Below, piece by piece: positions 1-64,000 of a DNA stretch of 64,000 bases. The stretch covers positions 3,820,859-3,884,858 of the forward strand of contig OX638294.1 of NCBI GenBank assembly GCA_951812325.1. The letters run 5' to 3'. This DNA comes from an uncultured Thermoanaerobaculia bacterium (GTDB taxonomy: Bacteria > Acidobacteriota > Thermoanaerobaculia > Multivoradales > Multivoraceae). Every line of letters begins with the position of its first letter. Position 1 is the first letter of the stretch. Both the position numbers and the translations under genes were made by a program. The notes beneath the pieces are model-generated. The model was not told where the DNA came from. It saw only the letters and a program-made list of their open reading frames with translations, and did not search any database.

Positions 1-72
1 GTCCGCGATGTCCGCTTCGTTGACGGCATCGAACAAACCGAGGACGCCGACCACACCAGGAACGCCGCCTGA
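1..72 (+). CDS. 3' end of an unidentified gene (partial)
   Basis: An open frame enters from the left edge in frame 1 and stops at TGA 70-72, giving 23 C-terminal residues rich in Asp, Arg and Glu. Nothing in it is diagnostic and no start is visible. I can only say that a plus-strand gene may end here. The next 350 bases hold no convincing gene. Confidence 0.3.
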   Translation, partial: VRDVRFVDGIEQTEDADHTRNAA

Positions 73-407
73 TGATCAACCGCCCGTACACGAAGTCTGA
101 CCATGGCTCGCGGTGAAGTGAGCCCCCGTAGTTCGGTGGAAATGCCCATGCACAGCAGGTGCACCGTCGGGCGCAGCGGCGTTGCCACTGCGAATCCGTA
201 CTCGCGTTGCGGTGGTTCGGATCCCGTGGGCGTCCAACTCGGTGACAACGAGGTCGCCATTGCGGTGACGACCGGAGATTCTGTGGTTGAGCCTCACCAG
301 GTCCTCGTTGGCATGAGTGACCGGGCCCTGATGGGGCCGTAGAGATCGGGGATTTATAGCAGTCTGCGTCATTTTTACTCGTACTCGATAAAAGTCGGGC
401 AGATCCC

Positions 408-413
408 TATAAT
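408..413 (+). promoter_or_regulatory. Candidate -10 element (TATAAT), leaderless promoter
   Basis: A perfect TATAAT lies six bases before the ATG at 420. If the A of the ATG is +1, the hexamer sits at -12 to -7, the usual -10 position, so the ATPase mRNA would begin at its start codon. No Shine-Dalgarno sequence is visible. The hexamer follows a locally AT-rich stretch (365-395) and I see no good -35. The sequence is observed; leaderless initiation is inference. Confidence 0.5.
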
Positions 414-419
414 CGACCG

Positions 420-1619
420 ATGGATCCGACCCGCAACCCCTATAGCCCAGGTGCCGGCAACCCTCCGCCTGCGCTTGTCGGCCGGGATGCCGAACTGGAG
501 ACCATCCGCATCGCCATCGAGCGTCTGCGCCGCGGCCGTTTCGCCAAGAGCGTGATCCTGACCGGGCTTCGCGGTGTGGGGAAGACCGTGCTCCTCCAGG
601 AGTTCCGTCGCATGGGGCAGAGCCGCGACTGGGTCTGCCAGCCACTTGAAGCCGGCCAGGGAATGCGGTTCCCGCAGGCGATGGCCGAACTCGTGCGAAA
701 GGTGCTCTTGCGTCTCTCTCCGGCGCAGAACGTTGCCGACCGGGCCAGGCGGGCGCTAGGTGTACTGAGGTCGTTCCAGATGAGATGGAATCTCCCCGAC
801 GGTGCCGGAGAGCTGTCCATGGGACTCGATCCCGTGCCGGGCTGGGCCGATTCAGGCCTGCTGGACGAAGACCTGGCGGCTCTGTTCACGGAGGTCGGCG
901 CAGCAGCTCGCGAGCGGGGCAAAGGGGTCCTGGTCACGGTCGACGAAGTGCAGTACCTGAAATCGAAGGACTTGGCCGCTCTGATCGTCGGCCTTCACCA
1001 GGTCAATCAGGAGCAGCTTCCGTTTCTGGTAGTCGCTGCCGGTCTGCCGTCGGTGCCTGCGCTTGCGGGTGAAGCCAAGTCCTACGCGGAGCGGCTGTTC
1101 AACTTCCGATGGATCAACAGTCTGGGCGCCGACGACGCGAGGGCTGCCCTGGTCGAGCCGGCTGACGAAGAAGGAGTCGTTTGGCAGCCGGCCGCGCTCG
1201 ACCGAATCGTCGATGAGACTCGGGGCTACCCCTACTTCCTTCAGGAGTTCGGCAAGCAGGCGTGGGACCAGGCGGAGGGGCCCGCGCAAATCACTGCCTC
1301 GGACGTGGCTACTGCGGTGCCAATGGCGGTCGACGAACTTGATACAGGCTTCTTCCGCGTCCGGATCGACCGCACGACCGATTCAGAGCGTGACTACCTG
1401 GTCGCCATGGCTTCGCTTGGGGCAGGCCCGTACGCCTCAGGTCGCGTCGCCTCGACCATGGGCAAGGACACGCCGGGTGTGGGACCCGTACGGGACAAGC
1501 TGATCAAGAAGGGGCTTTGCTACGCGCCGCGTTGGGGAGAGATTGACTTTACAGTACCCTTGTTCAACGACTTCGTGCGTCGCTGTCTGCGTGGCCCGGA
1601 ATCCCCTGTTGCGGTGTAG
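420..1619 (+). CDS. AAA/STAND-like ATP-binding protein
   Basis: A 399-residue P-loop ATPase of the archaeal-type ATPase / Orc1-Cdc6-like group common in bacterial accessory regions. Walker A is GLRGVGKT (residues 49-56) and Walker B is VLVTVDEVQ (about 170-178), followed by an arginine-rich lid and a C-terminal winged-helix-like region after about residue 290. There is no signal peptide or membrane segment, so it is probably cytoplasmic. Related proteins are often regulatory or defence ATPases acting with a partner, but no partner gene is adjacent and imuB converges on it from the right. The start is ATG 420, just after a TATAAT box. The fold is secure; the biological role is unknown. Confidence 0.8.
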   Translation: MDPTRNPYSPGAGNPPPALVGRDAELETIRIAIERLRRGRFAKSVILTGLRGVGKTVLLQEFRRMGQSRDWVCQPLEAGQGMRFPQAMAELVRKVLLRLSPAQNVADRARRALGVLRSFQMRWNLPDGAGELSMGLDPVPGWADSGLLDEDLAALFTEVGAAARERGKGVLVTVDEVQYLKSKDLAALIVGLHQVNQEQLPFLVVAAGLPSVPALAGEAKSYAERLFNFRWINSLGADDARAALVEPADEEGVVWQPAALDRIVDETRGYPYFLQEFGKQAWDQAEGPAQITASDVATAVPMAVDELDTGFFRVRIDRTTDSERDYLVAMASLGAGPYASGRVASTMGKDTPGVGPVRDKLIKKGLCYAPRWGEIDFTVPLFNDFVRRCLRGPESPVAV

Positions 1620-1656
1620 GGAGCTCCAGGGAGTAGCGCGTGTTCGGTCGGGGCCC

Positions 1657-3474
1657 TCAGTCGTACACGCCGTCCGCGAACCACCGTTCCGACGTCCGAT
1701 CGCGGTAGATCCGGCACACGGCGCCGCTCCGCAGTTCGACGTCCCAGTAGTCCCGCAGTGCCGGGGCCTCCCGCCACCAACCCTCCTCGATTTCCCAGGG
1801 GCCGGCGGCGACACGCACCGCGCCCTCGATGCGGACGTGGCGTTCTTCGGTGGGCAGGGGGTTGATTCGCACCGGTGCGGGGCAGGGAGTGCGGGCGTTG
1901 CTGTCCGTGGCCAGCACCTCGACCTCGACCGGCGGCCGCAGGGTTCGGACCGCCAGCATGCCGCGGCCGGGCCTCGGTTCGAGCCGGATCCGCGGCGGCG
2001 GGGGCGGATCGTAGTCGGCCAGCCGGTAGCGCTCCGGCAGGTGGCCGTTCCGGGTGCGCGGCGAGCCTGCGCGGTTCGGGCCGAGCAGGGCGAGCAGGCG
2101 GGCGGTGACGGCGGCCAGGCGATCTGGCGACAGGGCGGCTGGCCCGAGCAGGCTGAGCTGGACTTTTTTCGGGACATCGGGATGGGCCAGAAGGTGCATG
2201 CCGGTGATCGGCGCCCGCGGCGGTTCCGCCTCCAGGTGGAGGCGGACGAGCGACAGCAACGTCCGGGCCTCGCGCGTTGGCGCCGGCAGTTCGATTGTCA
2301 GTTCGTGGAGGCCCTCGGGTTCGAGCTTGAGTGACAGCTCAAGCCGCTTGCAGCCCATGCCCCGGGCTTCGAGCCGGGTGGTGAGTCGCTCAACCGCGCC
2401 GCGGGCGACGAACAGGAACGGCTCCAGGTTGTCGATCGGCCACTCGAAGGTCTGTGCCTCGCGGAAGGTGGGCGGCGGTGGACGGGGCGTGAGCGGCTCC
2501 GGGTCGAAGCCCCGGGCGGCGGCATGGAGCGCCGCGCCGCGTTCGCCGAGGCGGCTGTGGACCTCGCCCGCGGGCAGGCCGGCCAGGTCGCCGACCGTGC
2601 GCAGGCCCCAGAGCTTCAGCGTATGGAGGATCTCCTGGTCGTCGTCGCCGTCCGTCGCTGCGCCCCGGCTGCTGCTGCTGCTGCTGCTGCTGCTGCCGCC
2701 GTCGTGGATCAGGGAACTGAGCGGCAGCGGCGCCAGAAATCGGGCCTCGCCGCGGGGCGCGACGACGTTCGGCGACCGCGGCAGGGCGGCCGCGGCCCGC
2801 GCCGCGAGCTTGCTGCCGGCGATGCCGACCCGGCCGGGGAGCCCGGCGGCGTCCATGTCCCGCATGATCGACTGGCCGAGGCTGTGCTCGTCGTTGTCGG
2901 TGCTTGCGGGCGGCGATGGGTGAGCGGCGCTTCGACCCCGGCCGTGGACTTCCTCGCCTGCCTGCACGGCGGCCCAAGGTAGCTCAGGTTCGACCCGCAG
3001 AGCCTGAAGGTCGTACTCGTGGACTTCCTCGCCTGCCTGCACGGCGGCCCGGGGTCTCCCGGCGACCCTCGCGCCGCCGCCGCTTGCCGTGCAGCGGTCT
3101 GCGTTCCCGGCGGATGCCGGACTGATGCCGGTCAGGTCAAGATAGGCAGTGCCCTTGCCGCCGTCCTCCACCCGGGGCGAGAAGGCGCCGGCGATCTCGA
3201 GCAGCACTTCCTGTGCGGTGTGCTCGCGCTCCGGGTCGCGCACGCGGTCGACCAGCCCGGATTCGATGTTGCGGGCCTGGGCCACGGTCAGCCCCGGGCG
3301 CACCCCCGCTCGGCGTGCCAGCCGGGAGGCGGCGACGATCCGAGCCGAAGGGCCTTCGTGAACCACAACCGCCTCGCGGGCGAGCTCCGGCGCCCCCCGC
3401 AGGTAGGCGGCTAGCGGAAACAGCGCCGCCTCCATGCAGGCGATGCGGGTTCTTCTCCGGCGTTTAGCCGGCAC
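1657..3474 (-). CDS. imuB: ImuB-like inactive Y-family DNA polymerase
   Basis: A 605-residue Y-family polymerase homologue of the ImuB type. It begins with the fingers/palm-like region (CMEAALFPLAAYLRG, then a SRLARRAGVRPGLT segment) and continues to a long C-terminal domain. ImuB proteins lack the catalytic acidic residues and act as the hub linking ImuA, the beta clamp and the DnaE2 polymerase in error-prone repair. It overlaps imuA by 11 bp. Two oddities appear in the middle. An in-frame repeat gives AAVQAGEEVH twice, 25 residues apart. A nine-triplet CTG tract (CAG on the coding strand) gives a Ser run. Both lie between the palm-like part and the little-finger region and lengthen the protein beyond the usual roughly 500 residues. 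No dnaE2 is in the window. Confidence 0.85.
   Translation of the reverse strand: MPAKRRRRTRIACMEAALFPLAAYLRGAPELAREAVVVHEGPSARIVAASRLARRAGVRPGLTVAQARNIESGLVDRVRDPEREHTAQEVLLEIAGAFSPRVEDGGKGTAYLDLTGISPASAGNADRCTASGGGARVAGRPRAAVQAGEEVHEYDLQALRVEPELPWAAVQAGEEVHGRGRSAAHPSPPASTDNDEHSLGQSIMRDMDAAGLPGRVGIAGSKLAARAAAALPRSPNVVAPRGEARFLAPLPLSSLIHDGGSSSSSSSSSRGAATDGDDDQEILHTLKLWGLRTVGDLAGLPAGEVHSRLGERGAALHAAARGFDPEPLTPRPPPPTFREAQTFEWPIDNLEPFLFVARGAVERLTTRLEARGMGCKRLELSLKLEPEGLHELTIELPAPTREARTLLSLVRLHLEAEPPRAPITGMHLLAHPDVPKKVQLSLLGPAALSPDRLAAVTARLLALLGPNRAGSPRTRNGHLPERYRLADYDPPPPPRIRLEPRPGRGMLAVRTLRPPVEVEVLATDSNARTPCPAPVRINPLPTEERHVRIEGAVRVAAGPWEIEEGWWREAPALRDYWDVELRSGAVCRIYRDRTSERWFADGVYD
2669..2695. 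repeat. (CTG)9 microsatellite inside imuB
   Basis: Nine uninterrupted CTG triplets on the plus strand encode a polyserine run (AGC codons) in imuB on the minus strand. It is a slippage-prone tract that would change length in frame. It lies in an interdomain linker, so length change is probably tolerated. Confidence 0.9.
2944..3050. repeat. Paired 32-nt direct repeat in imuB, period 75
   Basis: Identical 32-nt segments at 2944-2975 and 3019-3050 start 75 bp apart (25 codons), so the insertion is in frame. Both encode AAVQAGEEVH in ImuB. The geometry matches paired repeats elsewhere in the window (spacing 71-77) although the sequence is private to this locus. Confidence 0.9.
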
Positions 3475-4300
3475 GCCTCAGGACCTCGGCGGACGAGCCG
3501 GAGCGGTGGCTCTCCGCCCGTTGGGGAGGCGCGCCGGTCAGCGGGCGCCGCAGGCTGCTGGCGAAAACGCGCAGTTCGACATCGGCCGAAGTACCCGGCC
3601 GTTCGCCGCGCGACTTGGCGAGTTCCAACCGGGTTCTGAGCCCGTCGAGCAAGCGCGGGCTCCTCGGCGCGGCCTGCGCCCAGAGAGCGCGTCCCTGTGG
3701 CGTTCGCGATCCCAGGTCGAGGACTTTCTGCGGCGCCGTCCCGCCAGCGCGGTACGGACTGGCGATCAGCAGCGCGGTCCGGTGGTTCTCAGCCGCCCGC
3801 CGCAGCCGCAGCCACGCCGACTCCTTGCCGCGGCCGCCGGGGACCGGGGGTAGACCGAGGTCGATCACGATCAGGGGGAAACCGCCGCCGATCAGCACTT
3901 CCGCGCTGCCCAGCGCCTGCTTCAGTCGTTCGGGCCGCGCCCAGAGCAGCCGTTCGAGGACGACCCCGGCGCGCGCCGCCGCCTGCGGATCGAAGTGATC
4001 TCCCAGATCGATCAGCGCCGCTGCCTCCCCGCTCCGGGTGGCCCCGGCCAAAAGCTCCAGCACGAGGGAGAAGCGGCCGCTGCTCCGGGGGCCGACCAGT
4101 TCGATCGTCTGTCCGCGGCGGATGCCGCCGTCCAGCAACCGGTCGACGCCGGCAAGCCGCGTGGCGAACACGTCGTGGTCGGCCTGCACGATCGGTGGCC
4201 TCGTGAGATCGCCGCCCACCAGTTCCCGTCCGCTCCGGAGCTGGCACACCAGGGATCGCGGCCATTGCGAGTCGGTGAGAGCTGCGGGCAGGGAAGTCAC
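3464..4300 (-). CDS. imuA: ImuA, RecA-like mutasome protein
   Basis: A 278-residue RecA/SulA-like protein, first gene of the imuA-imuB pair. The core reads RLAGVDRLLDGGIRRGQTIEL followed by VGPRSSGRFSL (a degenerate P-loop: GPRSSGR instead of GPESSGKT), then LIDLGDHFDP and a Walker-B-like LIVIDLGLP. ImuA modulates RecA and, with ImuB and DnaE2, performs SOS translesion synthesis. The lost P-loop Lys (Arg here) is often seen in ImuA and suggests weak or no ATPase activity. The C-terminal residues overlap the imuB start, consistent with translational coupling. The start is ATG 4300, and a small inverted repeat about 45 bp upstream may be an operator. Confidence 0.82.
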   Translation of the reverse strand: MTSLPAALTDSQWPRSLVCQLRSGRELVGGDLTRPPIVQADHDVFATRLAGVDRLLDGGIRRGQTIELVGPRSSGRFSLVLELLAGATRSGEAAALIDLGDHFDPQAAARAGVVLERLLWARPERLKQALGSAEVLIGGGFPLIVIDLGLPPVPGGRGKESAWLRLRRAAENHRTALLIASPYRAGGTAPQKVLDLGSRTPQGRALWAQAAPRSPRLLDGLRTRLELAKSRGERPGTSADVELRVFASSLRRPLTGAPPQRAESHRSGSSAEVLRRAG

Positions 4301-4344
4301 GGCGTGGAAGCGGAACGAGAGGAATGAAAGTGGGAAGAGAACAT

Positions 4345-4359
4345 CTTAGCGCAACTAAG
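4345..4359. promoter_or_regulatory. Inverted repeat upstream of imuA (possible SOS operator)
   Basis: CTTAG-CGCAA-CTAAG is a perfect 5-bp inverted repeat with a 5-bp spacer, 45 bp upstream of the imuA start. imuAB operons are usually LexA-regulated, but this does not match the classical LexA boxes I know (CTGT-N8-ACAG, GAAC/GTTC types). The symmetry is observed; the operator role is a guess. Confidence 0.25.
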
Positions 4360-4603
4360 GCGTAAACTGGAACCCCGGTTGCGGCTCGCCTCGCGCGACG
4401 TGCTGCCGACGCGAATGCAGTACGTGCGCCGACCACGATGCGCTTTCTCTATCCTGCGCACGGCGGACCGGCCAGCCCGTCCGATCTGACCGCCTGTTGC
4501 CGCTTCCCCGTTCTCGGGAGAGGTCGCGAGGCGTGCAGGGCAGGCGGGGCCCCGTGCTGCCGCCTCATGGGGCCGGGCAATGCCCCTGCCAAGACTTGAG
4601 GGG

Positions 4604-4638
4604 CAACTTTGAATAGGGAGATCCCCTATTCAAAGTTG
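4604..4638. repeat. Perfect 15-bp inverted repeat 3' of arsS
   Basis: The arms are 4604-4618 and 4624-4638 with an AGATC loop, exactly complementary, 18 bp beyond the arsS stop. The stem is AT-rich for this genome. No T-run follows on either strand, so it is not a textbook intrinsic terminator, though it could end arsS transcription or stabilise the 3' end. Parts of it (TTCAAAGTT and the adjacent AAGACTTGAG at 4591) recur at 5919-5972 on the other side of arsS. Confidence 0.8.
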
Positions 4639-4655
4639 TTGCACAAGAGCAGCAA

Positions 4656-5618
4656 TCAACCGTCCAGAGCTCCGGTGCAACTGCTGCCCTGGCCGGCGGT
4701 GCAGCCGAAGCAGTGGCCGGCCGTGGCGATGCAGGCCTTCTCGAGCGGCCCTCCCCGGACGAGGTCGGCGAGGCGCGCGGGGCGCCCGCCCACCGTCGCC
4801 TGCAGGCCCAGCATCTGGTTGAAGTCGCAGTCGTACAGGTTGCCCTGCCAGTCGACGCTGACCGTGTCGCGGCACATGACGCCCGGTACGTTTTCCGCGC
4901 TGTGGTTGTCCCGCAGCAGCGCCATGTAGGCGTCGAGTTCGCCGTGCGCTTTCAGGACGGCGCCGAAGCGGTTGATCGGCATGTTCGTGAGCACGAAGAG
5001 CTGGTCGAACACGATGCCGAATCGTCGCCGGAGTTCGCGCTTGTAGGCCGCCTCGAGTTCCGCCTGTGGCGGCGGCAGCACCGCGCCTGCCGGATTGAAG
5101 ACGAGATGGAGCCGGCGCGCGGCGTCCTGTCCGTAGCCGAAGTCGTTCAGCAGCCTGAGGGCGCGGATGCTGTCCCCGTACACGCCCTTGCCGCGCTGCT
5201 GCTCGACGTTCTCCTCGAGATAGCAGGGCAGGGAGGCGATCACGGTGACCTCTTCGCGGGCCAGGAACGTGGCCAGCGTCTCCTGGCCCTCCTCGAACAG
5301 CACCGTGAGGTTGCAACGGTCGATCACCTCGATGCCTCGTCGGCGCCCCGCCCGCACGAGTCGGCGGAACGCGGGATGCAGCTCCGGCGCTCCGCCGGTG
5401 AGATCGAGTGTCTCGATGTCCAGCCGGTCGATGGCCGCGATCACCTCGTCCACGACGGCGGTGGACATCATCTCGGTGCGGTGGGGCCCGGCGTTGACGT
5501 GGCAGTGAACGCAACTCAGGTTGCAGCGATAGCCGAGGTTCACCTGCAGCGTGGCGATTCGCCGGCGTCGCAGCGGAGGGAACTCCGTTGAAAGCAGAAC
5601 AGGTCGCGCGTCGAACAT
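4656..5618 (-). CDS. arsS: Arsenosugar biosynthesis radical SAM protein ArsS
   Basis: A 320-residue radical SAM enzyme of the ArsS family, which makes arsenosugar precursors (5'-deoxy-5'-dimethylarsinoyl-adenosine) from methylated arsenic. The 4Fe-4S cluster motif is C32-x3-C36-x2-C39 (RCNLSCVHCH), followed by LDLTGGAPELHP. The Cys-rich C-terminal domain ends HCFGCTAGQGSSCTG, the region where some family members carry selenocysteine; here all positions are ordinary Cys codons. Length is normal. It is transcribed alone, and no arsM or other ars gene is adjacent, which is unusual because arsM normally partners it. The start is ATG 5618. Family assignment is confident; substrate is inferred from the family. 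Confidence 0.88.
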   Translation of the reverse strand: MFDARPVLLSTEFPPLRRRRIATLQVNLGYRCNLSCVHCHVNAGPHRTEMMSTAVVDEVIAAIDRLDIETLDLTGGAPELHPAFRRLVRAGRRRGIEVIDRCNLTVLFEEGQETLATFLAREEVTVIASLPCYLEENVEQQRGKGVYGDSIRALRLLNDFGYGQDAARRLHLVFNPAGAVLPPPQAELEAAYKRELRRRFGIVFDQLFVLTNMPINRFGAVLKAHGELDAYMALLRDNHSAENVPGVMCRDTVSVDWQGNLYDCDFNQMLGLQATVGGRPARLADLVRGGPLEKACIATAGHCFGCTAGQGSSCTGALDG

Positions 5619-5721
5619 GGGTTCAGCCTCTGAGGCCCGTCGAGAGTACCGCGTTCACATCGGGGTGACGCTTAACAGCCCGTGGCAGAAGTCCGTGTGG
5701 CGCCGAGAGTGGCCAGGCGCT

Positions 5722-5840
5722 CGCCCGGCAAGGCGCGACGAGGGAGCATATCGGGCCGCCCGCAATCCCGGGAACAAGGGCGACCGAGGAGCAACGCCCG
5801 TGTGGCGCGTTCCGCGCCACACGCGCCCCACCTCCGGGTG
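5722..5840. repeat. Dispersed intergenic repeat, copy A
   Basis: About 120 bp in the arsS-fic intergenic region closely match 44877-44996. Shared blocks include GCATATCGGGCCGCCC and GAGCAACGC, followed by a palindromic TGTGGCGCG...CGCGCCACA hairpin. No reading frame is conserved, so it looks like a small non-autonomous repeat or structured element. The rest of the 387-bp arsS-fic gap (5619-6005) contains no gene I can support. Confidence 0.75.
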
Positions 5841-5961
5841 CGAGTCATCGAGCACCCGGATGGCACGATGCCGGGCTGAGATGCATGGTCGCTCGAATGC
5901 AGCGCGACTGGACACCTTGTTCAAAGTTCCTGCATAGGCGCCGGATTCTGCGATCCGTGAT

Positions 5962-5982
5962 AAGACTTGAGCTCTAAGTCTT
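5962..5982. promoter_or_regulatory. Palindrome just upstream of the Fic gene
   Basis: AAGACTT-GAGCTCT-AAGTCTT forms a 7-bp inverted repeat with a 7-base loop that contains the palindrome GAGCTC. It ends 23 bp before the ATG at 6006 and would lie in the promoter or leader. AAGACTTGAG is repeated at 4591-4600 beside arsS. A dimeric-repressor operator is plausible but unproven. Confidence 0.4.
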
Positions 5983-6005
5983 CATACGAAGACCAGGGTG
6001 CACTC

Positions 6006-7166
6006 ATGATACGTCCAATGCCCGGCCACTACGAGGTGACCGCCGCGGGAGGCGAGCGGGTGCGCGCCTTCATTCCAGCGCCGCTGCCGCCAGTGCCGCC
6101 GCTGAGCCTGGAAGGCCCTCTTCTTCGTTCGTTGGAAGCCGCCAGTCTCGCCCTTGGGCGGCTGGAGGGAGCCAATCAGCTCCTGGAACCGACGCTCTTC
6201 GTGTACTCGTACGTCCGCAAGGAGGCGGTGCTGTCTTCGCAGATTGAAGGTACCCAGTCGTCACTCTCCGATCTGCTGCTCTTCGAGCTCGGCCAGGTTC
6301 CGGGGGCGCCGCGCGACGACGCCGCCGAAGTCTCCCGTTACGTCGCTGCTCTGGAGCATGGGCTGCAGCGGTTGCGTGAGGACTTCCCGCTTTCGAACCG
6401 GTTGATCCGGGAGTTGCACGGCATCCTGCTGTCCGGCGGCCTCGGCGCCAGCAAGGATCCTGGTGAGTTCCGCCGCTCGCAGAACTGGATTGGCGGCGCC
6501 CGTCCGGGCAACGCCTTGTTCGTGCCGCCGCCGCACCTGGCCGCGGCGGACTGCATGGCGGACCTCGAGCGCTTCCTCCACTCCGAGGACGACGGTTTGC
6601 CGACGCTGGTACGGGCGGGATTGGCCCACGTTCAGTTCGAGACGATCCACCCGTTCCTCGACGGCAACGGCCGCGTCGGTCGTCTGCTGATCATCCTGCT
6701 GCTGTGCGAGGCGGGTTTGCTGCGCCAGCCGCTCCTCTACCTCAGCGTGTACTTCAAGCGCCATCGAGAGCGCTACTACGACCTGCTCAACGGCATCCGG
6801 CACACGGGCGATTGGGAGGCCTGGCTGGCGTTCTTCCTCCAGGGCGTACAGGAAACGGCCGAGAACGCGGCCGCCACCGCTGGTCGCCTGACCGAGCGAT
6901 TCACGGAGGACCGGCAACGCATCACGGCGGAGGGTCGCCGCGCCGGTTCAGCGCTACGGGTCCACGAAGCCCTCCAGGAACGCCCGATCCTCTCCATCCC
7001 GGAAACGTGCCGGCGCGCCGGACTCGCGTTCCCGACCGTCTCCGCTGCGCTGAGACTGCTGGAAGGAGCAGCGCTCGTCCAGGAGATCACCGGCTTTAGC
7101 CGGAACCGCGTGTACGTCTACAGCGAGTACCTGAGGATCCTGAACGAGGGCGTGGAGGCGGAGTGA
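6006..7166 (+). CDS. Fic family AMP-transferase (class II, Fic_N + Fic + winged helix)
   Basis: A 386-residue Fic/DOC protein that would transfer AMP (or another nucleotide) from a nucleotide donor to a protein hydroxyl. The catalytic motif HPFLDGNGRVGR starts at residue 215. The N-terminal Fic_N domain contains SSQIEGTQ, matching the S-x3-E-G inhibitory-helix motif, so it is an auto-inhibited class II enzyme with the antidote in cis. The C-terminal 80 residues (RVHEALQERPILSIPETC...) form a winged helix, suggesting DNA binding or autoregulation. The start is taken as ATG 6006; an in-frame TTG at 5967 lies inside the palindrome and is less likely. It stands alone between two minus-strand genes. 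Targets are unknown. Confidence 0.88.
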   Translation: MIRPMPGHYEVTAAGGERVRAFIPAPLPPVPPLSLEGPLLRSLEAASLALGRLEGANQLLEPTLFVYSYVRKEAVLSSQIEGTQSSLSDLLLFELGQVPGAPRDDAAEVSRYVAALEHGLQRLREDFPLSNRLIRELHGILLSGGLGASKDPGEFRRSQNWIGGARPGNALFVPPPHLAAADCMADLERFLHSEDDGLPTLVRAGLAHVQFETIHPFLDGNGRVGRLLIILLLCEAGLLRQPLLYLSVYFKRHRERYYDLLNGIRHTGDWEAWLAFFLQGVQETAENAAATAGRLTERFTEDRQRITAEGRRAGSALRVHEALQERPILSIPETCRRAGLAFPTVSAALRLLEGAALVQEITGFSRNRVYVYSEYLRILNEGVEAE

Positions 7167-7181
7167 AGTTCGCCGCCAGTC

Positions 7182-8063
7182 TCAGGGCACCACATCCCCC
7201 CAGTTCGGGGCGGCGGCGGCCTCGCCCTTGCCGGCCGCCCACTCGATCGTGTCGCCGACCCAGGTCTGGAACATCTCGTGGGACCAGACGTCTTCGCGAT
7301 GGCCCATCGCGTTGTGGAAGACGCGGCCGGCGCCGAGTTCGCGGCACCAGACGATGGGGTAGGGGGCGATGTCGTAGACCTCCTGCCTGGACCGTTCTTC
7401 GCCCGGGTCCATCAGGGCGAGGACGTGCAGTTCGTCCTGGGCGACGTTCTTGTACAGGTACCACTCGTCCATGATCTTCCAGCCGTCTTCGACGTTGGCC
7501 ATCGTCGGGTGGCCGGCGTCGGCGACCCGGACGATGCCTTCGAACTGGGCGCCGTGGTGGAGAAACTCGCCGCCGATCATGCCGATGTAGGGGGTCACTT
7601 CGTCGCCCTCGCCGTGGAAGGTGTCGGTCGCGGGGTGGAAGCCGACGAAACCGCCGCCGGCTTCGATCCACGCGATCAGGTCGGAGACGCCGTCGGCGCT
7701 CATCGGGGGATTGCCGTCGCCGCGGAAGAGGCCCTCGCCGGCGCCGCCGCGCCGGGTCAGGTCGCCGGTCGTGTAGAAGATGACGACGTCGAAGTTGGCG
7801 AGCTGGGTGGCGTTGATCAGGCCGGCGTCCTTGGTGGAGGTGACGGCGAAGCCGCGCTCGGCGCCGATTTGGGCGAGGACGGTGTCGACGTGACCGGGAT
7901 GGCCGTCCGTGCGCTTGATCGAGGAGTGCTGGAAGCCGGAGGACTTGCTGACGAAGAGGACCCGGATGGGGTCGCCCGCTTCGTCAGCGGAGGCGAGGGC
8001 GGGGGTGGCCGCGAGGAGCAGCAGGGCGAGGGCGAACGGGGCGAGGCGGCGAAGGTAGATCAT
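7182..8063 (-). CDS. Secreted ThuA-domain protein
   Basis: A 293-residue protein with a signal peptide (MIYLRRLAPFALALLLL...ALASA) and a ThuA / trehalose-utilisation-like domain of the class-I glutamine-amidotransferase fold (RVLFVSKSSGFQHSSI; VIFYTTGDL; GGGFVGFHPATDTF; IGGEFLHHG; CRELGAGRVFHNAMGH). Such proteins are often linked to sugar or heparin-like glycan metabolism; biochemistry is mostly undefined. ATG 8063 is preferred over upstream in-frame starts because it begins the signal peptide. A TAACTT seven bases upstream could serve as the -10 of a leaderless transcript. It converges on fic with a 15-bp gap. Confidence 0.85.
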   Translation of the reverse strand: MIYLRRLAPFALALLLLAATPALASADEAGDPIRVLFVSKSSGFQHSSIKRTDGHPGHVDTVLAQIGAERGFAVTSTKDAGLINATQLANFDVVIFYTTGDLTRRGGAGEGLFRGDGNPPMSADGVSDLIAWIEAGGGFVGFHPATDTFHGEGDEVTPYIGMIGGEFLHHGAQFEGIVRVADAGHPTMANVEDGWKIMDEWYLYKNVAQDELHVLALMDPGEERSRQEVYDIAPYPIVWCRELGAGRVFHNAMGHREDVWSHEMFQTWVGDTIEWAAGKGEAAAAPNWGDVVP

Positions 8064-8321
8064 GGGCGAAAAGTTACCACTGCGCAGGCTTGCCGCTGCG
8101 CCGGAAGCCGTCTCCACACGCCTGGACGCGGCGGTCCACCTAGCCGTCGTCGCCCGCACCGTGGCGCGCGGCGGGCTTCCGGATGCCGGCCGGAGGGCCG
8201 GCGCACCTGGTCTTTGCCGGGTGGATTCTGGTCCCTGTCCGAGGCCGTCCGAGAGGCGAACAGTCGTTGAGGCTGCGGTAGCTGTGGGAAACCGGTCTGC
8301 CAGTTTCCAAGGTCCCGGTCT

Positions 8322-9164
8322 TCAGCTGAACCTGGAGATGACGTCTTCGCCGAACTTCCCGAGTTTGTCCGGCGGCATCGGCGGGAAGATGACGCGGGAG
8401 ACGCCGAGTTCGGCCATCCGGGCGACGTGCTCCGGCGGCCCTCCGTTGGCGGTGATCTCGATCGCCTCCGGGTCGCGCCCGGCCGCTTCGGCGCTCTCGC
8501 GCATCACGCCGAGCAGGTGCTTCAGCTTGCCCATGTCGCCGAGGGCGGGGAAGAAGCCGTCGCCCAGCTCGCCGGCGCGGCGGGCGGCGCGGTCCGAGTG
8601 GCCGCCGACGACGATCGGCACGGAACCCTGGACGGGCTGCGGGCGGCTGTAACAGTCGGAGAAGGAGACGAACTCGCCGTCGTGACTCGGGCAGTCTTCG
8701 GTCCACAGGGCGCGGAAGGCGCGCAGGTAGTCGTCGAGGCGCCGGCCGCGGCGGGCGAAAGGCACGCCGAGAGCCTTGAACTCCTCCTCGAGCCAGCCGA
8801 CGCCGACGCCCAGCACGGCACGACCGCCGGAGAGCCTGTCGAGCGTGGCGACCGCCTTGGCGGTGACCAGGGGATTGCGCTGCGGGACGATCAGGATGCC
8901 GGTCGCAAGCTTGATGCTCTTCGTCGCCGCCGCCACGTAGGATAGCCAGATGAGCGGGTCGGGGATGTCGAAGTCCTCGCGCCCGCCGGGCATCCTGCCG
9001 CTCTCGTCGTAGGGATAGGGGGAGGCGTAGCCGCGCGGGACGACGACGTGCTCCACGGTCCAGAGCGAGTCGAAACCGGCGGCTTCGGCTGCCTGAGCCA
9101 GGGCCGCGGCCGGGGGACCGTCGACGAACGGGCCGGTGTTGGCGAACATGATGCCGAACTTCAT
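8322..9164 (-). CDS. LLM-class F420-dependent oxidoreductase (TIGR03619-like)
   Basis: A 280-residue luciferase-like TIM-barrel flavin/F420 oxidoreductase. It starts MKFGIMFANTGPF and contains SLWTVEHVVVP, ATGILIVPQRNPL, RAVLGVGVGWLEEEF, PIVVGGHSDRAARRAGELGDG and a C-terminal GVSRVIFPP segment, all typical of the TIGR03619 group. The substrate cannot be read from sequence. Length is standard and the start is ATG 9164. It lies divergently from the MMPL exporter with a repeat-filled 340-bp gap between them. No cofactor-F420 biosynthesis gene is in the window, so the cofactor is inferred from the family. Confidence 0.85.
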   Translation of the reverse strand: MKFGIMFANTGPFVDGPPAAALAQAAEAAGFDSLWTVEHVVVPRGYASPYPYDESGRMPGGREDFDIPDPLIWLSYVAAATKSIKLATGILIVPQRNPLVTAKAVATLDRLSGGRAVLGVGVGWLEEEFKALGVPFARRGRRLDDYLRAFRALWTEDCPSHDGEFVSFSDCYSRPQPVQGSVPIVVGGHSDRAARRAGELGDGFFPALGDMGKLKHLLGVMRESAEAAGRDPEAIEITANGGPPEHVARMAELGVSRVIFPPMPPDKLGKFGEDVISRFS

Positions 9165-9283
9165 TTCTTCTCCTCGTTTTCCGGGCGGCCTGGCGTGAGA
9201 TTCCCGATCGCGGCTGCGCTCCCGTGTTCAAGCCGGCGCTCGCCGTGCTGGAAATTCTCCCGCTGCGTTGGCGCGCGGGACTG

Positions 9284-9473
9284 TAGCAGCCGTCGCCAGG
9301 GAACTCCGAAACGCCGTGGAGCAGATCGAGCGCGACGTGCTCGCCGGCAGGGAGGTAGCAGCCGTAGCCAGGGGATGCCGAAACGCCGTGGAGAGCCTCG
9401 CAGAAGATTGTTCGTGACCAGGTTGGCGCCGCCGCGCCGTTGCCGGGAGATTCCGCGCCGTTGCCGGGAGATT
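9284..9473. repeat. Direct repeats in the LLM-MMPL intergenic region
   Basis: Two repeat families fill the 341-bp gap 9165-9505. A 38-nt unit occurs at 9284-9321 and 9356-9393 (34/38 identical, starts 72 bp apart). A 21-nt unit is perfectly tandem at 9432-9452 and 9453-9473, ending next to the MMPL start. No gene is supported here; the copies give similar peptides in several frames, which makes spurious ORFs. Confidence 0.85.
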
Positions 9474-9505
9474 CCGAAGGGCCGCGGGGAGCCTCCGGCG
9501 TGACC

Positions 9506-11872
9506 ATGCGGGGGCTGCTCGAAGCTCTCGCAGGGTGGACGATCCGCTCGCCCTGGTGCGCGATCGGGTCGGCCGCGGCGCCTGCCGCGCTGCTGGCGTC
9601 GCTGCTGGCCGCGACACCCGTGGACCTCACCTTCATGGGCGTGATGAACCGCGCCGACGAGCACATCGGCCGCTACTTCGAGGTAGCCCGGAAGTATGAG
9701 CTGGGCGGGCTTCTTCTGGTGCTTCTCGAAGGCGACGAAGAAGCGCTCGACGACGCGGTCGAGCGCACGATCCGTGCGGCGGCGACCCTGCCGTCGGTTG
9801 TCTCGGCGCGCCGCCCGCTGCCGGTCGAGTGGCTGGAGGAGCAGGCGCCGTGGCTGGTCGACCGCTCGCTGTTCGACCGTTGGCTGGGACTGGTGGAGCG
9901 CCCCGGGGACATGGCGAACGCGGCCCGGTTCGCGGCCTCCGCTCTGGCTCTGCGCAGCGAGGCGGTCGGCGTTCCCGGCGCCCGGCTGGTCGAGATCGAG
10001 ATGGCCCTCGATCCGCTGGAGGAGGAGGTCGGCGGCAGCGCCTTCTTCGAGCTCGAGGCCGCGGTCGCGGACGCGCTTGCCGGCAGCGGCGTGACGGTTG
10101 GCTTCTCGGGGCTGCCGGCCGTGTCGGCAGGCGACCAGGAACAGACCCTGGGCGCGATCAGGCGGCTGACCCCGATCAGTCTGGCGCTCGTGCTGCTGCT
10201 GTTCCGGATCGTCGAGAAGCGGCCCGGCGGCCTGCTGTCCGTGGCGGCGGTCCTCGTGCTCTCGATCGGCGCCGCGCTGGGCGCGGTCGGTCTTCTGACC
10301 GGCAGGTTGACGATCATGGAGACGTTCTTCGGCGTCACCGTGTTCGGCCTCGGCATCGACTTCGCCGTCCATCTGTTCGTTCGCCAGCGCGAGGAGCTGG
10401 CGCGCGGCCTGGCCTTCGAGGAAGCGCTGCGAAGGACGGTGAGGGGCGCTGGCCGTGGAGTGGTTGCCGGCTGCATCACGACTGCGGGCGCTTTCCTGGT
10501 CGCCGCCTCGGCCCCGGATCCGGTTGCTCTGCACCTCGGACTCTCCGGCGGCCTGGGGTTGCTCTTCTGCCTGCCGCTGACGCTGCTGATCCTGCCGTCG
10601 GTGTGGGTGCTGAGGGAGCGCAGGCGAACGAGGCGTTACGCGCCGGCCACGGCCGGCGCCAGCGGCGCGGCCCGCAACGGCGGCGTCGTCAAGCCGGTCA
10701 GAGTGCCCGGGCTCGAGTCTCTGGTGCGGTGGTCGACAAAGCGGCCGGGGCGTTGCCTGTTCGCGGGGGCCGCGGTGCTGGCCGTAGCCCTTGCGGGGTT
10801 GCCCCGGCTCCAGGTCGAGACGCGGCTCGAACGGATCATGAACCGGGGCGTTCCCGCGCTCGCGGTGGTCGACCGGATCCAGGAGATTCTGGGGACGAAC
10901 GGCGCTCCCTGGATTCTCTCGGCCGAGGGTCTCGAGCAGTCGCGGGAGTTCGCGCGACGGCTGGACGGGCACCCGCTGTTCAGCGAAGTGCTCAGCCTCG
11001 GTACCATCCTGCCGACCGACCTGGATGAACGGGCCGCGGCGCTCGCACGGGTGCTCGAGTCGGCGAACGACTCGCAGGCAGAACTTCGGTCTCGGCGAGA
11101 CCCGGGCGGCCGGAACCTGACCGCGGGGCGGAGCGGGAGGATCGCTGCTCCAATGGGCCCTGTCCGGGCGCAGGCGGTCGAGGCGCTTTATCGAGCCGCT
11201 GCCGTCGGCCCGCCCGATGTCGACTCGCTGCCGCCGGCCCTGCGGGAGAAGTTCATCGCGCCGAGCGGGGAGTTCCTGGTCTACGCGTATCCCGGCGACT
11301 CGAAGGCGGACGGCGACCTGGCCCGGCGTCAGCGGCTGGCGGTCCAGGCGATCGACCCGGGCGCCACAGGGCTCCTGGCCGTGGTCGAAGGGATGATGAT
11401 CGGCGAACGGCCCTGGATTCCCTGGATCGCCGTCTCCATCCTGGCGTTCGTGCTGGTCGTTCTTTGCGTCGACTTCCGCCGCTTCGCGTCGGTTCTGCTG
11501 GCGCTCCTTCCGGTGCTGGCCGCCGTGCCCTTCACCCTGGGAGCGTTGTGCTGGATCGGCATTCCGTTCAACGTGATGAGCTGGCTGGTGCTGCCCCTGA
11601 TCTTCGGGCTCGGCATCGATGACGGCATTCACGTCGTCCACCGCATTCTCGACGATCCCTCGCAGTCGATCCGCTTCGCGTCGCTGTCCGTGGGCCGGGC
11701 GATTGCCATGACGACCCTCACCACGACCGCCAGCTTCTCGGTTCTGCTGTTCACCGACCACCTGGGCCTGGAGACGATGGCCGCGGTCATGCTGATCGGC
11801 CTGCCGGCCTGCCTGCTGGCGTCGGTCACGGTGCTGCCGGCGGCGGCGGTCCTGCTCCTCGGAAGACGGTAG
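9506..11872 (+). CDS. MMPL/RND-superfamily exporter
   Basis: A 788-residue membrane protein with the duplicated RND layout. TM1 is near the N-terminus, followed by a periplasmic loop and a five-helix block containing FGLGIDFAVHLFVR. A second unit has a periplasmic loop and helices containing FGLGIDDGIHVVHR. The paired G-L-G-I-D motifs in TM4 and TM10 are proton-relay signatures of MMPL/HpnN-like transporters, which move lipids or hopanoids to the outer membrane. The start is ATG 9506, with GTG 9500 as an alternative; a GGGGAG lies upstream. An in-frame ATG at 9440 falls in repeated sequence and is unlikely. No hopanoid genes are adjacent, so cargo is unknown. Confidence 0.85.
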   Translation: MRGLLEALAGWTIRSPWCAIGSAAAPAALLASLLAATPVDLTFMGVMNRADEHIGRYFEVARKYELGGLLLVLLEGDEEALDDAVERTIRAAATLPSVVSARRPLPVEWLEEQAPWLVDRSLFDRWLGLVERPGDMANAARFAASALALRSEAVGVPGARLVEIEMALDPLEEEVGGSAFFELEAAVADALAGSGVTVGFSGLPAVSAGDQEQTLGAIRRLTPISLALVLLLFRIVEKRPGGLLSVAAVLVLSIGAALGAVGLLTGRLTIMETFFGVTVFGLGIDFAVHLFVRQREELARGLAFEEALRRTVRGAGRGVVAGCITTAGAFLVAASAPDPVALHLGLSGGLGLLFCLPLTLLILPSVWVLRERRRTRRYAPATAGASGAARNGGVVKPVRVPGLESLVRWSTKRPGRCLFAGAAVLAVALAGLPRLQVETRLERIMNRGVPALAVVDRIQEILGTNGAPWILSAEGLEQSREFARRLDGHPLFSEVLSLGTILPTDLDERAAALARVLESANDSQAELRSRRDPGGRNLTAGRSGRIAAPMGPVRAQAVEALYRAAAVGPPDVDSLPPALREKFIAPSGEFLVYAYPGDSKADGDLARRQRLAVQAIDPGATGLLAVVEGMMIGERPWIPWIAVSILAFVLVVLCVDFRRFASVLLALLPVLAAVPFTLGALCWIGIPFNVMSWLVLPLIFGLGIDDGIHVVHRILDDPSQSIRFASLSVGRAIAMTTLTTTASFSVLLFTDHLGLETMAAVMLIGLPACLLASVTVLPAAAVLLLGRR

Positions 11873-12125
11873 GCTGCGGGCAGGGTCGTTCCCAGGTCTG
11901 GGAACCGTGCGGAGTCGGTCGGGAGCCGATCCGGACGCGTCGCCGCCTTCGGAGGCGTCCTCCTGCTCTCCGGGGCGGCTCCGTGTCCGAAGTGCGGAAA
12001 TCACTCCTCCAGGTCGGAGGATCGGCGCCGGCAGGACCTTGTTGCCCTCGGGAACGCGGGTATCGTGCCCGCACGAGGCGCGAAGCGTCGGATCCTGGAG
12101 TCCTGTAGGCTGCCGGGGTTTGCCC

Positions 12126-12833
12126 ATGCGGGAACCCATCGCACTCTGCTTCAGCGGCGGCAAGGACAGTTGCCTGGCGCTGCAGGAACTCCGCCGCCGG
12201 CGCCGGTTCGAGGTGGCGGAGCTCGTGACCACGGTGACCGACGCCTTCGACCGGGTCAGCATGCACGGCGTGCGCCGGTCTCTGCTGCGGGAGCAGGCGC
12301 GCTCGATCGGCCTGCCGCTCACCGAGGTCGTTGTGCCGCCCGAGCCTTCGAACGTGGTCTACGAACGGGAGATGGGCAGGGCGTTCGGCGGGCTGCGCGA
12401 ACGGGGCATCCGGCGGGTCGGGTTCGGGGACCTGTTTCTGGAGGACCTTCGCGAGTACCGCGAGCGCCAGCTCTCGCAGGCGGGCCTGGAGTGCGAGTTC
12501 CCGATCTGGCACACGCCGACCGACGAACTGGCCCGGGCCTTCATCGGCGACGGCTTCCGGGCGGTGACCGTTTGTGTGAACCCCGCCGTGCTGCCGGCGC
12601 CCTTCGTTGGGCGTGCCTTCGACGGTGACTTCCTCGAGGACCTGCCCGCGGAGGTCGACCCCTGCGGCGAGAACGGGGAATTCCACACCTTCGTGTTCGA
12701 CGGACCGATCTTCGACCGGTCGATCGGCTTCGAGATCGGGGAGGTCATCGAGCGGGACGGCTTCGGCTTCTGCGATCTTCTGCCGGCTGGCGCCCCGACC
12801 CCGATGGTTCCCGCGGAGGCGGTCGACCGATGA
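12126..12833 (+). CDS. Diphthine--ammonia ligase-like PP-loop ATPase
   Basis: A 235-residue adenine-nucleotide alpha-hydrolase. The PP-loop SGGKDSCLAL is at residues 9-18, followed by VSMHGVRRSLLREQARSIGLPL and the family-typical FGDLFLEDLREYRE and PCGENGEFHTFVFDGP. The eukaryotic/archaeal relatives amidate diphthine on EF-2. Bacteria lack diphthamide, so the reaction here is unknown, probably an ATP-dependent amidation. It begins a tightly packed plus-strand run; its stop overlaps the next start by four bases (ATGA). Placement beside a BtuF-like protein is often seen and may point to a corrinoid-related role, which is inference. Confidence 0.8.
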   Translation: MREPIALCFSGGKDSCLALQELRRRRRFEVAELVTTVTDAFDRVSMHGVRRSLLREQARSIGLPLTEVVVPPEPSNVVYEREMGRAFGGLRERGIRRVGFGDLFLEDLREYRERQLSQAGLECEFPIWHTPTDELARAFIGDGFRAVTVCVNPAVLPAPFVGRAFDGDFLEDLPAEVDPCGENGEFHTFVFDGPIFDRSIGFEIGEVIERDGFGFCDLLPAGAPTPMVPAEAVDR

Positions 12834-13756
12834 GCGAGCCGCGAATCGTCTCGCTGATCGCGAGCGCGACGGAGATCGTCTGCGCCCTCGGATTCGAGGA
12901 CTGCATGGTGGGCCGATCGCACGAGTGCGACTACCCGGCGTCGGTGGAGAGGCTGCCGGTGTGCTCGTCGTCGAAAGTCGACGTCGACGGCTCGAGCCGC
13001 GCGATCGACGACCAGGTGCGATCGATCGTCGCCGAGGCGCTCTCGGTCTACCGCGTGGACGGCCGGCTGCTCGACGAGCTTTCCCCGACGGTCATCGTGA
13101 CCCAGACCCAGTGCGAGGTCTGCGCGGTCAGCCTGAAGGACGTGGAGGAGGCGGTGTGCGCGCTGGTGAGCTCCGAGCCGCGGATCGTCTCGCTCGCTCC
13201 GATGGACCTGGGCGACGTGTTTGTGGACATCCGCACGGTTGCCGCGACGCTCGGCCGCCCGGAGAGGGCCGAGCGGCTGAACGCCGGCCTGACGGCGCGC
13301 CTCGACGCGATCCGCGAGCGCTCCAGCCGGCTCGCCGAGCGGCCCACGATCGCCTGCATCGAGTGGATCGACCCGTTGATGCACGCCGAGAACTGGGTGC
13401 CGGAGCTCGTAGAGATCGCCGCCGGTTCGGTGATGCTCGGCGAGGCGGGAAGGCACTCCGGCTACTTCGAGTTCGAGCAGATGATGGAGGCCGACCCCGA
13501 CGTCATCGCGGTCATGCCCTGCGGCTTCGACATTCCGCGCACCGCGGCGGAGATGCCACCGCTCGCGGCCCGTCCCGGCTGGTCCGACCTTTCCGCGGTG
13601 AAGAGTGGCCGCGTCTTCCTGACCGACGGCAACCAGTACTTCAACCGGCCGGGCCCCCGGGTCGTCGAGTCGGCGGAGATCCTGGCCGAGTTGCTGCACC
13701 CGGAGGTCTTCGACTTCGGTCACCGCGGGTCCGGCTGGACGGAGTGGGTTGGCTGA
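12830..13756 (+). CDS. Cytosolic BtuF-like cobalamin-binding protein
   Basis: A 308-residue periplasmic-binding-protein fold of the BtuF/helical-backbone-metal-receptor family (RIVSLIASATEIVCALG; VGRSHECDYP; PTVIVTQTQCEVCA; DVIAVMPCGFDI; DGNQYFNRPGPR). Unlike true BtuF it has no signal peptide or lipobox, so it is probably cytoplasmic and may sequester or sense corrinoid or another ligand. It is translationally coupled to the upstream PP-loop gene (ATGA) and overlaps the downstream membrane transferase by 8 bp. No BtuC/BtuD permease genes are present, arguing against an ABC importer role. Confidence 0.78.
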   Translation: MSEPRIVSLIASATEIVCALGFEDCMVGRSHECDYPASVERLPVCSSSKVDVDGSSRAIDDQVRSIVAEALSVYRVDGRLLDELSPTVIVTQTQCEVCAVSLKDVEEAVCALVSSEPRIVSLAPMDLGDVFVDIRTVAATLGRPERAERLNAGLTARLDAIRERSSRLAERPTIACIEWIDPLMHAENWVPELVEIAAGSVMLGEAGRHSGYFEFEQMMEADPDVIAVMPCGFDIPRTAAEMPPLAARPGWSDLSAVKSGRVFLTDGNQYFNRPGPRVVESAEILAELLHPEVFDFGHRGSGWTEWVG

Positions 13757-15074
13757 TCCTGGAGTCGAGCGGCCCTCGCGGAGGTCGCTCCGGTACACGG
13801 ATGGGGTGGGTCTCTGGTGCGTTCTCGGGTACGCGGCCCTGGCCGCGCTCGCGCGACAGCCCGGTGAGCCCGACCTGCGGGCGTTCTTCCTGCTCGTCGC
13901 ATGGACCGGGTTGCCGGTCTTCGGCCTGTTCTTCTACTTCCGAAAGACGGGGGCGCCGTTCCCGGTCTGTCGACTGTTCTTCTGGGCGGTCGCCTTCCGC
14001 CTCTGCGGATTGATCGGCGGTCCGTTCTACGAGGACGACTTCTATCGCTACCTGTGGGACGGATTCCGGTTCGCTACCGCGGGTACGCCGTACGGCATAG
14101 CCCCCGAGGAGTTCTTCATCGACCCGGCGGTGCCTGCGCTCTTCCAGGGCGTCCTGGACGGCGTGAACTACCCGGAACTGCCGACGATCTACGCGCCGGT
14201 CACCCAGGTCGTCTTCCTGGTCGCATACTGGATCAAGCCGGCGAGCGTTGCCGTGCTGCAGGCGATCCTGATCGCGGTCGACCTGGCCGCCGTCGCCCTG
14301 CTGCTTCGCCTGGCGCCGGCACAAAACGTCCTCCTCTACGCGTGGTGTCCCCTCGTGGTCAAGGAGATCGCCTTCACCGCTCATCCGGACGACGTCGGCG
14401 TCTGCTTGCTGCTGGCCGCGATCGTCCTGGCCCGTGGGCGACGCTGGTGGATCGCGGCCGCGCTTCTCGGGCTGGCCGTGGCCGCCAAGACGTTCGCCCT
14501 GGTGCTGGCGCCGCTCGTCCTGCTGCGGGCCCGACTCGGGCATTGGCTTCTCTTCGTCGCCACGGTGGCAGCGGCGTACCTGCCGTTCGCTATCCGTGGA
14601 GGCACCGATCTGCTGTCGCTGGGGACCTTCGCGCGGGACTGGGAGTTCAACTCGGCGGTCTTCGCGTTGCTCAAGGCCGTCGTGCCGCCGTTCGAGGCGC
14701 GGATCCTGCTGGGCGCGGTCTTCGCCGCCTTCTGGGGCTGGACCTGCCTTCGTCGTGCTCGCGGCAGGGAAGGGGGAATCCCCCGGGGCGATGTGCTGTT
14801 CGGCTTACTGCTGGCGGTGTCGCCGGTGATCAACCCGTGGTACCTGCTCTGGCTGTTGCCCTTCGCGGTAGTCTCTCCGAGCATCTGGGCATGGACGGCA
14901 TCGGCCGCGGTTCTGCTCAGTTACGTCACGGGGTTGAACCTCCCCGACTTCACGTTGCAACCCTACGAACAGCCGGTGTGGGCGCGGACCCTGGAGTTCG
15001 GACTGATCCTTCTGGCGCTCGCGGCCGATCTCGCCGTGCGCCGCAGGAAGGGGACGCGAAAGGAAGTGCAATGA
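13749..15074 (+). CDS. Multi-spanning GT-C-type glycosyltransferase
   Basis: About 441 residues with roughly ten predicted membrane helices and an early periplasmic loop carrying FYEDDFYRYLWDG, the acidic motif typical of polyprenyl-phosphate-sugar-dependent GT-C mannosyltransferases (GT87/DUF2029-like). It probably transfers a sugar from a lipid carrier on the outer face of the inner membrane. The TTG start (13749) overlaps the upstream gene; GTG 13806 is an alternative that shortens the N-terminus by 19 residues. The stop overlaps the following lipoprotein gene (ATGA). Donor and acceptor are unknown. Confidence 0.7.
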   Translation: MADPGVERPSRRSLRYTDGVGLWCVLGYAALAALARQPGEPDLRAFFLLVAWTGLPVFGLFFYFRKTGAPFPVCRLFFWAVAFRLCGLIGGPFYEDDFYRYLWDGFRFATAGTPYGIAPEEFFIDPAVPALFQGVLDGVNYPELPTIYAPVTQVVFLVAYWIKPASVAVLQAILIAVDLAAVALLLRLAPAQNVLLYAWCPLVVKEIAFTAHPDDVGVCLLLAAIVLARGRRWWIAAALLGLAVAAKTFALVLAPLVLLRARLGHWLLFVATVAAAYLPFAIRGGTDLLSLGTFARDWEFNSAVFALLKAVVPPFEARILLGAVFAAFWGWTCLRRARGREGGIPRGDVLFGLLLAVSPVINPWYLLWLLPFAVVSPSIWAWTASAAVLLSYVTGLNLPDFTLQPYEQPVWARTLEFGLILLALAADLAVRRRKGTRKEVQ

Positions 15075-15892
15075 CGAACCGCAAGTTGATTGGCCTCTTT
15101 TCCGCGGTGGTTCTCGTCGTCGCCTGCGGCGCTCCGGAGCCACAGGAGATCGCGGGATGGGACACGAGCAACGAGACGAGTACCGCGGCGATCGATCACG
15201 GTTCCTGGCAGGAGATCCTGGACGGCTACGTCGGCGCCGACGACTCGGGCGTCAACCTGTTCGACTACGCGGCGATTTCGTCCAACGCCGGCGACACGGC
15301 GAAGCTGAGCGCCTACATCGACTACCTGCAGGGGCACGATCCGAGCCGGTACTCACGTGCCGAGCAGATGGCCTTCTGGATCAACCTCTACAACGCGGTC
15401 ACGGTCCAGGTCGTGCTGTCGGAGTACCCGGTCGATTCGATCAAGGAGATCCACGAGGGCGTCATTCCGAACACCGGTCCGTGGCAGGACCCGCACGCGC
15501 AAGTGAACGGCCGGGATCTGAGCCTGGACGACATCGAGCACGGCATCCTGCGGCCTCAGTGGAAGGACAAGCGGATCCACTACGCGGTGAACTGCGCCGC
15601 TTACGGCTGCCCCCATCTGCTGGCGACGGCGTTCACTGCCGCCAACACGGAGATGCTCCTCGAGCAGGGTGCGCGCGACTACGTGAACAACGCGCGCGGG
15701 GTCGACTTCGTGGACGAGGACTTCATCGTCATATCCAGCATCTACGACTGGTACGCCGAGGACTTCGGCAACACGGAGGAGTCGGTCGTTGCCCACCTCA
15801 TCGACTACGCGGACGGGGACCTTGCCGCACGCCTCGAGGGTTTCGAGGGCTCGATCGACTACGAGTACGACTGGAGTCTCAACGAGCCGTAG
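15071..15892 (+). CDS. DUF547 lipoprotein
   Basis: A 273-residue lipoprotein. The signal peptide MTNRKLIGLFSAVVLVVAC ends in a lipobox (VVAC-G), followed by a DUF547 domain (FWINLYNAVTVQVVLSEYP; SLDDIEHGILR; IHYAVNCAAYGCP). The FWINLYNA block and the Cys pair in NCAAYGCP are family hallmarks; function is uncharacterised, with a papain-like fold suspected for relatives. The start ATG overlaps the transferase stop by four bases, so it closes a coupled run of four genes from 12126. It is probably anchored in the outer membrane. Confidence 0.85.
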   Translation: MTNRKLIGLFSAVVLVVACGAPEPQEIAGWDTSNETSTAAIDHGSWQEILDGYVGADDSGVNLFDYAAISSNAGDTAKLSAYIDYLQGHDPSRYSRAEQMAFWINLYNAVTVQVVLSEYPVDSIKEIHEGVIPNTGPWQDPHAQVNGRDLSLDDIEHGILRPQWKDKRIHYAVNCAAYGCPHLLATAFTAANTEMLLEQGARDYVNNARGVDFVDEDFIVISSIYDWYAEDFGNTEESVVAHLIDYADGDLAARLEGFEGSIDYEYDWSLNEP

Positions 15893-15901
15893 CCCCAGTG
15901 G

Positions 15902-16801
15902 CTAGTACGTGTCGAAGTTGAAGCCGATCGAGATACTGAACGCGTCCGAAACTGCGGTGTTGCGGCCGCCGACGACGGACCCGTAGGTAAAGGCCAGGGA
16001 ATCGACAGCGATAGCTCGAGGCGTCGTGCCGCTCTGGAGGCCGATACTGATCGTGCCGGTGACGAGTTCGATGTCTTCCTGGAGCTCCGGAAAGCGGGCG
16101 GGAGAGAACGGAGGAACCCCGATGTCGAGCCCCGAGGACTCGGCGTCGATCATCTGGTAGCCGAGGTTCAGTCCGACCCGGTCGCCGACCAGGACGCCCG
16201 CCGACAGATTGAGGAAGGTGTCCGCCGGGATGTTTCTGTTGCGGCGCCGATAGCCGAGTTCGGCGGAAAGGGCGCCGCGCTCTCCCACGTACTTGCCGAT
16301 CAGCAAGGAGACCTCGCCGCCGTCGCCGCCGTCGCCCAGGGAGCTGATGTAGCCGGTCGTGTAGCTGCCGCCGATGATCGCGGCGGCGCGTAGCGCGAGG
16401 CTGGGCCCCGAGCTCACCACTTCGTCACGGAAGCGCCAGACGAGGCCCGCGTTCACGTCCTGCAGCCCGCTCAGATTCTCCTTGGGCGGAAACGGCGCCG
16501 ACGGTCCGGCCATGAAGGAACTCTCGGCGGCGCCGACGCGGAAGTCCAGGGCCAGCGAGTCGGAGATGCCGTAGGTTCCGTTGACCCAGAGCGTCTCCTG
16601 GCCGAGTTCGTGGCCTCCGGCGGGAGTCGGCCCCTTCACGGCGGCGCGGTAGAACTCGGTCGCCTCCTGGGATACGTAGGAAACCGAAATCGTGCCGGCG
16701 CCGGGCGCGGGCAACCAGGGCGACCCTTCGGCGAATGCGGGCGCGGCGGACACGGTGGCGACGGCGACGGCCGCCAGAAGGCTCGAGGACTTGTTCTTCA
16801 T
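15902..16801 (-). CDS. Outer-membrane beta-barrel protein
   Basis: A 299-residue protein with a signal peptide (MKNKSSSLLAAVAVATV...AFAEG). It has a run of amphipathic strands with alternating aromatic and small residues (ISVSYVSQEATEFYRA, GLVWRFRDEV, GALSAELGYRRRNR, VGLNLGYQMI) and ends in a C-terminal Tyr (FSISIGFNFDTY), typical of barrels inserted by BAM. No family was recognised with certainty; length and strand number suggest 12-14 strands. It lies 21 bp downstream of a small secreted Cys protein on the same strand, probably one operon, and converges on the DUF547 gene. Confidence 0.7.
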   Translation of the reverse strand: MKNKSSSLLAAVAVATVSAAPAFAEGSPWLPAPGAGTISVSYVSQEATEFYRAAVKGPTPAGGHELGQETLWVNGTYGISDSLALDFRVGAAESSFMAGPSAPFPPKENLSGLQDVNAGLVWRFRDEVVSSGPSLALRAAAIIGGSYTTGYISSLGDGGDGGEVSLLIGKYVGERGALSAELGYRRRNRNIPADTFLNLSAGVLVGDRVGLNLGYQMIDAESSGLDIGVPPFSPARFPELQEDIELVTGTISIGLQSGTTPRAIAVDSLAFTYGSVVGGRNTAVSDAFSISIGFNFDTY

Positions 16802-16822
16802 TGCTGTCTCGTCCGTTCCGGC

Positions 16823-17194
16823 CTACAGCTTGTAGCGCCGCGTCAGGTAGAAGTGAACGAGTTCCTGCTCGTCCGGCTTGCCCTCGCATGAGGAGCCGCC
16901 TGCCCCGGGACAGAGCGCGTTGATGTGCTCGTCGTCCGGCGTGCCCGGTTTCTCGGCTTCGTCACGAGCTTCCAGGCTGTTCTTGAGGCTCAAGGCGCGA
17001 TCCCGGTCGAGGTCGCGTTTCTGCAGGGGACAGGACGGACATACGAGCTTCTGGAACGTCAGCGCCTTGCCCATCGTGTAGGCGTCCCGCGGGTTGATTC
17101 CCTTGCCGGCCGAGATGGAGCCGGATGCGTAGGCCGAGGCCTGCAGGAGGCCGCCGGCGAGGACGAGCGTCAGCACGCTGATGACACGTCTCAT
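16823..17194 (-). CDS. Small secreted Cys-containing protein
   Basis: A 123-residue protein with a signal peptide (MRRVISVLTLVLAGGLLQASAYA). The mature part has LVCPSCPLQKRD (a CxxC pair), a charged middle, and a second Cys pair in ALCPGAGGSSCEG. It is probably periplasmic, with CxxC suitable for metal or redox chemistry. It is first in a two-gene unit with the beta-barrel 21 bp downstream, so the two may form an export or uptake pair. ATG 17194 was chosen because it begins the signal peptide. No known family was recognised. Confidence 0.65.
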   Translation of the reverse strand: MRRVISVLTLVLAGGLLQASAYASGSISAGKGINPRDAYTMGKALTFQKLVCPSCPLQKRDLDRDRALSLKNSLEARDEAEKPGTPDDEHINALCPGAGGSSCEGKPDEQELVHFYLTRRYKL

Positions 17195-17369
17195 CAGGTG
17201 GATTCTCCTTGTCGGTTGCGTGGATGGAATGAGGCCCCCCGGACTCTTGGGGGCCCGAGGACGGTAGCACGGCCATTCTGCGTCGGAGGACGCCGAATTC
17301 CCTGTGCCACAATGACCGCCCCCAGCGCACAGACGAGCGGAACGAGCAAACGGAAAGGGAGTGGCAGGC

Positions 17370-18221
17370 ATGATTCGGACTGGCGAGTGCAGAGGCTTCG
17401 AGGTGTCGTTGGAGGATCCGGGGATCCTCGTCGTCACGTTCAACCGGTCGGACCGGCTCAACGGCATGGACGCGCCGTTGAAGCGCGACCTGCTGGAGAC
17501 GCTCACCCAGGCTGCGATGGAGGATTCCGTGCGGGTCGTGCTGTTCACCGGCAGCGGCAGGGCCTTCTCGGCCGGCGACGACATCAGCGGCCAGGACAAG
17601 GGCCGGCGCGGCGAGGCGCTGGTGCCCGACATCCACCGCGGTCACGACAACGTGCTCGGCACGATCAACGGGCTGCGCAGGATCTCGCAGCCGATCAACA
17701 CGGCGATCCGTGGCCTGGACAAGCTGACGATCGCGGCGATGAACGGCGTGGCGGTGCAGACCGGCTTTTCGCTGGCGCTCAGTTGCGACTTCCGGATTGC
17801 GTCGACCGCAGCGCGCATGGGCAGCGGCACGCTCCGCTTCGGCCTGCTGCCGGACGAGGGCGGCCACTACCTGCTGCTGCAGATGATGGGTCTGCCGAAG
17901 ACGATCGATTTCCTGATGCGCAATCGGATCGTCGACGCGGCGGAGGCGCTTGACCTCGGGCTCGTCCACGAGGTCGTGGCGCCGGACGAGCTGATGCCGC
18001 GAGCGATGGATCTTGCGCGCGAGCTCGCGAACGGGCCGCAGGTGGCGATGCGGCTGCTCAAGCGCAGCATCTACAACGCCGCCGACCAGACCTGGGAGCA
18101 GTCCCTCGAGGACATCGCGGCCCGGACGCCGATGGCCGACCATCATCCGGACTCCCGTGAGGGTGTGGCGGCCTTCCGCGCCAAGCAAACGCCGGCCTTC
18201 AACGCCTGGTTGGAGGATTGA
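17370..18221 (+). CDS. Enoyl-CoA hydratase/isomerase
   Basis: A 283-residue crotonase-fold enzyme acting on acyl-CoA thioesters in the cytoplasm. The oxyanion-hole segment is GRAFSAGDDISG and the second conserved block is IAAMNGVAVQTGFSLALSCDFRIA, followed by RFGLLPDEGGHYLL. The acidic residue in LPDEGG fits the catalytic Glu region. The start is ATG 17370 with AGGGAG eight bases upstream; GTG 17361 has no room for a ribosome site. It precedes a thiolase by 90 bp on the same strand, consistent with beta-oxidation. Confidence 0.88.
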   Translation: MIRTGECRGFEVSLEDPGILVVTFNRSDRLNGMDAPLKRDLLETLTQAAMEDSVRVVLFTGSGRAFSAGDDISGQDKGRRGEALVPDIHRGHDNVLGTINGLRRISQPINTAIRGLDKLTIAAMNGVAVQTGFSLALSCDFRIASTAARMGSGTLRFGLLPDEGGHYLLLQMMGLPKTIDFLMRNRIVDAAEALDLGLVHEVVAPDELMPRAMDLARELANGPQVAMRLLKRSIYNAADQTWEQSLEDIAARTPMADHHPDSREGVAAFRAKQTPAFNAWLED

Positions 18222-18248
18222 GGGACCGACCGACCGTACGGTAGGTGC

Positions 18249-18254
18249 TATTCT
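18249..18254 (+). promoter_or_regulatory. Candidate -10 (TATTCT) before the thiolase
   Basis: TATTCT stands out in a GC-rich gap, giving a predicted start near 18260 and a leader of about 50 bases with AGGGAG just before the ATG at 18312. It suggests the thiolase has its own promoter in addition to read-through from the hydratase. Sequence-only inference. Confidence 0.3.
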
Positions 18255-18311
18255 CCGTCAACGTCGACGACATCGAACCACCCCAACCAATCGAAGCCAG
18301 GGAGCTACTCC

Positions 18312-19493
18312 ATGACTGACGCCGTCATCGTTTCCACCGCGCGCACGCCGATCGGCAAGGCCTATCGCGGCGCCTTCAACAACCTCGAATCGCCGACGAT
18401 GGGCGCGGCGGCGATTGCGGCCGCGGTCGAACGCGCCGGTGTCGAGAAGGGCGAGGTCGACGACGTCGTGATGGGCTGCGCCATGCAGCAGGGCACCCAG
18501 GGCAACAACGTCGCCCGGCAGTGCGCGATTCGCGCCGGCATGCCGGTCGAGGTCTCGGGCATGACGATGGACCGGCAGTGCTCGTCGGGAATGATGGCGA
18601 TCGCCACCGCCGCCAAGCAGGTCATGGTCGATGGGGCGCCGGTCGTGGTCGCCGGCGGAATCGACTCGATCAGCCTGGTGCAGAACGACAAGATGAACGG
18701 CTTCCGCGCGCCCGATCCGTGGATTCGGGACAACAAGCCGGAGCTGCACATGCCCATGATCGACACCGCCGAGGTCGTGGCGAAGCGCTACGACATCAGT
18801 CGCGCGCAGCAGGACGAGTACGGGCTGCAGAGCCAGCGGCGCACCGCCGCCGGCCAGGAATCGGGCGCCTTCGACGACGAGATCATCGCGATGAACGCGA
18901 CGAAGATGATCCTCGACCGGGCGACCGGCGACATCAGCTTCGGCGAGGTCGAGTTGAGCCAGGATGAGGGCAACCGCCCCACGACGACGATCGAAGGTCT
19001 CTCCGGGCTGAAGCCGGTACGCGAGAACGGCACGATCACGGCGGGCAACGCCAGCCAGCTCTCCGACGGCGCCTCGGCGTGCGTGGTGATGGACTCGAAG
19101 CTGGCCGAGCAGCGTGGCCTCGAGCCGCTCGGCATCTACAAGGGGATGGCGGTCGCCGGCTGCGAACCGGACGAGATGGGCATCGGTCCCGTCTTCGCCG
19201 TCCCCAAGCTGCTCAAGCGCTTCGACCTGACGATGGACGACATCGACCTCTGGGAGCTCAACGAAGCGTTCGCGGTCCAGGTGATCTACTGCCGCGACCG
19301 GCTGGGCATCCCGAACGAGAAGCTGAACGTGAACGGGGGCGCGATCTCGATCGGCCATCCGTACGGCATGAGTGGAGCGCGCCTGGTCGGTCACGCGCTG
19401 ATCGAAGGCAGGCGTCGCGGCGCGAAGAACGTCGTCGTCACGATGTGCATCGGCGGCGGCATGGGCGCCGCGGGACTGTTCGAGGTGGCGTGA
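18312..19493 (+). CDS. Acetyl-CoA acyltransferase (thiolase)
   Basis: A 393-residue thiolase catalysing CoA-dependent cleavage (or condensation) of 3-ketoacyl-CoA. The nucleophile Cys90 lies in MDRQCSSGM. The C-terminal signatures are [19 protein letters not shown] (catalytic His) and [13 protein letters not shown] (general-acid Cys). Length is standard. AGGGAG precedes ATG 18312. The stop overlaps the next gene's GTG start (GTGA), so the downstream porin is translationally coupled, suggesting that import and oxidation of a substrate are linked. Confidence 0.92.
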
Positions 19494-20302
19494 GGCTGAG
19501 GGGCGCCACGAGCATCGCAAGACTCCGGCGGCGGTTCTTCGTTGCCGCCGGCGTCCTGCTGCTCCTCGCTCTGACCTCCGGGCCGGCCACGGCCCAGACC
19601 GAATTTCACTTCCAGTTCGGCGAACTGCTGAACCCCTTCTCGGCGCAGGAGGAGGAGAGCTTCGTCCTGACCCTGCAGCAGGCGACGCAGTGGAAGTACG
19701 GCGACAGCTTCTTCTTCGTCGACTATCTCGACGACAAGGGCAGCGACGGCTTCAACGAGCGGGACTTCTACGGCGAGTGGTATCCGACTGCAAGCCTCGG
19801 CAAGCTGACCGGGAAGACGGTCGGGGGCGGCCCGCTGGCCGACGTCGGCTTCATCGCCGGCGTGAACGCGGCCGGCGACGCGAAGGTGGTCAAGTACCTG
19901 CCGGGCCTGCGCCTGGCCTGGAAGGCGGCGGGGTTCATCTTCCTGAACACGGACCTGATGCTGTACCTCGACGGCAGCAGCGGCGTCGGCGCCGGCGGCG
20001 CGCCGCGGACCGACGACAGCTACTGCTTCAACGTGAACTGGCTGTACCTGTTCCTTGCCGGTGAGCAGAGCTTCCAGATCACCGGCCACGCCGAGTACAT
20101 CGGCAGTGTGACGAACGAGTTCGGGCAGACCTACGGCGGGTCGACCCTGGCCCAGCCGCAGTTCCGCTGGGACGCGGGCAAGGCGTTCGGCGGCGACGCC
20201 GGCAAACTGTTCGCGGGCATCAAGTACCAGTACTGGAGCAACAAGCTCGGCACGGAAGAGGACGAGAGCGCCGTCCAGTTGCTGGTGGCCTGGCAGTTGT
20301 AG
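19490..20302 (+). CDS. Tsx-like outer-membrane channel
   Basis: A 270-residue protein from GTG 19490, overlapping the thiolase stop by four bases. A signal peptide ([23 protein letters not shown]) is followed by a beta-barrel resembling the nucleoside-specific channel Tsx / DUF5020 family ([56 protein letters not shown]) and ends VQLLVAWQL. It probably forms a small-solute pore. Coupling to a thiolase hints at uptake of a degradable compound rather than a nucleoside. It abuts the convergent SDR gene with no gap. Confidence 0.78.
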
Positions 20303-21220
20303 CTACGTCGGATCCCAGGTGAACACGTCGGTCGTCCGGTCGAGGTCGTGGAACGACCCGGCCAGCGCCGGCATGCCGTGCTCGGCGATCGCCTCCGGGG
20401 TCCAGCCGTCGCTGTTGTGGACCGAGCGGACCGGCCGGGGTTGGCTCATCAGGAAGATCTCGTTCTTGCGCACCGTGAAGATCTGGCCGCTCGTGTCCTT
20501 CGCCGAGTCGCTCAGCAGGTAGACGGCAAGCGGCGCGACGAGCGCCGGGGTCATTTCCTTCATCTTGGCGACCCGCGCGGCCTGAGCCGGGTCGGCGGTC
20601 GGGATCGTTCCGATCAGCCGCGACCAGGCGAACGGGGCGATGCAGTTCGAGCGCACCTCGAAGCGCTGCATGTCGAGAGCCAGGGACTTCGACAGCCCGA
20701 CGATGCCGAGCTTGGCGGCGGCGTAGTTCGCCTGGCCGAAGTTGCCGATCAGCCCCGAGGTCGACGTCATGTGGACGAAGGCGCCGCCGATCTGCTTGCG
20801 GTAGTGGGGAGCGGCGGCCCGCGCCATGTTGAAGCTGCCCTTGAGATGCACGGCGATCACGGCGTCCCAGTCGCTCTCGGTCATCTTGTGGAAGATGCCG
20901 TCGCGCAGGATGCCGGCGTTGTTCACGACGCCGTCGATCTGGCCGAACTCGTCCAGGGCCTGTTCGACGATCCGCCCGGCGCCGTCGAAGTCGGCGACGC
21001 TCTCGTAGTTCGCGGCGGCGCGGCCTCCGGCAGCCTGGATCTCCGAGGCGACGGCCTCGGCCGGCGTCTGGTCGCCGCCGTCGCCGCGCTCGGAGCCGCC
21101 GAGGTCGTTCACGATGACCGAGGCGCCATGGGCGGCGGCGAGCAGGGCGATGTCGCGGCCGATGCCGCGGCCGGCGCCGGTGACGGCGATCACTTTCTCG
21201 TGCAACATGCGGGTGTTCAT
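20303..21220 (-). CDS. SDR-family oxidoreductase (MFE-2-like hydroxyacyl-CoA dehydrogenase)
   Basis: A 305-residue Rossmann-fold short-chain dehydrogenase. The dinucleotide motif is VTGAGRGIG (residues 13-21), with NNAG, the catalytic Ser in HMTSTSGL, and YAAAK. The long form with VIVNDLGGSERGDGG and a C-terminal TVRKNEIFLMSQPRP extension resembles the dehydrogenase part of peroxisomal-type multifunctional enzyme 2, so it may oxidise 3-hydroxyacyl-CoA. It is 17 bp downstream of an M20 peptidase gene on the same strand. A much longer open frame runs upstream but shows no conserved protein before ATG 21220. Confidence 0.85.
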   Translation of the reverse strand: MNTRMLHEKVIAVTGAGRGIGRDIALLAAAHGASVIVNDLGGSERGDGGDQTPAEAVASEIQAAGGRAAANYESVADFDGAGRIVEQALDEFGQIDGVVNNAGILRDGIFHKMTESDWDAVIAVHLKGSFNMARAAAPHYRKQIGGAFVHMTSTSGLIGNFGQANYAAAKLGIVGLSKSLALDMQRFEVRSNCIAPFAWSRLIGTIPTADPAQAARVAKMKEMTPALVAPLAVYLLSDSAKDTSGQIFTVRKNEIFLMSQPRPVRSVHNSDGWTPEAIAEHGMPALAGSFHDLDRTTDVFTWDPT

Positions 21221-21237
21221 TCGGGGGCCTCCAGGGT

Positions 21238-22413
21238 TTACGCCGCGGCGATCGCCGCGATGGTTCGACAGCCGTCGAGGTACTCCTGCACATCGACGTA
21301 CTCGTCCACCGTGTGGGGGTTGTGCTGTCCCGCGCCCAGGGTCACGGTGGGCACACCCTTGGCGTTCAGGTAGTTCGCGTCGAGCCCGCCGTTGGCGACC
21401 AGGTACTGCGCCTCGATGCCGAGAACTGCCCGCACCTGCTCCGCGGCGAGCAGTATCGGCGGCGAATCCCTGGGCATCTCGAAGGCGTCGTAGTCGGTTT
21501 CGGCGCGGAAGTCGACGCTGCCGCAGTCGCCCTCGGAACTCGTCACGCTGCGCGCGGCCCGTTCGAAGGCGTCGCGGTAGGTTGCCGTGATCTCCGCCAG
21601 GAACGCCTTGTCGTGGCTGCGCGACTCTCCGGACACGAAGAGGTGGTCCGTCACCTGGTTGCTCGCCTCGCCGCCGGCCATGCGGCCGACGTTCGAGGCG
21701 CCGCTGCCGGCCGGCAGCTCGATCTTGCCGAAGTAGCCCCGGGCGGCCACGTCGGCGACCGCCCGTGAAGCGATGAGCGCGGCGGAGACGCCGTGCTCCG
21801 GATGCACGCCCGCGTGCGAGGACTTGCCGTAAATGTCGACCTGCCAGCGGTCGGCGCCGGTGGCGCCGACGATCACCACGTGCGGCGCGCCGGAGTCGAT
21901 GTTGAAGCCCATCTCCGGATTCCCGAGGCGATCCAGTTCCACCGTCCGCGCGCCCCACAGGCCGACTTCCTCGCCGACCGTCATCAGCACCGTGATCGGC
22001 GGCCTCGGTGTGTCCTGAGCGAGCAGGGTCTCGACCATCGTCACCAGGGCGCCGATCGAGGTCCGGTTGTCGCCGCCGAGCGCTGTGTCGCCCTCCGCCT
22101 CGATCCGTCCGTTCCGGCGCACCGGCACCGCGCCACGGCAGAGCGGCACCGTGTCCAGGTGACCCATGAACAGCCGTCGCGAGCCCGGCCTCGTGCCGGG
22201 CAGGTCGACAATCAGGTTGCCGACCTCGTAGTCACCGGGGATCCGCTCGTTCGCGTCGTCGTGCCCGATCCAGGACGGCTCGCAGCCGGCTCCGAGGAGC
22301 TTCTCCCGCACCGCGGCGGCGACCTTGCCCTCGCGGCCGCTCAGGCCCTCGATGGCGAGCAGGTCCATCAGGTGGTCAAGGGCGCGTGCTTCGTCGATCT
22401 GCGGTGGAGTCAT
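21238..22413 (-). CDS. M20-family metallopeptidase (PepT-like)
   Basis: A 391-residue zinc peptidase. The metal-binding motifs are GHLDTVP (His and Asp), TALGGDNRTSIGAL (Asp), GEEVGLWGA (catalytic and metal Glu), IDSGAPH and the C-terminal GQHNPHTVDEYV (His). The lid domain carries GKSSHAGVHPE. The arrangement is that of tripeptidase PepT and related M20 enzymes; substrate is unknown. It has no signal peptide and is probably cytoplasmic. ATG 22413 was chosen because conserved sequence begins just after it. It forms an operon with the SDR gene downstream. Confidence 0.85.
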   Translation of the reverse strand: MTPPQIDEARALDHLMDLLAIEGLSGREGKVAAAVREKLLGAGCEPSWIGHDDANERIPGDYEVGNLIVDLPGTRPGSRRLFMGHLDTVPLCRGAVPVRRNGRIEAEGDTALGGDNRTSIGALVTMVETLLAQDTPRPPITVLMTVGEEVGLWGARTVELDRLGNPEMGFNIDSGAPHVVIVGATGADRWQVDIYGKSSHAGVHPEHGVSAALIASRAVADVAARGYFGKIELPAGSGASNVGRMAGGEASNQVTDHLFVSGESRSHDKAFLAEITATYRDAFERAARSVTSSEGDCGSVDFRAETDYDAFEMPRDSPPILLAAEQVRAVLGIEAQYLVANGGLDANYLNAKGVPTVTLGAGQHNPHTVDEYVDVQEYLDGCRTIAAIAAA

Positions 22414-22758
22414 GGGCGGTTCCGGGTCAGTCCGTACGGTCGGAAGTCCAGCGATCCTATTGTCTTCCCGCACAGCGGGTGGTCGCCGCCACGCCGCTTC
22501 GTGCACAGTAGAGAGTTGCTCCAGGCTCGCGCACCTTCTACAGGAAGTGGGAAAGGACCGGGATCGTCGGCAACCGTGTCCGGGTGAGCCGGCCTGCAAG
22601 CCGTGCGGTCCGACGGGACACGGACCAGCTCACGGGTGGCGCGGATCGTGCCATGCGGGTCCTGGCCCCCGGGACCGGCTGCGAAGCGGACTGCCTTCGC
22701 GTGGTTGCTCCATCGCGTTGCCCGGTCGCTCAAGACTCTCCCGTGACAGGATCGGCTC
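22414..22758. other. Intergenic gap between divergent genes
   Basis: 345 bp between the divergently transcribed M20 peptidase and the methyltransferase-radical SAM fusion. A TAGGAT on the minus strand about 40 bases upstream of the peptidase start could be a -10. I see no RNA gene, strong palindrome or credible small protein. Confidence 0.5.
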
Positions 22759-24591
22759 ATGGGCGACCCCGAATCAACCGACCGTGCGCGCCATGCGCTG
22801 GACAAAGCCATCGCGAAGGTCGCGGAGGACGAGTACGGACGTCTGAGTGCTGGCTTGACGCCGGAAGAGTGTGCCCAGCAAGTCGAGGATGCGCTGCAGG
22901 CCCTTTCCGGGCTGGCCTCTGGAGAGCGGCCGGAGTATACGGAATGGGAGGCATTGATGTACCTCACGTGGTACCAGCCACGTCAGGTCCACCTCGTCTA
23001 TTCGGTGCTGCCACGGCCTTTTCCGCCTGACGGTCAGCTCCGGGTGGTGGACCTCGGTTGCGGAGCGTGGGCAGTTCAGTTGGCCATTGCAATCCTGGCC
23101 GCGGAAGCACCGTCCGTCAAGGAGATCTCTGTCCGGGGGATCGATCCGAGTCTCGCGATGCGGCGGTTGGGCTGGAAGTTGTGGGCTGCGTTCCTGGATG
23201 AGGCGAAGGAGAGCGGGCTCGACCGTCTGGTTCAGGTGACTACGGCGATGAGTCGATCATCTGGTTCTTCCGACTATCAGACCTGGGTTGCCTCGGCTGA
23301 GCGGCGGGAAGACGGGAGTGAGAACGGTTTGTCGTGGTTGACCGCGGTTCATGCGGTGTACCAGGACAACTGGAGCGAGCTCAAGCAGGTCTACCGCGAC
23401 GTCCATCGCCGTGTCGCACCCAGCGTCGAACTGGTTACTACTAGCCGCCGCACGAAGAAGGAAGACCTCGTCAGGGTTCTCGTTTCCCAGCCTTGCGGCG
23501 GTACGTTGGCCTCGGTCCCGGCTGTTGCTTGTTGGAAGGGATCTGCTGTCAACACGACGAACTGGCGACGGGCCTTGAAGGTCGCTTTGGGATCCTCTCA
23601 CCCGTTTCTGAAGAACGAAGTCGAGTGGGACCGTCAATCAATTGAGGGCGATGTGGTTCATCTCGGACGTCCGATGACACTGCCCCAGCAGCGGTCTTTG
23701 CTGACTGGCGCCTCCAGCCCGGTCGATACCGTGGGCCCCGCACGCTTCGGCGCAGCCCAAATCGACTACCGTCCGGCTCGAGACATTCTCACTCGAGCCA
23801 CCGGCTTCATGGACGCCTACGACTTCACTCTGAACCCATACGCCGGCTGCGCGTTCGGGTGCAGCTATTGCTACGCCGCGTTCTTCTCCCGTAGCACCAG
23901 CGAGCGGGACGCGTGGGGAGAGTGGGTTCGGGTCAAGAAGAATGCGGTCGAGCTTCTGGCTCGGCGTCGCAGGGGCAGTCTTGACGACAAACGGATCTAC
24001 ATGAGCAGTGTCACCGATCCCTATCAGCCGATCGAGAGAAAGCTCAAGTTGACGCGGCGCCTTTTGCATGAACTGGCCGAGAAGCACCGGCCGAAGCTGG
24101 TCGTGCAGACACGGAGTCCCGACGTGGTTGGGGATGCGGACGTTCTCGAAGAGATTGTCGAGAAGGGGGGACGGGTCCGAGTCAACATGACCGTCACGAC
24201 GGACGACGAGGAGGTGCGGCGCGCTTTCGAACCTGCCTGTCCGAGCAATGCGAGACGTCTCGAAGCGGTCGCCGCGCTCGCGGAGAGGCAACTGGAAACA
24301 TGCGTAACGATGACGCCTCTGCTTCCGGTGCAGGATTCCGAACGATTCGCTGGCGACCTCCGGGGAACGGGTGTCCAGCACTTCATCGTCCAGCCGTTCC
24401 ACTTCCAGCGGGGAAAGTTCGTGGCGGGAACGAGGGACGTGGCGCTGGGAATCGTGGCGGCGAAGCTCGGCTGCGAGGCGAACGAAGTGATGGATCGGTA
24501 TCTGGAGCACTACGCCAAGGTGCGGGATGTGCTTGATCGTCGGTTGCCGGGTCTTGGCGAAGGCAAACAGGGCTTCGAGCCGCCGTTCTAG
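22759..24591 (+). CDS. Methyltransferase-like domain fused to SPL-family radical SAM protein
   Basis: A 610-residue two-domain protein. Residues about 60-300 look like a Rossmann SAM-dependent methyltransferase: motif I VVDLGCGAWAVQLAI (96-110), then SVRGIDPSLAM as an acidic motif-II-like strand end, and later HAVYQDNWSELKQ. Residues about 335-610 are a radical SAM domain of the spore-photolyase-like / Rv2578c group. Its cluster motif is C364-AFG-C368-SY-C371 (NPYAGCAFGCSYCYA), followed by YMSSVTDPYQP, LVVQTRSPDV, VTTDDEEVRRAFEP and FIVQPFHFQRGKFVAGTRD. The C-terminal half has a truncated paralogue at 29.26-29.95 kb. I know of no characterised enzyme with this order. A nucleic-acid modification or repair role would fit the SPL relationship but is speculative. 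Start ATG 22759. Confidence 0.8.
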   Translation: MGDPESTDRARHALDKAIAKVAEDEYGRLSAGLTPEECAQQVEDALQALSGLASGERPEYTEWEALMYLTWYQPRQVHLVYSVLPRPFPPDGQLRVVDLGCGAWAVQLAIAILAAEAPSVKEISVRGIDPSLAMRRLGWKLWAAFLDEAKESGLDRLVQVTTAMSRSSGSSDYQTWVASAERREDGSENGLSWLTAVHAVYQDNWSELKQVYRDVHRRVAPSVELVTTSRRTKKEDLVRVLVSQPCGGTLASVPAVACWKGSAVNTTNWRRALKVALGSSHPFLKNEVEWDRQSIEGDVVHLGRPMTLPQQRSLLTGASSPVDTVGPARFGAAQIDYRPARDILTRATGFMDAYDFTLNPYAGCAFGCSYCYAAFFSRSTSERDAWGEWVRVKKNAVELLARRRRGSLDDKRIYMSSVTDPYQPIERKLKLTRRLLHELAEKHRPKLVVQTRSPDVVGDADVLEEIVEKGGRVRVNMTVTTDDEEVRRAFEPACPSNARRLEAVAALAERQLETCVTMTPLLPVQDSERFAGDLRGTGVQHFIVQPFHFQRGKFVAGTRDVALGIVAAKLGCEANEVMDRYLEHYAKVRDVLDRRLPGLGEGKQGFEPPF

Positions 24592-24985
24592 GGGCTTAGT
24601 CGAAAAGGTCCAGTTTGGCGGCACAGGATCTGACCTGAGGAGGTCAGTTCCGTGAGCGGCAGCGGTCAATCGTCGAGGAGTCCGTTCAGCTACGTGTCGT
24701 TGGAGGAGCGGGCGCCGCAGCGGCATCCGCTTCGGCGAGTCCGGAGCATCGTGGACGAGGCGTTGGAGTCGCTGTCGCCTCGGTTCGAGGAGTTGTACTC
24801 CCGGCGGGGCCGTCCATCGGCGCCTCCCGCGCGTCTCTTCCGGGCGCTTCTGCTGCAGGGGCTCTACAGCGTTCGCAGTGAGGGGCGGTTGATGGAACGC
24901 CTGGATTTCGACCTGCTGTTTCGCTGGTTCGTGGGCCTGGAGCTGGACGAGCGGGTATGGAACGCGACGACGTTCACGAAGAATC

Positions 24986-25078
24986 AAGGCCCCTTGAGGA
25001 CCTTGATGTCCTTCGCCGAATACCCGGATTCGGCCACCGTCTGAACACCGCCTGTTCCGGCGTCCGCCATGTGCGGTC
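24986..25078. repeat. 93-bp insert with palindromes inside the transposase
   Basis: Transposases of this type read continuously through TKN-RDR; here 93 bp intervene. The insert starts near a short palindrome (TCAAGG-CC-CCTTGA, 24984-24997), contains a hairpin CCGAAT-ACCCGG-ATTCGG, and brings an in-frame TGA (25042-25044). It is a multiple of three, so frame resumes. It looks like a small non-autonomous insertion, though no target duplication is evident. Confidence 0.55.
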
Positions 25079-25617
25079 GCGATCGCGTGCTCGACGGCGA
25101 CATCGCCGGGGAGTTCTTCGAGCTGGTGCTTGCTCGGGCTCGGCGGCAGCGTCTGCTGTCGCGGGATCACTTCACGGTCGACGGGACGCTGGTCGAGGCT
25201 TGGGCGTCGCACCAGAGCTTTCGTTCGAAGGACGACCCGGACGACGACGGGTCTTCGTTTCGCGGTCAGAAGCGTAAGAACGAGACGCACGCATCGACCA
25301 CGGACCCTGAGTGCCGTCTGATGCGCAAGGGGCGCGGCAAGGAGGCGCGTCTGGCGTATCAGGGCAACGTGCTGTTGGACAATCGGAACGGCCTGATCGT
25401 GGGCGCCGAAGTGCTCGTTGGAGACGGCGCGGCGGAGACCGAGGGGGCGCTGCGTCTGCTGGAGCGTGTGCCGGGGAACCACCGGGCCACGGTGGGTGCG
25501 GACAAGCTGTACGACAACAAGTCGTTCGTTGACGGTGCGCGGGCGTTGATGGCGACGCCGCACGTGATTCAGAACACGAAGGGCCGTCAGAGCCGGATCG
25601 ACGGGCGGACCACTCGT

Positions 25618-25731
25618 CACCAGGGTCCACACCTCGAGGGCCGACAGGTCCGCCTGCCAGGGCCGGGCGCGCCCGGACGATGCCAGGCGCCGACGTGGAA
25701 CCGGCGCTCAAGCGGCAGGCCGACACCAGGG
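25618..25731. repeat. 106-bp insert flanked by CACCAGGG direct repeats
   Basis: CACCAGGG occurs at 25618-25625 and 25724-25731. Removing one copy plus the intervening sequence (106 bp) restores an uninterrupted GRTTRHQGYAMS reading, as expected in intact relatives. This is the pattern of an insertion with an 8-bp target-site duplication. The insert is very GC-rich and shifts the frame by one base. Confidence 0.65.
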
Positions 25732-26074
25732 CTACGCGATGAGCGTCAACGCGAGACCTCGGGTCGAAGGTCCGTTCGGCTGGATGAAGCAGGACGGTCT
25801 GCTGCGCCGTCCAGTGTTCCGAGGCCGCAGGAAGATGAACTGGGCCATGGTCTGGAGCGCCGCCGCCTTCAACATTCTCCGAATAGCTCACCTTGAGGCG
25901 GCGACCTGATGGATCACTGCGTCTGCCCGCCGCAAAGGCGGCCAAAGCGGAACGCCGAAGACACAAGGAGCCTTCCCACCAGCGGCGAAACCGCCCATTC
26001 GGCCACTCATCGGCTCGACTCTGGCAACTCCAAGCGCACCGCCCACCACCGTGAACCGCGATCGATCCACTTCT

Positions 26075-27790
26075 TCAGCTTAGCCGCCAAGCGGCTGTGG
26101 AGGTACCCCGCTCCCGGGCCACGATGGCTTCGAGGTGCGGAGGCGGTTTCCACAGGCATTCCATGACGTAGCGCAGGTCCATCGGTTCACCGTTCCAGGC
26201 CGGTAGCGATTCGTCGCCGGTGATCAGGATGCCCGCATCCTCCAGGTGTTCGATCAACTCCCGGATGGCGTCGTCGCCGACGACCGGCGGCGCCGGGCTC
26301 CGTTCGAGCAGTCGCCCGCGCGGGTTGTAGAACCCCACGGCGCCTTGATCGTCCATGCGCAGGCTGAAGCCGCCTTCGTGGAGCAGGCGGTGGTGTCGGC
26401 GGCAGAGCAGGACGAGGTTCGAGAGCTTCGTTTCGCCGCCGTCGGCCCAATGCTCAATGTGGTGGGCGTCGCAGTGCTGCGAGGTGCAGCCGGGAAAGCG
26501 GCAGCCCCGGTCCCGGAACTCGAGGGCGCGGCGGATGGGCGGCGGGATGGTCCGCGTCTTGCGGCCGACGCTCAGGATCTGCCCGGAACGGTGCCGCATG
26601 ACGACCTTCCCGGCGTCGCAGGCGATGCGCCGGGCCGTTTCAGCGGAAACGCGGACATGCGACTTGCCCACCCAGGCGCCGGCGGAGTGCACACAGTCGG
26701 CAGATTCGGTCCTTGCAGGTTCGGCTGCGACAGAGTGTCGCGCCGGGTCCCCCGACGTTCCCGCGGGAACGTGGCCGTTCACTTCCGCCGTTCCGTTGGC
26801 CTGGACTTCGGGTTGCCGCGGCGTTCCCGCGGGAACGCGGTCGTTCACTTCCGCCGTTCCGTTGGCCTGGACTTCGGGCTGCCGCGGCGTTCCCGCGGGA
26901 ACGCGGCCGTCTACTCCTGCCGCTCCATTCGCCTGGACTTCGGGTTGCAGCGGCGTTCCCGCGGGAACGCGGCCGTTCACTTCTGCCGCTCGGTTGGCCT
27001 GGACTTCGGGCTGCCGCGGCGTTCCCGCGGGAACGCGGGGCCGGTTCTTCGTGGCCGCGGGTTCCGGCGCTTCCAACTCAGGGTCGTTGACGTGAACGAC
27101 GACCTGGTAACGGTCGCCGCCGGTTCCAGGATCGAGACCACCCGCAAGCGCGCTCTCCGCCACCAGAGCCAGTGCGTCGGCGCGCACCTTCCCGGCGGGC
27201 GGGCGGTCCTCCCGCTCCTGCTCCGCAAAGAGCTTGTCGCCCGCCGCTTCGAGCGCCTTCATCAGCACCTCGCCCGCCTCCGGCGCCAGACGACCGCGGA
27301 TCACGACCATGCCGTTCTCGTCGATGTGGGTGGAGACGTGGCTGGAAGCGTCGCGAAGTTCGTCGTCGCTCGCCTCGACCGAACGGTCGATCCTCCGCCA
27401 GGCCCGGACCACCTGCTCGACGTGCGCGGCGGTACCGGCCCTGCCGAGGTCGACCAGCTCCTTCTCCGTGTCGGGCCGGGCGACGCGGGTGAGCGCTCTC
27501 ACCTTCGAGTACGAGAGCTCGCCCCGCTTCATCGCTTCGCTCATCAGCGGCAGATTGCCCAAGGCCCGGGCGATCCGCACCCGCTCCCGAGCCGCGCCGG
27601 GCGCGAGTGAGATGCGCCACACGAGCCATTGCGCGCAGTTCAGGAAGCCGCAGTTCCAGCCTTCCTTCTCATCGAACTCGCGGATCAGGACGAGCAGTTG
27701 GTAGGTGGCCGCGTCGATGCGGCCCGCGAGCTCGGCGATCTCCTCGCCCAGGCGCTCCTTGGGATTCATGTCGGTTTTATTGTCAATCAT
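26075..27790 (-). CDS. DUF222/13E12-type HNH endonuclease with internal 22-residue repeats
   Basis: A 571-residue protein. The N-terminal DUF222 (13E12 repeat) domain runs to about residue 250 (ELAGRIDAATYQLLVLIREFD; AQWLVWRISLAPGAAR). A repetitive linker follows. The C-terminal HNH nuclease carries CRFPGCTSQHCDAHHIEHWADGG and LVLLCRRHHRLLHEGGF, with conserved Cys and His pairs for zinc and the His of the HNH motif. Such genes are numerous and often mobile in GC-rich bacteria; the role is undefined. The linker holds five copies of a VPAGTPRQPEVQANG-type 22-residue unit, far longer than usual. The start could be ATG 27790 or 27769. It lies between two broken insertion sequences. Confidence 0.82.
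   Translation of the reverse strand: MIDNKTDMNPKERLGEEIAELAGRIDAATYQLLVLIREFDEKEGWNCGFLNCAQWLVWRISLAPGAARERVRIARALGNLPLMSEAMKRGELSYSKVRALTRVARPDTEKELVDLGRAGTAAHVEQVVRAWRRIDRSVEASDDELRDASSHVSTHIDENGMVVIRGRLAPEAGEVLMKALEAAGDKLFAEQEREDRPPAGKVRADALALVAESALAGGLDPGTGGDRYQVVVHVNDPELEAPEPAATKNRPRVPAGTPRQPEVQANRAAEVNGRVPAGTPLQPEVQANGAAGVDGRVPAGTPRQPEVQANGTAEVNDRVPAGTPRQPEVQANGTAEVNGHVPAGTSGDPARHSVAAEPARTESADCVHSAGAWVGKSHVRVSAETARRIACDAGKVVMRHRSGQILSVGRKTRTIPPPIRRALEFRDRGCRFPGCTSQHCDAHHIEHWADGGETKLSNLVLLCRRHHRLLHEGGFSLRMDDQGAVGFYNPRGRLLERSPAPPVVGDDAIRELIEHLEDAGILITGDESLPAWNGEPMDLRYVMECLWKPPPHLEAIVARERGTSTAAWRLS
26757..27070. repeat. Five 66-bp tandem repeats with palindromes in the HNH gene
   Basis: The 14-bp palindrome GTTCCCGCGGGAAC recurs at 26757, 26823, 26889, 26955 and 27021, exactly 66 bp apart, and the intervening 52 bp are near-identical. 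The array is in frame with the HNH gene (22 codons per unit), so copy number can change without frameshift. Each palindrome could fold as a perfect GC-rich hairpin. Confidence 0.95.
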
Positions 27791-28235
27791 TTCGTCGTCA
27801 GTCGTCGTTGGTTGAGATGGTTCAGACGTCGCGTCGGAGGCCGCGCGCCGGCCCCTCCGGGCTTTCGAACGAAGACACAGAATCTATCACCGATGCGTGG
27901 ATAAACACAAGAGAATTCAGAATGCCGAATCCGGCAGACGCCCCGGCGGCGGGCAGTTCCGCGCCCAGGAATTCAGAAGCCCTCGGCAGGAGCTCGTTCC
28001 TGCGCTTTCGAAGCAGCCGGGTGCGCGGCGCCCGAGGCGGCTCGCTCCATCCGCAGTCGGCGCTGCCGGGGCCCAGACGGCTCGGATCTTCGTGCGCTGC
28101 CGCGATCAGTCCGTCTGCATGGAGGCCTCCGTCCGTGTCCTCTTTGGGCCATGTATATGTAGTTGCGGACAGACTGTGCTGACGATTCGAACTCGATGCC
28201 GATCTGGTCCGGACTCCGTCAGGAATGAGGCGCCC
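27791..28235. other. Gap holding possible IS debris
   Basis: 445 bp between the HNH gene start and the IS3 remnant. Small ORFs exist on the minus strand but read as uninformative Arg/Pro/Ser-rich sequence. A short AT-richer tract near 28150 (CATGTATATGTAGTTG) is out of character with the surroundings and may be an old element boundary. No gene is supported. Confidence 0.5.
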
Positions 28236-28729
28236 GGAAGAACGGCCGTAGAGGTAGCAGTAGTTCCAGGTCCGCGGTCCGAGCAGCCTGGTGATGTCCC
28301 ACGACCAGACCTCGTTGGGCACGGTGGCGACCAGCTCCCGCTTGGCGTACTGCGGGTGAACCCGCTGGTTGCGGCGGTTCTTCACCGGGTGATTCGCTTC
28401 GAGAATGCGGTACATCGTGCGCTCCGAGCACAGGTACCGGCCCTCGGCGAGCAGGGTGGCCACTAACTTGACGATCGCCGCATCGAGGCCGGCCAGGGCG
28501 CACAGGTATAGGAAGCTCCTGGCGAACGATCGATGAAACGAGGCGACGCAAGCGTGGCCTCGACGCGTTTCCGCTCGACTTCGCTCAGTGCCCGGGCAGG
28601 CTTGGGGCGGGGCTGCCGTCGCCCGGGAGCGGGCCTCGCGCGACGATAGAAGGTCGATCGCGACACGCCCAACGCCCGGCACGCCGGCGCGACGCCGACC
28701 TGCCGGGCCAGGGACCTTGCGGTTATCAA
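28236..28729 (-). pseudogene. IS3 orfB transposase, frameshifted and truncated
   Basis: From a TTG at 28729 the frame reads the N-terminal helix-turn-helix of OrfB (LARQVGVAPACRALGVSRSTFYRRA). It then shifts around 28520 to another frame giving GRYLCSERTMYRILEANHPV and VWSWDITRLLGPRTWNYCYLYG. The WSWDIT Asp is the first catalytic residue; the remaining D and E are absent because the sequence departs from the family at about 28240. No active transposase can be made. Confidence 0.75.
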
Positions 28730-29190
28730 CAGTCCTTCCCGTCTTCGAGGCTGAATTCCGGCAGCCCTGCAACTCTTCCCTGGATGTCCAGGATCGTGTG
28801 CGCGGCGGCGAGTTCCTTCTCCAGCCGCTTCACCTTCGGCGTCAGAGGGTTGGCCTCGACAGGCTTGCGGCCACGCTTCTTCTGCCTCAGACCGGACAGC
28901 GCGCCCTTCCGCCGCGCCTTGCGCCAGTTAACCAGATGGGAACTGTACAGACCTTCACGCCGAAGCAGCCGGCCCACTTCGCCGCGACCCGTGCACCGGT
29001 CCGCCTCCTCCAGAATCCGAAGCCGGTACTCCGCCGTGAACTGCCGCCGGGTCGGCTTCGCCAGCACTTCCGGGTCGGGAACGCCTCCCGCAGACGACGA
29101 ACCGGCCCCGGGGGCCTCGTCGCTACGCTCGTCAACCCCCGGGGCCGGGAACTCCGAGCCGCCGTCAAGTCTCTGCTCTCGTTTTGCCAT
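28726..29190 (-). CDS. IS3 orfA transposase subunit
   Basis: A 154-residue OrfA with the usual helix-turn-helix (RRQFTAEYRLRILEEADRC, GEVGRLLRREGLYSSHLVNWRKAR) and a C-terminal leucine-zipper-like helix (VKRLEKELAAAHTILDIQ). In IS3 elements it binds the ends and is fused to OrfB by programmed frameshifting. It appears intact; its stop (TGA 28726-28728) overlaps the orfB TTG. Start taken as ATG 29190. With orfB broken it is probably a relic. Confidence 0.75.
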   Translation of the reverse strand: MAKREQRLDGGSEFPAPGVDERSDEAPGAGSSSAGGVPDPEVLAKPTRRQFTAEYRLRILEEADRCTGRGEVGRLLRREGLYSSHLVNWRKARRKGALSGLRQKKRGRKPVEANPLTPKVKRLEKELAAAHTILDIQGRVAGLPEFSLEDGKDC

Positions 29191-29255
29191 CAATCCTCCT
29201 CGCCAACGTGTGCCCTCCACCATTCAACGGGACGGCCCCTGTGTCACGTACGTTG

Positions 29256-29950
29256 GCAGAGAGGGGGATGCCTGGGGGGAGTGGGTTCGGGTGAAGGAGA
29301 ATGCGGTTGAACTCTTGAAGCGGCGGCGGCCCGGCAGCCTGGACGGCAAGCTGATCTACATGAGCAGCGTGACGGACGCCTACCAGCCTGTCGAACGGAA
29401 GCTCAAGCTGACGCAGGGTTTGCTTGAGATCCTGGCAGAGCGGCACCGGCCGAAGCTGGTGGTGCAGACGCGGAGTCCGGACGTGGTCCGGAACGCGGGC
29501 CGGTTTCGGGAGATCGTCGCGAGGGGCGGACGGGTGCAGATCAACCTGACGGTGACGACGGACGACGAGGACGTGCGGAAGGCGTTCGAGCCGCTGTGTC
29601 CCAGCAACGCCAGGCGGCTTGAAGCTGCGGCGGCGCTGGTGCGGGACGGGGTCGACACCTGCGTCACGATGACGCCGCTGCTTCTTGTTCGGGACGCGGG
29701 GCGCTTCGCCCAGGATCTGCTGGCAACCGGAGTCAAGGACTTCATCGTGCAGCCCTTCCACTTCCAGCGCGGCAGGTTCGTGGCCGGAACGCGGGACGGC
29801 GCACTCGATACGATGGCCGAGAAGCTGGCTTGCGAGCGGGACAGCATGCTGGATCAATACCTGGAGCACTACCGGGAGGTTCGGGCGGTGCTGTACCGTG
29901 AGCTGCCTCGGCTGGGGGAGGGCAAGGACGGCTTCAAGCCCCCGTTCTGA
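29256..29950 (+). pseudogene. 5'-truncated SPL-type radical SAM paralogue
   Basis: From DAWGEWVRVKENAVEL onward the frame matches the C-terminal 227 residues of the 22.8-24.6 kb fusion at high identity, including YMSSVTDAYQP, LVVQTRSPDVV, VTTDDEDVRKAFEP and FIVQPFHFQRGRFVAGTRD, and ends at TGA 29948-29950. Everything upstream, including the CxxxCxxC cluster motif and the methyltransferase-like domain, is missing and replaced by the IS3 remnant. No 5' half was found elsewhere in the window, so it is a deletion derivative, not a simple interruption. Confidence 0.85.
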
Positions 29951-30054
29951 GGCAACAACCAACGAGGCTTCGCCCGTAGGCCGACGAGCGTGCAGACCGG
30001 AGCGGAGGCCGGCGGGGACGCCGGCGCACCCAGTGGGCGGAACCTGACTCAACT

Positions 30055-31314
30055 GTGAAGACGAAGCTCTCTCGAGAAATCTTGATGGAACCACAGGCAG
30101 TCTTCGACCTGATCCGCAACGGCGAGGACTCGATGGTCGAGTTCAAGCGGGACGACGTGCGGAACTGTGACTTGGCGAAGGAGCTGGTCGCGTTCCTGAA
30201 TCTGGAGGGCGGAACAGTCCTGCTCGGCGTGGAGGATGACGGGACGATCAGTGGAGTGGCCCGGGACCGGTGTGAGGAATGGGTGAGCGAACTCTGCCGG
30301 ACGAAGATCGATCCGCCGGTCATCCCGCTGCTGTCCTTGGCGCGGGGCGTCGAGCCGGGTCGGGACGTGCTCGCGGTCCGGGTGGGCGCCGGTCCCGACA
30401 AGCCCTACGCCAGGGCGCATCGCGGTGGGCGCACGTACTGCATTCGCGTCGGCAGCACGTCGCGCGAAGCGAGCCGCGAAGAGATCGAGCGGATGTTCCA
30501 GGCGTCGGGCCGCATACGCTACGGCCTGAAACCTGCACTGGGCGCAACGTTCGACGACTTCGACAGCCGTCGCCTGCGGGACTACTTTGAGCGGGTGCTC
30601 GGAGGCTCCGCGCCCGCGGGCGACGACCGGGAGGGTTGGGAGGCGCTGCTGCGAAACCTCGACCTGATGACGGAGACAGGTGGGCAGTTGGTGGGAACGG
30701 TGGACGGAGTGCTTCTCTTCGGCAGCAGGCCGAACCGCCATGTGCCGCAGGCGGGGATTCGCGCTCTTTGCTATCCGGGCACGGAACCGGACTACGCCAC
30801 CCGCGCGGACGAGGACCTGCGAGGGCCGATGGTTTCCCTGGTCGGGGCCGACGGCGCGGTGATCGGTCGGGGCCTCGTCGATCAGGCGTGGGACTTCGTC
30901 CGGCGGAACACGATGCCCTCGGCGGAGCTCCACGGCATGATGCGGGTGGATCGCTGGGACTACCTGGAGGAAGTCGTACGGGAGGCTGTCGGCAACGCGC
31001 TCGTCCACCGCGACTACAGCATCGCCGGGACCGACGTTGCGCTGATCATCTACTCCGACCGCCTGGAAGTGCAGAGCCCGGGCAGGCTGCCGAATACGGT
31101 GACGGTCGAAGGGATGAAGGCCGGCGTTCGGTACGCTCGGAATCAGACGCTGGTCAACGTGATGAGGGACTACGGCTACGTGGACGCGCGGGGCATGGGA
31201 GTCCGCAACAGGATCCTTCCCGGCATGCGCGCTCACAACGGCACGGAGCCGGACCTGATCGAGGAGGAGCACCGGTTCTTGGTACGCCTTTGGAAGGAAG
31301 CGAAACCCTCATGA
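30055..31314 (+). CDS. AlbA_2/Schlafen-type putative regulatory ATPase with winged helix
   Basis: A 419-residue protein with an N-terminal AlbA_2 (Schlafen-like, formerly AAA_4) domain: DSMVEFKRDDVRN, AFLNLEGGTVLLGVEDDG and GRTYCIRVGSTSREAS. A C-terminal segment shows EVVREAVGNALVHRDYS, IIYSDRLEVQSPG and ARGMGVRNRI. This is the ATP-binding HATPase_c_4 half of the well-known DNA-binding regulator family. Members are often near mobile elements or defence islands; targets are unknown. GTG 30055 or ATG 30085 could start it. Its stop overlaps the following sulfatase start (ATGA). Confidence 0.78.
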   Translation: MKTKLSREILMEPQAVFDLIRNGEDSMVEFKRDDVRNCDLAKELVAFLNLEGGTVLLGVEDDGTISGVARDRCEEWVSELCRTKIDPPVIPLLSLARGVEPGRDVLAVRVGAGPDKPYARAHRGGRTYCIRVGSTSREASREEIERMFQASGRIRYGLKPALGATFDDFDSRRLRDYFERVLGGSAPAGDDREGWEALLRNLDLMTETGGQLVGTVDGVLLFGSRPNRHVPQAGIRALCYPGTEPDYATRADEDLRGPMVSLVGADGAVIGRGLVDQAWDFVRRNTMPSAELHGMMRVDRWDYLEEVVREAVGNALVHRDYSIAGTDVALIIYSDRLEVQSPGRLPNTVTVEGMKAGVRYARNQTLVNVMRDYGYVDARGMGVRNRILPGMRAHNGTEPDLIEEEHRFLVRLWKEAKPS

Positions 31315-32912
31315 TTCGGCGGCGGCAGGAGACGCCGGCACGGGCAACCTGGCGCCCCGTCTGGCGGGCCGCCCGTTCGCTCGAACGTGTCGCCCTGCCC
31401 CAACCGTTGGCGGAACGCGGCGGCTTCGACCGTCTGGCGGGCCGCCGTCCGCTCGATCGTGTCGCCGACCCGGGTCTCTTCCTTCCCGTCGTGCTCCTGG
31501 CCCTCTTCCTGGGGGGCTGTGCACCACAGGAAACGGAGACCCCGGCCGGCCCCGGCCGGCCCCCGAACTTCGTCATCGTCTTCGCCGACGACCTCGGCTG
31601 GGGCGACCTCGGCAGCTACGGGGCGCCGGTGATCCGCACTCCGAACCTCGACCGCATGGCGGCCGAAGGCCAGCGCTGGACGAACTTCTACGTCACCGCG
31701 TCGGTGTGTTCGCCAAGCCGGGCGGGGCTGTTGACCGGGCGCCTGCAGCTACGCAGCGGACTCTACGGCGATCGGGCGCGGGTGCTCTTCCCTGACTTCG
31801 TGGGCGGCATCCAGGACGGGGAGGTGACGATTGCCGAGGCGCTCCGCGATCTCGGCTACGCGACGGGCATGTTCGGCAAGTGGCATCTGGGCGATGGCCC
31901 GCAGTACCTGCCGACGCGGCATGGGTTCGACTACTGGTTCGGCATTCCGTACTCGAACGACATGATGTCGACGCTGCCCCGCGAGGAGCGTCGGGCCGCT
32001 TTCCGGGATCCGAAGATCGAGTACTGGGACGTGCCGCTCATTCGCTCGGAGCGCGGCGAGGCGGGCGAAGTGGTCACGGAGACGCTTGAGCAGCCCGCGG
32101 ACCAGACGACGATCACGAAGCGCTACGCCGAGGAGGCGGTGGACTTCATCCGCGCCCGTCGGGACGAGCCCTTCTTCGTCTACCTGCCGCACAGCATGCC
32201 CCACGTGCCGCTGTTCCGGGCGCCGGAGTTCGCGGGCCACAGCAACGCGGGGCTCTACGGCGACGTGATCGAGGAGATCGACTGGAGCGTGGGCCGGATC
32301 CTCGACACGCTCGAGGAGGAGGGGCTCGCGGAGAACACGGTCGTCTTCTTCAGCAGCGACAATGGACCGTGGACCGCGTTCCGCACCCAGGGGGGATTGG
32401 CCGGGCCGCTCCGCGAAGGCAAGGGGATGACCTGGGACGGCGGCATGCGGGTACCGGGTCTGTTCTGGTGGCCGGGGACGATAGCTCCCGACGTCGTAAC
32501 GACCGAGATCGGCTCGACCAGCGACCTGTTCGCGACCTTCCTCGGTCTGGCCGGCGGCGCCGTACCGGACGACCGGCCTATGGACAGTCTCGATCTGGGA
32601 CCGGTGTTGCGGGGCGAAGGAGACGGACCGCGCCGGGAGACGCCGTTCTACCGCGGCAGCGAGCTCTACGCCTACCGGGTCGGGAACTACAAGGCGCACT
32701 TCATCACCCAGGGCGCCTACGGCCTGGCGGGTGAGCGCACGGAACACGATCCGCCCCTGCTCTACGACCTGGCGCTCGATCCCGGGGAGCAGTGGGACAT
32801 CGCTGCCGAGCAGCCGGAGATTCTGGCGGACGTCACGTCGCGCGCCCTGCAGCATCGGGCCGGAGTCGCCGTGGCCCCGTCGGAGTTCGATCTCCTGACC
32901 GGTGACGACTGA
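31311..32912 (+). CDS. Lipoprotein sulfatase (arylsulfatase family)
   Basis: A 533-residue sulfatase. The metal site is IVFADDLGWGDLGSYG, the formylglycine sequence is SVCSPSRAGLLTGR (C-x-P-x-R, Cys type), with GKWHLG, YLPHSMPHVPL and FSSDNGPW downstream, all canonical for type I sulfatases that desulfate glycans or aryl esters. An unusual 55-residue Arg-rich leader precedes the lipoprotein signal (LFLPVVLLALFLGGC-A). It contains a repeated 37-nt segment, so translation may really start closer to the signal. The start overlaps the upstream gene by four bases. The catalytic Cys needs a formylglycine-generating enzyme; the FGE-fold genes at 45-51 kb do not look catalytic. Confidence 0.88.
   Translation: MIRRRQETPARATWRPVWRAARSLERVALPQPLAERGGFDRLAGRRPLDRVADPGLFLPVVLLALFLGGCAPQETETPAGPGRPPNFVIVFADDLGWGDLGSYGAPVIRTPNLDRMAAEGQRWTNFYVTASVCSPSRAGLLTGRLQLRSGLYGDRARVLFPDFVGGIQDGEVTIAEALRDLGYATGMFGKWHLGDGPQYLPTRHGFDYWFGIPYSNDMMSTLPREERRAAFRDPKIEYWDVPLIRSERGEAGEVVTETLEQPADQTTITKRYAEEAVDFIRARRDEPFFVYLPHSMPHVPLFRAPEFAGHSNAGLYGDVIEEIDWSVGRILDTLEEEGLAENTVVFFSSDNGPWTAFRTQGGLAGPLREGKGMTWDGGMRVPGLFWWPGTIAPDVVTTEIGSTSDLFATFLGLAGGAVPDDRPMDSLDLGPVLRGEGDGPRRETPFYRGSELYAYRVGNYKAHFITQGAYGLAGERTEHDPPLLYDLALDPGEQWDIAAEQPEILADVTSRALQHRAGVAVAPSEFDLLTGDD
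31358..31466. repeat. Paired direct repeat in the sulfatase leader, period 73
   Basis: About 37 nt at 31358-31394 recur at 31431-31466 with a few changes, starts 73 bp apart. Both lie in the Arg-rich leader before the lipobox, so the duplication appears to have lengthened the N-terminus. Confidence 0.85.
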
Positions 32913-32991
32913 GCGTTCGACCTCCTCGGAGCATTGTCGCGGCGTCTGGCACTGGTCGGAGTTCGATCTCCTGACGGGTGACGACTGAGCG
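32879..32991. repeat. Duplicated 3' end of the sulfatase gene, period 76
   Basis: The last 34 coding bases, stop codon included, plus three bases beyond (32879-32915) are repeated at 32955-32991 with one change (36/37). The second copy lies beyond the true stop and is not translated. The rest of the gap to 33120 holds no gene. Confidence 0.9.
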
Positions 32992-33120
32992 GCCCGGGCG
33001 ATCCGCACGCTTCCGACACCTGCCGGTCGAGCTTGACTCCGTAGTCCTTCAGGTCGACCGTCTTCTGGTGACGCCTGCGCGCTGTCCGCCGCCGAAGCGC
33101 TGGTGGCTCGCACGCTGACG

Positions 33121-33345
33121 TCAGGCGCCGGCGTTGCCCGAACCGTCCCGGCGCCGTTCGGCGTCTGCCGCCTTCTTCAGGCTCTCGGCGTGCCTCTTCA
33201 GGCGCTGGATGCGCTGCTGCCAGAGCAGGGCTTCCCGGGCGACCTCCCGGGCGGCCCGGACGCTGCGCATCCACCAACCGAAGATGGCGCCGGCGAGCGC
33301 CGCGGCGGCGACCCAGATCCAGATCTCGAGGAGGACGTACAGCAT
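33121..33345 (-). CDS. Small membrane-anchored coiled-coil protein
   Basis: A 74-residue protein: an N-terminal membrane helix (MLYVLLEIWIWVAAAALAGAIFGWW), then a highly charged helix (REVAREALLWQQRIQRLKRHAESLKKAADAERRR) likely to form a coiled coil. It resembles small inner-membrane accessory proteins but no family was recognised. It lies 7 bp downstream of the OmpA-BON gene on the same strand, so it is probably the last gene of a unit and may act with that envelope protein. ATG 33345 gives the helix an immediate start. Confidence 0.6.
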   Translation of the reverse strand: MLYVLLEIWIWVAAAALAGAIFGWWMRSVRAAREVAREALLWQQRIQRLKRHAESLKKAADAERRRDGSGNAGA

Positions 33346-33352
33346 CGGCGGT

Positions 33353-34390
33353 TCAGGGACGGTGGAGAACGCGGAACTCGATCCGTGAGGCCGAGGCGTC
33401 GGCAGAAGCCGCCGCCTCTTCGCCGTCCGCGGCGAGCGGGTGATCGCTGCCATAGCCGAGCGCCAGCAGCCGGTCGGGATGCAGGCTGGCTGACAGCAGG
33501 TCGCGCACGGCCCGGGCCTGTTCGAGACTGAGCGCCCGGTCGACTGCCGGCTCGCCGCCGGCGTCCGTGTGGGCGAGGATCTCGACCCGGATGTCGGAGA
33601 GGTCGGCGAGTGCGGCGCCGATCTCGCCAACCGTCGTCGCGGCCTCCCCGATGAGCGTCGACGTGCCGTCCTGGAACTCGATGGAACCCCGTTCCACAAC
33701 CTCCCGGATGCGTCTCTCCGCCTCGTGGTGCACGGCGACGGGCGAGATCCGCATGCGATCGGCAATCGTCCAGCCGGCGCCGGCTGCGCCTCCGATGGTC
33801 GTGATCTCGAACATGAGGTGGTCGCGCAGGCCCTCGCTGGAGGTGTGACCGGTCAGGGTCAGCGTCCGGTCCTCGAGCCGCAGCCCGGGAGCTCCGTCCA
33901 GACGGCGCAGAAGCTGGATCAGTCGCGGCAGTGCCCCGAGCCAGGGAGGCTCGGTTACCGAACTGTCGACCTCGGTTTCGTCGATCACGTTCCCCGGTCC
34001 GACGATCGCGGCGGCGGCGTCGAACAGCTCCTGCCTGCTTTCGGGCGTCGGCATCTTGCCCCGGAGCAGCCAGATGTCGCCGTCGGGAGCGAACTCGAAG
34101 GAAGGGCCGCTGGCCATCTCCAGCCGATTGTCGACATGGCGCACGCCGGGTGTCGCGGCCGCGCGCCGTGTTGCCTCCATGCCGATTTCCGCGAACGCGA
34201 CGGTGCCGGAGAGCGTCACGGAGCGTCCGCGGGCCTGAACACTCAGGTTGCGGACGCCGGCATCGGCCAGCGCCGCCGCGGTGCGCGCCTCGATCCCGGC
34301 CTGAATGCGGGGTCCCTCGAGGCCGAAGGCTGCCAGTCCCAGGGTCAGGACGGACGCCGAGCCGACCAGGATCACGCTCGGTTCCTTCAT
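33353..34390 (-). CDS. BON-domain and OmpA C-terminal domain envelope protein
   Basis: A 345-residue protein: an N-terminal membrane anchor (SVILVGSASVLTLGLAAFG), BON-like domains (GIEARTAAALADAGVRNLSVQARGRSVTLSGTV), a second BON-like region, and a C-terminal OmpA-type peptidoglycan-binding domain (IEFQDGTSTL; VEILAHTDAGGEPAVDRALSLEQARAV; ALGYGSDHPLA). It resembles Arfa/Rv0899-type and other OmpA-BON proteins linking membrane and cell wall. ATG 34390 is preferred to the upstream frame start. It is followed by the small coiled-coil protein and preceded within 3 bp by an NTF2-like lipoprotein, giving a probable four-gene envelope unit with the gene at 34.9-35.7 kb. Confidence 0.8.
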   Translation of the reverse strand: MKEPSVILVGSASVLTLGLAAFGLEGPRIQAGIEARTAAALADAGVRNLSVQARGRSVTLSGTVAFAEIGMEATRRAAATPGVRHVDNRLEMASGPSFEFAPDGDIWLLRGKMPTPESRQELFDAAAAIVGPGNVIDETEVDSSVTEPPWLGALPRLIQLLRRLDGAPGLRLEDRTLTLTGHTSSEGLRDHLMFEITTIGGAAGAGWTIADRMRISPVAVHHEAERRIREVVERGSIEFQDGTSTLIGEAATTVGEIGAALADLSDIRVEILAHTDAGGEPAVDRALSLEQARAVRDLLSASLHPDRLLALGYGSDHPLAADGEEAAASADASASRIEFRVLHRP

Positions 34391-34392
34391 CG

Positions 34393-34860
34393 TCACTGCG
34401 AGGTGTGGTCGGCGACGATCAGCCACCGTTCGCCGTGTTGCTCCAGCAGCAGGGTGAACCAACCGGTCGGTTCGTCGGCTTCCCGCGCCAGCCGGAAGCG
34501 GCCGAAGACCATGGCGGCATGCCCGGACAGCACGCGCACGTCCAGGTCCTCGAAGGCGAGCGTTCCCATCGCGGCCCGGTCGGGGTAGCGCTCGTGGTAG
34601 CGCTGCCGGGTCCGTCTCCAGCCGTACCGGACCTCGCCGCCCGAGGTGAACCGCAGGTCGTCGCTGTTCAGATAGCCCGTCATGAAACCGTCGATGTCGC
34701 CCTCGTTCCAGGCGTCCAGCTGCATGTCGAGGACCTCGAGCACCGCCGCGGCGACGGTCTGGGGGTCGAACGCCGGGGCTGGTTCCTCAAACGCCGGCGG
34801 TTCGCAGGAGGCGAGAAGCAGGAGTGCGCCCAGGCAGGCGAAAGTGGCCGCGAAGCGCAC
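34393..34860 (-). CDS. NTF2-like (DUF4440/SnoaL) lipoprotein
   Basis: A 155-residue lipoprotein from GTG 34860, with signal RFAATFACLGALLLLASC-E. The mature domain is an NTF2-like cone fold (VLDMQLDAWNEGDIDGFMTGYLNSDDLRF; YGWRRTRQRYHERYPD; RFRLAREADEPTGWFTLLLEQHGERWLIVADHTS), typical of DUF4440/SnoaL proteins of unknown ligand. The start is inferred from a duplication. The junction TGACGGTGCG lies both at the upstream gene's stop (34937) and here, so the original start seems to have been copied 74 bp along. A longer start at 34899 would add an Arg-rich leader. Confidence 0.75.
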   Translation of the reverse strand: MRFAATFACLGALLLLASCEPPAFEEPAPAFDPQTVAAAVLEVLDMQLDAWNEGDIDGFMTGYLNSDDLRFTSGGEVRYGWRRTRQRYHERYPDRAAMGTLAFEDLDVRVLSGHAAMVFGRFRLAREADEPTGWFTLLLEQHGERWLIVADHTSQ

Positions 34861-34939
34861 CGTCAACCGGCCTCCGGGAGCGGCACGACGACGGACCATG
34901 CCCCGACGATGGCGAAAGCGGCCGCGAAGCGCACCGTCA
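34837..34939. repeat. Duplicated stop/start junction, period 74
   Basis: 29 nt at 34837-34865 and 34911-34939 match at 28 positions. On the minus strand each copy reads a TGACGGTGCG stop-then-GTG junction followed by a TTCGCGGCC signal-peptide start. The right copy abuts the upstream lipoprotein stop; the left copy starts the NTF2-like gene now. Confidence 0.9.
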
Positions 34940-35737
34940 GCTCGCCCCCGTCCGTTCGACCTCGATGCCGCGCAGCTCGATCTGCGAGACGAGCGGCAGC
35001 TCCTGCTCGACGTAGACCGGGTTGATGTCGTCGACGGTCAGGCCGCCGTCGCGCGTGTTCAGACCGTAGTTGTCCGCATCGTAGAACAGCAGGCCGCCGA
35101 TTCGCCGGTAGTTCTTCAGGATGCGGAAGCGGAGGCCGGTACCCTCTTCGTAGTCGTAGGCGAACTGCTCGAGGCGGGCGGTCTCGGGATCGAACCAGTA
35201 GACGTAGGCGCTGTCCGCGCCGTCGCTCGTGCCGGGTGCGAAGGTGATCCGGACGCGGTGCAGTTGGCGGCCGTTCCACTCCTCGAGCCCCTGGTCCTCC
35301 TTCCAGGCGCCGGGATCGTTCAGCTTGTAGGGCAGAAAGAGGAAGTACATGCGCTGGTTGACGTAGCTCTCGGCGCGGGCGTGTTCCGTCTCGTCCATCT
35401 CCATCGGCCGGCCGCCCTCGGTCACCTCGAGCGCCAGGTTGTCGCGCCGGTACTCGCGCTCGTCGGCGCCGTTCGAGGCCCGGATCAGTTGCTCGAAGCG
35501 GTCGCCGTCGGCCATCGAGTCCACGTCGAAGCTCCCGGAGCGGGACGCCACGGTCAGCTTGACCCGGGACTGCTCGAACAGCTCCCCGCCGTGGTGCTCG
35601 ATCGCGCGGTCGACGATCTCGAGCCGTTCGGAGGCGCCGGGCGGGGGTTCGGGGCGGGGCTCCGGCCCGGGCCCGGGGCCGCCGCAGGCCACCAGGATCG
35701 AGATGGAGGCCGCCGCCGGCGCCTGGGTTCGCAACAT
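34937..35737 (-). CDS. Lipoprotein of the DUF6503-like family
   Basis: A 266-residue lipoprotein: signal MLRTQAPAAASISILVAC-G, then a Pro/Gly linker and a LolA/LppX-like beta-sheet domain (AIEHHGGELFEQSRVKLTVASRSGSFDVD; YVNQRMYFLFLPYKLNDPG; YVYWFDPETARLEQFAYDY; LLFYDADNY). This pattern is that of DUF6503-like outer-membrane lipoprotein carriers of unknown function. GGAGAG precedes ATG 35737. It is first in the envelope unit running down to 33121. Confidence 0.75.
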   Translation of the reverse strand: MLRTQAPAAASISILVACGGPGPGPEPRPEPPPGASERLEIVDRAIEHHGGELFEQSRVKLTVASRSGSFDVDSMADGDRFEQLIRASNGADEREYRRDNLALEVTEGGRPMEMDETEHARAESYVNQRMYFLFLPYKLNDPGAWKEDQGLEEWNGRQLHRVRITFAPGTSDGADSAYVYWFDPETARLEQFAYDYEEGTGLRFRILKNYRRIGGLLFYDADNYGLNTRDGGLTVDDINPVYVEQELPLVSQIELRGIEVERTGAS

Positions 35738-35855
35738 GACTCTCTCCTTGTCTATGCACGCCCTCGTTTGGCGGGCGGGCATCGCGCCATGTTAGCGGTC
35801 GAGCGGTTGCGCTACTCTTGGCCGCTCACTTTGAACAGCGGCTGGAGGCCAAGGC

Positions 35856-36698
35856 ATGACCGAGTACGAAATGATCAAGTACGACGTGGACGATCCCATC
35901 GCCACGATCACCCTGAATCGTCCGGAGCAGTTGAACGCGATCACCGGCAGCATGATGGCCGAGATGAAGCACGCGATGGCGGCCGCCGAGCGGGACGAGC
36001 GCGTGGTCGGCATCGTGCTGACCGGGGCCGGCCGCGGATTCTGCGCCGGGGCCGACATGCAGGGCCTTCAGGCCACGAGCCGCGGCGAGCGCGGCAGCGG
36101 CGGCGGCAACACGTTCGAGGACGCCCAGGCCGGCGCGATCGAGGAGATGGGCGAGGAGAACTTCGGCGTGACCTTCAACTACCTGATGGCGGTTCGCAAG
36201 CCGATCGTCGCCGCGGTCAACGGCCCCTGCGCCGGCCTCGGTTTCGCCATCGCGATGCTGTGCGACATCCGCATCGCCTCCGACCGCGCCGTCTTCACCT
36301 CGGCCTTCGTCAACCGCGGACTGATCGCCGAGCACGGGCTGAGCTGGATCCTCCCGCGTGTCGCCGGGCCGTCCAACGCGCTCGACATCCTGTGGACGGG
36401 GCGCAAGTTCTACGGCCCGGAAGCTGCCGGGATGGGCGTCGTCAACCGCTCCGTGCCCCACGACCAGGTCGTCCCCGAGGCCCGGAACTACGTCAAGGCC
36501 CTGGCCGAGCGCTCCGCGCCGACATCGCTCAAGGTGATCAAGCAGCAGGTCTACCGCCACCTGATGATGGAGACCGGCGACGCCCTGCGCGAGTCGAACG
36601 AGTTGATGGCCGAGAGCCTGCAGCGCGACGACTTCAAGGAAGGCGTCGCCTCCTTCGTCGAGCGCCGGCCACCGAAGTTCCAGCGCATCACGAGCTAG
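35856..36698 (+). CDS. Enoyl-CoA hydratase
   Basis: A 280-residue crotonase-fold enzyme with GAGRGFCAGADMQGL (oxyanion hole), IVAAVNGPCAGLGFAIAMLCDIRIAS, and NRGLIAEHGLSWILPRVAG, where the Glu in IAEHG corresponds to a catalytic Glu position. It hydrates enoyl-CoA or catalyses a related crotonase reaction in the cytoplasm. CTGGAGG is well placed before ATG 35856. It stands alone; it is a distinct subfamily from the hydratase at 17.4 kb. Confidence 0.88.
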   Translation: MTEYEMIKYDVDDPIATITLNRPEQLNAITGSMMAEMKHAMAAAERDERVVGIVLTGAGRGFCAGADMQGLQATSRGERGSGGGNTFEDAQAGAIEEMGEENFGVTFNYLMAVRKPIVAAVNGPCAGLGFAIAMLCDIRIASDRAVFTSAFVNRGLIAEHGLSWILPRVAGPSNALDILWTGRKFYGPEAAGMGVVNRSVPHDQVVPEARNYVKALAERSAPTSLKVIKQQVYRHLMMETGDALRESNELMAESLQRDDFKEGVASFVERRPPKFQRITS

Positions 36699-36774
36699 CT
36701 GCGCCGGCGGTGGGCGCACCCGCCCGTCTTGGGTCAGGAGGGGCAAGGCTCCCAGGTGGCGTTCGCGCTTGGGA

Positions 36775-37404
36775 GGAGATGGGAGGGGGGTGCGCTCACT
36801 CCGCTTCACTCGCTCCGGTTGGTTGGTGGTGGTTGCGATGTCGTCGGGCGTCGCTCGTTCAGAGGCGCCTGGGCGCCTTGCCCCTCCTGACCCGACCGGG
36901 CTGGACGTCGGTGCCGAGAGGCCTGACGCGGAAGGCACGGCGCCGGACTGTAGGAGATGGAAGGGGGGTGCGCTGACTCCGCTCGCTCTGGTAGGGCGTC
37001 GGGCGTCGCTCGTTCAGAGGCGCCTGGGCGCCTTGCCCCTCCTGACCCGACCGGGCTGGACATCGGTGCCGAGAGGCCTGACGCGGAAGGCACGTCGCCG
37101 GACTGTAGGAGATGGAAGGGGGGTGCGCTGACTCCGCTCGCTCTGGTAGGGCGTCGGGCGTCGCTCGTTCAGAGGCGCCTGGGCGCCTTGCCCCTCCTGA
37201 CCCGACCGGGCTGGACGTCGGTGCCGAGAGGCCTGCCCCGACTGGGCTGGACGTCGGCTCCGAGAGGCCTGAGGCGGAAGGCAAGGCGCGGGCCTGTCTC
37301 ACTGGCTGCGCCGGCCTGCCATCCGTGTGCCCGCTGACGGGCGCCACGAGGGCCAGCGGCCATACGCCTCGCGGAACTGCCATCCGTGTGCCCGCTGACG
37401 GGCG
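36775..37404. repeat. Block of 155-bp tandem repeats in an intergenic region
   Basis: Units beginning GGAGATGG start at 36775, 36953 and 37108. The second and third are nearly identical and 155 bp apart; the first carries about 23 extra bases. Inside the third unit a 30-nt piece (GGGCTGGACGTCGG...) is re-duplicated 36 bp along. A separate 27-nt unit occurs at 37317 and 37378. Reading frames are open across units in several frames, producing spurious ORFs with no recognisable protein. The 36699-37413 gap otherwise lacks genes. Confidence 0.9.
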
Positions 37405-37413
37405 AGCGCGAGT

Positions 37414-37662
37414 CTACGGGCTTGCCTGGCTCAGCAGTGCCCTGGCCGCCTTGTAGACCTCGGCGTCGGAAGGCTGGCGGTCGCCTCGGAGTACCCGGCC
37501 GGCTGCTTCGATGGCCCACTCGAGGACGGCGTTGGCGGCCTCAGGGGGAAGCTCGATCGAGATCAGTGGCCCCTCCTGAGTCGATCGAACGGTCACCCGG
37601 TCGACCGACAAGTCGGCTGAGGCGAGTAGCCGGTGCGCCTGGGTGAGCCAGGCGGCTTCCAC
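37414..37662 (-). CDS. Possible small hypothetical protein
   Basis: An 82-residue frame from GTG 37662 with balanced composition (AAWLTQAHRLLASADLSV; ISIELPPEAANAVLEWAI; PSDAEVYKAARALL), mostly predicted helical. It lies 43 bp downstream of the YdjC-like gene on the same strand. No family was recognised, and GC-rich spurious ORFs are common here, so it is only moderately supported. Confidence 0.4.
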   Translation of the reverse strand: MEAAWLTQAHRLLASADLSVDRVTVRSTQEGPLISIELPPEAANAVLEWAIEAAGRVLRGDRQPSDAEVYKAARALLSQASP

Positions 37663-37705
37663 CTCTTCGGCGGAATGATCGCTGGAGGGCCGGAACAGCC
37701 GGCTG

Positions 37706-38926
37706 CTAGTCGACGCGGTCCCGCCTTTCCTTGAGCTCGCGGAAGGTGGTCAGGACCAGGCCTTCCTCCTCGATGACCTGCTTGAGGCGCGGGTCGAGCA
37801 TGGCCAGCATGTCGCCCTTGCGGCTGGGGCCGGAGGTCGAGATGTGCTTGAAGGTCTCGCTCGGGTCGGTGGAGTGCATGATGACCATCGTGACTCCGGG
37901 GCGGAGATCGCGCAGCGCCTGGATGTAGCGCTCGACCTTGTACTCCGTCAGCTCCTCGTCGGTCGCGTCGGGGCCGCTCTCGGGGACCCAGCCGTAGCTC
38001 AGGTTGTGGAGATCGTCGAGTACGGGCAGGCCGCCGTCCCAGATGCGCTGGCCGAGTTCGGCGGCGCGGCCGAGGCCGGGCGGCGTGTCCCGTCCCTGGG
38101 CTTCGTACTGCGCTTCGAGGATCGTGTTGTGGCCGCCCGGGAACATCAGGGGAAGGCCCTCGTCGAGGCCGACCGCGATGTAGCGCTCGAGGAAGTCCAT
38201 CGTCGCGAAGAGCGTGCCCATGTGGGAGTCGAGATGGGTCGGTTCGAAGCCCATCGTCCGGGCGCGGTTGATCTGCTCGCGCACCTCGGCCTCCACTTCG
38301 TCGGGCGTCGCGTTGGCGACGACCTCGGCGACGCTTGACCACAGGGCGCCCTCCGGGTCGACCAGGCCGGGCGCCGCTTCGCGGCCGACGAGGGGACCCC
38401 AGCGGTAGTCGTCCCACTCGGCGGTCAGGGTCAGGTGGAGGCCGGCGTCGATCCCCGGGTTCTCCTCCAGGCCCCGCACGAGTTCCGGCACCCACGGGCA
38501 GGGCATCATCACGCTCATCGAGTTCGCGACGCCTTCGAGGATGGAGCGGAAAGCGCCCACGTTCGAATCGTGCGACATCCCGGCGTCGTCGACGTGCAGG
38601 ATGACGGCGCGCGCGCCGGCGGGGAAGCCGAGCTTCTCGGCGTAGGTCCGGGCCTCCGCCTGGCAGGCCGAGAGAAAGGCCGCGGTCAGGCAGAGGGTGG
38701 CCGCGGCGGCGGTGCGGGATCGGCGTGGCGTTGGGGTGGTGGTGTGGGCGGGGTCGCGCCGATTGGCGGCGTGCGCCATGTCAGCATTGCGGGATCGGCG
38801 TGGCGTCGGGGGGGCGGTGGCGGTGTGGGCGAGGTCGCGCCGATCGGCGGCGTGCGTCATGTCAGCGGCGCCGGATCGACGTGGCGTTGGGGGGGCGGTG
38901 GCGTTGAGCATGGGGGTTGTCCTCAT
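37706..38926 (-). CDS. ChbG/YdjC-family deacetylase with a repeat-expanded leader
   Basis: A 406-residue protein. After a roughly 70-residue leader comes a lipoprotein-like signal (TAAAATLCLTAAFLSAC-Q) and a YdjC/ChbG carbohydrate-deacetylase domain (AVILHVDDAGMSHDSN with metal-binding Asp; HLTLTAEWDDYRWGPL; HLDSHMGTLF with His ligands; MIMHSTDP-like end). It would remove acetyl groups from amino-sugar oligosaccharides, probably in the periplasm. The start overlaps the PafA-like gene stop (ATGA), so the leader is likely real or translation starts again internally (ATG 38779). The leader comprises degenerate copies of APPTPRRS...DMAHAANRRD, a duplication product. Confidence 0.78.
   Translation of the reverse strand: MRTTPMLNATAPPTPRRSGAADMTHAADRRDLAHTATAPPTPRRSRNADMAHAANRRDPAHTTTPTPRRSRTAAAATLCLTAAFLSACQAEARTYAEKLGFPAGARAVILHVDDAGMSHDSNVGAFRSILEGVANSMSVMMPCPWVPELVRGLEENPGIDAGLHLTLTAEWDDYRWGPLVGREAAPGLVDPEGALWSSVAEVVANATPDEVEAEVREQINRARTMGFEPTHLDSHMGTLFATMDFLERYIAVGLDEGLPLMFPGGHNTILEAQYEAQGRDTPPGLGRAAELGQRIWDGGLPVLDDLHNLSYGWVPESGPDATDEELTEYKVERYIQALRDLRPGVTMVIMHSTDPSETFKHISTSGPSRKGDMLAMLDPRLKQVIEEEGLVLTTFRELKERRDRVD
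38715..38905. repeat. Triplicated segment in the YdjC leader, period 75-81
   Basis: Units starting near 38715, 38790 and 38871 share CGGGATCGGCGTGGCGT-like and GCGCCGATCGGCGGCGTGCG-like blocks and are in frame. They encode repeated TPRRS...DMAHAANRRD segments before the signal peptide. This is another 70-80-bp-period duplication at a gene's 5' end. Confidence 0.85.
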
Positions 38927-40563
38927 TCGGCCAGCCGGTCGACGCCGTCGAACCCCTCGAAGCCGGCGATGGCTTCGAGGTCGAGCCCCAGGATGGCGGC
39001 TAGGCTGGGCGCCAGGTCGATCGTGTTCGCACGTTCCTCGACGACGCGGCCGGCGCCGTCCTGCTGCCGGATGATGAGCGGAACGTGGGTGTCGTAGCGG
39101 TAGGGGGAGCCGTGGCTCGCGGTGACGACAGCGGCGGGCGCCGGCAGCACGTTCGGCTCCGGCACCGCGATCAGGTCCGGGCTGCGGCCGGGATACTGGC
39201 TGTTCAGATAGAGCTCGTGCAGAGGATCTGAGGGGTCGAGGTCTGCCGGTCGCAGCACCTGATGGAACAGCGGGCAGCTTCCCATCACGTCGATGATCTC
39301 GTCCTCGATCCGTGTCCGGTCCGCGCCGGCTGCCGCGATCTCCTCCTCGTCGAGATAGAAGGTGTCGCCCAGCCATTCGCCGTCGCCGAACCGCCCCGCG
39401 AGCCGCGCCTGGAGCCGTTGCAGGCAGAGGGTCTGTTCGGCGCCGAAGCGGCCGCCTTCGCCGCCGTCGCGCACGACGAGTTCCGGCACGCGGCCGACGC
39501 CGTGATCCGCGGAAAGCGCGACGACCACGTTCTCCATGCCGATCCGCTCGTCGATGAAGTCGAACAGTTCGCCGATCGTCCGGTCGAGCCGCAGGATGGT
39601 GTCCAGGGTCTCCGGTGCGTTGGGACCGAAGCCGTGGCCGACCGTGTCGAGGGCGGAGAAGCTGAGCGCCAGCAGGTCGGGGACCTCGTCCTCGCCCAGG
39701 CCCTCCGCTTCGATCAGGGTCTCGGCCAGATCCCCGAGATGGCCGTCCAGAAAGGGCGACCTGTAGATGGAGGCGTAGAACGCCGACCGTTCCACCGTGT
39801 AGCCGCCCAGCGCGTGGGGGAACGTGTCGACCGACAAGCCCCGCTGGAGCGGTTCGATGCCGTACGCCTCGGTGTGCTCGAGCGGCATCAGCGGCGCCCA
39901 GGCGGCGCCGAAGAGCAGGTCGAGACGGTTTTCCGCGTTGAAGTCGTCGAGCCACGCGGGCCCCGAGTCCCGGTCGCCGTAGTAGGTCGATGTGACCCAG
40001 CCGCCGGTCGGACGGCCGTACCACCAGGCCCCGTCCGCGTGGTGCCCGCCCATCAGGATCGCCGCGCGGTCCTTGCCGCTGGCGGAGAAGACCCTGGATT
40101 GCGGCCATGTGGCCTTGAGGAGATCGCCCAGCGTCGGAACGGCCATGTTGCGCGGCGACACGCCGTGGTCGGGGTCGCCGCAGCAGTAGGCCTCTTCGCC
40201 GGCTTCCCGGTCGAACCAGCTGTTGCCGATGATTCCGTGGCGCCTGGGAAATGTTCCCGTGGCCAGCGTGGCGTGGCCGGGAGCGGTCTCGGTGGCGGCG
40301 TGGAAGTGATGGGCGTCGGTGAAGACGACGCCCTCGCGGAGCAGCCGGCCCAGACCGTTCGTCAGCAGGGGGGCGAAGCGTTCCAGGTAGTCCGCCCGCA
40401 TCTGGTCGACGGCGATCACGAGGACGAGTCGGGGTGCGCCTTCGGGCACCGCGCGCTGCGCCGCAGCCGCGGGCTCGCTTTCGGGAGCGGTCGCGGGGTC
40501 GCCACAGGCCGACAGAAGGGCCAACGCGGTTGGCAGGACGAACAGGAACCGGAGCTTCTTCAT
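38923..40563 (-). CDS. PafA-type alkaline phosphatase family lipoprotein
   Basis: A 546-residue alkaline-phosphatase-superfamily enzyme. Lipoprotein signal MKKLRFLFVLPTALALLSAC-G, metal site LVIAVDQMRADYLERF, and nucleophile region HAATETAPGHATLATGTFPRRHG with the catalytic Thr, then GIIGNSWFDREAGEEAY, a PafA-like sequence. ALSFSALDTVGHGFGPN and VALSADHGVG supply the second metal-binding Asp/His set. PafA-like enzymes hydrolyse phosphomonoesters in the periplasm and are less product-inhibited than PhoA. It is first of a pair with the YdjC deacetylase (ATGA overlap). ATG 40563 begins the signal peptide. Confidence 0.85.
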   Translation of the reverse strand: MKKLRFLFVLPTALALLSACGDPATAPESEPAAAAQRAVPEGAPRLVLVIAVDQMRADYLERFAPLLTNGLGRLLREGVVFTDAHHFHAATETAPGHATLATGTFPRRHGIIGNSWFDREAGEEAYCCGDPDHGVSPRNMAVPTLGDLLKATWPQSRVFSASGKDRAAILMGGHHADGAWWYGRPTGGWVTSTYYGDRDSGPAWLDDFNAENRLDLLFGAAWAPLMPLEHTEAYGIEPLQRGLSVDTFPHALGGYTVERSAFYASIYRSPFLDGHLGDLAETLIEAEGLGEDEVPDLLALSFSALDTVGHGFGPNAPETLDTILRLDRTIGELFDFIDERIGMENVVVALSADHGVGRVPELVVRDGGEGGRFGAEQTLCLQRLQARLAGRFGDGEWLGDTFYLDEEEIAAAGADRTRIEDEIIDVMGSCPLFHQVLRPADLDPSDPLHELYLNSQYPGRSPDLIAVPEPNVLPAPAAVVTASHGSPYRYDTHVPLIIRQQDGAGRVVEERANTIDLAPSLAAILGLDLEAIAGFEGFDGVDRLAE

Positions 40564-40666
40564 GGCCGGAGTGCCTTCAGAGGGTGGCGGCCGTCGACGT
40601 GGCCGGTGAACGGAGGATGGATGCGGTATGGGTCCATGGCCTGTGAGACTATCCTCCGCACTTGGC

Positions 40667-41605
40667 ATGAAGATCTTCGACGCCGTCAGAACCGGCGAAC
40701 TTCTCCCCTGGGGCGCTGTGGTGGATGCGCTCGAATCGGGCTTCCGCGATGGCTGCGAGATGCCGGTGCGCCACCATCACGGGGTCGAGGCGCCGGCCGG
40801 CGATCCCGAAGCGACGCTGCTGCTGATGCCGGCGTGGACGGTCGGCGGCTATCTCGGGGTGAAGGTGGCGACGGTCTTTCCGGGCAACCTCGCCCGGGGT
40901 TTGGGGGCCGTGCAGGCGAGCTACATCCTGTCCTCGGCGGGGACGGGCGAGCCGCTGGCGTTGATCGACGGCCTGGAGCTGACCCTGCGGCGCACCGCGG
41001 CGGCCTCGGCCCTGGCCTCGAAATTTCTCGCGCGCCCGGACGCCCGGCGGCTGCTGGTCGTCGGCACGGGCAACCTGGCGCCCCATCTGGCGGCGGCTCA
41101 TGCGGCGGTACGGCCTCGACTGGAGATCGAATTCTGGGGGCGCCGCCCCGAGAAGGCGCTGGAGGCGGCCCGTTCGCCGCTCCTGCAGGGGCTCCGGACC
41201 GGGGCGGCGAGCGGCCTGGAGGCAGCCGTGCGCGCGGCCGACATCGTGAGCACCGCGACGCTGGCAACGCAACCTCTGGTTCCGGGTTCGTGGCTGGCGC
41301 CCGGCGTTCATCTGGACCTCGTCGGCGGCTTCACGCCGGCGATGCGAGAGGCTGATGACGAAGCGGTGCGACGTTCGACCGTCTTCGTCGATACCCGCGG
41401 CGGCGCTCTGGCGGAGGCGGGCGACCTCACCCGGCCGATCGCATCGGGCGTGCTGGCGCCGGAGGACGTTGCCGCGGACCTCCACGAACTGTGCCGCGGA
41501 GAACACGCGGGCCGAAAGACCGAAGCCGAGATCACCCTGTTCAAGTCGGTTGGCGCCGCGCTGGAGGATCTCTTCGCGGCCATCCTGCTGTGGGAGCGGA
41601 GTTGA
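40667..41605 (+). CDS. Ornithine cyclodeaminase/mu-crystallin-family protein
   Basis: A 312-residue NAD(P)-binding protein: MPVRHHHGVEAPAGD, LLLMPAWTVGGYLGVKVATVFPGN, and a Rossmann motif LLVVGTGNLAPHLAAAHA followed by IEFWGRRPEKA, as in ornithine cyclodeaminase and ketimine reductases. The reaction could be deaminating cyclisation or imine reduction; substrate residues do not decide it. TATCCT at 40650 could be a -10 giving a very short leader before ATG 40667. It diverges from the PafA-type gene. Confidence 0.82.
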   Translation: MKIFDAVRTGELLPWGAVVDALESGFRDGCEMPVRHHHGVEAPAGDPEATLLLMPAWTVGGYLGVKVATVFPGNLARGLGAVQASYILSSAGTGEPLALIDGLELTLRRTAAASALASKFLARPDARRLLVVGTGNLAPHLAAAHAAVRPRLEIEFWGRRPEKALEAARSPLLQGLRTGAASGLEAAVRAADIVSTATLATQPLVPGSWLAPGVHLDLVGGFTPAMREADDEAVRRSTVFVDTRGGALAEAGDLTRPIASGVLAPEDVAADLHELCRGEHAGRKTEAEITLFKSVGAALEDLFAAILLWERS

Positions 41606-41630
41606 CTCCACCCGCTACACTCCGTTGCCC

Positions 41631-43901
41631 ATGCTGTCTACACGAACAGAGGCCGGTTGCCGCGGCGCCCACACTCTTTCTGCCGTCTCACCGGCGTGCT
41701 GTGCACGCCGTCCGCCTCAAGGGGCCCGTTGCCGCCCTGTGCACACTCTTTCCGTCGTCCTTGCGGCAGTCCTTGCCGTGACCTCCTGCGCCGCTCCCGG
41801 CGCCGGCCCCGGCGACCCGCCGACCGCCGCGGCGCGCCCGCACGAACTCGAAACCCACGGCGATGTGCGGGTCGACGAGTACTACTGGCTCCGGGAGCGC
41901 GAGGACCCCGAGGTCATCGCCTACCTGGAAGCCGAGAACGCGTATCTCGACGGCGTGATGGCGCATACCGGGGAACTGCAGGAAACCCTCTTCGAGGAGA
42001 TTCGCGGCCGCATCGTGGAAGACGATGCATCGGTTCCCTACCGCGACGGCGACTACTGGTACTACACGCGTTACGAGGAGGGGAAGCAGTACGAGATCTA
42101 CTGCCGTCGGCCTGCCGACGGCGACATCTTCGGCGGCGACCAGCGTCCCGAGGCCGAAGACGTGCTGCTCGACGTGAACGAGATCGCCGAAGGCAGGGAG
42201 TACACGGCAGTCCGTCCGTCCGTCAGTCCGGACCACCGGATTCTCGCCTACGGCGTCGATGACGTGGGGCGGCGCTTCTACACGGTCCGCTTCAGAGACC
42301 TGGCGACCGGTGAGACGCTGCCGGACGAGATCCCCGACGTCACCGCGAACCTCGTCTGGGCAGCCGACAGTGCGACGCTGTTCTACGTTCGCCAGGATCC
42401 GGACACCCTGCGCTCCTACCAGGTGTTCCGGCACCGGCTGGGCGGCGGCTCTGCCGACGAACTGGTCTACGAAGAACCGGACGAGACCTTCAGCGTCTTC
42501 CTGCAGCGCAGCCAGTCGCGCGAGTACCTGATGGCGACCTCGAGCCACACGTTGCGGACCGAGGTCCGCATCCTGCGGGCCGACGATCCCGGCGGCGACT
42601 TCGTCGTCTTCGAGCCGCGGGGCGAGCGCCACGAGTACGGCGTCGACCACCTGGGAGACCGTTTCTGGGTGCGCACGAACGATGGCGCGCCGAACTTCCG
42701 CCTCATGTCGACCGGCGAGGACGAGACCGGTCGCGCCGCCTGGCGCGAGGAGCTCCCGCACCGTGACGACGTGCTGCTCGAGAACTTCGAGCTGTTCGAC
42801 CGCTTCCTGGTGCTGGCGGAGAGGCGCGACGGCCTGGAACGGATCCGCATCGAGCCGATGGCTGGTTCCGGGGACCCGGGTCCGGAAGGCCACGACCTGG
42901 ACTTCGGCGAACCGACCTACTCGGCGGGACTCGGCGTCAACCCCGATCCCGCGTCGGCAACGCTGCGCTACGTCTACCAGTCGCTGACCACGCCGCGGTC
43001 GGTGTTCGACTACGACCCGGCGACCCGCGGGAAGACCCTGCGCAAGCAGGAGCAGGTGCTCGGCGGCTTCGACGCCGCGAACTACCGGAGCGAGCGTCTG
43101 TGGGCGACCGCCGAGGACGGCACGAAGGTGCCGGTATCCCTCGTCTACCGCCCCGATCTGCGTCCGGAGGAGGGCGGCGGTCCGCTGCTGCTCTACGGCT
43201 ACGGCTCCTACGGCGCCAGCATGGACGCGGGATTCAGTTCGCAGCGACTGAGCCTTCTCGACCGGGGCTTCGTCTACGCGATCGCCCACATCCGCGGCGG
43301 CGAGGAGATGGGCCGCTCCTGGTACGAGAACGGCAAGCTGCTCCACAAGAAGAACACGTTCACGGACTTCATCGCGGCGGCCGAGCATCTCGCGGCCGAG
43401 GGCTACGCCGATCCGGACCAGATCTACGCGATGGGCGGCAGCGCCGGCGGCCTGCTCATGGGCGCGGTGTTCAGCACGCGGCCCGACCTCTGGGACGGCA
43501 TCGTGGCGCGGGTGCCGTTCGTCGATGTCGTGACCACGATGCTCGACGCGAGCATCCCGCTGACGACCTTCGAGTGGGACGAGTGGGGTGATCCCCGGGA
43601 GCGCGAGTACTACGACTACATGCTCTCCTACTCGCCCTACGACAACGTCGAGGCGAAGGACTATCCACACATGCTGGTGACGACAGGTCTGCACGATTCC
43701 CAGGTCCAGTACTGGGAGCCCGCCAAGTGGGTCGCCCGGCTGCGCGCCAGGAAGACGGACGACAACCGGCTGCTGCTGAAGACGAACATGAGCGCCGGCC
43801 ACGGCGGCGCCTCCGGGCGCTATGACCGTTACCGCGAGACAGCGCTGGTCTACGCGTTCCTGCTCGATCTGGCCGGCTTGGCAGCCCGCGGCGCCTCCTG
43901 A
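41631..43901 (+). CDS. Oligopeptidase B-type S9 serine peptidase, lipoprotein
   Basis: A 756-residue prolyl-oligopeptidase-family enzyme. The beta-propeller starts at EYYWLREREDPEVIAYLEAEN and the alpha/beta-hydrolase domain has LLLYGYGSYGASMD, AIAHIRGGEEMGRSWYENGK, catalytic Ser in YAMGGSAGGLLMG, Asp in TTGLHDSQVQYWEPAKW and His in SAGHGGASGRYD. This is the oligopeptidase B (protease II) type, cleaving peptides after basic residues. A lipobox (LAVTSC-A) suggests export. The leader from ATG 41631 carries two related copies of a signal-like stretch (HTLSAVSPAC and HTLSVVLAAV), so GTG 41739 may be the working start. Confidence 0.88.
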   Translation: MLSTRTEAGCRGAHTLSAVSPACCARRPPQGARCRPVHTLSVVLAAVLAVTSCAAPGAGPGDPPTAAARPHELETHGDVRVDEYYWLREREDPEVIAYLEAENAYLDGVMAHTGELQETLFEEIRGRIVEDDASVPYRDGDYWYYTRYEEGKQYEIYCRRPADGDIFGGDQRPEAEDVLLDVNEIAEGREYTAVRPSVSPDHRILAYGVDDVGRRFYTVRFRDLATGETLPDEIPDVTANLVWAADSATLFYVRQDPDTLRSYQVFRHRLGGGSADELVYEEPDETFSVFLQRSQSREYLMATSSHTLRTEVRILRADDPGGDFVVFEPRGERHEYGVDHLGDRFWVRTNDGAPNFRLMSTGEDETGRAAWREELPHRDDVLLENFELFDRFLVLAERRDGLERIRIEPMAGSGDPGPEGHDLDFGEPTYSAGLGVNPDPASATLRYVYQSLTTPRSVFDYDPATRGKTLRKQEQVLGGFDAANYRSERLWATAEDGTKVPVSLVYRPDLRPEEGGGPLLLYGYGSYGASMDAGFSSQRLSLLDRGFVYAIAHIRGGEEMGRSWYENGKLLHKKNTFTDFIAAAEHLAAEGYADPDQIYAMGGSAGGLLMGAVFSTRPDLWDGIVARVPFVDVVTTMLDASIPLTTFEWDEWGDPREREYYDYMLSYSPYDNVEAKDYPHMLVTTGLHDSQVQYWEPAKWVARLRARKTDDNRLLLKTNMSAGHGGASGRYDRYRETALVYAFLLDLAGLAARGAS
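41656..41765. repeat. Imperfect direct repeat in the peptidase leader, period 72
   Basis: GTTGCCGC...CACACTCTTTC occurs at 41656 and 41728. Each copy encodes a version of the signal-peptide start. Identity is lower than at the other loci, implying an older duplication. Confidence 0.6.
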
Positions 43902-43913
43902 GTCGAGGCCGTC

Positions 43914-44315
43914 GTGGCGCCGGAGCAGGTCACGCACCGGGGCGGCTGTCACTGCGGCCGCGTGCGTTTCGAGGTCGAGGCAGCGGCCCGGCTCCGGGTC
44001 GCCGAGTGCAACTGCTCGATCTGCCGCCGCAGCGGTTTCCTTCACCTGCTGGTTTCGAGGGAGCGTTTCCGGCTGCTCGGCGGCGAGGGCGACCTGACCG
44101 GCTACCGGTTCGGGACCGGCGCCGCGAATCACCTCTTCTGTTCGGCGTGCGGCGTCAAGTCGTTCTACGTGCCGCGCTCGCACCCGGACGGCTACAGCGT
44201 GAATGCGCGTTGCCTCGACCGGGAGACCGTCGAAGCGGTCGAGGTCTTCCCCTTCGACGGCGCGAACTGGGAGGCGAACGTGTCGGCGCTCCGCGAGCGG
44301 ACGGCGGACGCCTGA
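43914..44315 (+). CDS. GFA/CENP-V-family zinc protein
   Basis: A 133-residue protein of the glutathione-dependent formaldehyde-activating (GFA/Mss4-like) family, with zinc ligands in GGCHCGRVRFEV, CNCSICRRSGF and FCSACGVKSFYVP. The founding member was proposed to join formaldehyde and glutathione; most relatives are uncharacterised. Start GTG 43914, 12 bp after the peptidase stop, so probably co-transcribed. Length is typical. Confidence 0.85.
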   Translation: MAPEQVTHRGGCHCGRVRFEVEAAARLRVAECNCSICRRSGFLHLLVSRERFRLLGGEGDLTGYRFGTGAANHLFCSACGVKSFYVPRSHPDGYSVNARCLDRETVEAVEVFPFDGANWEANVSALRERTADA

Positions 44316-44325
44316 GGACGGACCC

Positions 44326-44667
44326 GTGGCAATCGACTTCAGCGACCGGCGAGATCAGCTCAGGCGTCAGCAGGCCGGCAGCATGCGCTTCGTGCGCGTC
44401 GTGGTGCGCGTGGCGCTCCTGTTCGCGATCGGGGCGCTCGCCGTGCTCCAGGGCTTTTCGCCGACCTCGTGGCTGCTCCTGGGCCTGCTCCTGGTCTGGG
44501 GAGGGTCCCTGCCGTACCTGCTGCGCACCGTCGTGCGTTGGGCTCGGGGGCAGGAACACCTGCGGCACTGGAAGCAGATGACTCTGATCTGGACCGCGGC
44601 GCTGATCCTGATCGGCGGTTTCGCCGTGCTGGCGCGGTACGTCCTGCTCCCGCCGCCGGCAGCCTGA
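44326..44667 (+). CDS. Small two-helix membrane protein
   Basis: A 113-residue protein from GTG 44326, 10 bp after the GFA gene stop. Helices VVVRVALLFAIGALAVLQGF and SWLLLGLLLVWGGSLPYLL form a hairpin, and a third hydrophobic stretch (LIWTAALILIGGFAVLARYVLL) follows a basic loop. No family was recognised. It is probably an inner-membrane protein and the last gene of the peptidase-GFA unit. Confidence 0.6.
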   Translation: MAIDFSDRRDQLRRQQAGSMRFVRVVVRVALLFAIGALAVLQGFSPTSWLLLGLLLVWGGSLPYLLRTVVRWARGQEHLRHWKQMTLIWTAALILIGGFAVLARYVLLPPPAA

Positions 44668-44876
44668 CGCTCTCGCACGACGGCGGCGCCGGAGGCCCGG
44701 TTGCCCTCGCTGGTCGGGCGCCTGACCGCGCTCCGCGCGGCTCGGACTCCTGCCGCGGACTGCCGGGTGCACGGATCGTCCGGTCCGCTCTGGTCCCGGG
44801 CTGGCACTACTGGTTATTGGTGTTGGCGCCGGGATCCTCGGTCGTGCTGCCGTCGCTCCGGCAGCGCTCAGACACC

Positions 44877-44996
44877 CGTCCGGCAAGACCCGAAGATGGG
44901 GCATATCGGGCCGCCCTCGATTCGGGGAACGAGGGCGACCGGGGAGCAACGCATGTGGCGCGAGCCCGCGCCACATGCGATCCGCTCCACTCCGGG
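44877..44996. repeat. Dispersed intergenic repeat, copy B
   Basis: The second copy of the roughly 120-bp element at 5722-5840, about 39 kb away. GCATATCGGGCCGCCC, GGGAAC...GGGCGACCG, GGAGCAACGC and the TGTGGCGCG-hairpin are shared. It lies in the 538-bp gap 44668-45205, which otherwise holds no supported gene. Confidence 0.75.
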
Positions 44997-45205
44997 CCCA
45001 AAGGTCTTCACGCAACTCGGACAGGTACCTCCGTCATGTTGCGTCCAGCCGCTTCCTGTGTCATAGTACGCCCATTTGATGGATATCCGCACAGAACTTC
45101 CACTCGGAACCACGTTATCGGGTGATTTGCCCACAGGAAGCAAACCCATTGCAGCCAGTCCGGCGCACCTGCACGTCCCTCCGTCAACTTGGCACGGTCG
45201 CAGCC

Positions 45206-45914
45206 ATGCTCCTGGCAACGGTCCTGGCGGCCGCGCACCCGGCGGCGGCCGGTTCATGCGCACGGGAAGAGGCTGCGCGTACCCGAACGAGAGCATGCGC
45301 TGGTTCGAGTTCAAGCGCGGCGAGAGCGTGAGCTTCGGAACTCAGCAGGGCGGGCAACCCGGCCTGAGCGAAGCGTCCACCCTGCAGGCCGTGAGCGCGG
45401 CGATGCGTACGCGGACAGCGACCCGCAGAGCCGGGTGGATCTTCGGCCCGACCGGCTTACGGCGGCGCCCGAGGTCGGCGTCTACCGCGGCCGGAACCTC
45501 TTCATGTTCGATGAACCCTTCAACGAGATGGGAGAACTGGAACCGGACGGCGGCACGATCGCGTGGGCCACCACCTGGATGGCGCGCAACAGTCCGCCGG
45601 TTCCGCGCCCTTCGCCGTACGCGCACTACGCCGACGTGCGGATGGCCCAGTCCGACATCCACACCCGGCGGGGGCTCGGCGACCACCTTCGGCGGCGGTA
45701 GGGCAGCGAAGCGAGCAGACGCGTCTACATGGAAGAGCTGCTCGGCCACGAGCTGGGACATTCGCTGGGCATCGCCCATCCTTGCGATGCCGACGCGACG
45801 CACGAAGCGAAGAGGCGGTTCAGGAAGCCGCCTGAGTTCCCAGGCGCCGATTGTTCGCGAGACCGGGACAACTTCAACGTGTTCCATCATGATAATCACA
45901 TTCAATCACCATGA
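45206..45914 (+). pseudogene. Decayed matrixin-like zinc metalloprotease
   Basis: Pieces of a secreted metalloprotease occur in different frames: a signal peptide (MLLATVLAAAHPAAAGS), then GCAYPNESMRWFEFKRGES in a second frame, then VYRGRNLFMFDEPFNEMGELEPDG and TIAWATTWMARNS in a third. The zinc-binding consensus LLGHELGHSLGIAHPCD (HExxHxxGxxH) follows in the same frame as the third piece but after an in-frame stop (TAG 45699-45701). At least two frameshifts plus a stop make it non-functional. It lies directly upstream of the FGE-fold gene array. Confidence 0.75.
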
Positions 45915-45925
45915 TTACCATGGTG
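45907..45925. promoter_or_regulatory. CACCATG inverted repeat upstream of FGE-fold gene 1
   Basis: CACCATG-ATTAC-CATGGTG, a perfect 7-bp inverted repeat with a 5-bp spacer, 18 bp before ATG 45944. The same motif with ATTGC spacer lies before gene 3 (49464-49482). An operator or a leader hairpin near the ribosome site is possible; the flanks are conserved too, so duplication of the whole upstream region explains the shared sequence. Confidence 0.5.
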
Positions 45926-45943
45926 TGGAAAGGATAGGCGTTT

Positions 45944-47218
45944 ATGCTCAAGTTCTTTGTCGGCGCAACGATCGCTTTCGCGATGTTCACCAGTCCAGTC
46001 GCTGCACAGTCGCGTCAGGAGGAGGTGGCGGATTCGGCTGCTTTGGGGGCCGACGAAGGATCGCCATTGGCGAGCGTTCGCGATGCTCTGCGTTCAGGCG
46101 GCAGTGGTCCGGAGTTGGTCGTGATTCCGGCTGGCAGCTCTTCTACGGACGGCCCTTGTACGCCGACGTCCGACGTGCTTCAGTTCGACGGCGGCTACAG
46201 GGTTCGCATGTGCTACATCACCGTCGAAGGCCAGACGGGGCAGGCGCGGGCAGGTGTATGGGCTTCCAGTCAATCCGGGATTCTCTGGTTTTTCAGTCGG
46301 GAGAACGCGGAAGTTCTGGTCAAGGTGCTGGACGGTTGCGAGTACAACGGGCACCGATGGGTCTTCGTGGCGCCGGTGACGGACCTCGGCTTCGAACTTC
46401 GGGTCACCGGGCCGGACGGCGACACCTGGACTCATACAAACGAGGCGGGCACGACAGCTCCAACCAGGAGCGATACGAGCGCCTTCAGATGTAGTGGCGC
46501 CGTCGGCGGTGGTCCGGAGTCGGCCGTGATTCCGGCAGGCAGTTTTCAGATGGGCTGTGTGTCGGGAGTGGAGGAGTGCAGGGACAATGAGTTTCCGGTG
46601 CATACGGTGACGATTCCGGCTCCTTTGGCTGTTGGGAAGTACGAGGTGACGTTTTCGGAGTGGGATGCATGCGTGGAGTCTGGCGGTTGCCGTCATGTTC
46701 CGGATGATGAGGGTTGGGGTCGCGGCAATCGTCCTGTGATGCGGGTGAGTTGGGAGGACACGCAGGAGTACGTTGCGTGGCTTTCGGCGGAGACGGGTTT
46801 CGAGTATCGGCTGTTGAGCGAGTCGGAGTGGGAGTACGCTGCTCGGGCAGGCACGCGCACGGCGTACAGTTGGGGCAATGAGATTGGTGATAACCGTGCG
46901 AACTGCGCTGGTTGCGGTAGCCGTTGGGACTTTGAAAGGACGGCGCCTGTGGGTTCGTTTGCTGCAAACGCGTTTGGTTTGCACGACATGCATGGCAACG
47001 TATATGAGTGGGTTGAGGACTGCTGGAACGGGAGCTACGTTGGGGCGCCGTCCGACGGCAGTGCGTGGGAACGTGGGGACTGTTCCAGTCGCGTCTTTCG
47101 GGGCAGTTCCTGGATCAGCCTACCGAGGTACCTCCGCTCCGCGTTCCGCGACTGGGACTGGGCCGGTCTCCGGATCAGCTTCCTCGGCTTCCGCGTTGCC
47201 CGGACGCTCACCCCGTGA
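45944..47218 (+). CDS. Secreted beta-domain plus FGE-fold (SUMF1) protein 1, putative DGR target
   Basis: A 424-residue secreted protein. Signal MLKFFVGATIAFAMFTSPVAAQ; linker; a 115-residue beta-domain (GPCTPTSDVLQFDGG, SGILWFFSRENAEVLVKVLDG, NGHRWVFVAPVTDLGFELRV); then a formylglycine-generating-enzyme/C-type-lectin domain (IPAGSFQMGC, VGKYEVTFSEWDACVESGGC, RLLSESEWEYAARAGT, LHDMHGNVYEWVEDC). The C-terminal RGSSWISLPRYLRSAFRDWD...LGFRVAR is the variable segment. The catalytic Cys pair of true FGEs near this position is absent, so it is probably a ligand-binding protein. It looks like gene 3 with its first FGE domain deleted after VVIPAGS. Confidence 0.85.
   Translation: MLKFFVGATIAFAMFTSPVAAQSRQEEVADSAALGADEGSPLASVRDALRSGGSGPELVVIPAGSSSTDGPCTPTSDVLQFDGGYRVRMCYITVEGQTGQARAGVWASSQSGILWFFSRENAEVLVKVLDGCEYNGHRWVFVAPVTDLGFELRVTGPDGDTWTHTNEAGTTAPTRSDTSAFRCSGAVGGGPESAVIPAGSFQMGCVSGVEECRDNEFPVHTVTIPAPLAVGKYEVTFSEWDACVESGGCRHVPDDEGWGRGNRPVMRVSWEDTQEYVAWLSAETGFEYRLLSESEWEYAARAGTRTAYSWGNEIGDNRANCAGCGSRWDFERTAPVGSFAANAFGLHDMHGNVYEWVEDCWNGSYVGAPSDGSAWERGDCSSRVFRGSSWISLPRYLRSAFRDWDWAGLRISFLGFRVARTLTP
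47099..47212 (+). other. Putative DGR variable region VR-A
   Basis: Framework codons (GGC-AGT-TCC-TGG, CTCCGCTCCGCG, GGCTTCCGCGTTGCC) match the other copies, while the codons between 47114 and 47182 differ. Most compared sites read xxC: ATC, AGC, TAC, TTC, GAC, GAC, CTC, ATC, AGC, TTC. These are what mutating both adenines of AAC would give. Confidence 0.7.
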
Positions 47219-47725
47219 GTCTTTACCTCTTTACCTCCTCCGGGGGGGGGTTCCAAGGGGGCTGGCCCCCTTGGTCCGGCGCCCGGGTTGCCGTCGCTTC
47301 GGCTGTGGCGAAGACGGCATGGCATGCACCACACCGACTGTGGGCATGGTGGTTTCGAGCGAGCGGACCTTCGGGGTGGCCGTTCGCCCGGGGAGCACGA
47401 AGACAACGCAGCGTTCGAGCGGCCTGTGTCCCCTCCTGACCGCGAGCTCATCAGGCAGCACTTTCCACACTGCGTCGAGTCGCCATGACCTGATAGCTCG
47501 GCGCCGGATTGAGGCAGCGACCTCCACATCAATGACGACCATGCCGGAACTGAGGCCAATGTCCATCCACTGATTGGCTATTCGGTTTTGCACTTCGAAA
47601 CTCATGATCGACTTTGAAATAGTGTCTGCGTCGGACAGCTCTGAAAACCGGCAGGCACCGCTTTGCAGGCATCTTGTCAGGATTTACAATTTGATTCGAA
47701 AACCATCACCAAAAGGAGAGGACCT
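47219..47725. other. Gap between FGE-fold genes 1 and 2
   Basis: 507 bp. The left part is the conserved downstream sequence that follows each FGE-fold gene (stem-loop, then GGCTGTGGCGA and ATGGCATGCACCA). The right part, from about 47480, is AT-richer and includes the gene 2 promoter region. A 124-codon minus-strand frame (47231-47605) crosses the stem-loop and is not convincing. I found no template repeat or reverse transcriptase here. Confidence 0.6.
47253..47274. other. Stem-loop downstream of VR-A
   Basis: CCAAGGGGG-CTGG-CCCCCTTGG: perfect 9-bp stem, 4-base loop, 34 bp after the stop codon of gene 1. Equivalents follow genes 2 and 3. DGR target genes commonly carry a short-stem, 4-base-loop hairpin or cruciform just 3' of the variable region that is needed for homing. 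The loop differs from the phage example. It could also serve as a transcription terminator, but no T-run follows. Confidence 0.75.
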
Positions 47726-49318
47726 ATGACTTCGGCGTCCATGATTTACATACGGTTAGTCGCCTTTGGCGTTGCTGCGTTGCTGTCGACGTCAGCTGCG
47801 AGCGCTGCCCTGCTCAATTTCCAGCGCCTGACAAAGGATCGCTTCGTTGTGCGTCAAGCGACAGTGTTCGGGGGAACGAAGAAGGCAAGCAGGATTGCCC
47901 ACAAGAAGGCTGCGTCACTTTGCGTGGCCGCGGGATTCTCCTTTTTAAAGGTCCTCGATTCAAAAGAGGTTGAGTCAGAGGTGGGGGGATGGAAAATGAT
48001 CAACGATATTCCAGTGGCTATCCGCACGAGTGCATCCAGTACGCTCTTGGTGCGATTCAAGCATAGGAACGAGGAAGAGGGGGAAGAAGAACACGAGGAG
48101 GGTTTTGACTGCAAAGAAGACTCCGTGCCGCGCTTTGTTGCGACGGCGAGAAAACGTCTCGAGAGACCGGACGCGTTGCAGTCGCCGGCGGAAACGACGG
48201 CTGTTACGCTGCGTTTTGAGCGGCTGGCGGAGGATCAGTTTGTTGTAGAGCAAGTGAAGAAAGTGGGAGGACGATCCAAGGCAATCAAACGTTTGTTTTC
48301 AAAGGCGTCGTCGCTTTGTATAGCAACTGGACTTTCCTGGCTCGAGGTGCTCGATTTCGACGCGGCGGGCGCAAGGCTGGAGGTGCATTTCAAGCACGAG
48401 AACGAAGGAGAGGTTGAGGATCTGCTAGCCTGCAAGGAGATGTCCGAGCCGCGTTATGTTGAAGTGGCCAAGGAAAAGCTCGATGAGCTGAGCGTGAAGC
48501 CGTCAGTCGCTCCACGGTCGCGTCAGGAAAAGGTGGCGGATTCGGTGGCCTCGGACGCCGACGAAGGATCGGCTTTGCCGAGCGTTCGTGATGCTCTGCA
48601 TTCGGGCGGCAGGGGTCCGGAGTTGGTCGTGATTCCGGCTGGCAGTTTTCAGGCGGGCTGTGTTTCGGGCGTGGCATGTGATCCGACGGAGCTGCCGGTG
48701 CATTCGGTGACGATTCCGGCGCCTCTTGCTGTGGGGAAGTACGAGGTGACGTTTTCGGAGTGGGATGCATGCGTGGAGTCTGGCGGTTGCCGGCATGTTC
48801 CGGATGATGAGGGTTGGGGTCGCGGCAATCGTCCGGTGGTCAACGTGAGTTGGGAGGACACGCAGGAGTACGTTGCCTGGCTTTCGGCAGAGACCGGGTT
48901 CGAGTATCGGCTGTTGAGCGAGTCGGAGTGGGAGTACGGAGCTCGGGCGGGCACGGGTACGGCGTACAGTTGGGGCGATGAGATTGGTGATGACCGTGCG
49001 AACTGCCGTGGTTGCGGTAGCCGTTGGGACGACGTCAAGACGGCGCCTGTCGGTTCGTTTGGTGCGAACGGGTTCGGCTTGCACGACATGCATGGCAACG
49101 TGGAGGAGTGGGTTGAGGACTGCTGGAACGACATCTACGTTGACGCGCCGTCCGACGGCAGCGCCTGGCGGCGCGGTGACTGTTCCGTTCGGGTCCTTCG
49201 GGGGGGTTCCTGGTTCAACGATCCGAGGAACCTTCGCTCCGCGAACCGCTTCTGGCTCAGTCCCGGGGACCGGGACAGCAACCTCGGGTTTCGCGTTGCC
49301 CGGACGCTCACCCCGTGA
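47726..49318 (+). CDS. Secreted duplicated-domain plus FGE-fold protein 2, putative DGR target
   Basis: A 530-residue protein with signal peptide (IYIRLVAFGVAALLSTSAASA). The N-terminal half contains two copies of a roughly 110-residue domain not recognised from known families: LLNFQRLTKDRFVVRQATVFGG...AASLCVAAGFSFLKVLD, and VTLRFERLAEDQFVVEQVKKVGG...SSLCIATGLSWLEVLD. Each ends with a CKE segment. After a linker similar to those of genes 1 and 3 comes the FGE-fold domain (IPAGSFQAGC; RLLSESEWEYGARAGT; LHDMHGNVEEWVEDC) ending RGGSWFNDPRNLRSANRFW...LGFRVAR. AAGGAGAGG precedes ATG 47726. GC content of the N-terminal half is lower than the surroundings, suggesting a separate origin. Confidence 0.85.
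   Translation: MTSASMIYIRLVAFGVAALLSTSAASAALLNFQRLTKDRFVVRQATVFGGTKKASRIAHKKAASLCVAAGFSFLKVLDSKEVESEVGGWKMINDIPVAIRTSASSTLLVRFKHRNEEEGEEEHEEGFDCKEDSVPRFVATARKRLERPDALQSPAETTAVTLRFERLAEDQFVVEQVKKVGGRSKAIKRLFSKASSLCIATGLSWLEVLDFDAAGARLEVHFKHENEGEVEDLLACKEMSEPRYVEVAKEKLDELSVKPSVAPRSRQEKVADSVASDADEGSALPSVRDALHSGGRGPELVVIPAGSFQAGCVSGVACDPTELPVHSVTIPAPLAVGKYEVTFSEWDACVESGGCRHVPDDEGWGRGNRPVVNVSWEDTQEYVAWLSAETGFEYRLLSESEWEYGARAGTGTAYSWGDEIGDDRANCRGCGSRWDDVKTAPVGSFGANGFGLHDMHGNVEEWVEDCWNDIYVDAPSDGSAWRRGDCSVRVLRGGSWFNDPRNLRSANRFWLSPGDRDSNLGFRVARTLTP
49199..49312 (+). other. Putative DGR variable region VR-B
   Basis: Variable codons span 49214-49282. It keeps the most AAC codons (NDPRNLRSANR, DSNLGFR) and so is probably closest to the adenine-rich template. 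Substituted sites are TTC, GAT, TTC, CTC, GAC, GAC, AGC. Confidence 0.7.
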
Positions 49319-49349
49319 GGCTTTACGTCGCGACTTCTTCTTGAAAGTT

Positions 49350-49369
49350 CCAAGAGGCTGGCCCCTTGG
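49350..49369. other. Stem-loop downstream of VR-B
   Basis: CCAAGAGG-CTGG-CCCCTTGG: the same CTGG loop with an 8-bp stem containing one A-C mismatch, 31 bp after the gene 2 stop. Equivalent to the perfect hairpin after gene 1. Confidence 0.7.
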
Positions 49370-49463
49370 TTAAGCGCGCCGGGTTGCAGTCGCTTTCGGC
49401 TGTGGCGAGAATGGGATGGCATGCACCATTACCCACTGTTCAATCCTATTGATCGCATTCAAT

Positions 49464-49482
49464 CACCATGATTGCCATGGTG
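49464..49482. promoter_or_regulatory. CACCATG inverted repeat upstream of FGE-fold gene 3
   Basis: CACCATG-ATTGC-CATGGTG, 18 bp before ATG 49501, with GAAGGAGAAA as ribosome site in between. Near-identical to the element before gene 1. Confidence 0.5.
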
Positions 49483-49500
49483 TGGGAAGGAGAAACGTCC

Positions 49501-51450
49501 ATGTTCAAGTTGTTTGTCGGCGCAACGATCGCCCTTGTGCTTTTTGCCGTTCCAGTCGCTGCACAGTCGGGTCAGCAGGAGGTGGCAGATTCGGCTGCCT
49601 TGCGGGCCGACGAAGGATCGCCCTTGGCGAGCGTTCGTGATGCTCTGCGTTCAGGCGGCGATGGTCCGGAGTTGGTGGTGATTCCTGCTGGCAGTTTTCG
49701 AATGGGCTGTGTGGCGAACTTCAGTTGTGACGACGACGAGTTTCCGGTGCACTGGGTGACCATTTCGGCCGCCTTTGCGGTTGGGAAGTACGAAGTGACG
49801 TTCTCGGAGTGGGATGCATGCGTGGAGTCTGGCGGTTGCCGTCATGTTCCGCGTGATTGGGGTTGGGGTCGCGGCAATCGTCCGGTGATCCTCGTGAGTT
49901 GGGAGCACGCGCAGGAGTACGTTGCCTGGCTCTCGGCGGAGACCGGGTTCGAGTATCGTCTGTTGAGCGAGTCGGAGTGGGAGTACGCGGCTCGGGCGGG
50001 CACGCGCACGGAGTACAGTTGGGGCCGTGAGATTGGTGATAACCGTGCGAACTGCAATGATTGCGGTAGCCCTTGGGACAGCGACAGGACGGCGCCTGTG
50101 GGTTCGTTCGCTGAGAATTCCTTCGGCTTGCACGACATGCATGGCAACGTAGCGGAATGGGTTGAGGACTGCTGGAACGAAAGCTACGTCGGCGCTCCGT
50201 CCGACGGCAGCGCCTGGCGGCAAGGTGACTGTTCCCGTCGCGTAAGTCGGGGCGGTTCCTGGGAGGACTATGACTGGTTCCTCCGCTCCGCGAGCCGCGT
50301 CGGGCCCGGGGCCGGACGCCGGGACAACGATTACGGCTTTCGCGTTGCCCGGAGCGTTGCCCGGACGCTGACGCCGGACGGACCTTGTACGCCAACGTCT
50401 GACGTGCTTCAGTTCCACGGCGGTTACAGTGTTCGCATGTGCTACATCACCGGCGAAGGCGAGACGGGACAGGCACAGGCAGGTGTATGGGCTTCCAGTC
50501 AATCCGGGATTCTCTGGTTCTTCAACCGGGAGAACGCCGAAGTTCTGGTCAAGGTGCTGGACGGTTGCGAGTACAACGGACACCGATGGGTCTTCGTGGC
50601 GCCGGTGACGGACCTCGGCTTCGAGCTTCGGATCACCGGGCCAGACGGCGACACATGGACCCATACAAATCAGGCGGGCACAACAGCGTCAACCAGAAGC
50701 GATACGAGCGCCTTCAGATGTAGTAGCGCCGTCGGCAGTGGTCCGGAGTTGGTTGTGATTCCGGCTGGCAGCTTTTTGATGGGATGTGTGTCGGACGTGA
50801 GGTGTAGGGAAGACGAGTTTCCGGTGCATCGGGTGACGATTCCGGCGCCGTTTGCTGTTGGGAAGTACGAGGTGACGTTTTCGGAGTGGGATGCTTGCGT
50901 GGAGTCTGGCGGTTGCCGGCATGTTCCGGATGATGAGGGTTGGGGTCGAGGCAATCGTCCGGTGGTCAATGTGGATTGGGAGGACGCGCAGGAGTACGTT
51001 TTCTGGCTTTCTGCGGAAACCGGTTTCGAGTATCGGCTGTTGAGCGAGTCGGAGTGGGAGTACGCCGCTCGGGCGGGCACGCGCACGGCGTACAGTTGGG
51101 GCGATGAGATCGGCCGCAACCGTGCGAACTGTTTTAATTGCGGTAGCCGTTGGGACGACGACAGGACGGCGCCTGTGGGTTCGTTTGGTGCGAACCCGTT
51201 CGGTTTGCACGACATGCATGGCAACGTAGACGAGTGGGTTGAGGACTGCTCGAACGACAGCTACGATGGCGCGCCGTCCGACGGCAGCGTTTGGCAGCGC
51301 GATGGCTGTCTTTCTCGCGTCGTTCGGGGCGGTTCCTGGAACGCTTTTCGAGGGTGGCTGCGCTCCGCGAGCCGCTCTCGGGCTTGGAACTGGCCCGGAC
51401 ACCGGGGCGGCTTCCTCGGCTTCCGCGTTGCCCGGGCGCTTACCCCGTGA
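49501..51450 (+). CDS. Secreted FGE - beta-domain - FGE protein 3, putative DGR target
   Basis: A 649-residue protein. Signal MFKLFVGATIALVLFAVPVAAQ; FGE-fold domain C1 (IPAGSFRMGC to RSVARTLTP, about residues 65-300); the beta-domain (GPCTPTSDVLQFHGG, NAEVLVKVLDG, HRWVFVAPVTDLGFELRI); and FGE-fold domain C2 (IPAGSFLMGC to the C-terminus RVVRGGSWNAFRGWLRSASR...LGFRVARALTP). Two C-type-lectin-like heads on one chain is unusual. Only C2 is followed by the stop and stem-loop. C1 ends with a duplicated GTTGCCCGG and runs into the beta-domain, so it may be a frozen former variable region. AAGGAGAAA precedes ATG 49501. Confidence 0.85.
   Translation: MFKLFVGATIALVLFAVPVAAQSGQQEVADSAALRADEGSPLASVRDALRSGGDGPELVVIPAGSFRMGCVANFSCDDDEFPVHWVTISAAFAVGKYEVTFSEWDACVESGGCRHVPRDWGWGRGNRPVILVSWEHAQEYVAWLSAETGFEYRLLSESEWEYAARAGTRTEYSWGREIGDNRANCNDCGSPWDSDRTAPVGSFAENSFGLHDMHGNVAEWVEDCWNESYVGAPSDGSAWRQGDCSRRVSRGGSWEDYDWFLRSASRVGPGAGRRDNDYGFRVARSVARTLTPDGPCTPTSDVLQFHGGYSVRMCYITGEGETGQAQAGVWASSQSGILWFFNRENAEVLVKVLDGCEYNGHRWVFVAPVTDLGFELRITGPDGDTWTHTNQAGTTASTRSDTSAFRCSSAVGSGPELVVIPAGSFLMGCVSDVRCREDEFPVHRVTIPAPFAVGKYEVTFSEWDACVESGGCRHVPDDEGWGRGNRPVVNVDWEDAQEYVFWLSAETGFEYRLLSESEWEYAARAGTRTAYSWGDEIGRNRANCFNCGSRWDDDRTAPVGSFGANPFGLHDMHGNVDEWVEDCSNDSYDGAPSDGSVWQRDGCLSRVVRGGSWNAFRGWLRSASRSRAWNWPGHRGGFLGFRVARALTP
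50248..50370 (+). other. VR-like segment C1 (internal, probably frozen)
   Basis: RGGSWEDYDWFLRSASR...YGFRVAR, variable codons 50263-50334. It keeps the framework but has departures from the xxC pattern (GAG, TGG, GGG) and a framework Leu changed to Tyr. No stop or stem-loop follows, so homing to this copy seems unlikely. Confidence 0.55.
51325..51441 (+). other. Putative DGR variable region VR-C2
   Basis: Variable codons 51340-51414. Sites include AAC, AGC, AAC, CAC, GGC, GGC and TTC at positions where the other copies have other AAC-derived codons. The segment is two codons longer than VR-A and VR-B in the middle. Confidence 0.65.
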
Positions 51451-51481
51451 ATCTTCACGTTTTTGCCTTTCTTGGGAGATT

Positions 51482-51504
51482 CCAAGGGGGCTGGCTTCCT
51501 TTGG
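51482..51504. other. Degenerate stem-loop downstream of VR-C2
   Basis: CCAAGGGGG-CTGG-CTTCCTTTGG, 32 bp after the gene 3 stop. The left arm and loop match gene 1 exactly, the right arm has substitutions, so pairing is weakened to about CCAAGG with CCTTTGG. The 215-bp gap to the acyl-CoA dehydrogenase contains no gene. Confidence 0.6.
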
Positions 51505-51665
51505 TCCGGCGCGCCGGCAGGAGTCGCTTGGGCTGTTGGCCGGGACGTCTTCAGTGGGGAGGCTCAGAATCGTGCAAAGGCGTCCGGTGGTGACGTGTTG
51601 CCGGGAGGAGGCGGAGCGGGACGGGGAGTGTGTGGCCGCCCGGTGAACCATGCGGGCCAGGGCTG

Positions 51666-52835
51666 CTAGTAGCTCTTCGGCAGGCCGAGGACCTTCTCGG
51701 CGATGTGGCACAGGATCAGCTGCGGGCTGACCGGGGCCAGCCGCGGGATCATCACCTCGCGCATGAGCCGCTCGACGTGGAACTCCTTCGCGTAGCCCAT
51801 GCCGCCATGGGTCATCACCGCCTGGGTGCAGGCCTTGAAGCCCGCCTCGGCGCCGAGGTACTTCGCGGCGTTCGCGTAGTGGCCGCACGGTTCCCCGCGG
51901 TCGTAGAGCGATGCTGCCTGCATCGCCATCAGAAAGGCCGCCTCCAGCTCCATCCAGCACTCCGCCAGGGGGTGCTGGATCGACTGGTTCTGGCCGATCG
52001 GGCGGCCGAAGACCCGCCGGTTCCGGGCATAGTCGGCGGCCCGTTCCAGGGCGTTGCGGCCGACGCCGACCGCCTCGATGCCGATCAGGATCCGCTCCGG
52101 GTTCAGGCTGTGGAGGATGTACTCGAAGCCGCGGCCCTCGTCGCCTATGCGGTCCTCGGCGGGTATCTCGAGTCCGTCGATGAACAGTTCGTTCGAATCC
52201 ACCGCGGCCCGGCCCATCTTCGGAATGCGCCGGACCTCCACCTTCGACCGATCGAGGGTCGTGTAGAACAGGGAAAGGCCCCCGCCCGCCTTCCCGGTCT
52301 CGGCCCTGGGGGTCGTCCGCGCCAGGAGCATGACCCGGTCGGCCTCCTGGGCGGTGGTGGTCCAGATCTTTCGCCCGTGGGCGACGTAGCTGCCGTCGGG
52401 GAGGGGCTCGGCGCGGGTGGTGATCGCGGTCGTCTCGAGGCCGGCATCGGGCTCGGTGACCGCGAAGCAGGTCTTGACTTGGCCGTCGATCAGTTCGGGC
52501 AGGAAACGGCGGCGCTGCTCCTCCGTGCCGAAGACAACGATCGGGTGCGGCCCGAAGATGTTGATGTGGATCGCCGAGGCCGCGCTCATCCCGCCGCCTG
52601 CGCGGGCCGCCTCGTGCATGACCAGGGCGGCTTCGGTGACGCCCAGGCCCGAACCGCCGTACTCCTCCGGCATCGCGATCCCGAGCGCGCCGCACTCGGC
52701 CATCGCGCCGTGGAACTCGTGCGGGAACCGGACCTCGTTGTCGACTGCCAGCCAGTAGTCGTCGTCGAAGGCGGCGCAGGTACGGGCGATCCCCTCGCAC
52801 AGGGCGCGCTGCTGTGCGGTCAGGGTGAAATCCAT
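51666..52835 (-). CDS. Acyl-CoA dehydrogenase
   Basis: A 389-residue FAD-dependent acyl-CoA dehydrogenase: MDFTLTAQQRALCEGI, PEEYGGSGLGVTEAALV, CFAVTEPDAGLETTAITTRA (FAD/substrate), GRKIWTTTAQEADRVML, GRPIGQNQSIQHPLAE and the C-terminal QAVMTHGGMGYAKEFHVERL. It introduces the 2,3-double bond into an acyl-CoA and passes electrons to ETF. Chain-length preference cannot be read. TACTCT ten bases before ATG 52835 may be a -10 with a very short leader. It is transcribed alone. Confidence 0.9.
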   Translation of the reverse strand: MDFTLTAQQRALCEGIARTCAAFDDDYWLAVDNEVRFPHEFHGAMAECGALGIAMPEEYGGSGLGVTEAALVMHEAARAGGGMSAASAIHINIFGPHPIVVFGTEEQRRRFLPELIDGQVKTCFAVTEPDAGLETTAITTRAEPLPDGSYVAHGRKIWTTTAQEADRVMLLARTTPRAETGKAGGGLSLFYTTLDRSKVEVRRIPKMGRAAVDSNELFIDGLEIPAEDRIGDEGRGFEYILHSLNPERILIGIEAVGVGRNALERAADYARNRRVFGRPIGQNQSIQHPLAECWMELEAAFLMAMQAASLYDRGEPCGHYANAAKYLGAEAGFKACTQAVMTHGGMGYAKEFHVERLMREVMIPRLAPVSPQLILCHIAEKVLGLPKSY

Positions 52836-53211
52836 GGGAGGCCGGAGAGTACAACGTTCCGGTGCGCCGTCTGCCGCTGCGGCCCAGGACGATTCCAGGG
52901 TCTCCGTGAGCCAGGGCCGGACTGTGTGGCGAGCGCGCTTGCCGTCGGTCCTCTCGCCACGGGGCGGCGCTCGGTTCCGCCGCTGGATCCGGGATCGAGC
53001 GGCCGGCGCACGGCGCGCCGCGACCTGCTTCGTGCCCGAGCGCGAGGTCGTGAGCGGCCCGACGGCGGTCCGTCAGCCGCAGGGCCTGGAGTACCCGGCG
53101 ACCGGGTTCGACGCCGCGATCAAGGGAAGCGGCGGCTTCGGCCTGTGCGACCCGATCGGCGCCCTTCGCGAGAGAGCCCGCGCCGCACCGCCGGGCCCGT
53201 TCACGATCATC
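52836..53211. other. Intergenic gap, no gene recognised
   Basis: 376 bp between the acyl-CoA dehydrogenase start and the folK stop. A plus-strand frame is open through it but encodes nothing I recognise. No repeats or hairpins stand out. Confidence 0.5.
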
Positions 53212-53730
53212 TCAGCATCGGAGGAGACTGCCCAGCAGCTCGGCCGCCGTCTTCCTCAGGCCGGGGTGCCAGGCGCCGGGGGCGATCTGGCATAGCGGTT
53301 CAAGGACGAAGCGGCGGCGATGCATCCGGGGGTGGGGCACGATCAGGCCGGGCGCGGCAATGACGAGGCTGCCGAACAGGAGCAGGTCGAGGTCGATCGT
53401 CCTGGGGCCATCCCCCGGCCGGGTGCGGCGGCGCGGGGCAAGGCGATCGGCGGGCGTCGTGGTGCGATTCCGGCCGAGGGCGGTTTCGATCTCGAGCAGG
53501 CCGTTCAGCAGGGCGCCGGCGTCAAGGCGGGTTTCGATTGCCGCCGCGGCGTTCAGAAAGTCCGGGTCGGCGGCCGCCACGCCGCTCTCCGGTACGGCCC
53601 CGGTGGCGTGGAACGCCGAGACCGCGGTTACCTCCCCGAGCTGCCGCAGGCTGCCGAGCGCGGCGCGCAGGTTCTTCTGTCGCGAGCCGAGGTTGGACCC
53701 GAGGGCGACGAAGGCGCGGGTCCGGGTCAC
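53212..53730 (-). CDS. folK: 2-amino-4-hydroxy-6-hydroxymethyldihydropteridine diphosphokinase
   Basis: A 172-residue HPPK, transferring pyrophosphate from ATP to 6-hydroxymethyl-dihydropterin in folate synthesis. Signatures: FVALGSNLGSRQKNL, AVSAFHATGAVPESG, ADPDFLNAAAAIET and GPRTIDLDLLLFG, followed by VPHPRMHRRRFVLEPL. GTG 53730 is chosen; the GTGA there matches the duplicated junction at the end of the upstream folP-folB gene, 77 bp away. The product feeds DHPS encoded by that gene, so both lie in one folate operon. Confidence 0.9.
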   Translation of the reverse strand: MTRTRAFVALGSNLGSRQKNLRAALGSLRQLGEVTAVSAFHATGAVPESGVAAADPDFLNAAAAIETRLDAGALLNGLLEIETALGRNRTTTPADRLAPRRRTRPGDGPRTIDLDLLLFGSLVIAAPGLIVPHPRMHRRRFVLEPLCQIAPGAWHPGLRKTAAELLGSLLRC

Positions 53731-53818
53731 GGCCGGCAGTCCACTCCGGCACGGAGAAGGTCGCGCGCCTGCCGGAACAACCCGGTCCGAGCGCGAGTCC
53801 GGGTCACGGGCGCCAGTC
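53714..53818. repeat. Duplicated folP-folB/folK junction, period 77
   Basis: About 28 nt (GCGCGGGTCCGGGTCACGG...) at 53714 recur at 53791 with three or four changes. Both carry GTGA on the minus strand: at 53804-53807 it overlaps the folP-folB stop, at 53730 it starts folK. The pair therefore looks like a copied coupling site. Confidence 0.8.
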
Positions 53819-55036
53819 GATTTCGGCGCCGACTTCCGCGGCGCCGAGTTCGCGCGCGGCGCCGGGTTTCGTGACCCGGACCCGCAGCGATTCGATGCGG
53901 TTCCACGGCGTTGAGCCGCCTGCCGTCTGCGAGGTCCTTCGGCCGACGTCCGCTGCAATCCGCTCGGCCAGCGTTTCGACGAGTCGGTACTCGCCGCGGC
54001 CCGCAACCGCTTGCGTGAGGCCGGCGAGCGCCGCGTAGTCCACGGTCCCGGCCAGGTCGTCGCGGGCGTCACCGGCCTCGGACGCCAGGGTCGCCTCGAT
54101 GTCGACCAGGAGGTCCTGCGGTTCGGCCCGTTCTTCGCAGGTCACTCCGATCCGACTCCGGCAGACGATGCCGCGCGCAAACACGCGGCGGCGCGCCGCC
54201 GGGCGATTGCGGCGCGGTCTGAGAGCGCCGATGCTCTCCGCCAGTTGCCGGTGCGGCTCGACGTCGTGTACGCGAAGCACGTCGGCGAAGCCGAGCGCAG
54301 CCGCCCAGGCATTCACCGCCAGCGTTCCGTGCAGCCGCTCCTCGACGGGGACGCCGCCCAGCAGCCGGTCCAGGAACGACTTGCGCGATACGCCGAGCAC
54401 CACGGGCGCACCGATCCGTTTCAACTCGTCGAGGTTCGCCAGCAGGTCGAGGTTGTGCTCGAGCGTCTTGCCAAAGCCGATCCCCGGGTCGACCAGCACC
54501 TCGACTCCGTGGCGGCGTCCGGCCGCGACCCGCTCGGCGAGGTAGTTGCGGATCTCGGCTACCACGTCGCCGTAGCGCGGCTTTCGCTGCATCGTGCGCG
54601 GTTCGCCCTGCATGTGCATCGCGATGACCGGAGCGCCGTGGCGGGCGGCGACCTCGAGCATCGCCTCGCCTGCGCCGGAGATGTCGTTGATCATGTGGGC
54701 GCCGGCGGCGAGCGCGCGATCGGCTGCTTCAGGCTTCGCGGTGTCCACGCTCAGGGGCACGCCGAGGTCGAGGCAATCGATGCCTTCGATCACCGGCAGC
54801 AGCCGGGCGAGCTCCTCGGTCATGTCAACCGGTTCAGCCCCCGGCCGGGTGCTCTCGGCGCCGATGTCGATCAGGTCTGCCCCTTCGGCAGCCATGCGCT
54901 GTGCACCTTCGATCGCGGCCTCCGGAGCGTGAAACGTGCCGCCGTCCGAGAAACTGTCCGGCGTCACGTTGAGCACTCCCATGACCAGGGGCCGCTCGCC
55001 GAATGCCAGGGTGTGCGGGCCGCAGACCAGTTCCAT
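53804..55036 (-). CDS. folP: Dihydropteroate synthase - dihydroneopterin aldolase fusion
   Basis: A 410-residue bifunctional protein. Residues 1-270 are DHPS: GVLNVTPDSFSDGG, DIGAESTRPGAEPV, LSVDTAKPEAADRAL, AHMINDISG, VDPGIGFGKTLEHN and LGVSRKSFLDRLL, joining pterin pyrophosphate with p-aminobenzoate. Residues about 290-410 are a FolB-like aldolase/epimerase domain: VFARGIVCRSRIGVTCEERAEPQDLLVDIEA split by normal spacing, DDLAGTVDYAALAGL, RLVETLAERIAADV and VRVTKPGAARELGAAEVG. Fusions of FolB to FolK are familiar; FolP-FolB in one chain is less common. ATG 55036 lies 36 bp from the divergent FG-GAP gene. Confidence 0.88.
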   Translation of the reverse strand: MELVCGPHTLAFGERPLVMGVLNVTPDSFSDGGTFHAPEAAIEGAQRMAAEGADLIDIGAESTRPGAEPVDMTEELARLLPVIEGIDCLDLGVPLSVDTAKPEAADRALAAGAHMINDISGAGEAMLEVAARHGAPVIAMHMQGEPRTMQRKPRYGDVVAEIRNYLAERVAAGRRHGVEVLVDPGIGFGKTLEHNLDLLANLDELKRIGAPVVLGVSRKSFLDRLLGGVPVEERLHGTLAVNAWAAALGFADVLRVHDVEPHRQLAESIGALRPRRNRPAARRRVFARGIVCRSRIGVTCEERAEPQDLLVDIEATLASEAGDARDDLAGTVDYAALAGLTQAVAGRGEYRLVETLAERIAADVGRRTSQTAGGSTPWNRIESLRVRVTKPGAARELGAAEVGAEIDWRP

Positions 55037-55071
55037 GGGCGCAGTCTACGGGCTGCTGCTACCGTCGCCGG

Positions 55072-56934
55072 ATGAGTTTGCGAAGGGGCGCCGGCGCCGG
55101 GTGCTTCGCCGCTCTGTTCACCCTCCTGGGGCAGGTGGCCGTCTGGCCGGGTATCGCCGGCGCTGCCGTTGGCGAGGAGTGCGGATTCGTCTTCACGGAC
55201 GTGGCGGCCCGGTCCGGTGTGCACTTCGTTCACGCATCGGGCGCCGCGGGCGGCCTGCACCTGCCCGAGACGATGGGCGCCGGCGTCGCCTGGATCGACT
55301 ACGACGGCGACGGCTGGCTCGATCTCTACCTGGTGCAGTCGGGGCCGTTTCCGCCGGACGGCGCCGGCGACGGGGCGGCTGACCGGCTGTTCCGGAACCT
55401 CGGCCCGGACGCGGCCGGCGAGGTGCGCTTCGTGCCTGCCGATGCCGGTGGCCTTGCGAGCGGCTACGGGCAGGGCGTCGTCGCTGCCGATGTGGACGGT
55501 GACCGGGACGTCGATCTGCTCGTGTCGCACTACGGCCCGACCGTGCTCCTGCGCAACGACGGCGCGGGCCGTTTCGCGCCGGCGGAACCGCTGCGGGCGC
55601 GCGAGTCGGAGGACGGGTCGGAGGAGTTCCCCTGGGGCTCCTCGATGGCGCTCGCCGACGCGGACCGCGACGGCGACCTGGACCTCTACGTCAGCCGGTA
55701 TCTGGACTACGACCCGGCGCGCGGACTGGACTGCCGCCGGGACGGCCCGGACTCCGAGCCGGAGGTGTGCGACCCGTCGCTGTTCCTGGGCCAGCGCGAC
55801 CGCTACTACGTGAATCGGGGAGGCGGCGCTTTCGAGGACGCGACCGCCGGGGCCGGCCTCGACGGCGCCGACGGCAAGGGGCTTGGGGTTGTCTTCGCCG
55901 ACCTGGACGCGGACGGATGGCCCGATCTCTACGTGGCCAACGACCTGACCCTGAACCTCCTCTTCCGCAATCGCGGCGATGGCGCCTTCGAGGATCAGTC
56001 CCTTCTCTCGGGCGCCGCGGTCAACCGGAACGGACGCCCGGAGGCGGGCATGGGGTTGGCGGCGGCCGACTTCGATTCCGACGGCGACGTCGATCTCATC
56101 GTGACCAACTTCGACATCGAGACGAACACCCTGTATCGCAATGCGACTTCCGGGGCCGACCTTCTGTTCGAGGACGTGTCCGCCGCCACCGGTTTCGGCC
56201 AGCCTTCCTTCAACCTGCTCGGCTTCGGGATCGTGGCCGAAGACTTCGACCGCGACGGCGCGCTCGACGTGTACGTCGCGAACGGTCACATCTTTGCTAC
56301 CCCGAGGCGCGACAACACGGACCACCGGCAGCGCGACCTGCTCCTTCGCGGCGCCGCGGCGGGGAGCTTTGCCGAAGTGCGCTGCGATTGGACTGACCGG
56401 GATCCTCTGGTCAGCCGCGGGGCAGCCGTCGCGGACTTCGACAACGACGGCGACGGCGACCTTCTTGTGACAGCCAACAACGGTCCGGCGCGGCTCTGGA
56501 GGAACGACACGGGGCGCAACGACACGGGACGCAACGACGCGGGACGCAACGACACGGGGCGCAACGACGCGGGCCGCAACGACGCGGAGCGCAACGACGC
56601 GGCAGGCGCCGACTGGCTGGGGGTCGAGCTGCGCGGCCGGTCGCCGAACACCCAGGCCGTCGGCGCCGTCCTCACGTTCTCGGGCGGGTTGGGGAGGCAA
56701 CCGGGCCGGCGGTGGGTCCTGCGGGGCGACAGCTACCAGTCGTCGAGCGGGCGCCGGCAGCGGTGGGCGGTCGCCTCGCCTGGCCGCGAAGCACCGCTCG
56801 GCGAGGGCGAGACGGTCGAGGTGGCGCGCACCGGCGGCGCCCGCCGGCTCGACGTGCGTTGGCCCAGCGGCCATCGCACCCGGATCGTCGATCCACCGGT
56901 TGGCGTCTACCTGGTCGTCGAGGAGCGGCCGTGA
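55072..56934 (+). CDS. Secreted FG-GAP/VCBS repeat ASPIC-UnbV protein
   Basis: A 620-residue CRTAC1-like protein. A signal peptide is followed by repeated calcium-binding FG-GAP blades (WIDYDGDGWLDLYLV, AADVDGDRDVDLLVS, LADADRDGDLDLYVS, FADLDADGWPDLYVAND, AADFDSDGDVDLIVTN, AEDFDRDGALDVYVANG, VADFDNDGDGDLLVTANN), a beta-propeller. The C-terminal ASPIC/UnbV domain follows (LGVELRGRSPNTQAVGAVL; VRWPSGHR). Seven RNDTG-type pentapeptide repeats separate the two. It is probably an extracellular or surface adhesion-type protein. TACCGT six bases before ATG 55072 would make a leaderless transcript. Its stop overlaps a vestigial GTG (GTGA) of the M16 gene. Confidence 0.85.
   Translation: MSLRRGAGAGCFAALFTLLGQVAVWPGIAGAAVGEECGFVFTDVAARSGVHFVHASGAAGGLHLPETMGAGVAWIDYDGDGWLDLYLVQSGPFPPDGAGDGAADRLFRNLGPDAAGEVRFVPADAGGLASGYGQGVVAADVDGDRDVDLLVSHYGPTVLLRNDGAGRFAPAEPLRARESEDGSEEFPWGSSMALADADRDGDLDLYVSRYLDYDPARGLDCRRDGPDSEPEVCDPSLFLGQRDRYYVNRGGGAFEDATAGAGLDGADGKGLGVVFADLDADGWPDLYVANDLTLNLLFRNRGDGAFEDQSLLSGAAVNRNGRPEAGMGLAAADFDSDGDVDLIVTNFDIETNTLYRNATSGADLLFEDVSAATGFGQPSFNLLGFGIVAEDFDRDGALDVYVANGHIFATPRRDNTDHRQRDLLLRGAAAGSFAEVRCDWTDRDPLVSRGAAVADFDNDGDGDLLVTANNGPARLWRNDTGRNDTGRNDAGRNDTGRNDAGRNDAERNDAAGADWLGVELRGRSPNTQAVGAVLTFSGGLGRQPGRRWVLRGDSYQSSSGRRQRWAVASPGREAPLGEGETVEVARTGGARRLDVRWPSGHRTRIVDPPVGVYLVVEERP
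56500..56604. repeat. Seven 15-bp repeats in the FG-GAP gene
   Basis: (CGCAACGACACGGGG)-type units encode RNDTG/RNDAG/RNDAE, seven in a row, between the propeller and the ASPIC/UnbV domain. Units are in frame, so copy number could vary freely. Confidence 0.9.
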
Positions 56935-57040
56935 AACCGGCGCGGCCGCTGGTCTCCCTCTTCTCGCGGCCGACGAGGTCGGTCTGCACACGTCGCCGCC
57001 GGGTGAGACGGCGCGGCCGCCGGTCTCCCTCTTCTCGCGG
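56931..57040. repeat. Duplicated FG-GAP/M16 junction, period 71-72
   Basis: 32 nt at 56938-56969 and 57009-57040 differ at one base. Each copy sits just after a GTGA (56931 and 57003). A third, divergent version (GTGAGGCCGGCGAGGGCGCT) starts the M16 gene at 57140. The copies are successive duplicates of one signal-peptide start. Confidence 0.85.
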
Positions 57041-57139
57041 TCTGGTGCGCAATCCGTGGCAGCCGGACCGGGCGCGGTCACTGTCCGGAGCGTGTTCTCT
57101 CAGGTCGAATTGCGGGTTCGGGCGCTTGGGAGAACGGCG

Positions 57140-58915
57140 GTGAGGCCGGCGAGGGCGCTGGTTCCCCTGGTGCTTGTCGCCGCGGGGCCGGTCGTCATGC
57201 CGGCTGTGGCCGAGACCTTGCCGGCGGAACTCGAACCCGCGCGGTTCACGCTCGACAACGGGATGACCTTTCTGGTCGTGGAACGTCCCGGTCGGCCCCT
57301 GGTGGCCGCCGTCTGGGCGGTGCGCGGCGGCTCGGCGTCGGACCCGCCCGGCCGCCGCGGCCTGGCTCATGTCGTCGAGCACCTGATGTACGCCGGCAGC
57401 CGGACGATCGGCGCCCGCGACTGGGCCGAGGAGGAACCGTTGCTCCGACGCTGGGAGCGGCTGTACGAACGGTCGATCAGGCGGGGCGCGGCGGCGTCCG
57501 GTTCTGCCAGGGAAGGGCGACGGGCCTTCCGGTCGCCGGCCAGTCCGTCGACGCAGCGCGGCCGCGCCGTGTCCGGCCTGAACCGCCTGGAACAGCGGTT
57601 GAACGCGGTTCAGCGGCCGGGCGCCTACGCCGGCGTCTACACGCGGGCGGGCGCGCTCGGGATCGACGCGTTCACCCGCCACGACACGAGCTCGTTCCAG
57701 GCACTGGTGCCGGTGGAGAAGATCGAGCTGTGGTTCTGGATGGAGTCCGACCGCCTGCTGGAACCGGTGTTCCGCGGCTTCCGGCGGGAGCTCGCGGTGG
57801 TCGAGCAGGAGCGGCGCCAGCGGATCGACTCGAGCCCCGCGGGAACCTGGTTCGAGGCGTTCGACGCCGCATTCTGGGGCGACGGCCATCCGTACGCCCA
57901 CTCGCCCGGCGGCGAACAGCTCGACGTCGCGCGTCTCTTGCCGGCGGATGCACGAGCCCACTTCGAGGCCGTGTACCGGCCCGACCGGCTGGTCGCGGTG
58001 CTGGTCGGGGACCTTTCCCCGGTCCGTGCGCGGCAGTTGGCGGGGCGGTACTTCGGCAGGCTCAAACGCGGCACGGCCGGTCGGATCGAGGCGGGAGACG
58101 ATCATCTCCGTGATCCGGTCGGGGTTCGTCAAGAGACGCCGGCTACGCCCGTGCCCGCGCCTGCGCTCGGCTCGCTGGACGGCCTCTGCGCCTGCCGGCG
58201 CCAGGTCGAGATCCGCTATCCCACGGCGCCGTTCGCGGCGGCCGGCGATGCCGTCGCCCTCGATGTGCTGGCCGGTCTCCTGAACAGCCGGTCAGGGCGG
58301 CTGTACCGCGGGCTGGTGGCGAGCGGGGACCGGGTGGCCTTCGCGGCGTCGGCGGAGCACGTGTCGCGCCGTCTCGGCGGTTACTTCGCGGTGCGGATCG
58401 AAGCGGGTGAGAACGCGGATCTCTCGGGACTGACCGCTGCCTGGGACCGGCTGCTCGGAAGCCTGCGTGCCGGCGGCGTCGGCGAGTCGGAGCTCGGGCG
58501 CGTGCGCCGTCAGCTGGTGACGGACTCCTGGCGTCAGCTCGAGCGGGCCGCCGGGCTGGCGCACCGCCTGGCGGCGGCCGAGGTGCTCGGCGGCTGGCGC
58601 CAGTTGACGGAATGGCTGGATGCCGCGGCGACCGTCTCCGCCGCTGACCTGGAGCGGGTGATGGACCGCTACCTCGTGTCGGCCGAGCGGGCCGTCCTCT
58701 CCCTGAACCGCGACTCTTCGGTGGGCACGGCGGCGATGAACCCGCGCCGTCAGGGCCCCACCGTCGCCGCCCCTTCACCTTGGCCGATCATGCGCTTGAA
58801 GGCGGCGAACGGGACGTCGAACGCAGCCGATGCCGAGTCGGGATCGGCTGCGGCGGGAGTCGGAAAGGTCTGGGCCGAGAGACCGCGACCCGGGCTTGGG
58901 GGCGCTGAACGGTGA
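57140..58915 (+). CDS. M16 zinc peptidase, catalytic subunit
   Basis: A 591-residue M16 (pitrilysin/processing-peptidase-like) protein, secreted (VRPARALVPLVLVAAGPVVMPAVAE). The inverted zinc motif HVVEH (HxxEH) lies in GLAHVVEHLMYAGS, with the downstream Glu region in FRRELAVVEQERRQR. FHTRHDTS-like AFTRHDTSSFQALVP and PYAHSPGGEQLDVARL are family-typical. It contains an Arg/Ser/Gly-rich insertion after the zinc motif. Start GTG 57140 has GGGAG seven bases upstream and begins the signal. The following gene encodes an M16 homologue lacking zinc ligands, so the two probably form a heterodimer. Confidence 0.85.
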   Translation: MRPARALVPLVLVAAGPVVMPAVAETLPAELEPARFTLDNGMTFLVVERPGRPLVAAVWAVRGGSASDPPGRRGLAHVVEHLMYAGSRTIGARDWAEEEPLLRRWERLYERSIRRGAAASGSAREGRRAFRSPASPSTQRGRAVSGLNRLEQRLNAVQRPGAYAGVYTRAGALGIDAFTRHDTSSFQALVPVEKIELWFWMESDRLLEPVFRGFRRELAVVEQERRQRIDSSPAGTWFEAFDAAFWGDGHPYAHSPGGEQLDVARLLPADARAHFEAVYRPDRLVAVLVGDLSPVRARQLAGRYFGRLKRGTAGRIEAGDDHLRDPVGVRQETPATPVPAPALGSLDGLCACRRQVEIRYPTAPFAAAGDAVALDVLAGLLNSRSGRLYRGLVASGDRVAFAASAEHVSRRLGGYFAVRIEAGENADLSGLTAAWDRLLGSLRAGGVGESELGRVRRQLVTDSWRQLERAAGLAHRLAAAEVLGGWRQLTEWLDAAATVSAADLERVMDRYLVSAERAVLSLNRDSSVGTAAMNPRRQGPTVAAPSPWPIMRLKAANGTSNAADAESGSAAAGVGKVWAERPRPGLGGAER

Positions 58916-59066
58916 GCCGGCCCGCTGCACCTCGGCCAGGGGACCGGCACGCTGCCGGCCGTGACCCGGGCTTGGGGGCGCTGAACGGTGAGCCGGCCCG
59001 CAGCACCTCGGCCAGGGGACCGGCCCGCTGCCGGCCGCGACCCGGGCGGTGGGGCGCTGAACGGTG
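58887..59066. repeat. Tandem 76-bp repeats across the M16 gene junction
   Basis: GACCCGGGCTTGGGGGCGCT-containing units begin at 58887, 58963 and 59039, exactly 76 bp apart and almost identical. Each contains GGTGAGCCGG, the overlapping stop/start (GTGA) of the gene pair. The first supplies the upstream stop (58915) and the last the downstream GTG (59064), so two extra copies now separate the genes. Confidence 0.95.
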
Positions 59067-60788
59067 AGCCGGTTGCTTGCGCTCGCGGTTCTCGCGGCGG
59101 TGGCGCCGGCGTTCGCCGCACCGGTTCCGGCGCAGGTGATTCCGGAACGGCCGCAGGACCTGCGGTTTGCGCCGTCCGTCTTCGAGCCGCCGCCGGTTTC
59201 CGGGTTGCGCTTCGAACTCGGGAACGGACTGCCGGTCCATGTCGTGCCCGACCGCAGCCTGCCGCTCGTGGACGTCGTGCTGGCGTTTCCGGTCGGAGAC
59301 GGGGACGAGGGGCCGGGCGAGGACGGGTTGGCCTCGATGACGGCGGCGATGGCGCGGCGCGGCGGCGCCGGCGAACTCGGCCCCGATGAGCTCGACGACG
59401 AGATCGACGCCCTGGGCGCCCGGATCGAGGCGAGCAGCTCCTGGGGGCGTACCGTGCTGGTGCTCGACTCGGGTTCCGGGTCGGTCGACCGGGGTCTGGA
59501 ACTCCTCGCGGCGATCCTGTTCCAGCCGCGGTTCGACGAAGCGCGGCTGGAGCAGGCGAAGGAGAACCTCCGCGTCAGCCTGCTGGCGGCGGCCGACGAC
59601 CCGCGGGCGGTTCTCGAACGGGAGTGGCTGCGTCTGGTTCACGGGCCGGGTTCCCCGCGCAGCCGCCGTTTGACCGAGGCCTCGGTCGCGGCGTTCGAGA
59701 GCGAGGCTCTGGCCGGGTTCCACCGGCGGCACTGGAGTTCACGGGGAGCGGTGATCGCCGCCTCGGGCGACGTCGACCCCGAATCGCTGGTGGCGCGCCT
59801 GGATGAACTGTTCGGCGGTTGGGCGCCGCGGCCATCGGCGGCGGGCGGGGAGGCGACGGACTCCACGGCCGCTCACGGGCCAGGTGGCCAAACCGCTGCT
59901 GCCCGTCGCCGGTCGCGCGGTGGCGATGGGCACGATCGACCGCTGGCGGCGCCCGCGGAGTCGGTTCAGGCCTCGGCGCCGACCGTGGGCGGAGAGTCGA
60001 CAGGAGACCGAGGGCCCACCGCAGCCGAAGGGTCGACTGGAACCGGAGGGCCGGCTGGAGGCGCGAGACCGACTGGAGCGGAAGGGTCTCCACGGGTTGC
60101 CGCCGCTTCGCCGGGCTGGTGGACGATCGACCGGCCCGGTCCTCAGGCGGCGATGGCCATCGGTCACCGCGGCGCCCTGTCCGATTCCTGGGATTCTCGC
60201 GATCGCTGGGCCCTGATCCTGCTGGCCGAGATTCTCGACGGCCCGGGCGCGGTGTCGCGCCTGCGGTCCCGCCTCCAGTTGGAAGCTGGTCTCGCCTATC
60301 GGGTTCTGACCACGTTCGACATGGACGTGATTCCGGTCGAGCCGCCCCCGGTGCATTCGCCCGGCCGGGAGCGAGGTGAGTTCCGGATCTTCCTTGAGAC
60401 CGCTCCGGAATCGGCTGCCGCTGCCGCGGTCGTTGTGCTGGAGGAACTCCGACGCGTGCGGCGCGACCTGGTGCATGAGGACGAGATCGCCACCGCACGC
60501 CAGTCGCTCCTGGCCCGGCTGCCGCTGCTCTTCGACCGCGCCGAGACGATCGCCGGGCGGTTTGCCGAGGACGAACTGCTGGGTCGGCCTCATTCGTACT
60601 GGGCACGCTACCGGGATCGGCTTGCCGCGGTGACCGCGGCCGATGTTCGTCGTGCGGCCCGGCGCTTCATCGAACCCGAAGGCGTCGCTCTGCTGGTGAT
60701 CGGCGACCGCGCGGCGGTGCGCGGCGGACGCGGCATGGATGAACTGCGACGCGCGTTGGGGTCTCCACGGGCTTCGAGAAGCCGGTGA
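59064..60788 (+). CDS. M16-family peptidase homologue, non-catalytic subunit
   Basis: A 574-residue secreted M16 homologue (signal SRLLALAVLAAVAPAFAAPVPAQ). The N-terminal domain aligns with M16 (LRFELGNGLPVHVVPDRSLPLVDVVLAF) but the HxxEH site is replaced by DGLASMTAAM, so no zinc is bound. The C-terminal half retains GLAYRVLTTFD and FEDELLG-like segments (IAGRFAEDELLGRPHSYW). A roughly 100-residue low-complexity Gly/Ser/Thr-rich linker sits at 850-1,150 bases into the gene. Paired active/inactive M16 subunits are known from bacterial and mitochondrial processing peptidases. GTG 59064 is the start. Confidence 0.85.
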   Translation: MSRLLALAVLAAVAPAFAAPVPAQVIPERPQDLRFAPSVFEPPPVSGLRFELGNGLPVHVVPDRSLPLVDVVLAFPVGDGDEGPGEDGLASMTAAMARRGGAGELGPDELDDEIDALGARIEASSSWGRTVLVLDSGSGSVDRGLELLAAILFQPRFDEARLEQAKENLRVSLLAAADDPRAVLEREWLRLVHGPGSPRSRRLTEASVAAFESEALAGFHRRHWSSRGAVIAASGDVDPESLVARLDELFGGWAPRPSAAGGEATDSTAAHGPGGQTAAARRRSRGGDGHDRPLAAPAESVQASAPTVGGESTGDRGPTAAEGSTGTGGPAGGARPTGAEGSPRVAAASPGWWTIDRPGPQAAMAIGHRGALSDSWDSRDRWALILLAEILDGPGAVSRLRSRLQLEAGLAYRVLTTFDMDVIPVEPPPVHSPGRERGEFRIFLETAPESAAAAAVVVLEELRRVRRDLVHEDEIATARQSLLARLPLLFDRAETIAGRFAEDELLGRPHSYWARYRDRLAAVTAADVRRAARRFIEPEGVALLVIGDRAAVRGGRGMDELRRALGSPRASRSR

Positions 60789-61023
60789 CCGCAGTTGCAG
60801 GAGGCGCCGCAACACTCTCCCGGTCGTCTCCGGGTTGCCGGACCAAAGGGGCTGCGCGGCTGCCGCGGTCAGCCACTCGCCCGGTTGTGCAAAGCCGTTC
60901 TCCGGACGAATCGGGTGAGAACGGGTCGAAGTTCCAGCGGCGGGCCGCCGGTCGGGTCGCTGGCCGCGGCGGCGTCATCGTGGAAGGGCCGCCGCTCCGC
61001 CCGGTCCGGGCTTCGTGCGCGAT

Positions 61024-61065
61024 GCGTCAGCAGACGGGCGTCAGCAGACGGGCGTCAGTAGACGG
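61024..61065. repeat. Three 14-bp tandem repeats at the DUF3179 gene end
   Basis: GCGTCAGCAGACGG twice, then GCGTCAGTAGACGG, spanning the DUF3179 stop (TGA on minus strand, 61055-61057). The extra copies extend into the 3' gap, which otherwise (60789-61023) holds no gene. Confidence 0.9.
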
Positions 61066-62509
61066 CGGTGTCAGGATAGAACGCGTACCAGCCGAACCAG
61101 AAGGCGACGTGGCCGGGGACGCGGGGCAGCAGGTCGCCTCCCGCTTGCGGCGCGAGGCCTTCCTCGGCGATCCACCAGGTCGTTCCGTCCCTGGCTTGAA
61201 GGTGACGAAGCGCTCCGGGCGCCGGCGGATCGAAGGTCAGGGCGCCGCGTTCGTAGGCGCGTACGGCGCCGCTCGAATCGTCCAGGACGAGCACGATGGG
61301 CAGGCCGCCCAACGTGTCGTGGACGAGACGCTCGGCCTGCAGTTTGGCCAGCGGGTACGCTTTCGCCGCGCGGTTGATCCGCAGGACGTAGACCTGTTCG
61401 TTTCGTTCCAGAGCGTCGCTTTGCCGCCAGACCGGGAACTCGACGCCGGCGCGTTGGGCGTCGGCGGCGCCTTCGACGTAGCGGTATCCGGTTCGACGCG
61501 CGGTATCCGGATCGGGGCGCATGATGGACGTGTCGGGGTGACGGTGTCGCCACGCATCCCACGTTGTCAGCGTCATGGGCAGCATCTGGAGGACGACACC
61601 TTCGGCGGCGCGCTCGCCGAGGACAGCTTCTCCCGTCAGATTGCTCCAAAGGCTGAGCGTGGCGCGGTCGAACATCAGCTTGTTCGATCGGTAGAGCAGA
61701 CCCGAGGTGCCGAACCGCAGACGCTCGCCGTTTTCGCCCACGGCCGAATAGAGGATGGCGGAACCGCACAGGGTGCAGAAGGAGATGGTGATCGGCTGAC
61801 CGCCGACCGTGTCGTTCAGGAGTTCGTGCCAGCTCAGCACCTTGACGGGATAGGCACGCCGCTCGCCGCCCAGGCTGACGCCGAACACGGTGTCGGCGCC
61901 GCGCATGAAGCGCGCCATGTCGGCGGGAACGGAGGCGGGGTCGTCGACCGCCGGGATTCCGTCCAGCGGCACGCCGCCCCACTGGACTTCCCGCAGTCGT
62001 AGCTTGACCGTTGCTTCAGGACTGAGAATGCGGCCGTAGACGGGGTCGATGCGCGAGAACAGTCTCCCCTTCCATCCGACGTAGCCGGCCGGCGGCTCGA
62101 GATCCTGGCGGCTGCCGACGTAGCGAAGCCAGTCCCGGTAGCGGCCGCCGGGCTGCGCGCCGGACAAACGCTCGAGGAGCTGCCTGACATCGCGTCTCGC
62201 CTCGCTCGGCGCGAAGAAGTACGTGTCGACCAGTGGTACCAGGGTCGAGGGATCCGCGTTGGCGAGTGCCTTTGCGGCTCTGCGCCTCGGCTTCTGCTTT
62301 TCCGCCGTCAAGGCCAGGAGGCGCTTGTAGATCTGGTTGCCCGAGTCGGCTCTGCCGGCGCTGCTGTCCGGGGTCGGAACCGTCGGAGGGCCGGCCGGCG
62401 GATCGTCCATCAGCCGCTCCTGCGCCGGGAATGCAGGCGCGCCGGCCGCTGTGGTCAGGCAGAAGACCGGCGCGGCCAACCGAAGGAACGCGGCTCTGAT
62501 CATCCTCAT
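61055..62509 (-). CDS. Secreted DUF3179 protein
   Basis: A 484-residue protein with signal peptide (MIRAAFLRLAAPVFCLTTAAGAPAFPAQ) and a DUF3179 domain: DGIPAVDDPASVPADMARFM, AYPVKVLSWHELLNDTVGGQPI, SFCTLCGSAILYSA with its Cys pair, LLYRSNKLMFDR, and later AYPLAKLQAERLVHDTLGGLPIVLVLDD. The family is common in archaea and bacteria but its function is undetermined. Start ATG 62509 or 62503. It is divergent from the CARDB-like gene, sharing a short promoter region with GATACTATC. Confidence 0.85.
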   Translation of the reverse strand: MRMIRAAFLRLAAPVFCLTTAAGAPAFPAQERLMDDPPAGPPTVPTPDSSAGRADSGNQIYKRLLALTAEKQKPRRRAAKALANADPSTLVPLVDTYFFAPSEARRDVRQLLERLSGAQPGGRYRDWLRYVGSRQDLEPPAGYVGWKGRLFSRIDPVYGRILSPEATVKLRLREVQWGGVPLDGIPAVDDPASVPADMARFMRGADTVFGVSLGGERRAYPVKVLSWHELLNDTVGGQPITISFCTLCGSAILYSAVGENGERLRFGTSGLLYRSNKLMFDRATLSLWSNLTGEAVLGERAAEGVVLQMLPMTLTTWDAWRHRHPDTSIMRPDPDTARRTGYRYVEGAADAQRAGVEFPVWRQSDALERNEQVYVLRINRAAKAYPLAKLQAERLVHDTLGGLPIVLVLDDSSGAVRAYERGALTFDPPAPGALRHLQARDGTTWWIAEEGLAPQAGGDLLPRVPGHVAFWFGWYAFYPDTAVY

Positions 62510-62523
62510 GAGAGACCTGTCGA

Positions 62524-62529
62524 TACTAT
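62524..62529 (+). promoter_or_regulatory. Candidate -10 (TACTAT) in the divergent promoter
   Basis: TACTAT lies seven bases before ATG 62537, giving a leaderless or near-leaderless start. On the opposite strand the same bases read ATAGTA within GGATAGTATCG and could serve the DUF3179 gene about 15 bases upstream of its ATG. Only 27 bp separate the two start codons. Confidence 0.4.
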
Positions 62530-62536
62530 CCGTGCC

Positions 62537-63079
62537 ATGTTGAACGCGAGGCCCGGCACCGGAACTTCCGGTGTCGGAACCAGGTCACGGTTGGTTTCAG
62601 CCGCGTCAGCCGCCGCCATCGCGTGGTTCCTGTTCAGTGTTCTCGCGGTCGGTGCGCGGGCACAGGAGTCGGATGTCCTCCTCGAGAGGATCGAGATCAC
62701 GCCTGCAACGCCGGGCCCGCGCACCCTGTGCCGGTTGACCGCGCGCGTCAGGAACGCCGGCGACCGGGATGTCTACAGTTTCGGCTTCGATGTGGAGCTG
62801 AACGGCCAGGCCTTGCGCGTCTACGAGAACCAGCTGTTTCTTCAGGTGATCGAAGCCGGCGAGTCGGATGGCGTGGCGCTCTACAGTTTCTGGACCTCGG
62901 AAACCGGGCGTCCCGTACCGGCCGACGGCAATCTGGAGGTGCGGGTCCGGCTACGTGAAGCGCGGTGGGTCAGAGTGTCCGAGGTCAAGGAGGATGGCGA
63001 GACGGTGGAGGTGTGGACCCCGGACGGCGCGGTCTCCGGCCTGCCGCAGGTCGTCAGCCGAACTCTGAAGCTGAAGTGA
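62537..63079 (+). CDS. Secreted CARDB-like single-domain protein
   Basis: A 180-residue protein with a signal peptide (AASAAAIAWFLFSVLAVGARAQ) and an Ig-like CARDB-type beta-sandwich (LERIEITPATPGPRTLCRLTARVRN with family-typical spacing, RDVYSFGFDVELNGQ, VALYSFWTSETGRPVP). These domains often mediate adhesion or stabilise secreted enzymes. The stop overlaps the sulfatase start (GTGA), so both are probably made together and exported together. Confidence 0.65.
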   Translation: MLNARPGTGTSGVGTRSRLVSAASAAAIAWFLFSVLAVGARAQESDVLLERIEITPATPGPRTLCRLTARVRNAGDRDVYSFGFDVELNGQALRVYENQLFLQVIEAGESDGVALYSFWTSETGRPVPADGNLEVRVRLREARWVRVSEVKEDGETVEVWTPDGAVSGLPQVVSRTLKLK

Positions 63080-64000
63080 AGGCGGCTCGCGTACTCTTCG
63101 CCGCGGTCGCGGGCGGGTTGGCGCTTCTCGTGTCGGGGTGCTCGCCGGGCCCCGAAGCGACCTCGGGAGCAGCCGCCGAGTCGCCTCGCCCGCCGGTCGT
63201 CATGATCTCGATCGACACGTTGCGTTCGGACCGGCTTCCCGCTTACGGATACGGCGCGGTCGAGACCCCCGCCATCGACCGCCTGGCGGCCGATGGCGTG
63301 CTGTTCGAGCGTGCCTTCACGCATGTGAACGTGACCTTGCCCGCCCACGCCAGCCTGTTCACGGGTCTGCTGCCGGCGGTGCACGGCGTACGCGACAACG
63401 CCGGCTACCGGCTGGGCGAGAGCATCCCGACGCTGGCGGCCGAGCTGAACCGGCACGGCTATGCCACCGGCGGTTTCGTGTCCTCCTGGGTCCTGCGCGC
63501 CTGGACTGGAATCGACCGCGGTTTCGACGTGTACGACGACGGCGTCCGATTCGAAACGGGACGTCAACTGGGCGATTTGCAGCGGGCGGGGCCGGAGACC
63601 CTTGCGGCCGCCTCGGGTTGGTTGGACGGCGTGGCGGACGTTCCTTTCTTCCTGTTTCTGCACCTCTACGAGCCTCATGCGCCCTATCAGCCGCCGGCGC
63701 CGTTCGCGGGCCGCTACGAGGACGCTTACGACGGCGAGGTGGCGGCAGCCGACCGCGTCGTCGGCGATCTGCTCCGGCGCCTGGAACGGCTCGGGCTCTA
63801 CGACGAAGCCCTCGTCATCCTGCTCTCCGATCACGGCGAGGGCCTGATGGATCATGGCGAGATGGACCACCTGGTCTTCATCTACCGCGAAGTGCTGCAG
63901 GTGCCCCTGATCGTGAAACTGCCGGGCGGGAAGCGCGCCGGCGAGAGGGTTGGCGTCAACGTCCAACTCGCCGACGTCGCGCGGACCCTCTATTCGTTCC
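63076..64000 (+). CDS. Sulfatase-family lipoprotein (cut by window end)
   Basis: From GTG 63076, overlapping the previous stop by four bases, at least 308 residues to the window edge with no stop. Lipoprotein signal VLFAAVAGGLALLVSGC-S, then a sulfatase/alkaline-phosphatase fold: VVMISIDTLRSDRLPAYGYG (metal site), NVTLPAHASLFTGLLP at the nucleophile region, FFLFLHLYEPHAPY, and ILLSDHGEGLMDHGEM. The nucleophile segment has T-L-P-A-H instead of C/S-x-P-x-R, so it is not a formylglycine-dependent sulfatase. Thr or another residue may act, or it may be a phosphotransferase or hydrolase relative. Confidence 0.82.
   Translation, partial: MKAARVLFAAVAGGLALLVSGCSPGPEATSGAAAESPRPPVVMISIDTLRSDRLPAYGYGAVETPAIDRLAADGVLFERAFTHVNVTLPAHASLFTGLLPAVHGVRDNAGYRLGESIPTLAAELNRHGYATGGFVSSWVLRAWTGIDRGFDVYDDGVRFETGRQLGDLQRAGPETLAAASGWLDGVADVPFFLFLHLYEPHAPYQPPAPFAGRYEDAYDGEVAAADRVVGDLLRRLERLGLYDEALVILLSDHGEGLMDHGEMDHLVFIYREVLQVPLIVKLPGGKRAGERVGVNVQLADVARTLYSF

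Follow-up and report, generated by a model that had tools for sequence, protein, structure and literature searches.

CTGG-loop hairpins behind dispersed DGR target genes in an Acidobacteriota genome: to judge by a sister genome, a gene with a decayed hairpin may be locked in one fixed version

What is known of the homing requirements of diversity-generating retroelements (DGRs) has so far rested mostly on one phage system. In BPP-1, a Bordetella phage, a hairpin at the target is required for efficient homing (PMC3240598, Guo et al. 2011), and changing its loop from GAAA to CTTT nearly abolishes the process (PMC3240598). In a rebuilt DGR system, deletion of the hairpin severely impairs repair (PMC12875486). 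The loops published for DGRs belong to the GRNA tetraloop (PMC3240598) and GRA triloop (PMC4372165) types. As for the distance over which such systems operate, action in trans on remote targets was inferred in Thiohalocapsa PB-PSB1 (PMC10907252).

The window analysed here, a stretch of 64,000 nucleotides, covers 3.82-3.88 Mb of the single-contig 4.63-Mb genome of a Thermoanaerobaculia-related member of the Acidobacteriota; statements about the whole genome rest on pattern and profile searches. It contains three sensor-like genes of the FGE fold, each ending in a variable region (VR) and followed by a stem-loop (Table 1). The N-terminus of gene 1, as read from its sequence, resembles a signal peptide; gene 2, whose frame is open from 47663, has an ortholog in the sister genome G016.

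Table 1. Features of the target locus, in window coordinates (dG in kcal/mol).
Feature	Position	Strand	Description
Gene 1	45944..47218	+	secreted FGE-sulfatase-fold (C-type-lectin-like) DGR target, 424 aa; PF03781 E=3.8e-55
VR of gene 1	47089..47202	+	20/29 adenines vs 3/85 other bases changed relative to TR1, p=1.4e-12
Spacer element	47220..47237	+	TCTTTACCTCTTTACCTC (repeated TCTTTACC), intact, between gene 1 stop and hairpin 1
Hairpin 1	47253..47274	+	9-bp stem without mismatch, CTGG loop; predicted to work as a homing hairpin/cruciform
Gene 2	47726..49318	+	DGR target of the FGE fold, N-terminal domain of its own; PF03781 E=8.8e-56
VR of gene 2, frozen variant	49189..49302	+	15/29 adenines vs 6/85 other bases changed relative to TR1
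Hairpin 2	49350..49369	+	one A.C mismatch; dG -4.3 (+) / -5.2 (-)
Gene 3	49468..51450	+	two FGE modules in a single frame, 660 aa; PF03781 in two stretches, E=1e-109
Internal VR of gene 3 (module a)	50238..50351	+	19/29 adenines vs 10/85 other bases changed relative to TR1; no hairpin
Terminal VR of gene 3 (module b)	51315..51434	+	22/29 adenines vs 8/85 other bases changed relative to TR1; 6-nt insertion
Hairpin 3	51482..51504	+	decayed: two G.T pairs and a bulged T; dG -3.7 (+) / -1.8 (-)

Direct reading and refolding recovered the three stem-loops that the initial annotation had described. Hairpin 1, CCAAGGGGG-CTGG-CCCCCTTGG, starts 34 bp past the stop codon of gene 1; hairpin 2, CCAAGAGG-CTGG-CCCCTTGG, starts 31 bp past that of gene 2; and hairpin 3, CCAAGGGGG-CTGG-CTTCCTTTGG, also starts 31 bp past its stop codon, so that of the distances first proposed (34, 31 and 32 bp) only the last needs correcting. 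The graded decay from a perfect stem to one mismatch to several is likewise correct, with a folding energy of -10.8 kcal/mol for hairpin 1 (DNA folding, both strands alike) and the weaker values of Table 1 for the other two. A stem of at least 9 bp arises in only 7 of 3000 dinucleotide shuffles of the 110 nt downstream of gene 1, and copies identical to hairpin 1 are found at other DGR targets in the genome; the fold energy of hairpin 3 is no better than that of shuffles. Three of the original generalizations have to be narrowed. The distance, thought to be fixed, is narrow instead, since it ranges from 23 to 34 bp over the whole family in two genomes. A hairpin does not follow every VR, as no stem lies downstream of the internal VR of gene 3. 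The CTGG loop, supposed to be constant, is so in this genome and its sister apart from a few variants, but it varies across relatives; a CTTG loop is found in copy L023:6483 and in L149.

The resemblance to BPP-1 (PMC3240598) lies in a GC-rich stem of 7-10 bp with a short loop just 3' of the VR, the stem sequence being free as long as the structure is kept; here too the stem is present at VRs and absent from the flanks of the template repeats (TRs). The loop has four nucleotides in both systems, but it is GRNA in BPP-1 and CTGG in the window. Given this difference, either the reverse transcriptase (RT) and Avd of the present system tolerate other loops, or the hairpin works differently. The hairpin also stands 39-50 bp from the IMH-like end of the VR, compared with 4-34 bp in the survey of PMC3240598, and, unlike BPP-1, this genome has many dispersed chromosomal targets and an extra TCTTTACC repeat in the spacer. 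Nanoarchaeal DGRs (PMC4372165) similarly carry a short-loop hairpin on the 3' side of the VR. Their GRA-type loops recur as C-GNA-G triloops in many of the relatives found here, whereas the window loop is four nucleotides long, CTGG, and its hairpins lie outside the coding sequence. Closest in genomic layout is Thiohalocapsa PB-PSB1 (PMC10907252), in which several dispersed targets match one TR at non-adenine sites, transposons reshape the loci, and one target has apparently stopped diversifying. That paper gives no reason for the stopped target; the stopped targets here have lost the hairpin, the spacer element or both.

The first reading had deduced a DGR from the target genes alone. Searches for reverse transcriptases and for the target fold led to 2.19-2.21 Mb, 1.67 Mb from the window, where VR genes, avd and RT are arranged in tandem cassettes disrupted by duplications and by a transposase gene, judged from its translation to be of IS3 type. 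The RT is of DGR type: it scores above the RVT_1 cut-off, carries a YVDD motif and the sequence GLPIGNLTSQ, and is present in two full-length copies, RT1 and RT2. Avd reaches 106.7 bits with NF033474 (NCBIfam DivGenRetAVD), whose curated cut-off is 80, and also matches PF22296. Of the two template repeats, TR1 adjoins RT1, and TR2, 98% identical to it, adjoins a truncated RT. The repeats are located at L021:3149-3274 and L021:14509-14634 (- strand), and the open reading frame of RT1 (L021:3104-4483, - strand) continues through TR1 in a frame that differs from that of the VR proteins. With RT, avd and two TRs present elsewhere in the genome, the initial interpretation is supported overall.

TR-to-VR differences are adenine-specific in every one of 12 VRs (p from 1e-3 to 2e-13), and the target proteins have the C-type-lectin/FGE fold (PF03781). 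The four VRs of the window differ from TR1 at 15-22 of its 29 adenines and at 3-10 of its 85 other bases; because they carry this signature, the window genes are DGR targets, 1.67 Mb away from the machinery, and homing would thus take place in trans across that distance. VR position 80 is an adenine in TR2 and a G in TR1, and since several VRs have changed there, a TR2-like template has been used.

How, then, have these targets fared since the window genome and its sister diverged? G016 belongs to the same genus and has orthologous targets, including a colinear 3.7-kb segment with genes 1 and 2 in both genomes; orthology is secure for gene 2, which has a unique N-terminus, and positional for gene 1, in a duplicated family. 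The VR protein of gene 2 is identical in the two genomes (L155 near 10581, - strand), and about a quarter of the residues of its N-terminal domain have diverged. Gene 1, whose hairpin is perfect in both, differs from its counterpart at 17 of the 30 TR2 adenines and at 6 of 84 other sites, compared with 0/30 and 5/84 for gene 2, whose hairpin is broken in both (Fisher p=6e-7 for adenine-site change). From the VR to its end, gene 2 differs at 5 of 43 codons, all synonymous, and in the N-terminal region at 125 of 285; its VR is apparently a fixed, DGR-made variant under purifying selection. Among the other pairs, the hairpin-intact cassette 11164 (L021) and 9175 (L155) differ at 19 of 30 adenine sites. 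One frozen copy goes against this pattern: at genome position 2205471 (L021:15496, identical to its ortholog L156:12808) the hairpin is near-intact, with a 6-nt loop unless a G.T pair closes a 4-nt one, and drift has taken the VR far from the TR. The two-genome comparison shows past rewriting, and it suggests that the gene with the decayed hairpin is locked in one fixed version. On the G016 side the rewriting may be old, as the RT seen there is no more than a truncated one (249 aa, with further fragments).

Measuring variability against hairpin integrity, the check proposed at the outset, gives an answer in the same direction. Mismatches to the TR at sites other than adenine number 0, 1, 2, 2, 3, 4, 6, 7 and 8 in copies with intact stems and 3, 3, 6, 9, 9, 10, 11, 13, 13, 14, 16, 27 and 27 in copies with broken ones (Mann-Whitney p=0.0009 for 22 copies, which are paralogs and not independent). 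Uninterrupted stem length served as the measure in place of fold energy; the energy of the whole 50-nt region is a poor correlate of VR decay (p 0.09), and alternative stems formed by G-runs are the probable reason. Among the 14 copies without insertions the correlation with the stem is weak (rho -0.35, p 0.22), and in copies whose hairpins have decayed moderately (L157, L026) the non-A mismatches are few to moderate in number and the adenine sites differ widely from copy to copy. The claim that decay predicts which copies can still be diversified is supported by the frozen gene 2 and the rewritten gene 1, but the effect of the hairpin itself is confounded, its loss coinciding with loss of TCTTTACC, with insertions and VR divergence and, in some copies, with loss of VR/TR homology. 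We infer that hairpin loss, rather than spacer loss or VR divergence, caused the freezing.

The hairpins are very probably homing hairpins or cruciforms of the DGR at 2.19-2.21 Mb, and copies whose hairpins decay would leave the pool of targets and keep their last variant. TR RNA would be reverse transcribed with errors opposite adenines, and the cDNA would replace the VR in trans at any copy that still has the stem-loop, the TCTTTACC spacer element, VR/TR homology and an IMH-like 3' end of the VR free of adenines (GGCTTCCGCGTTGCCCG). By analogy with phage BPP-1, the hairpin presumably acts as it does there; it would probably extrude in supercoiled or lagging-strand DNA, keeping the target open for the cDNA. 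A copy in which the hairpin, and the spacer with it, decays would drop out, retaining the variant it then held; the prediction for gene 1 is accordingly a live target, for gene 2 a locked variant, and for gene 3 a dead or nearly dead copy.

Evidence on the hairpin also comes from 53 loci with related RTs in Binatota, Nitrospirota, Latescibacterota, Pseudomonadota and others, in 33 of which TR/VR pairs were found. A stem of at least 7 bp lies within 110 nt of the VR end in 20 of these 33 (1.06 expected), and relatives from other phyla have it at about the same place relative to the VR. Stem covariation with a constant loop had been named as a mark of function. The former is strong: in 19 aligned hairpins, double-sided changes affect 9 of 10 stem pairs, with a covariation score of 0.518 against 0.144 +- 0.031 after shuffling; the evidence is this covariation and not the pairing itself, because the hairpins were picked for pairing. 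The loop is not constant, being a C-GNA-G triloop in 14 of 20 relatives and otherwise CGC, CGT, TGT, TCC or AAA, with CTGG in the lineage of the window. Loop types were also compared with RT clades, in numbers too small to establish a link, and some relatives (L069, L061, L083) have adenine-specific VRs and no obvious hairpin. The RT clade G000/L057-L069 (support 100/99) brings together members of the Acidobacteriota, Binatota, Nitrospirota, Latescibacterota and Proteobacteria, which suggests that this DGR has spread horizontally.

The spacer can be followed through the same loci. CTTT[AG]C[CT] occurs within 70 nt of the VR end in 20 of the 33 (1.0 expected, and at most 5 in 2000 shuffles), and by this conservation the TCTTTACC repeat is a second conserved element of the target site. 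Repeated TCTTTACC stands 10-40 nt past the VR end in L057, L059, L061, L062, L069 and others, from several phyla. Only 3 of 396 genomes of the phylum match the composite of spacer and hairpin: the window genome, G016 and the distant G364. The last has an orphan site (G364:C30:79811-79845; L170, L189), TTTACCTC followed by CCAGGGGG-CTGG-CCCCCTGG, downstream of an FGE gene whose C-terminus is DGR-like, and no related RT or TR was found in that genome. In another species of the genus, an FGE gene (L149, G003:C12:1606-2253) is followed by TTCTTTACCTC and a GGGGGG-CTTG-CCCCCC hairpin, and is possibly a further DGR target. The composite TTTACCTC...GGGGGC..GCCCCC has 9 matches in viral contigs, none beside an FGE target and one with a partial RT-like match, and is therefore not specific outside the DGR family of the window. 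No account of the TCTTTACC spacer element was found in a non-exhaustive literature search.

Such a spacer invites another explanation, namely that the hairpin is a passenger of recent whole-cassette duplication and that the IMH and the TCTTTACC spacer are the true homing determinants. In genes 2 and 3 the TCTTTACC repeat and the hairpin have indeed decayed together, and L069 (Latescibacteria) keeps the repeat and clean adenine-specific VRs with no hairpin at all. However, stems covary across phyla at similar distances from the VR, which passive copying does not produce, L024 retains a 9-bp stem despite having lost the spacer element, and BPP-1 genetics show a direct requirement for the stem; we consider the passenger explanation unlikely.

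Lower still stands the idea that the hairpins are intrinsic transcription terminators, kept at the targets since the genes are duplicates. Their position 23-34 bp past the stop codons would suit it, as would the T-rich stretch soon after the stem in 5 of 20 relatives and the TTTTTT that follows the orphan target in G364. Against this, no T-run follows the window hairpins, a terminator scan lists none of them, and in the cassettes the hairpin lies between the VR gene and a co-oriented avd-RT-TR, so that a terminator there would cut off the machinery downstream. Equivalent hairpins after unrelated genes, which would have pointed to ordinary terminators, were absent from the pattern searches of the genome: all 6 GGGGNCTGGNCCCC sites in the 4.63 Mb sit at DGR targets or remnants, all 11 matches of a relaxed hairpin pattern fall at VR genes of the window DGR family or their remnants, and control patterns match 0-1 times genome-wide. 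FGE-fold genes of the same genus that show no sign of DGR targeting (L127-L135) have no hairpin site and are nearly invariant between genomes. With no T-run and with hairpins confined to DGR targets and their remnants, intrinsic termination was rejected as very improbable. The idea that the hairpins are G/C runs arisen by chance or convergence in a GC-rich genome has the frequent G-runs just 5' of the stem in its favour, but it is already refuted by this distribution and by the failure of any of 100 window shuffles to reach three matches, and deserves practically no credence.

Homing hairpins thus remain the preferred reading. Hairpins at DGR targets were already known; what is new in this case is the CTGG loop, the spacer element and the natural freezing experiment. 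More tentatively, and with somewhat less than an even chance of being right, the target site may be bipartite, made of TCTTTACC repeats and the stem-loop, and its loss may be a natural lock that fixes a useful receptor variant, which then comes under purifying selection as in gene 2, while intact paralogs keep exploring. With a dozen dispersed targets at all stages of hairpin decay, and orthologs in a sister genome, the role of the hairpin becomes testable by comparison. Engineering, and the search for the targets of other DGRs, can take concrete leads from the conserved spacer element and the non-GRNA loop. The series of decaying hairpins gives an indication of the targets that are live and a possible answer to the question of why some DGR targets stop diversifying.
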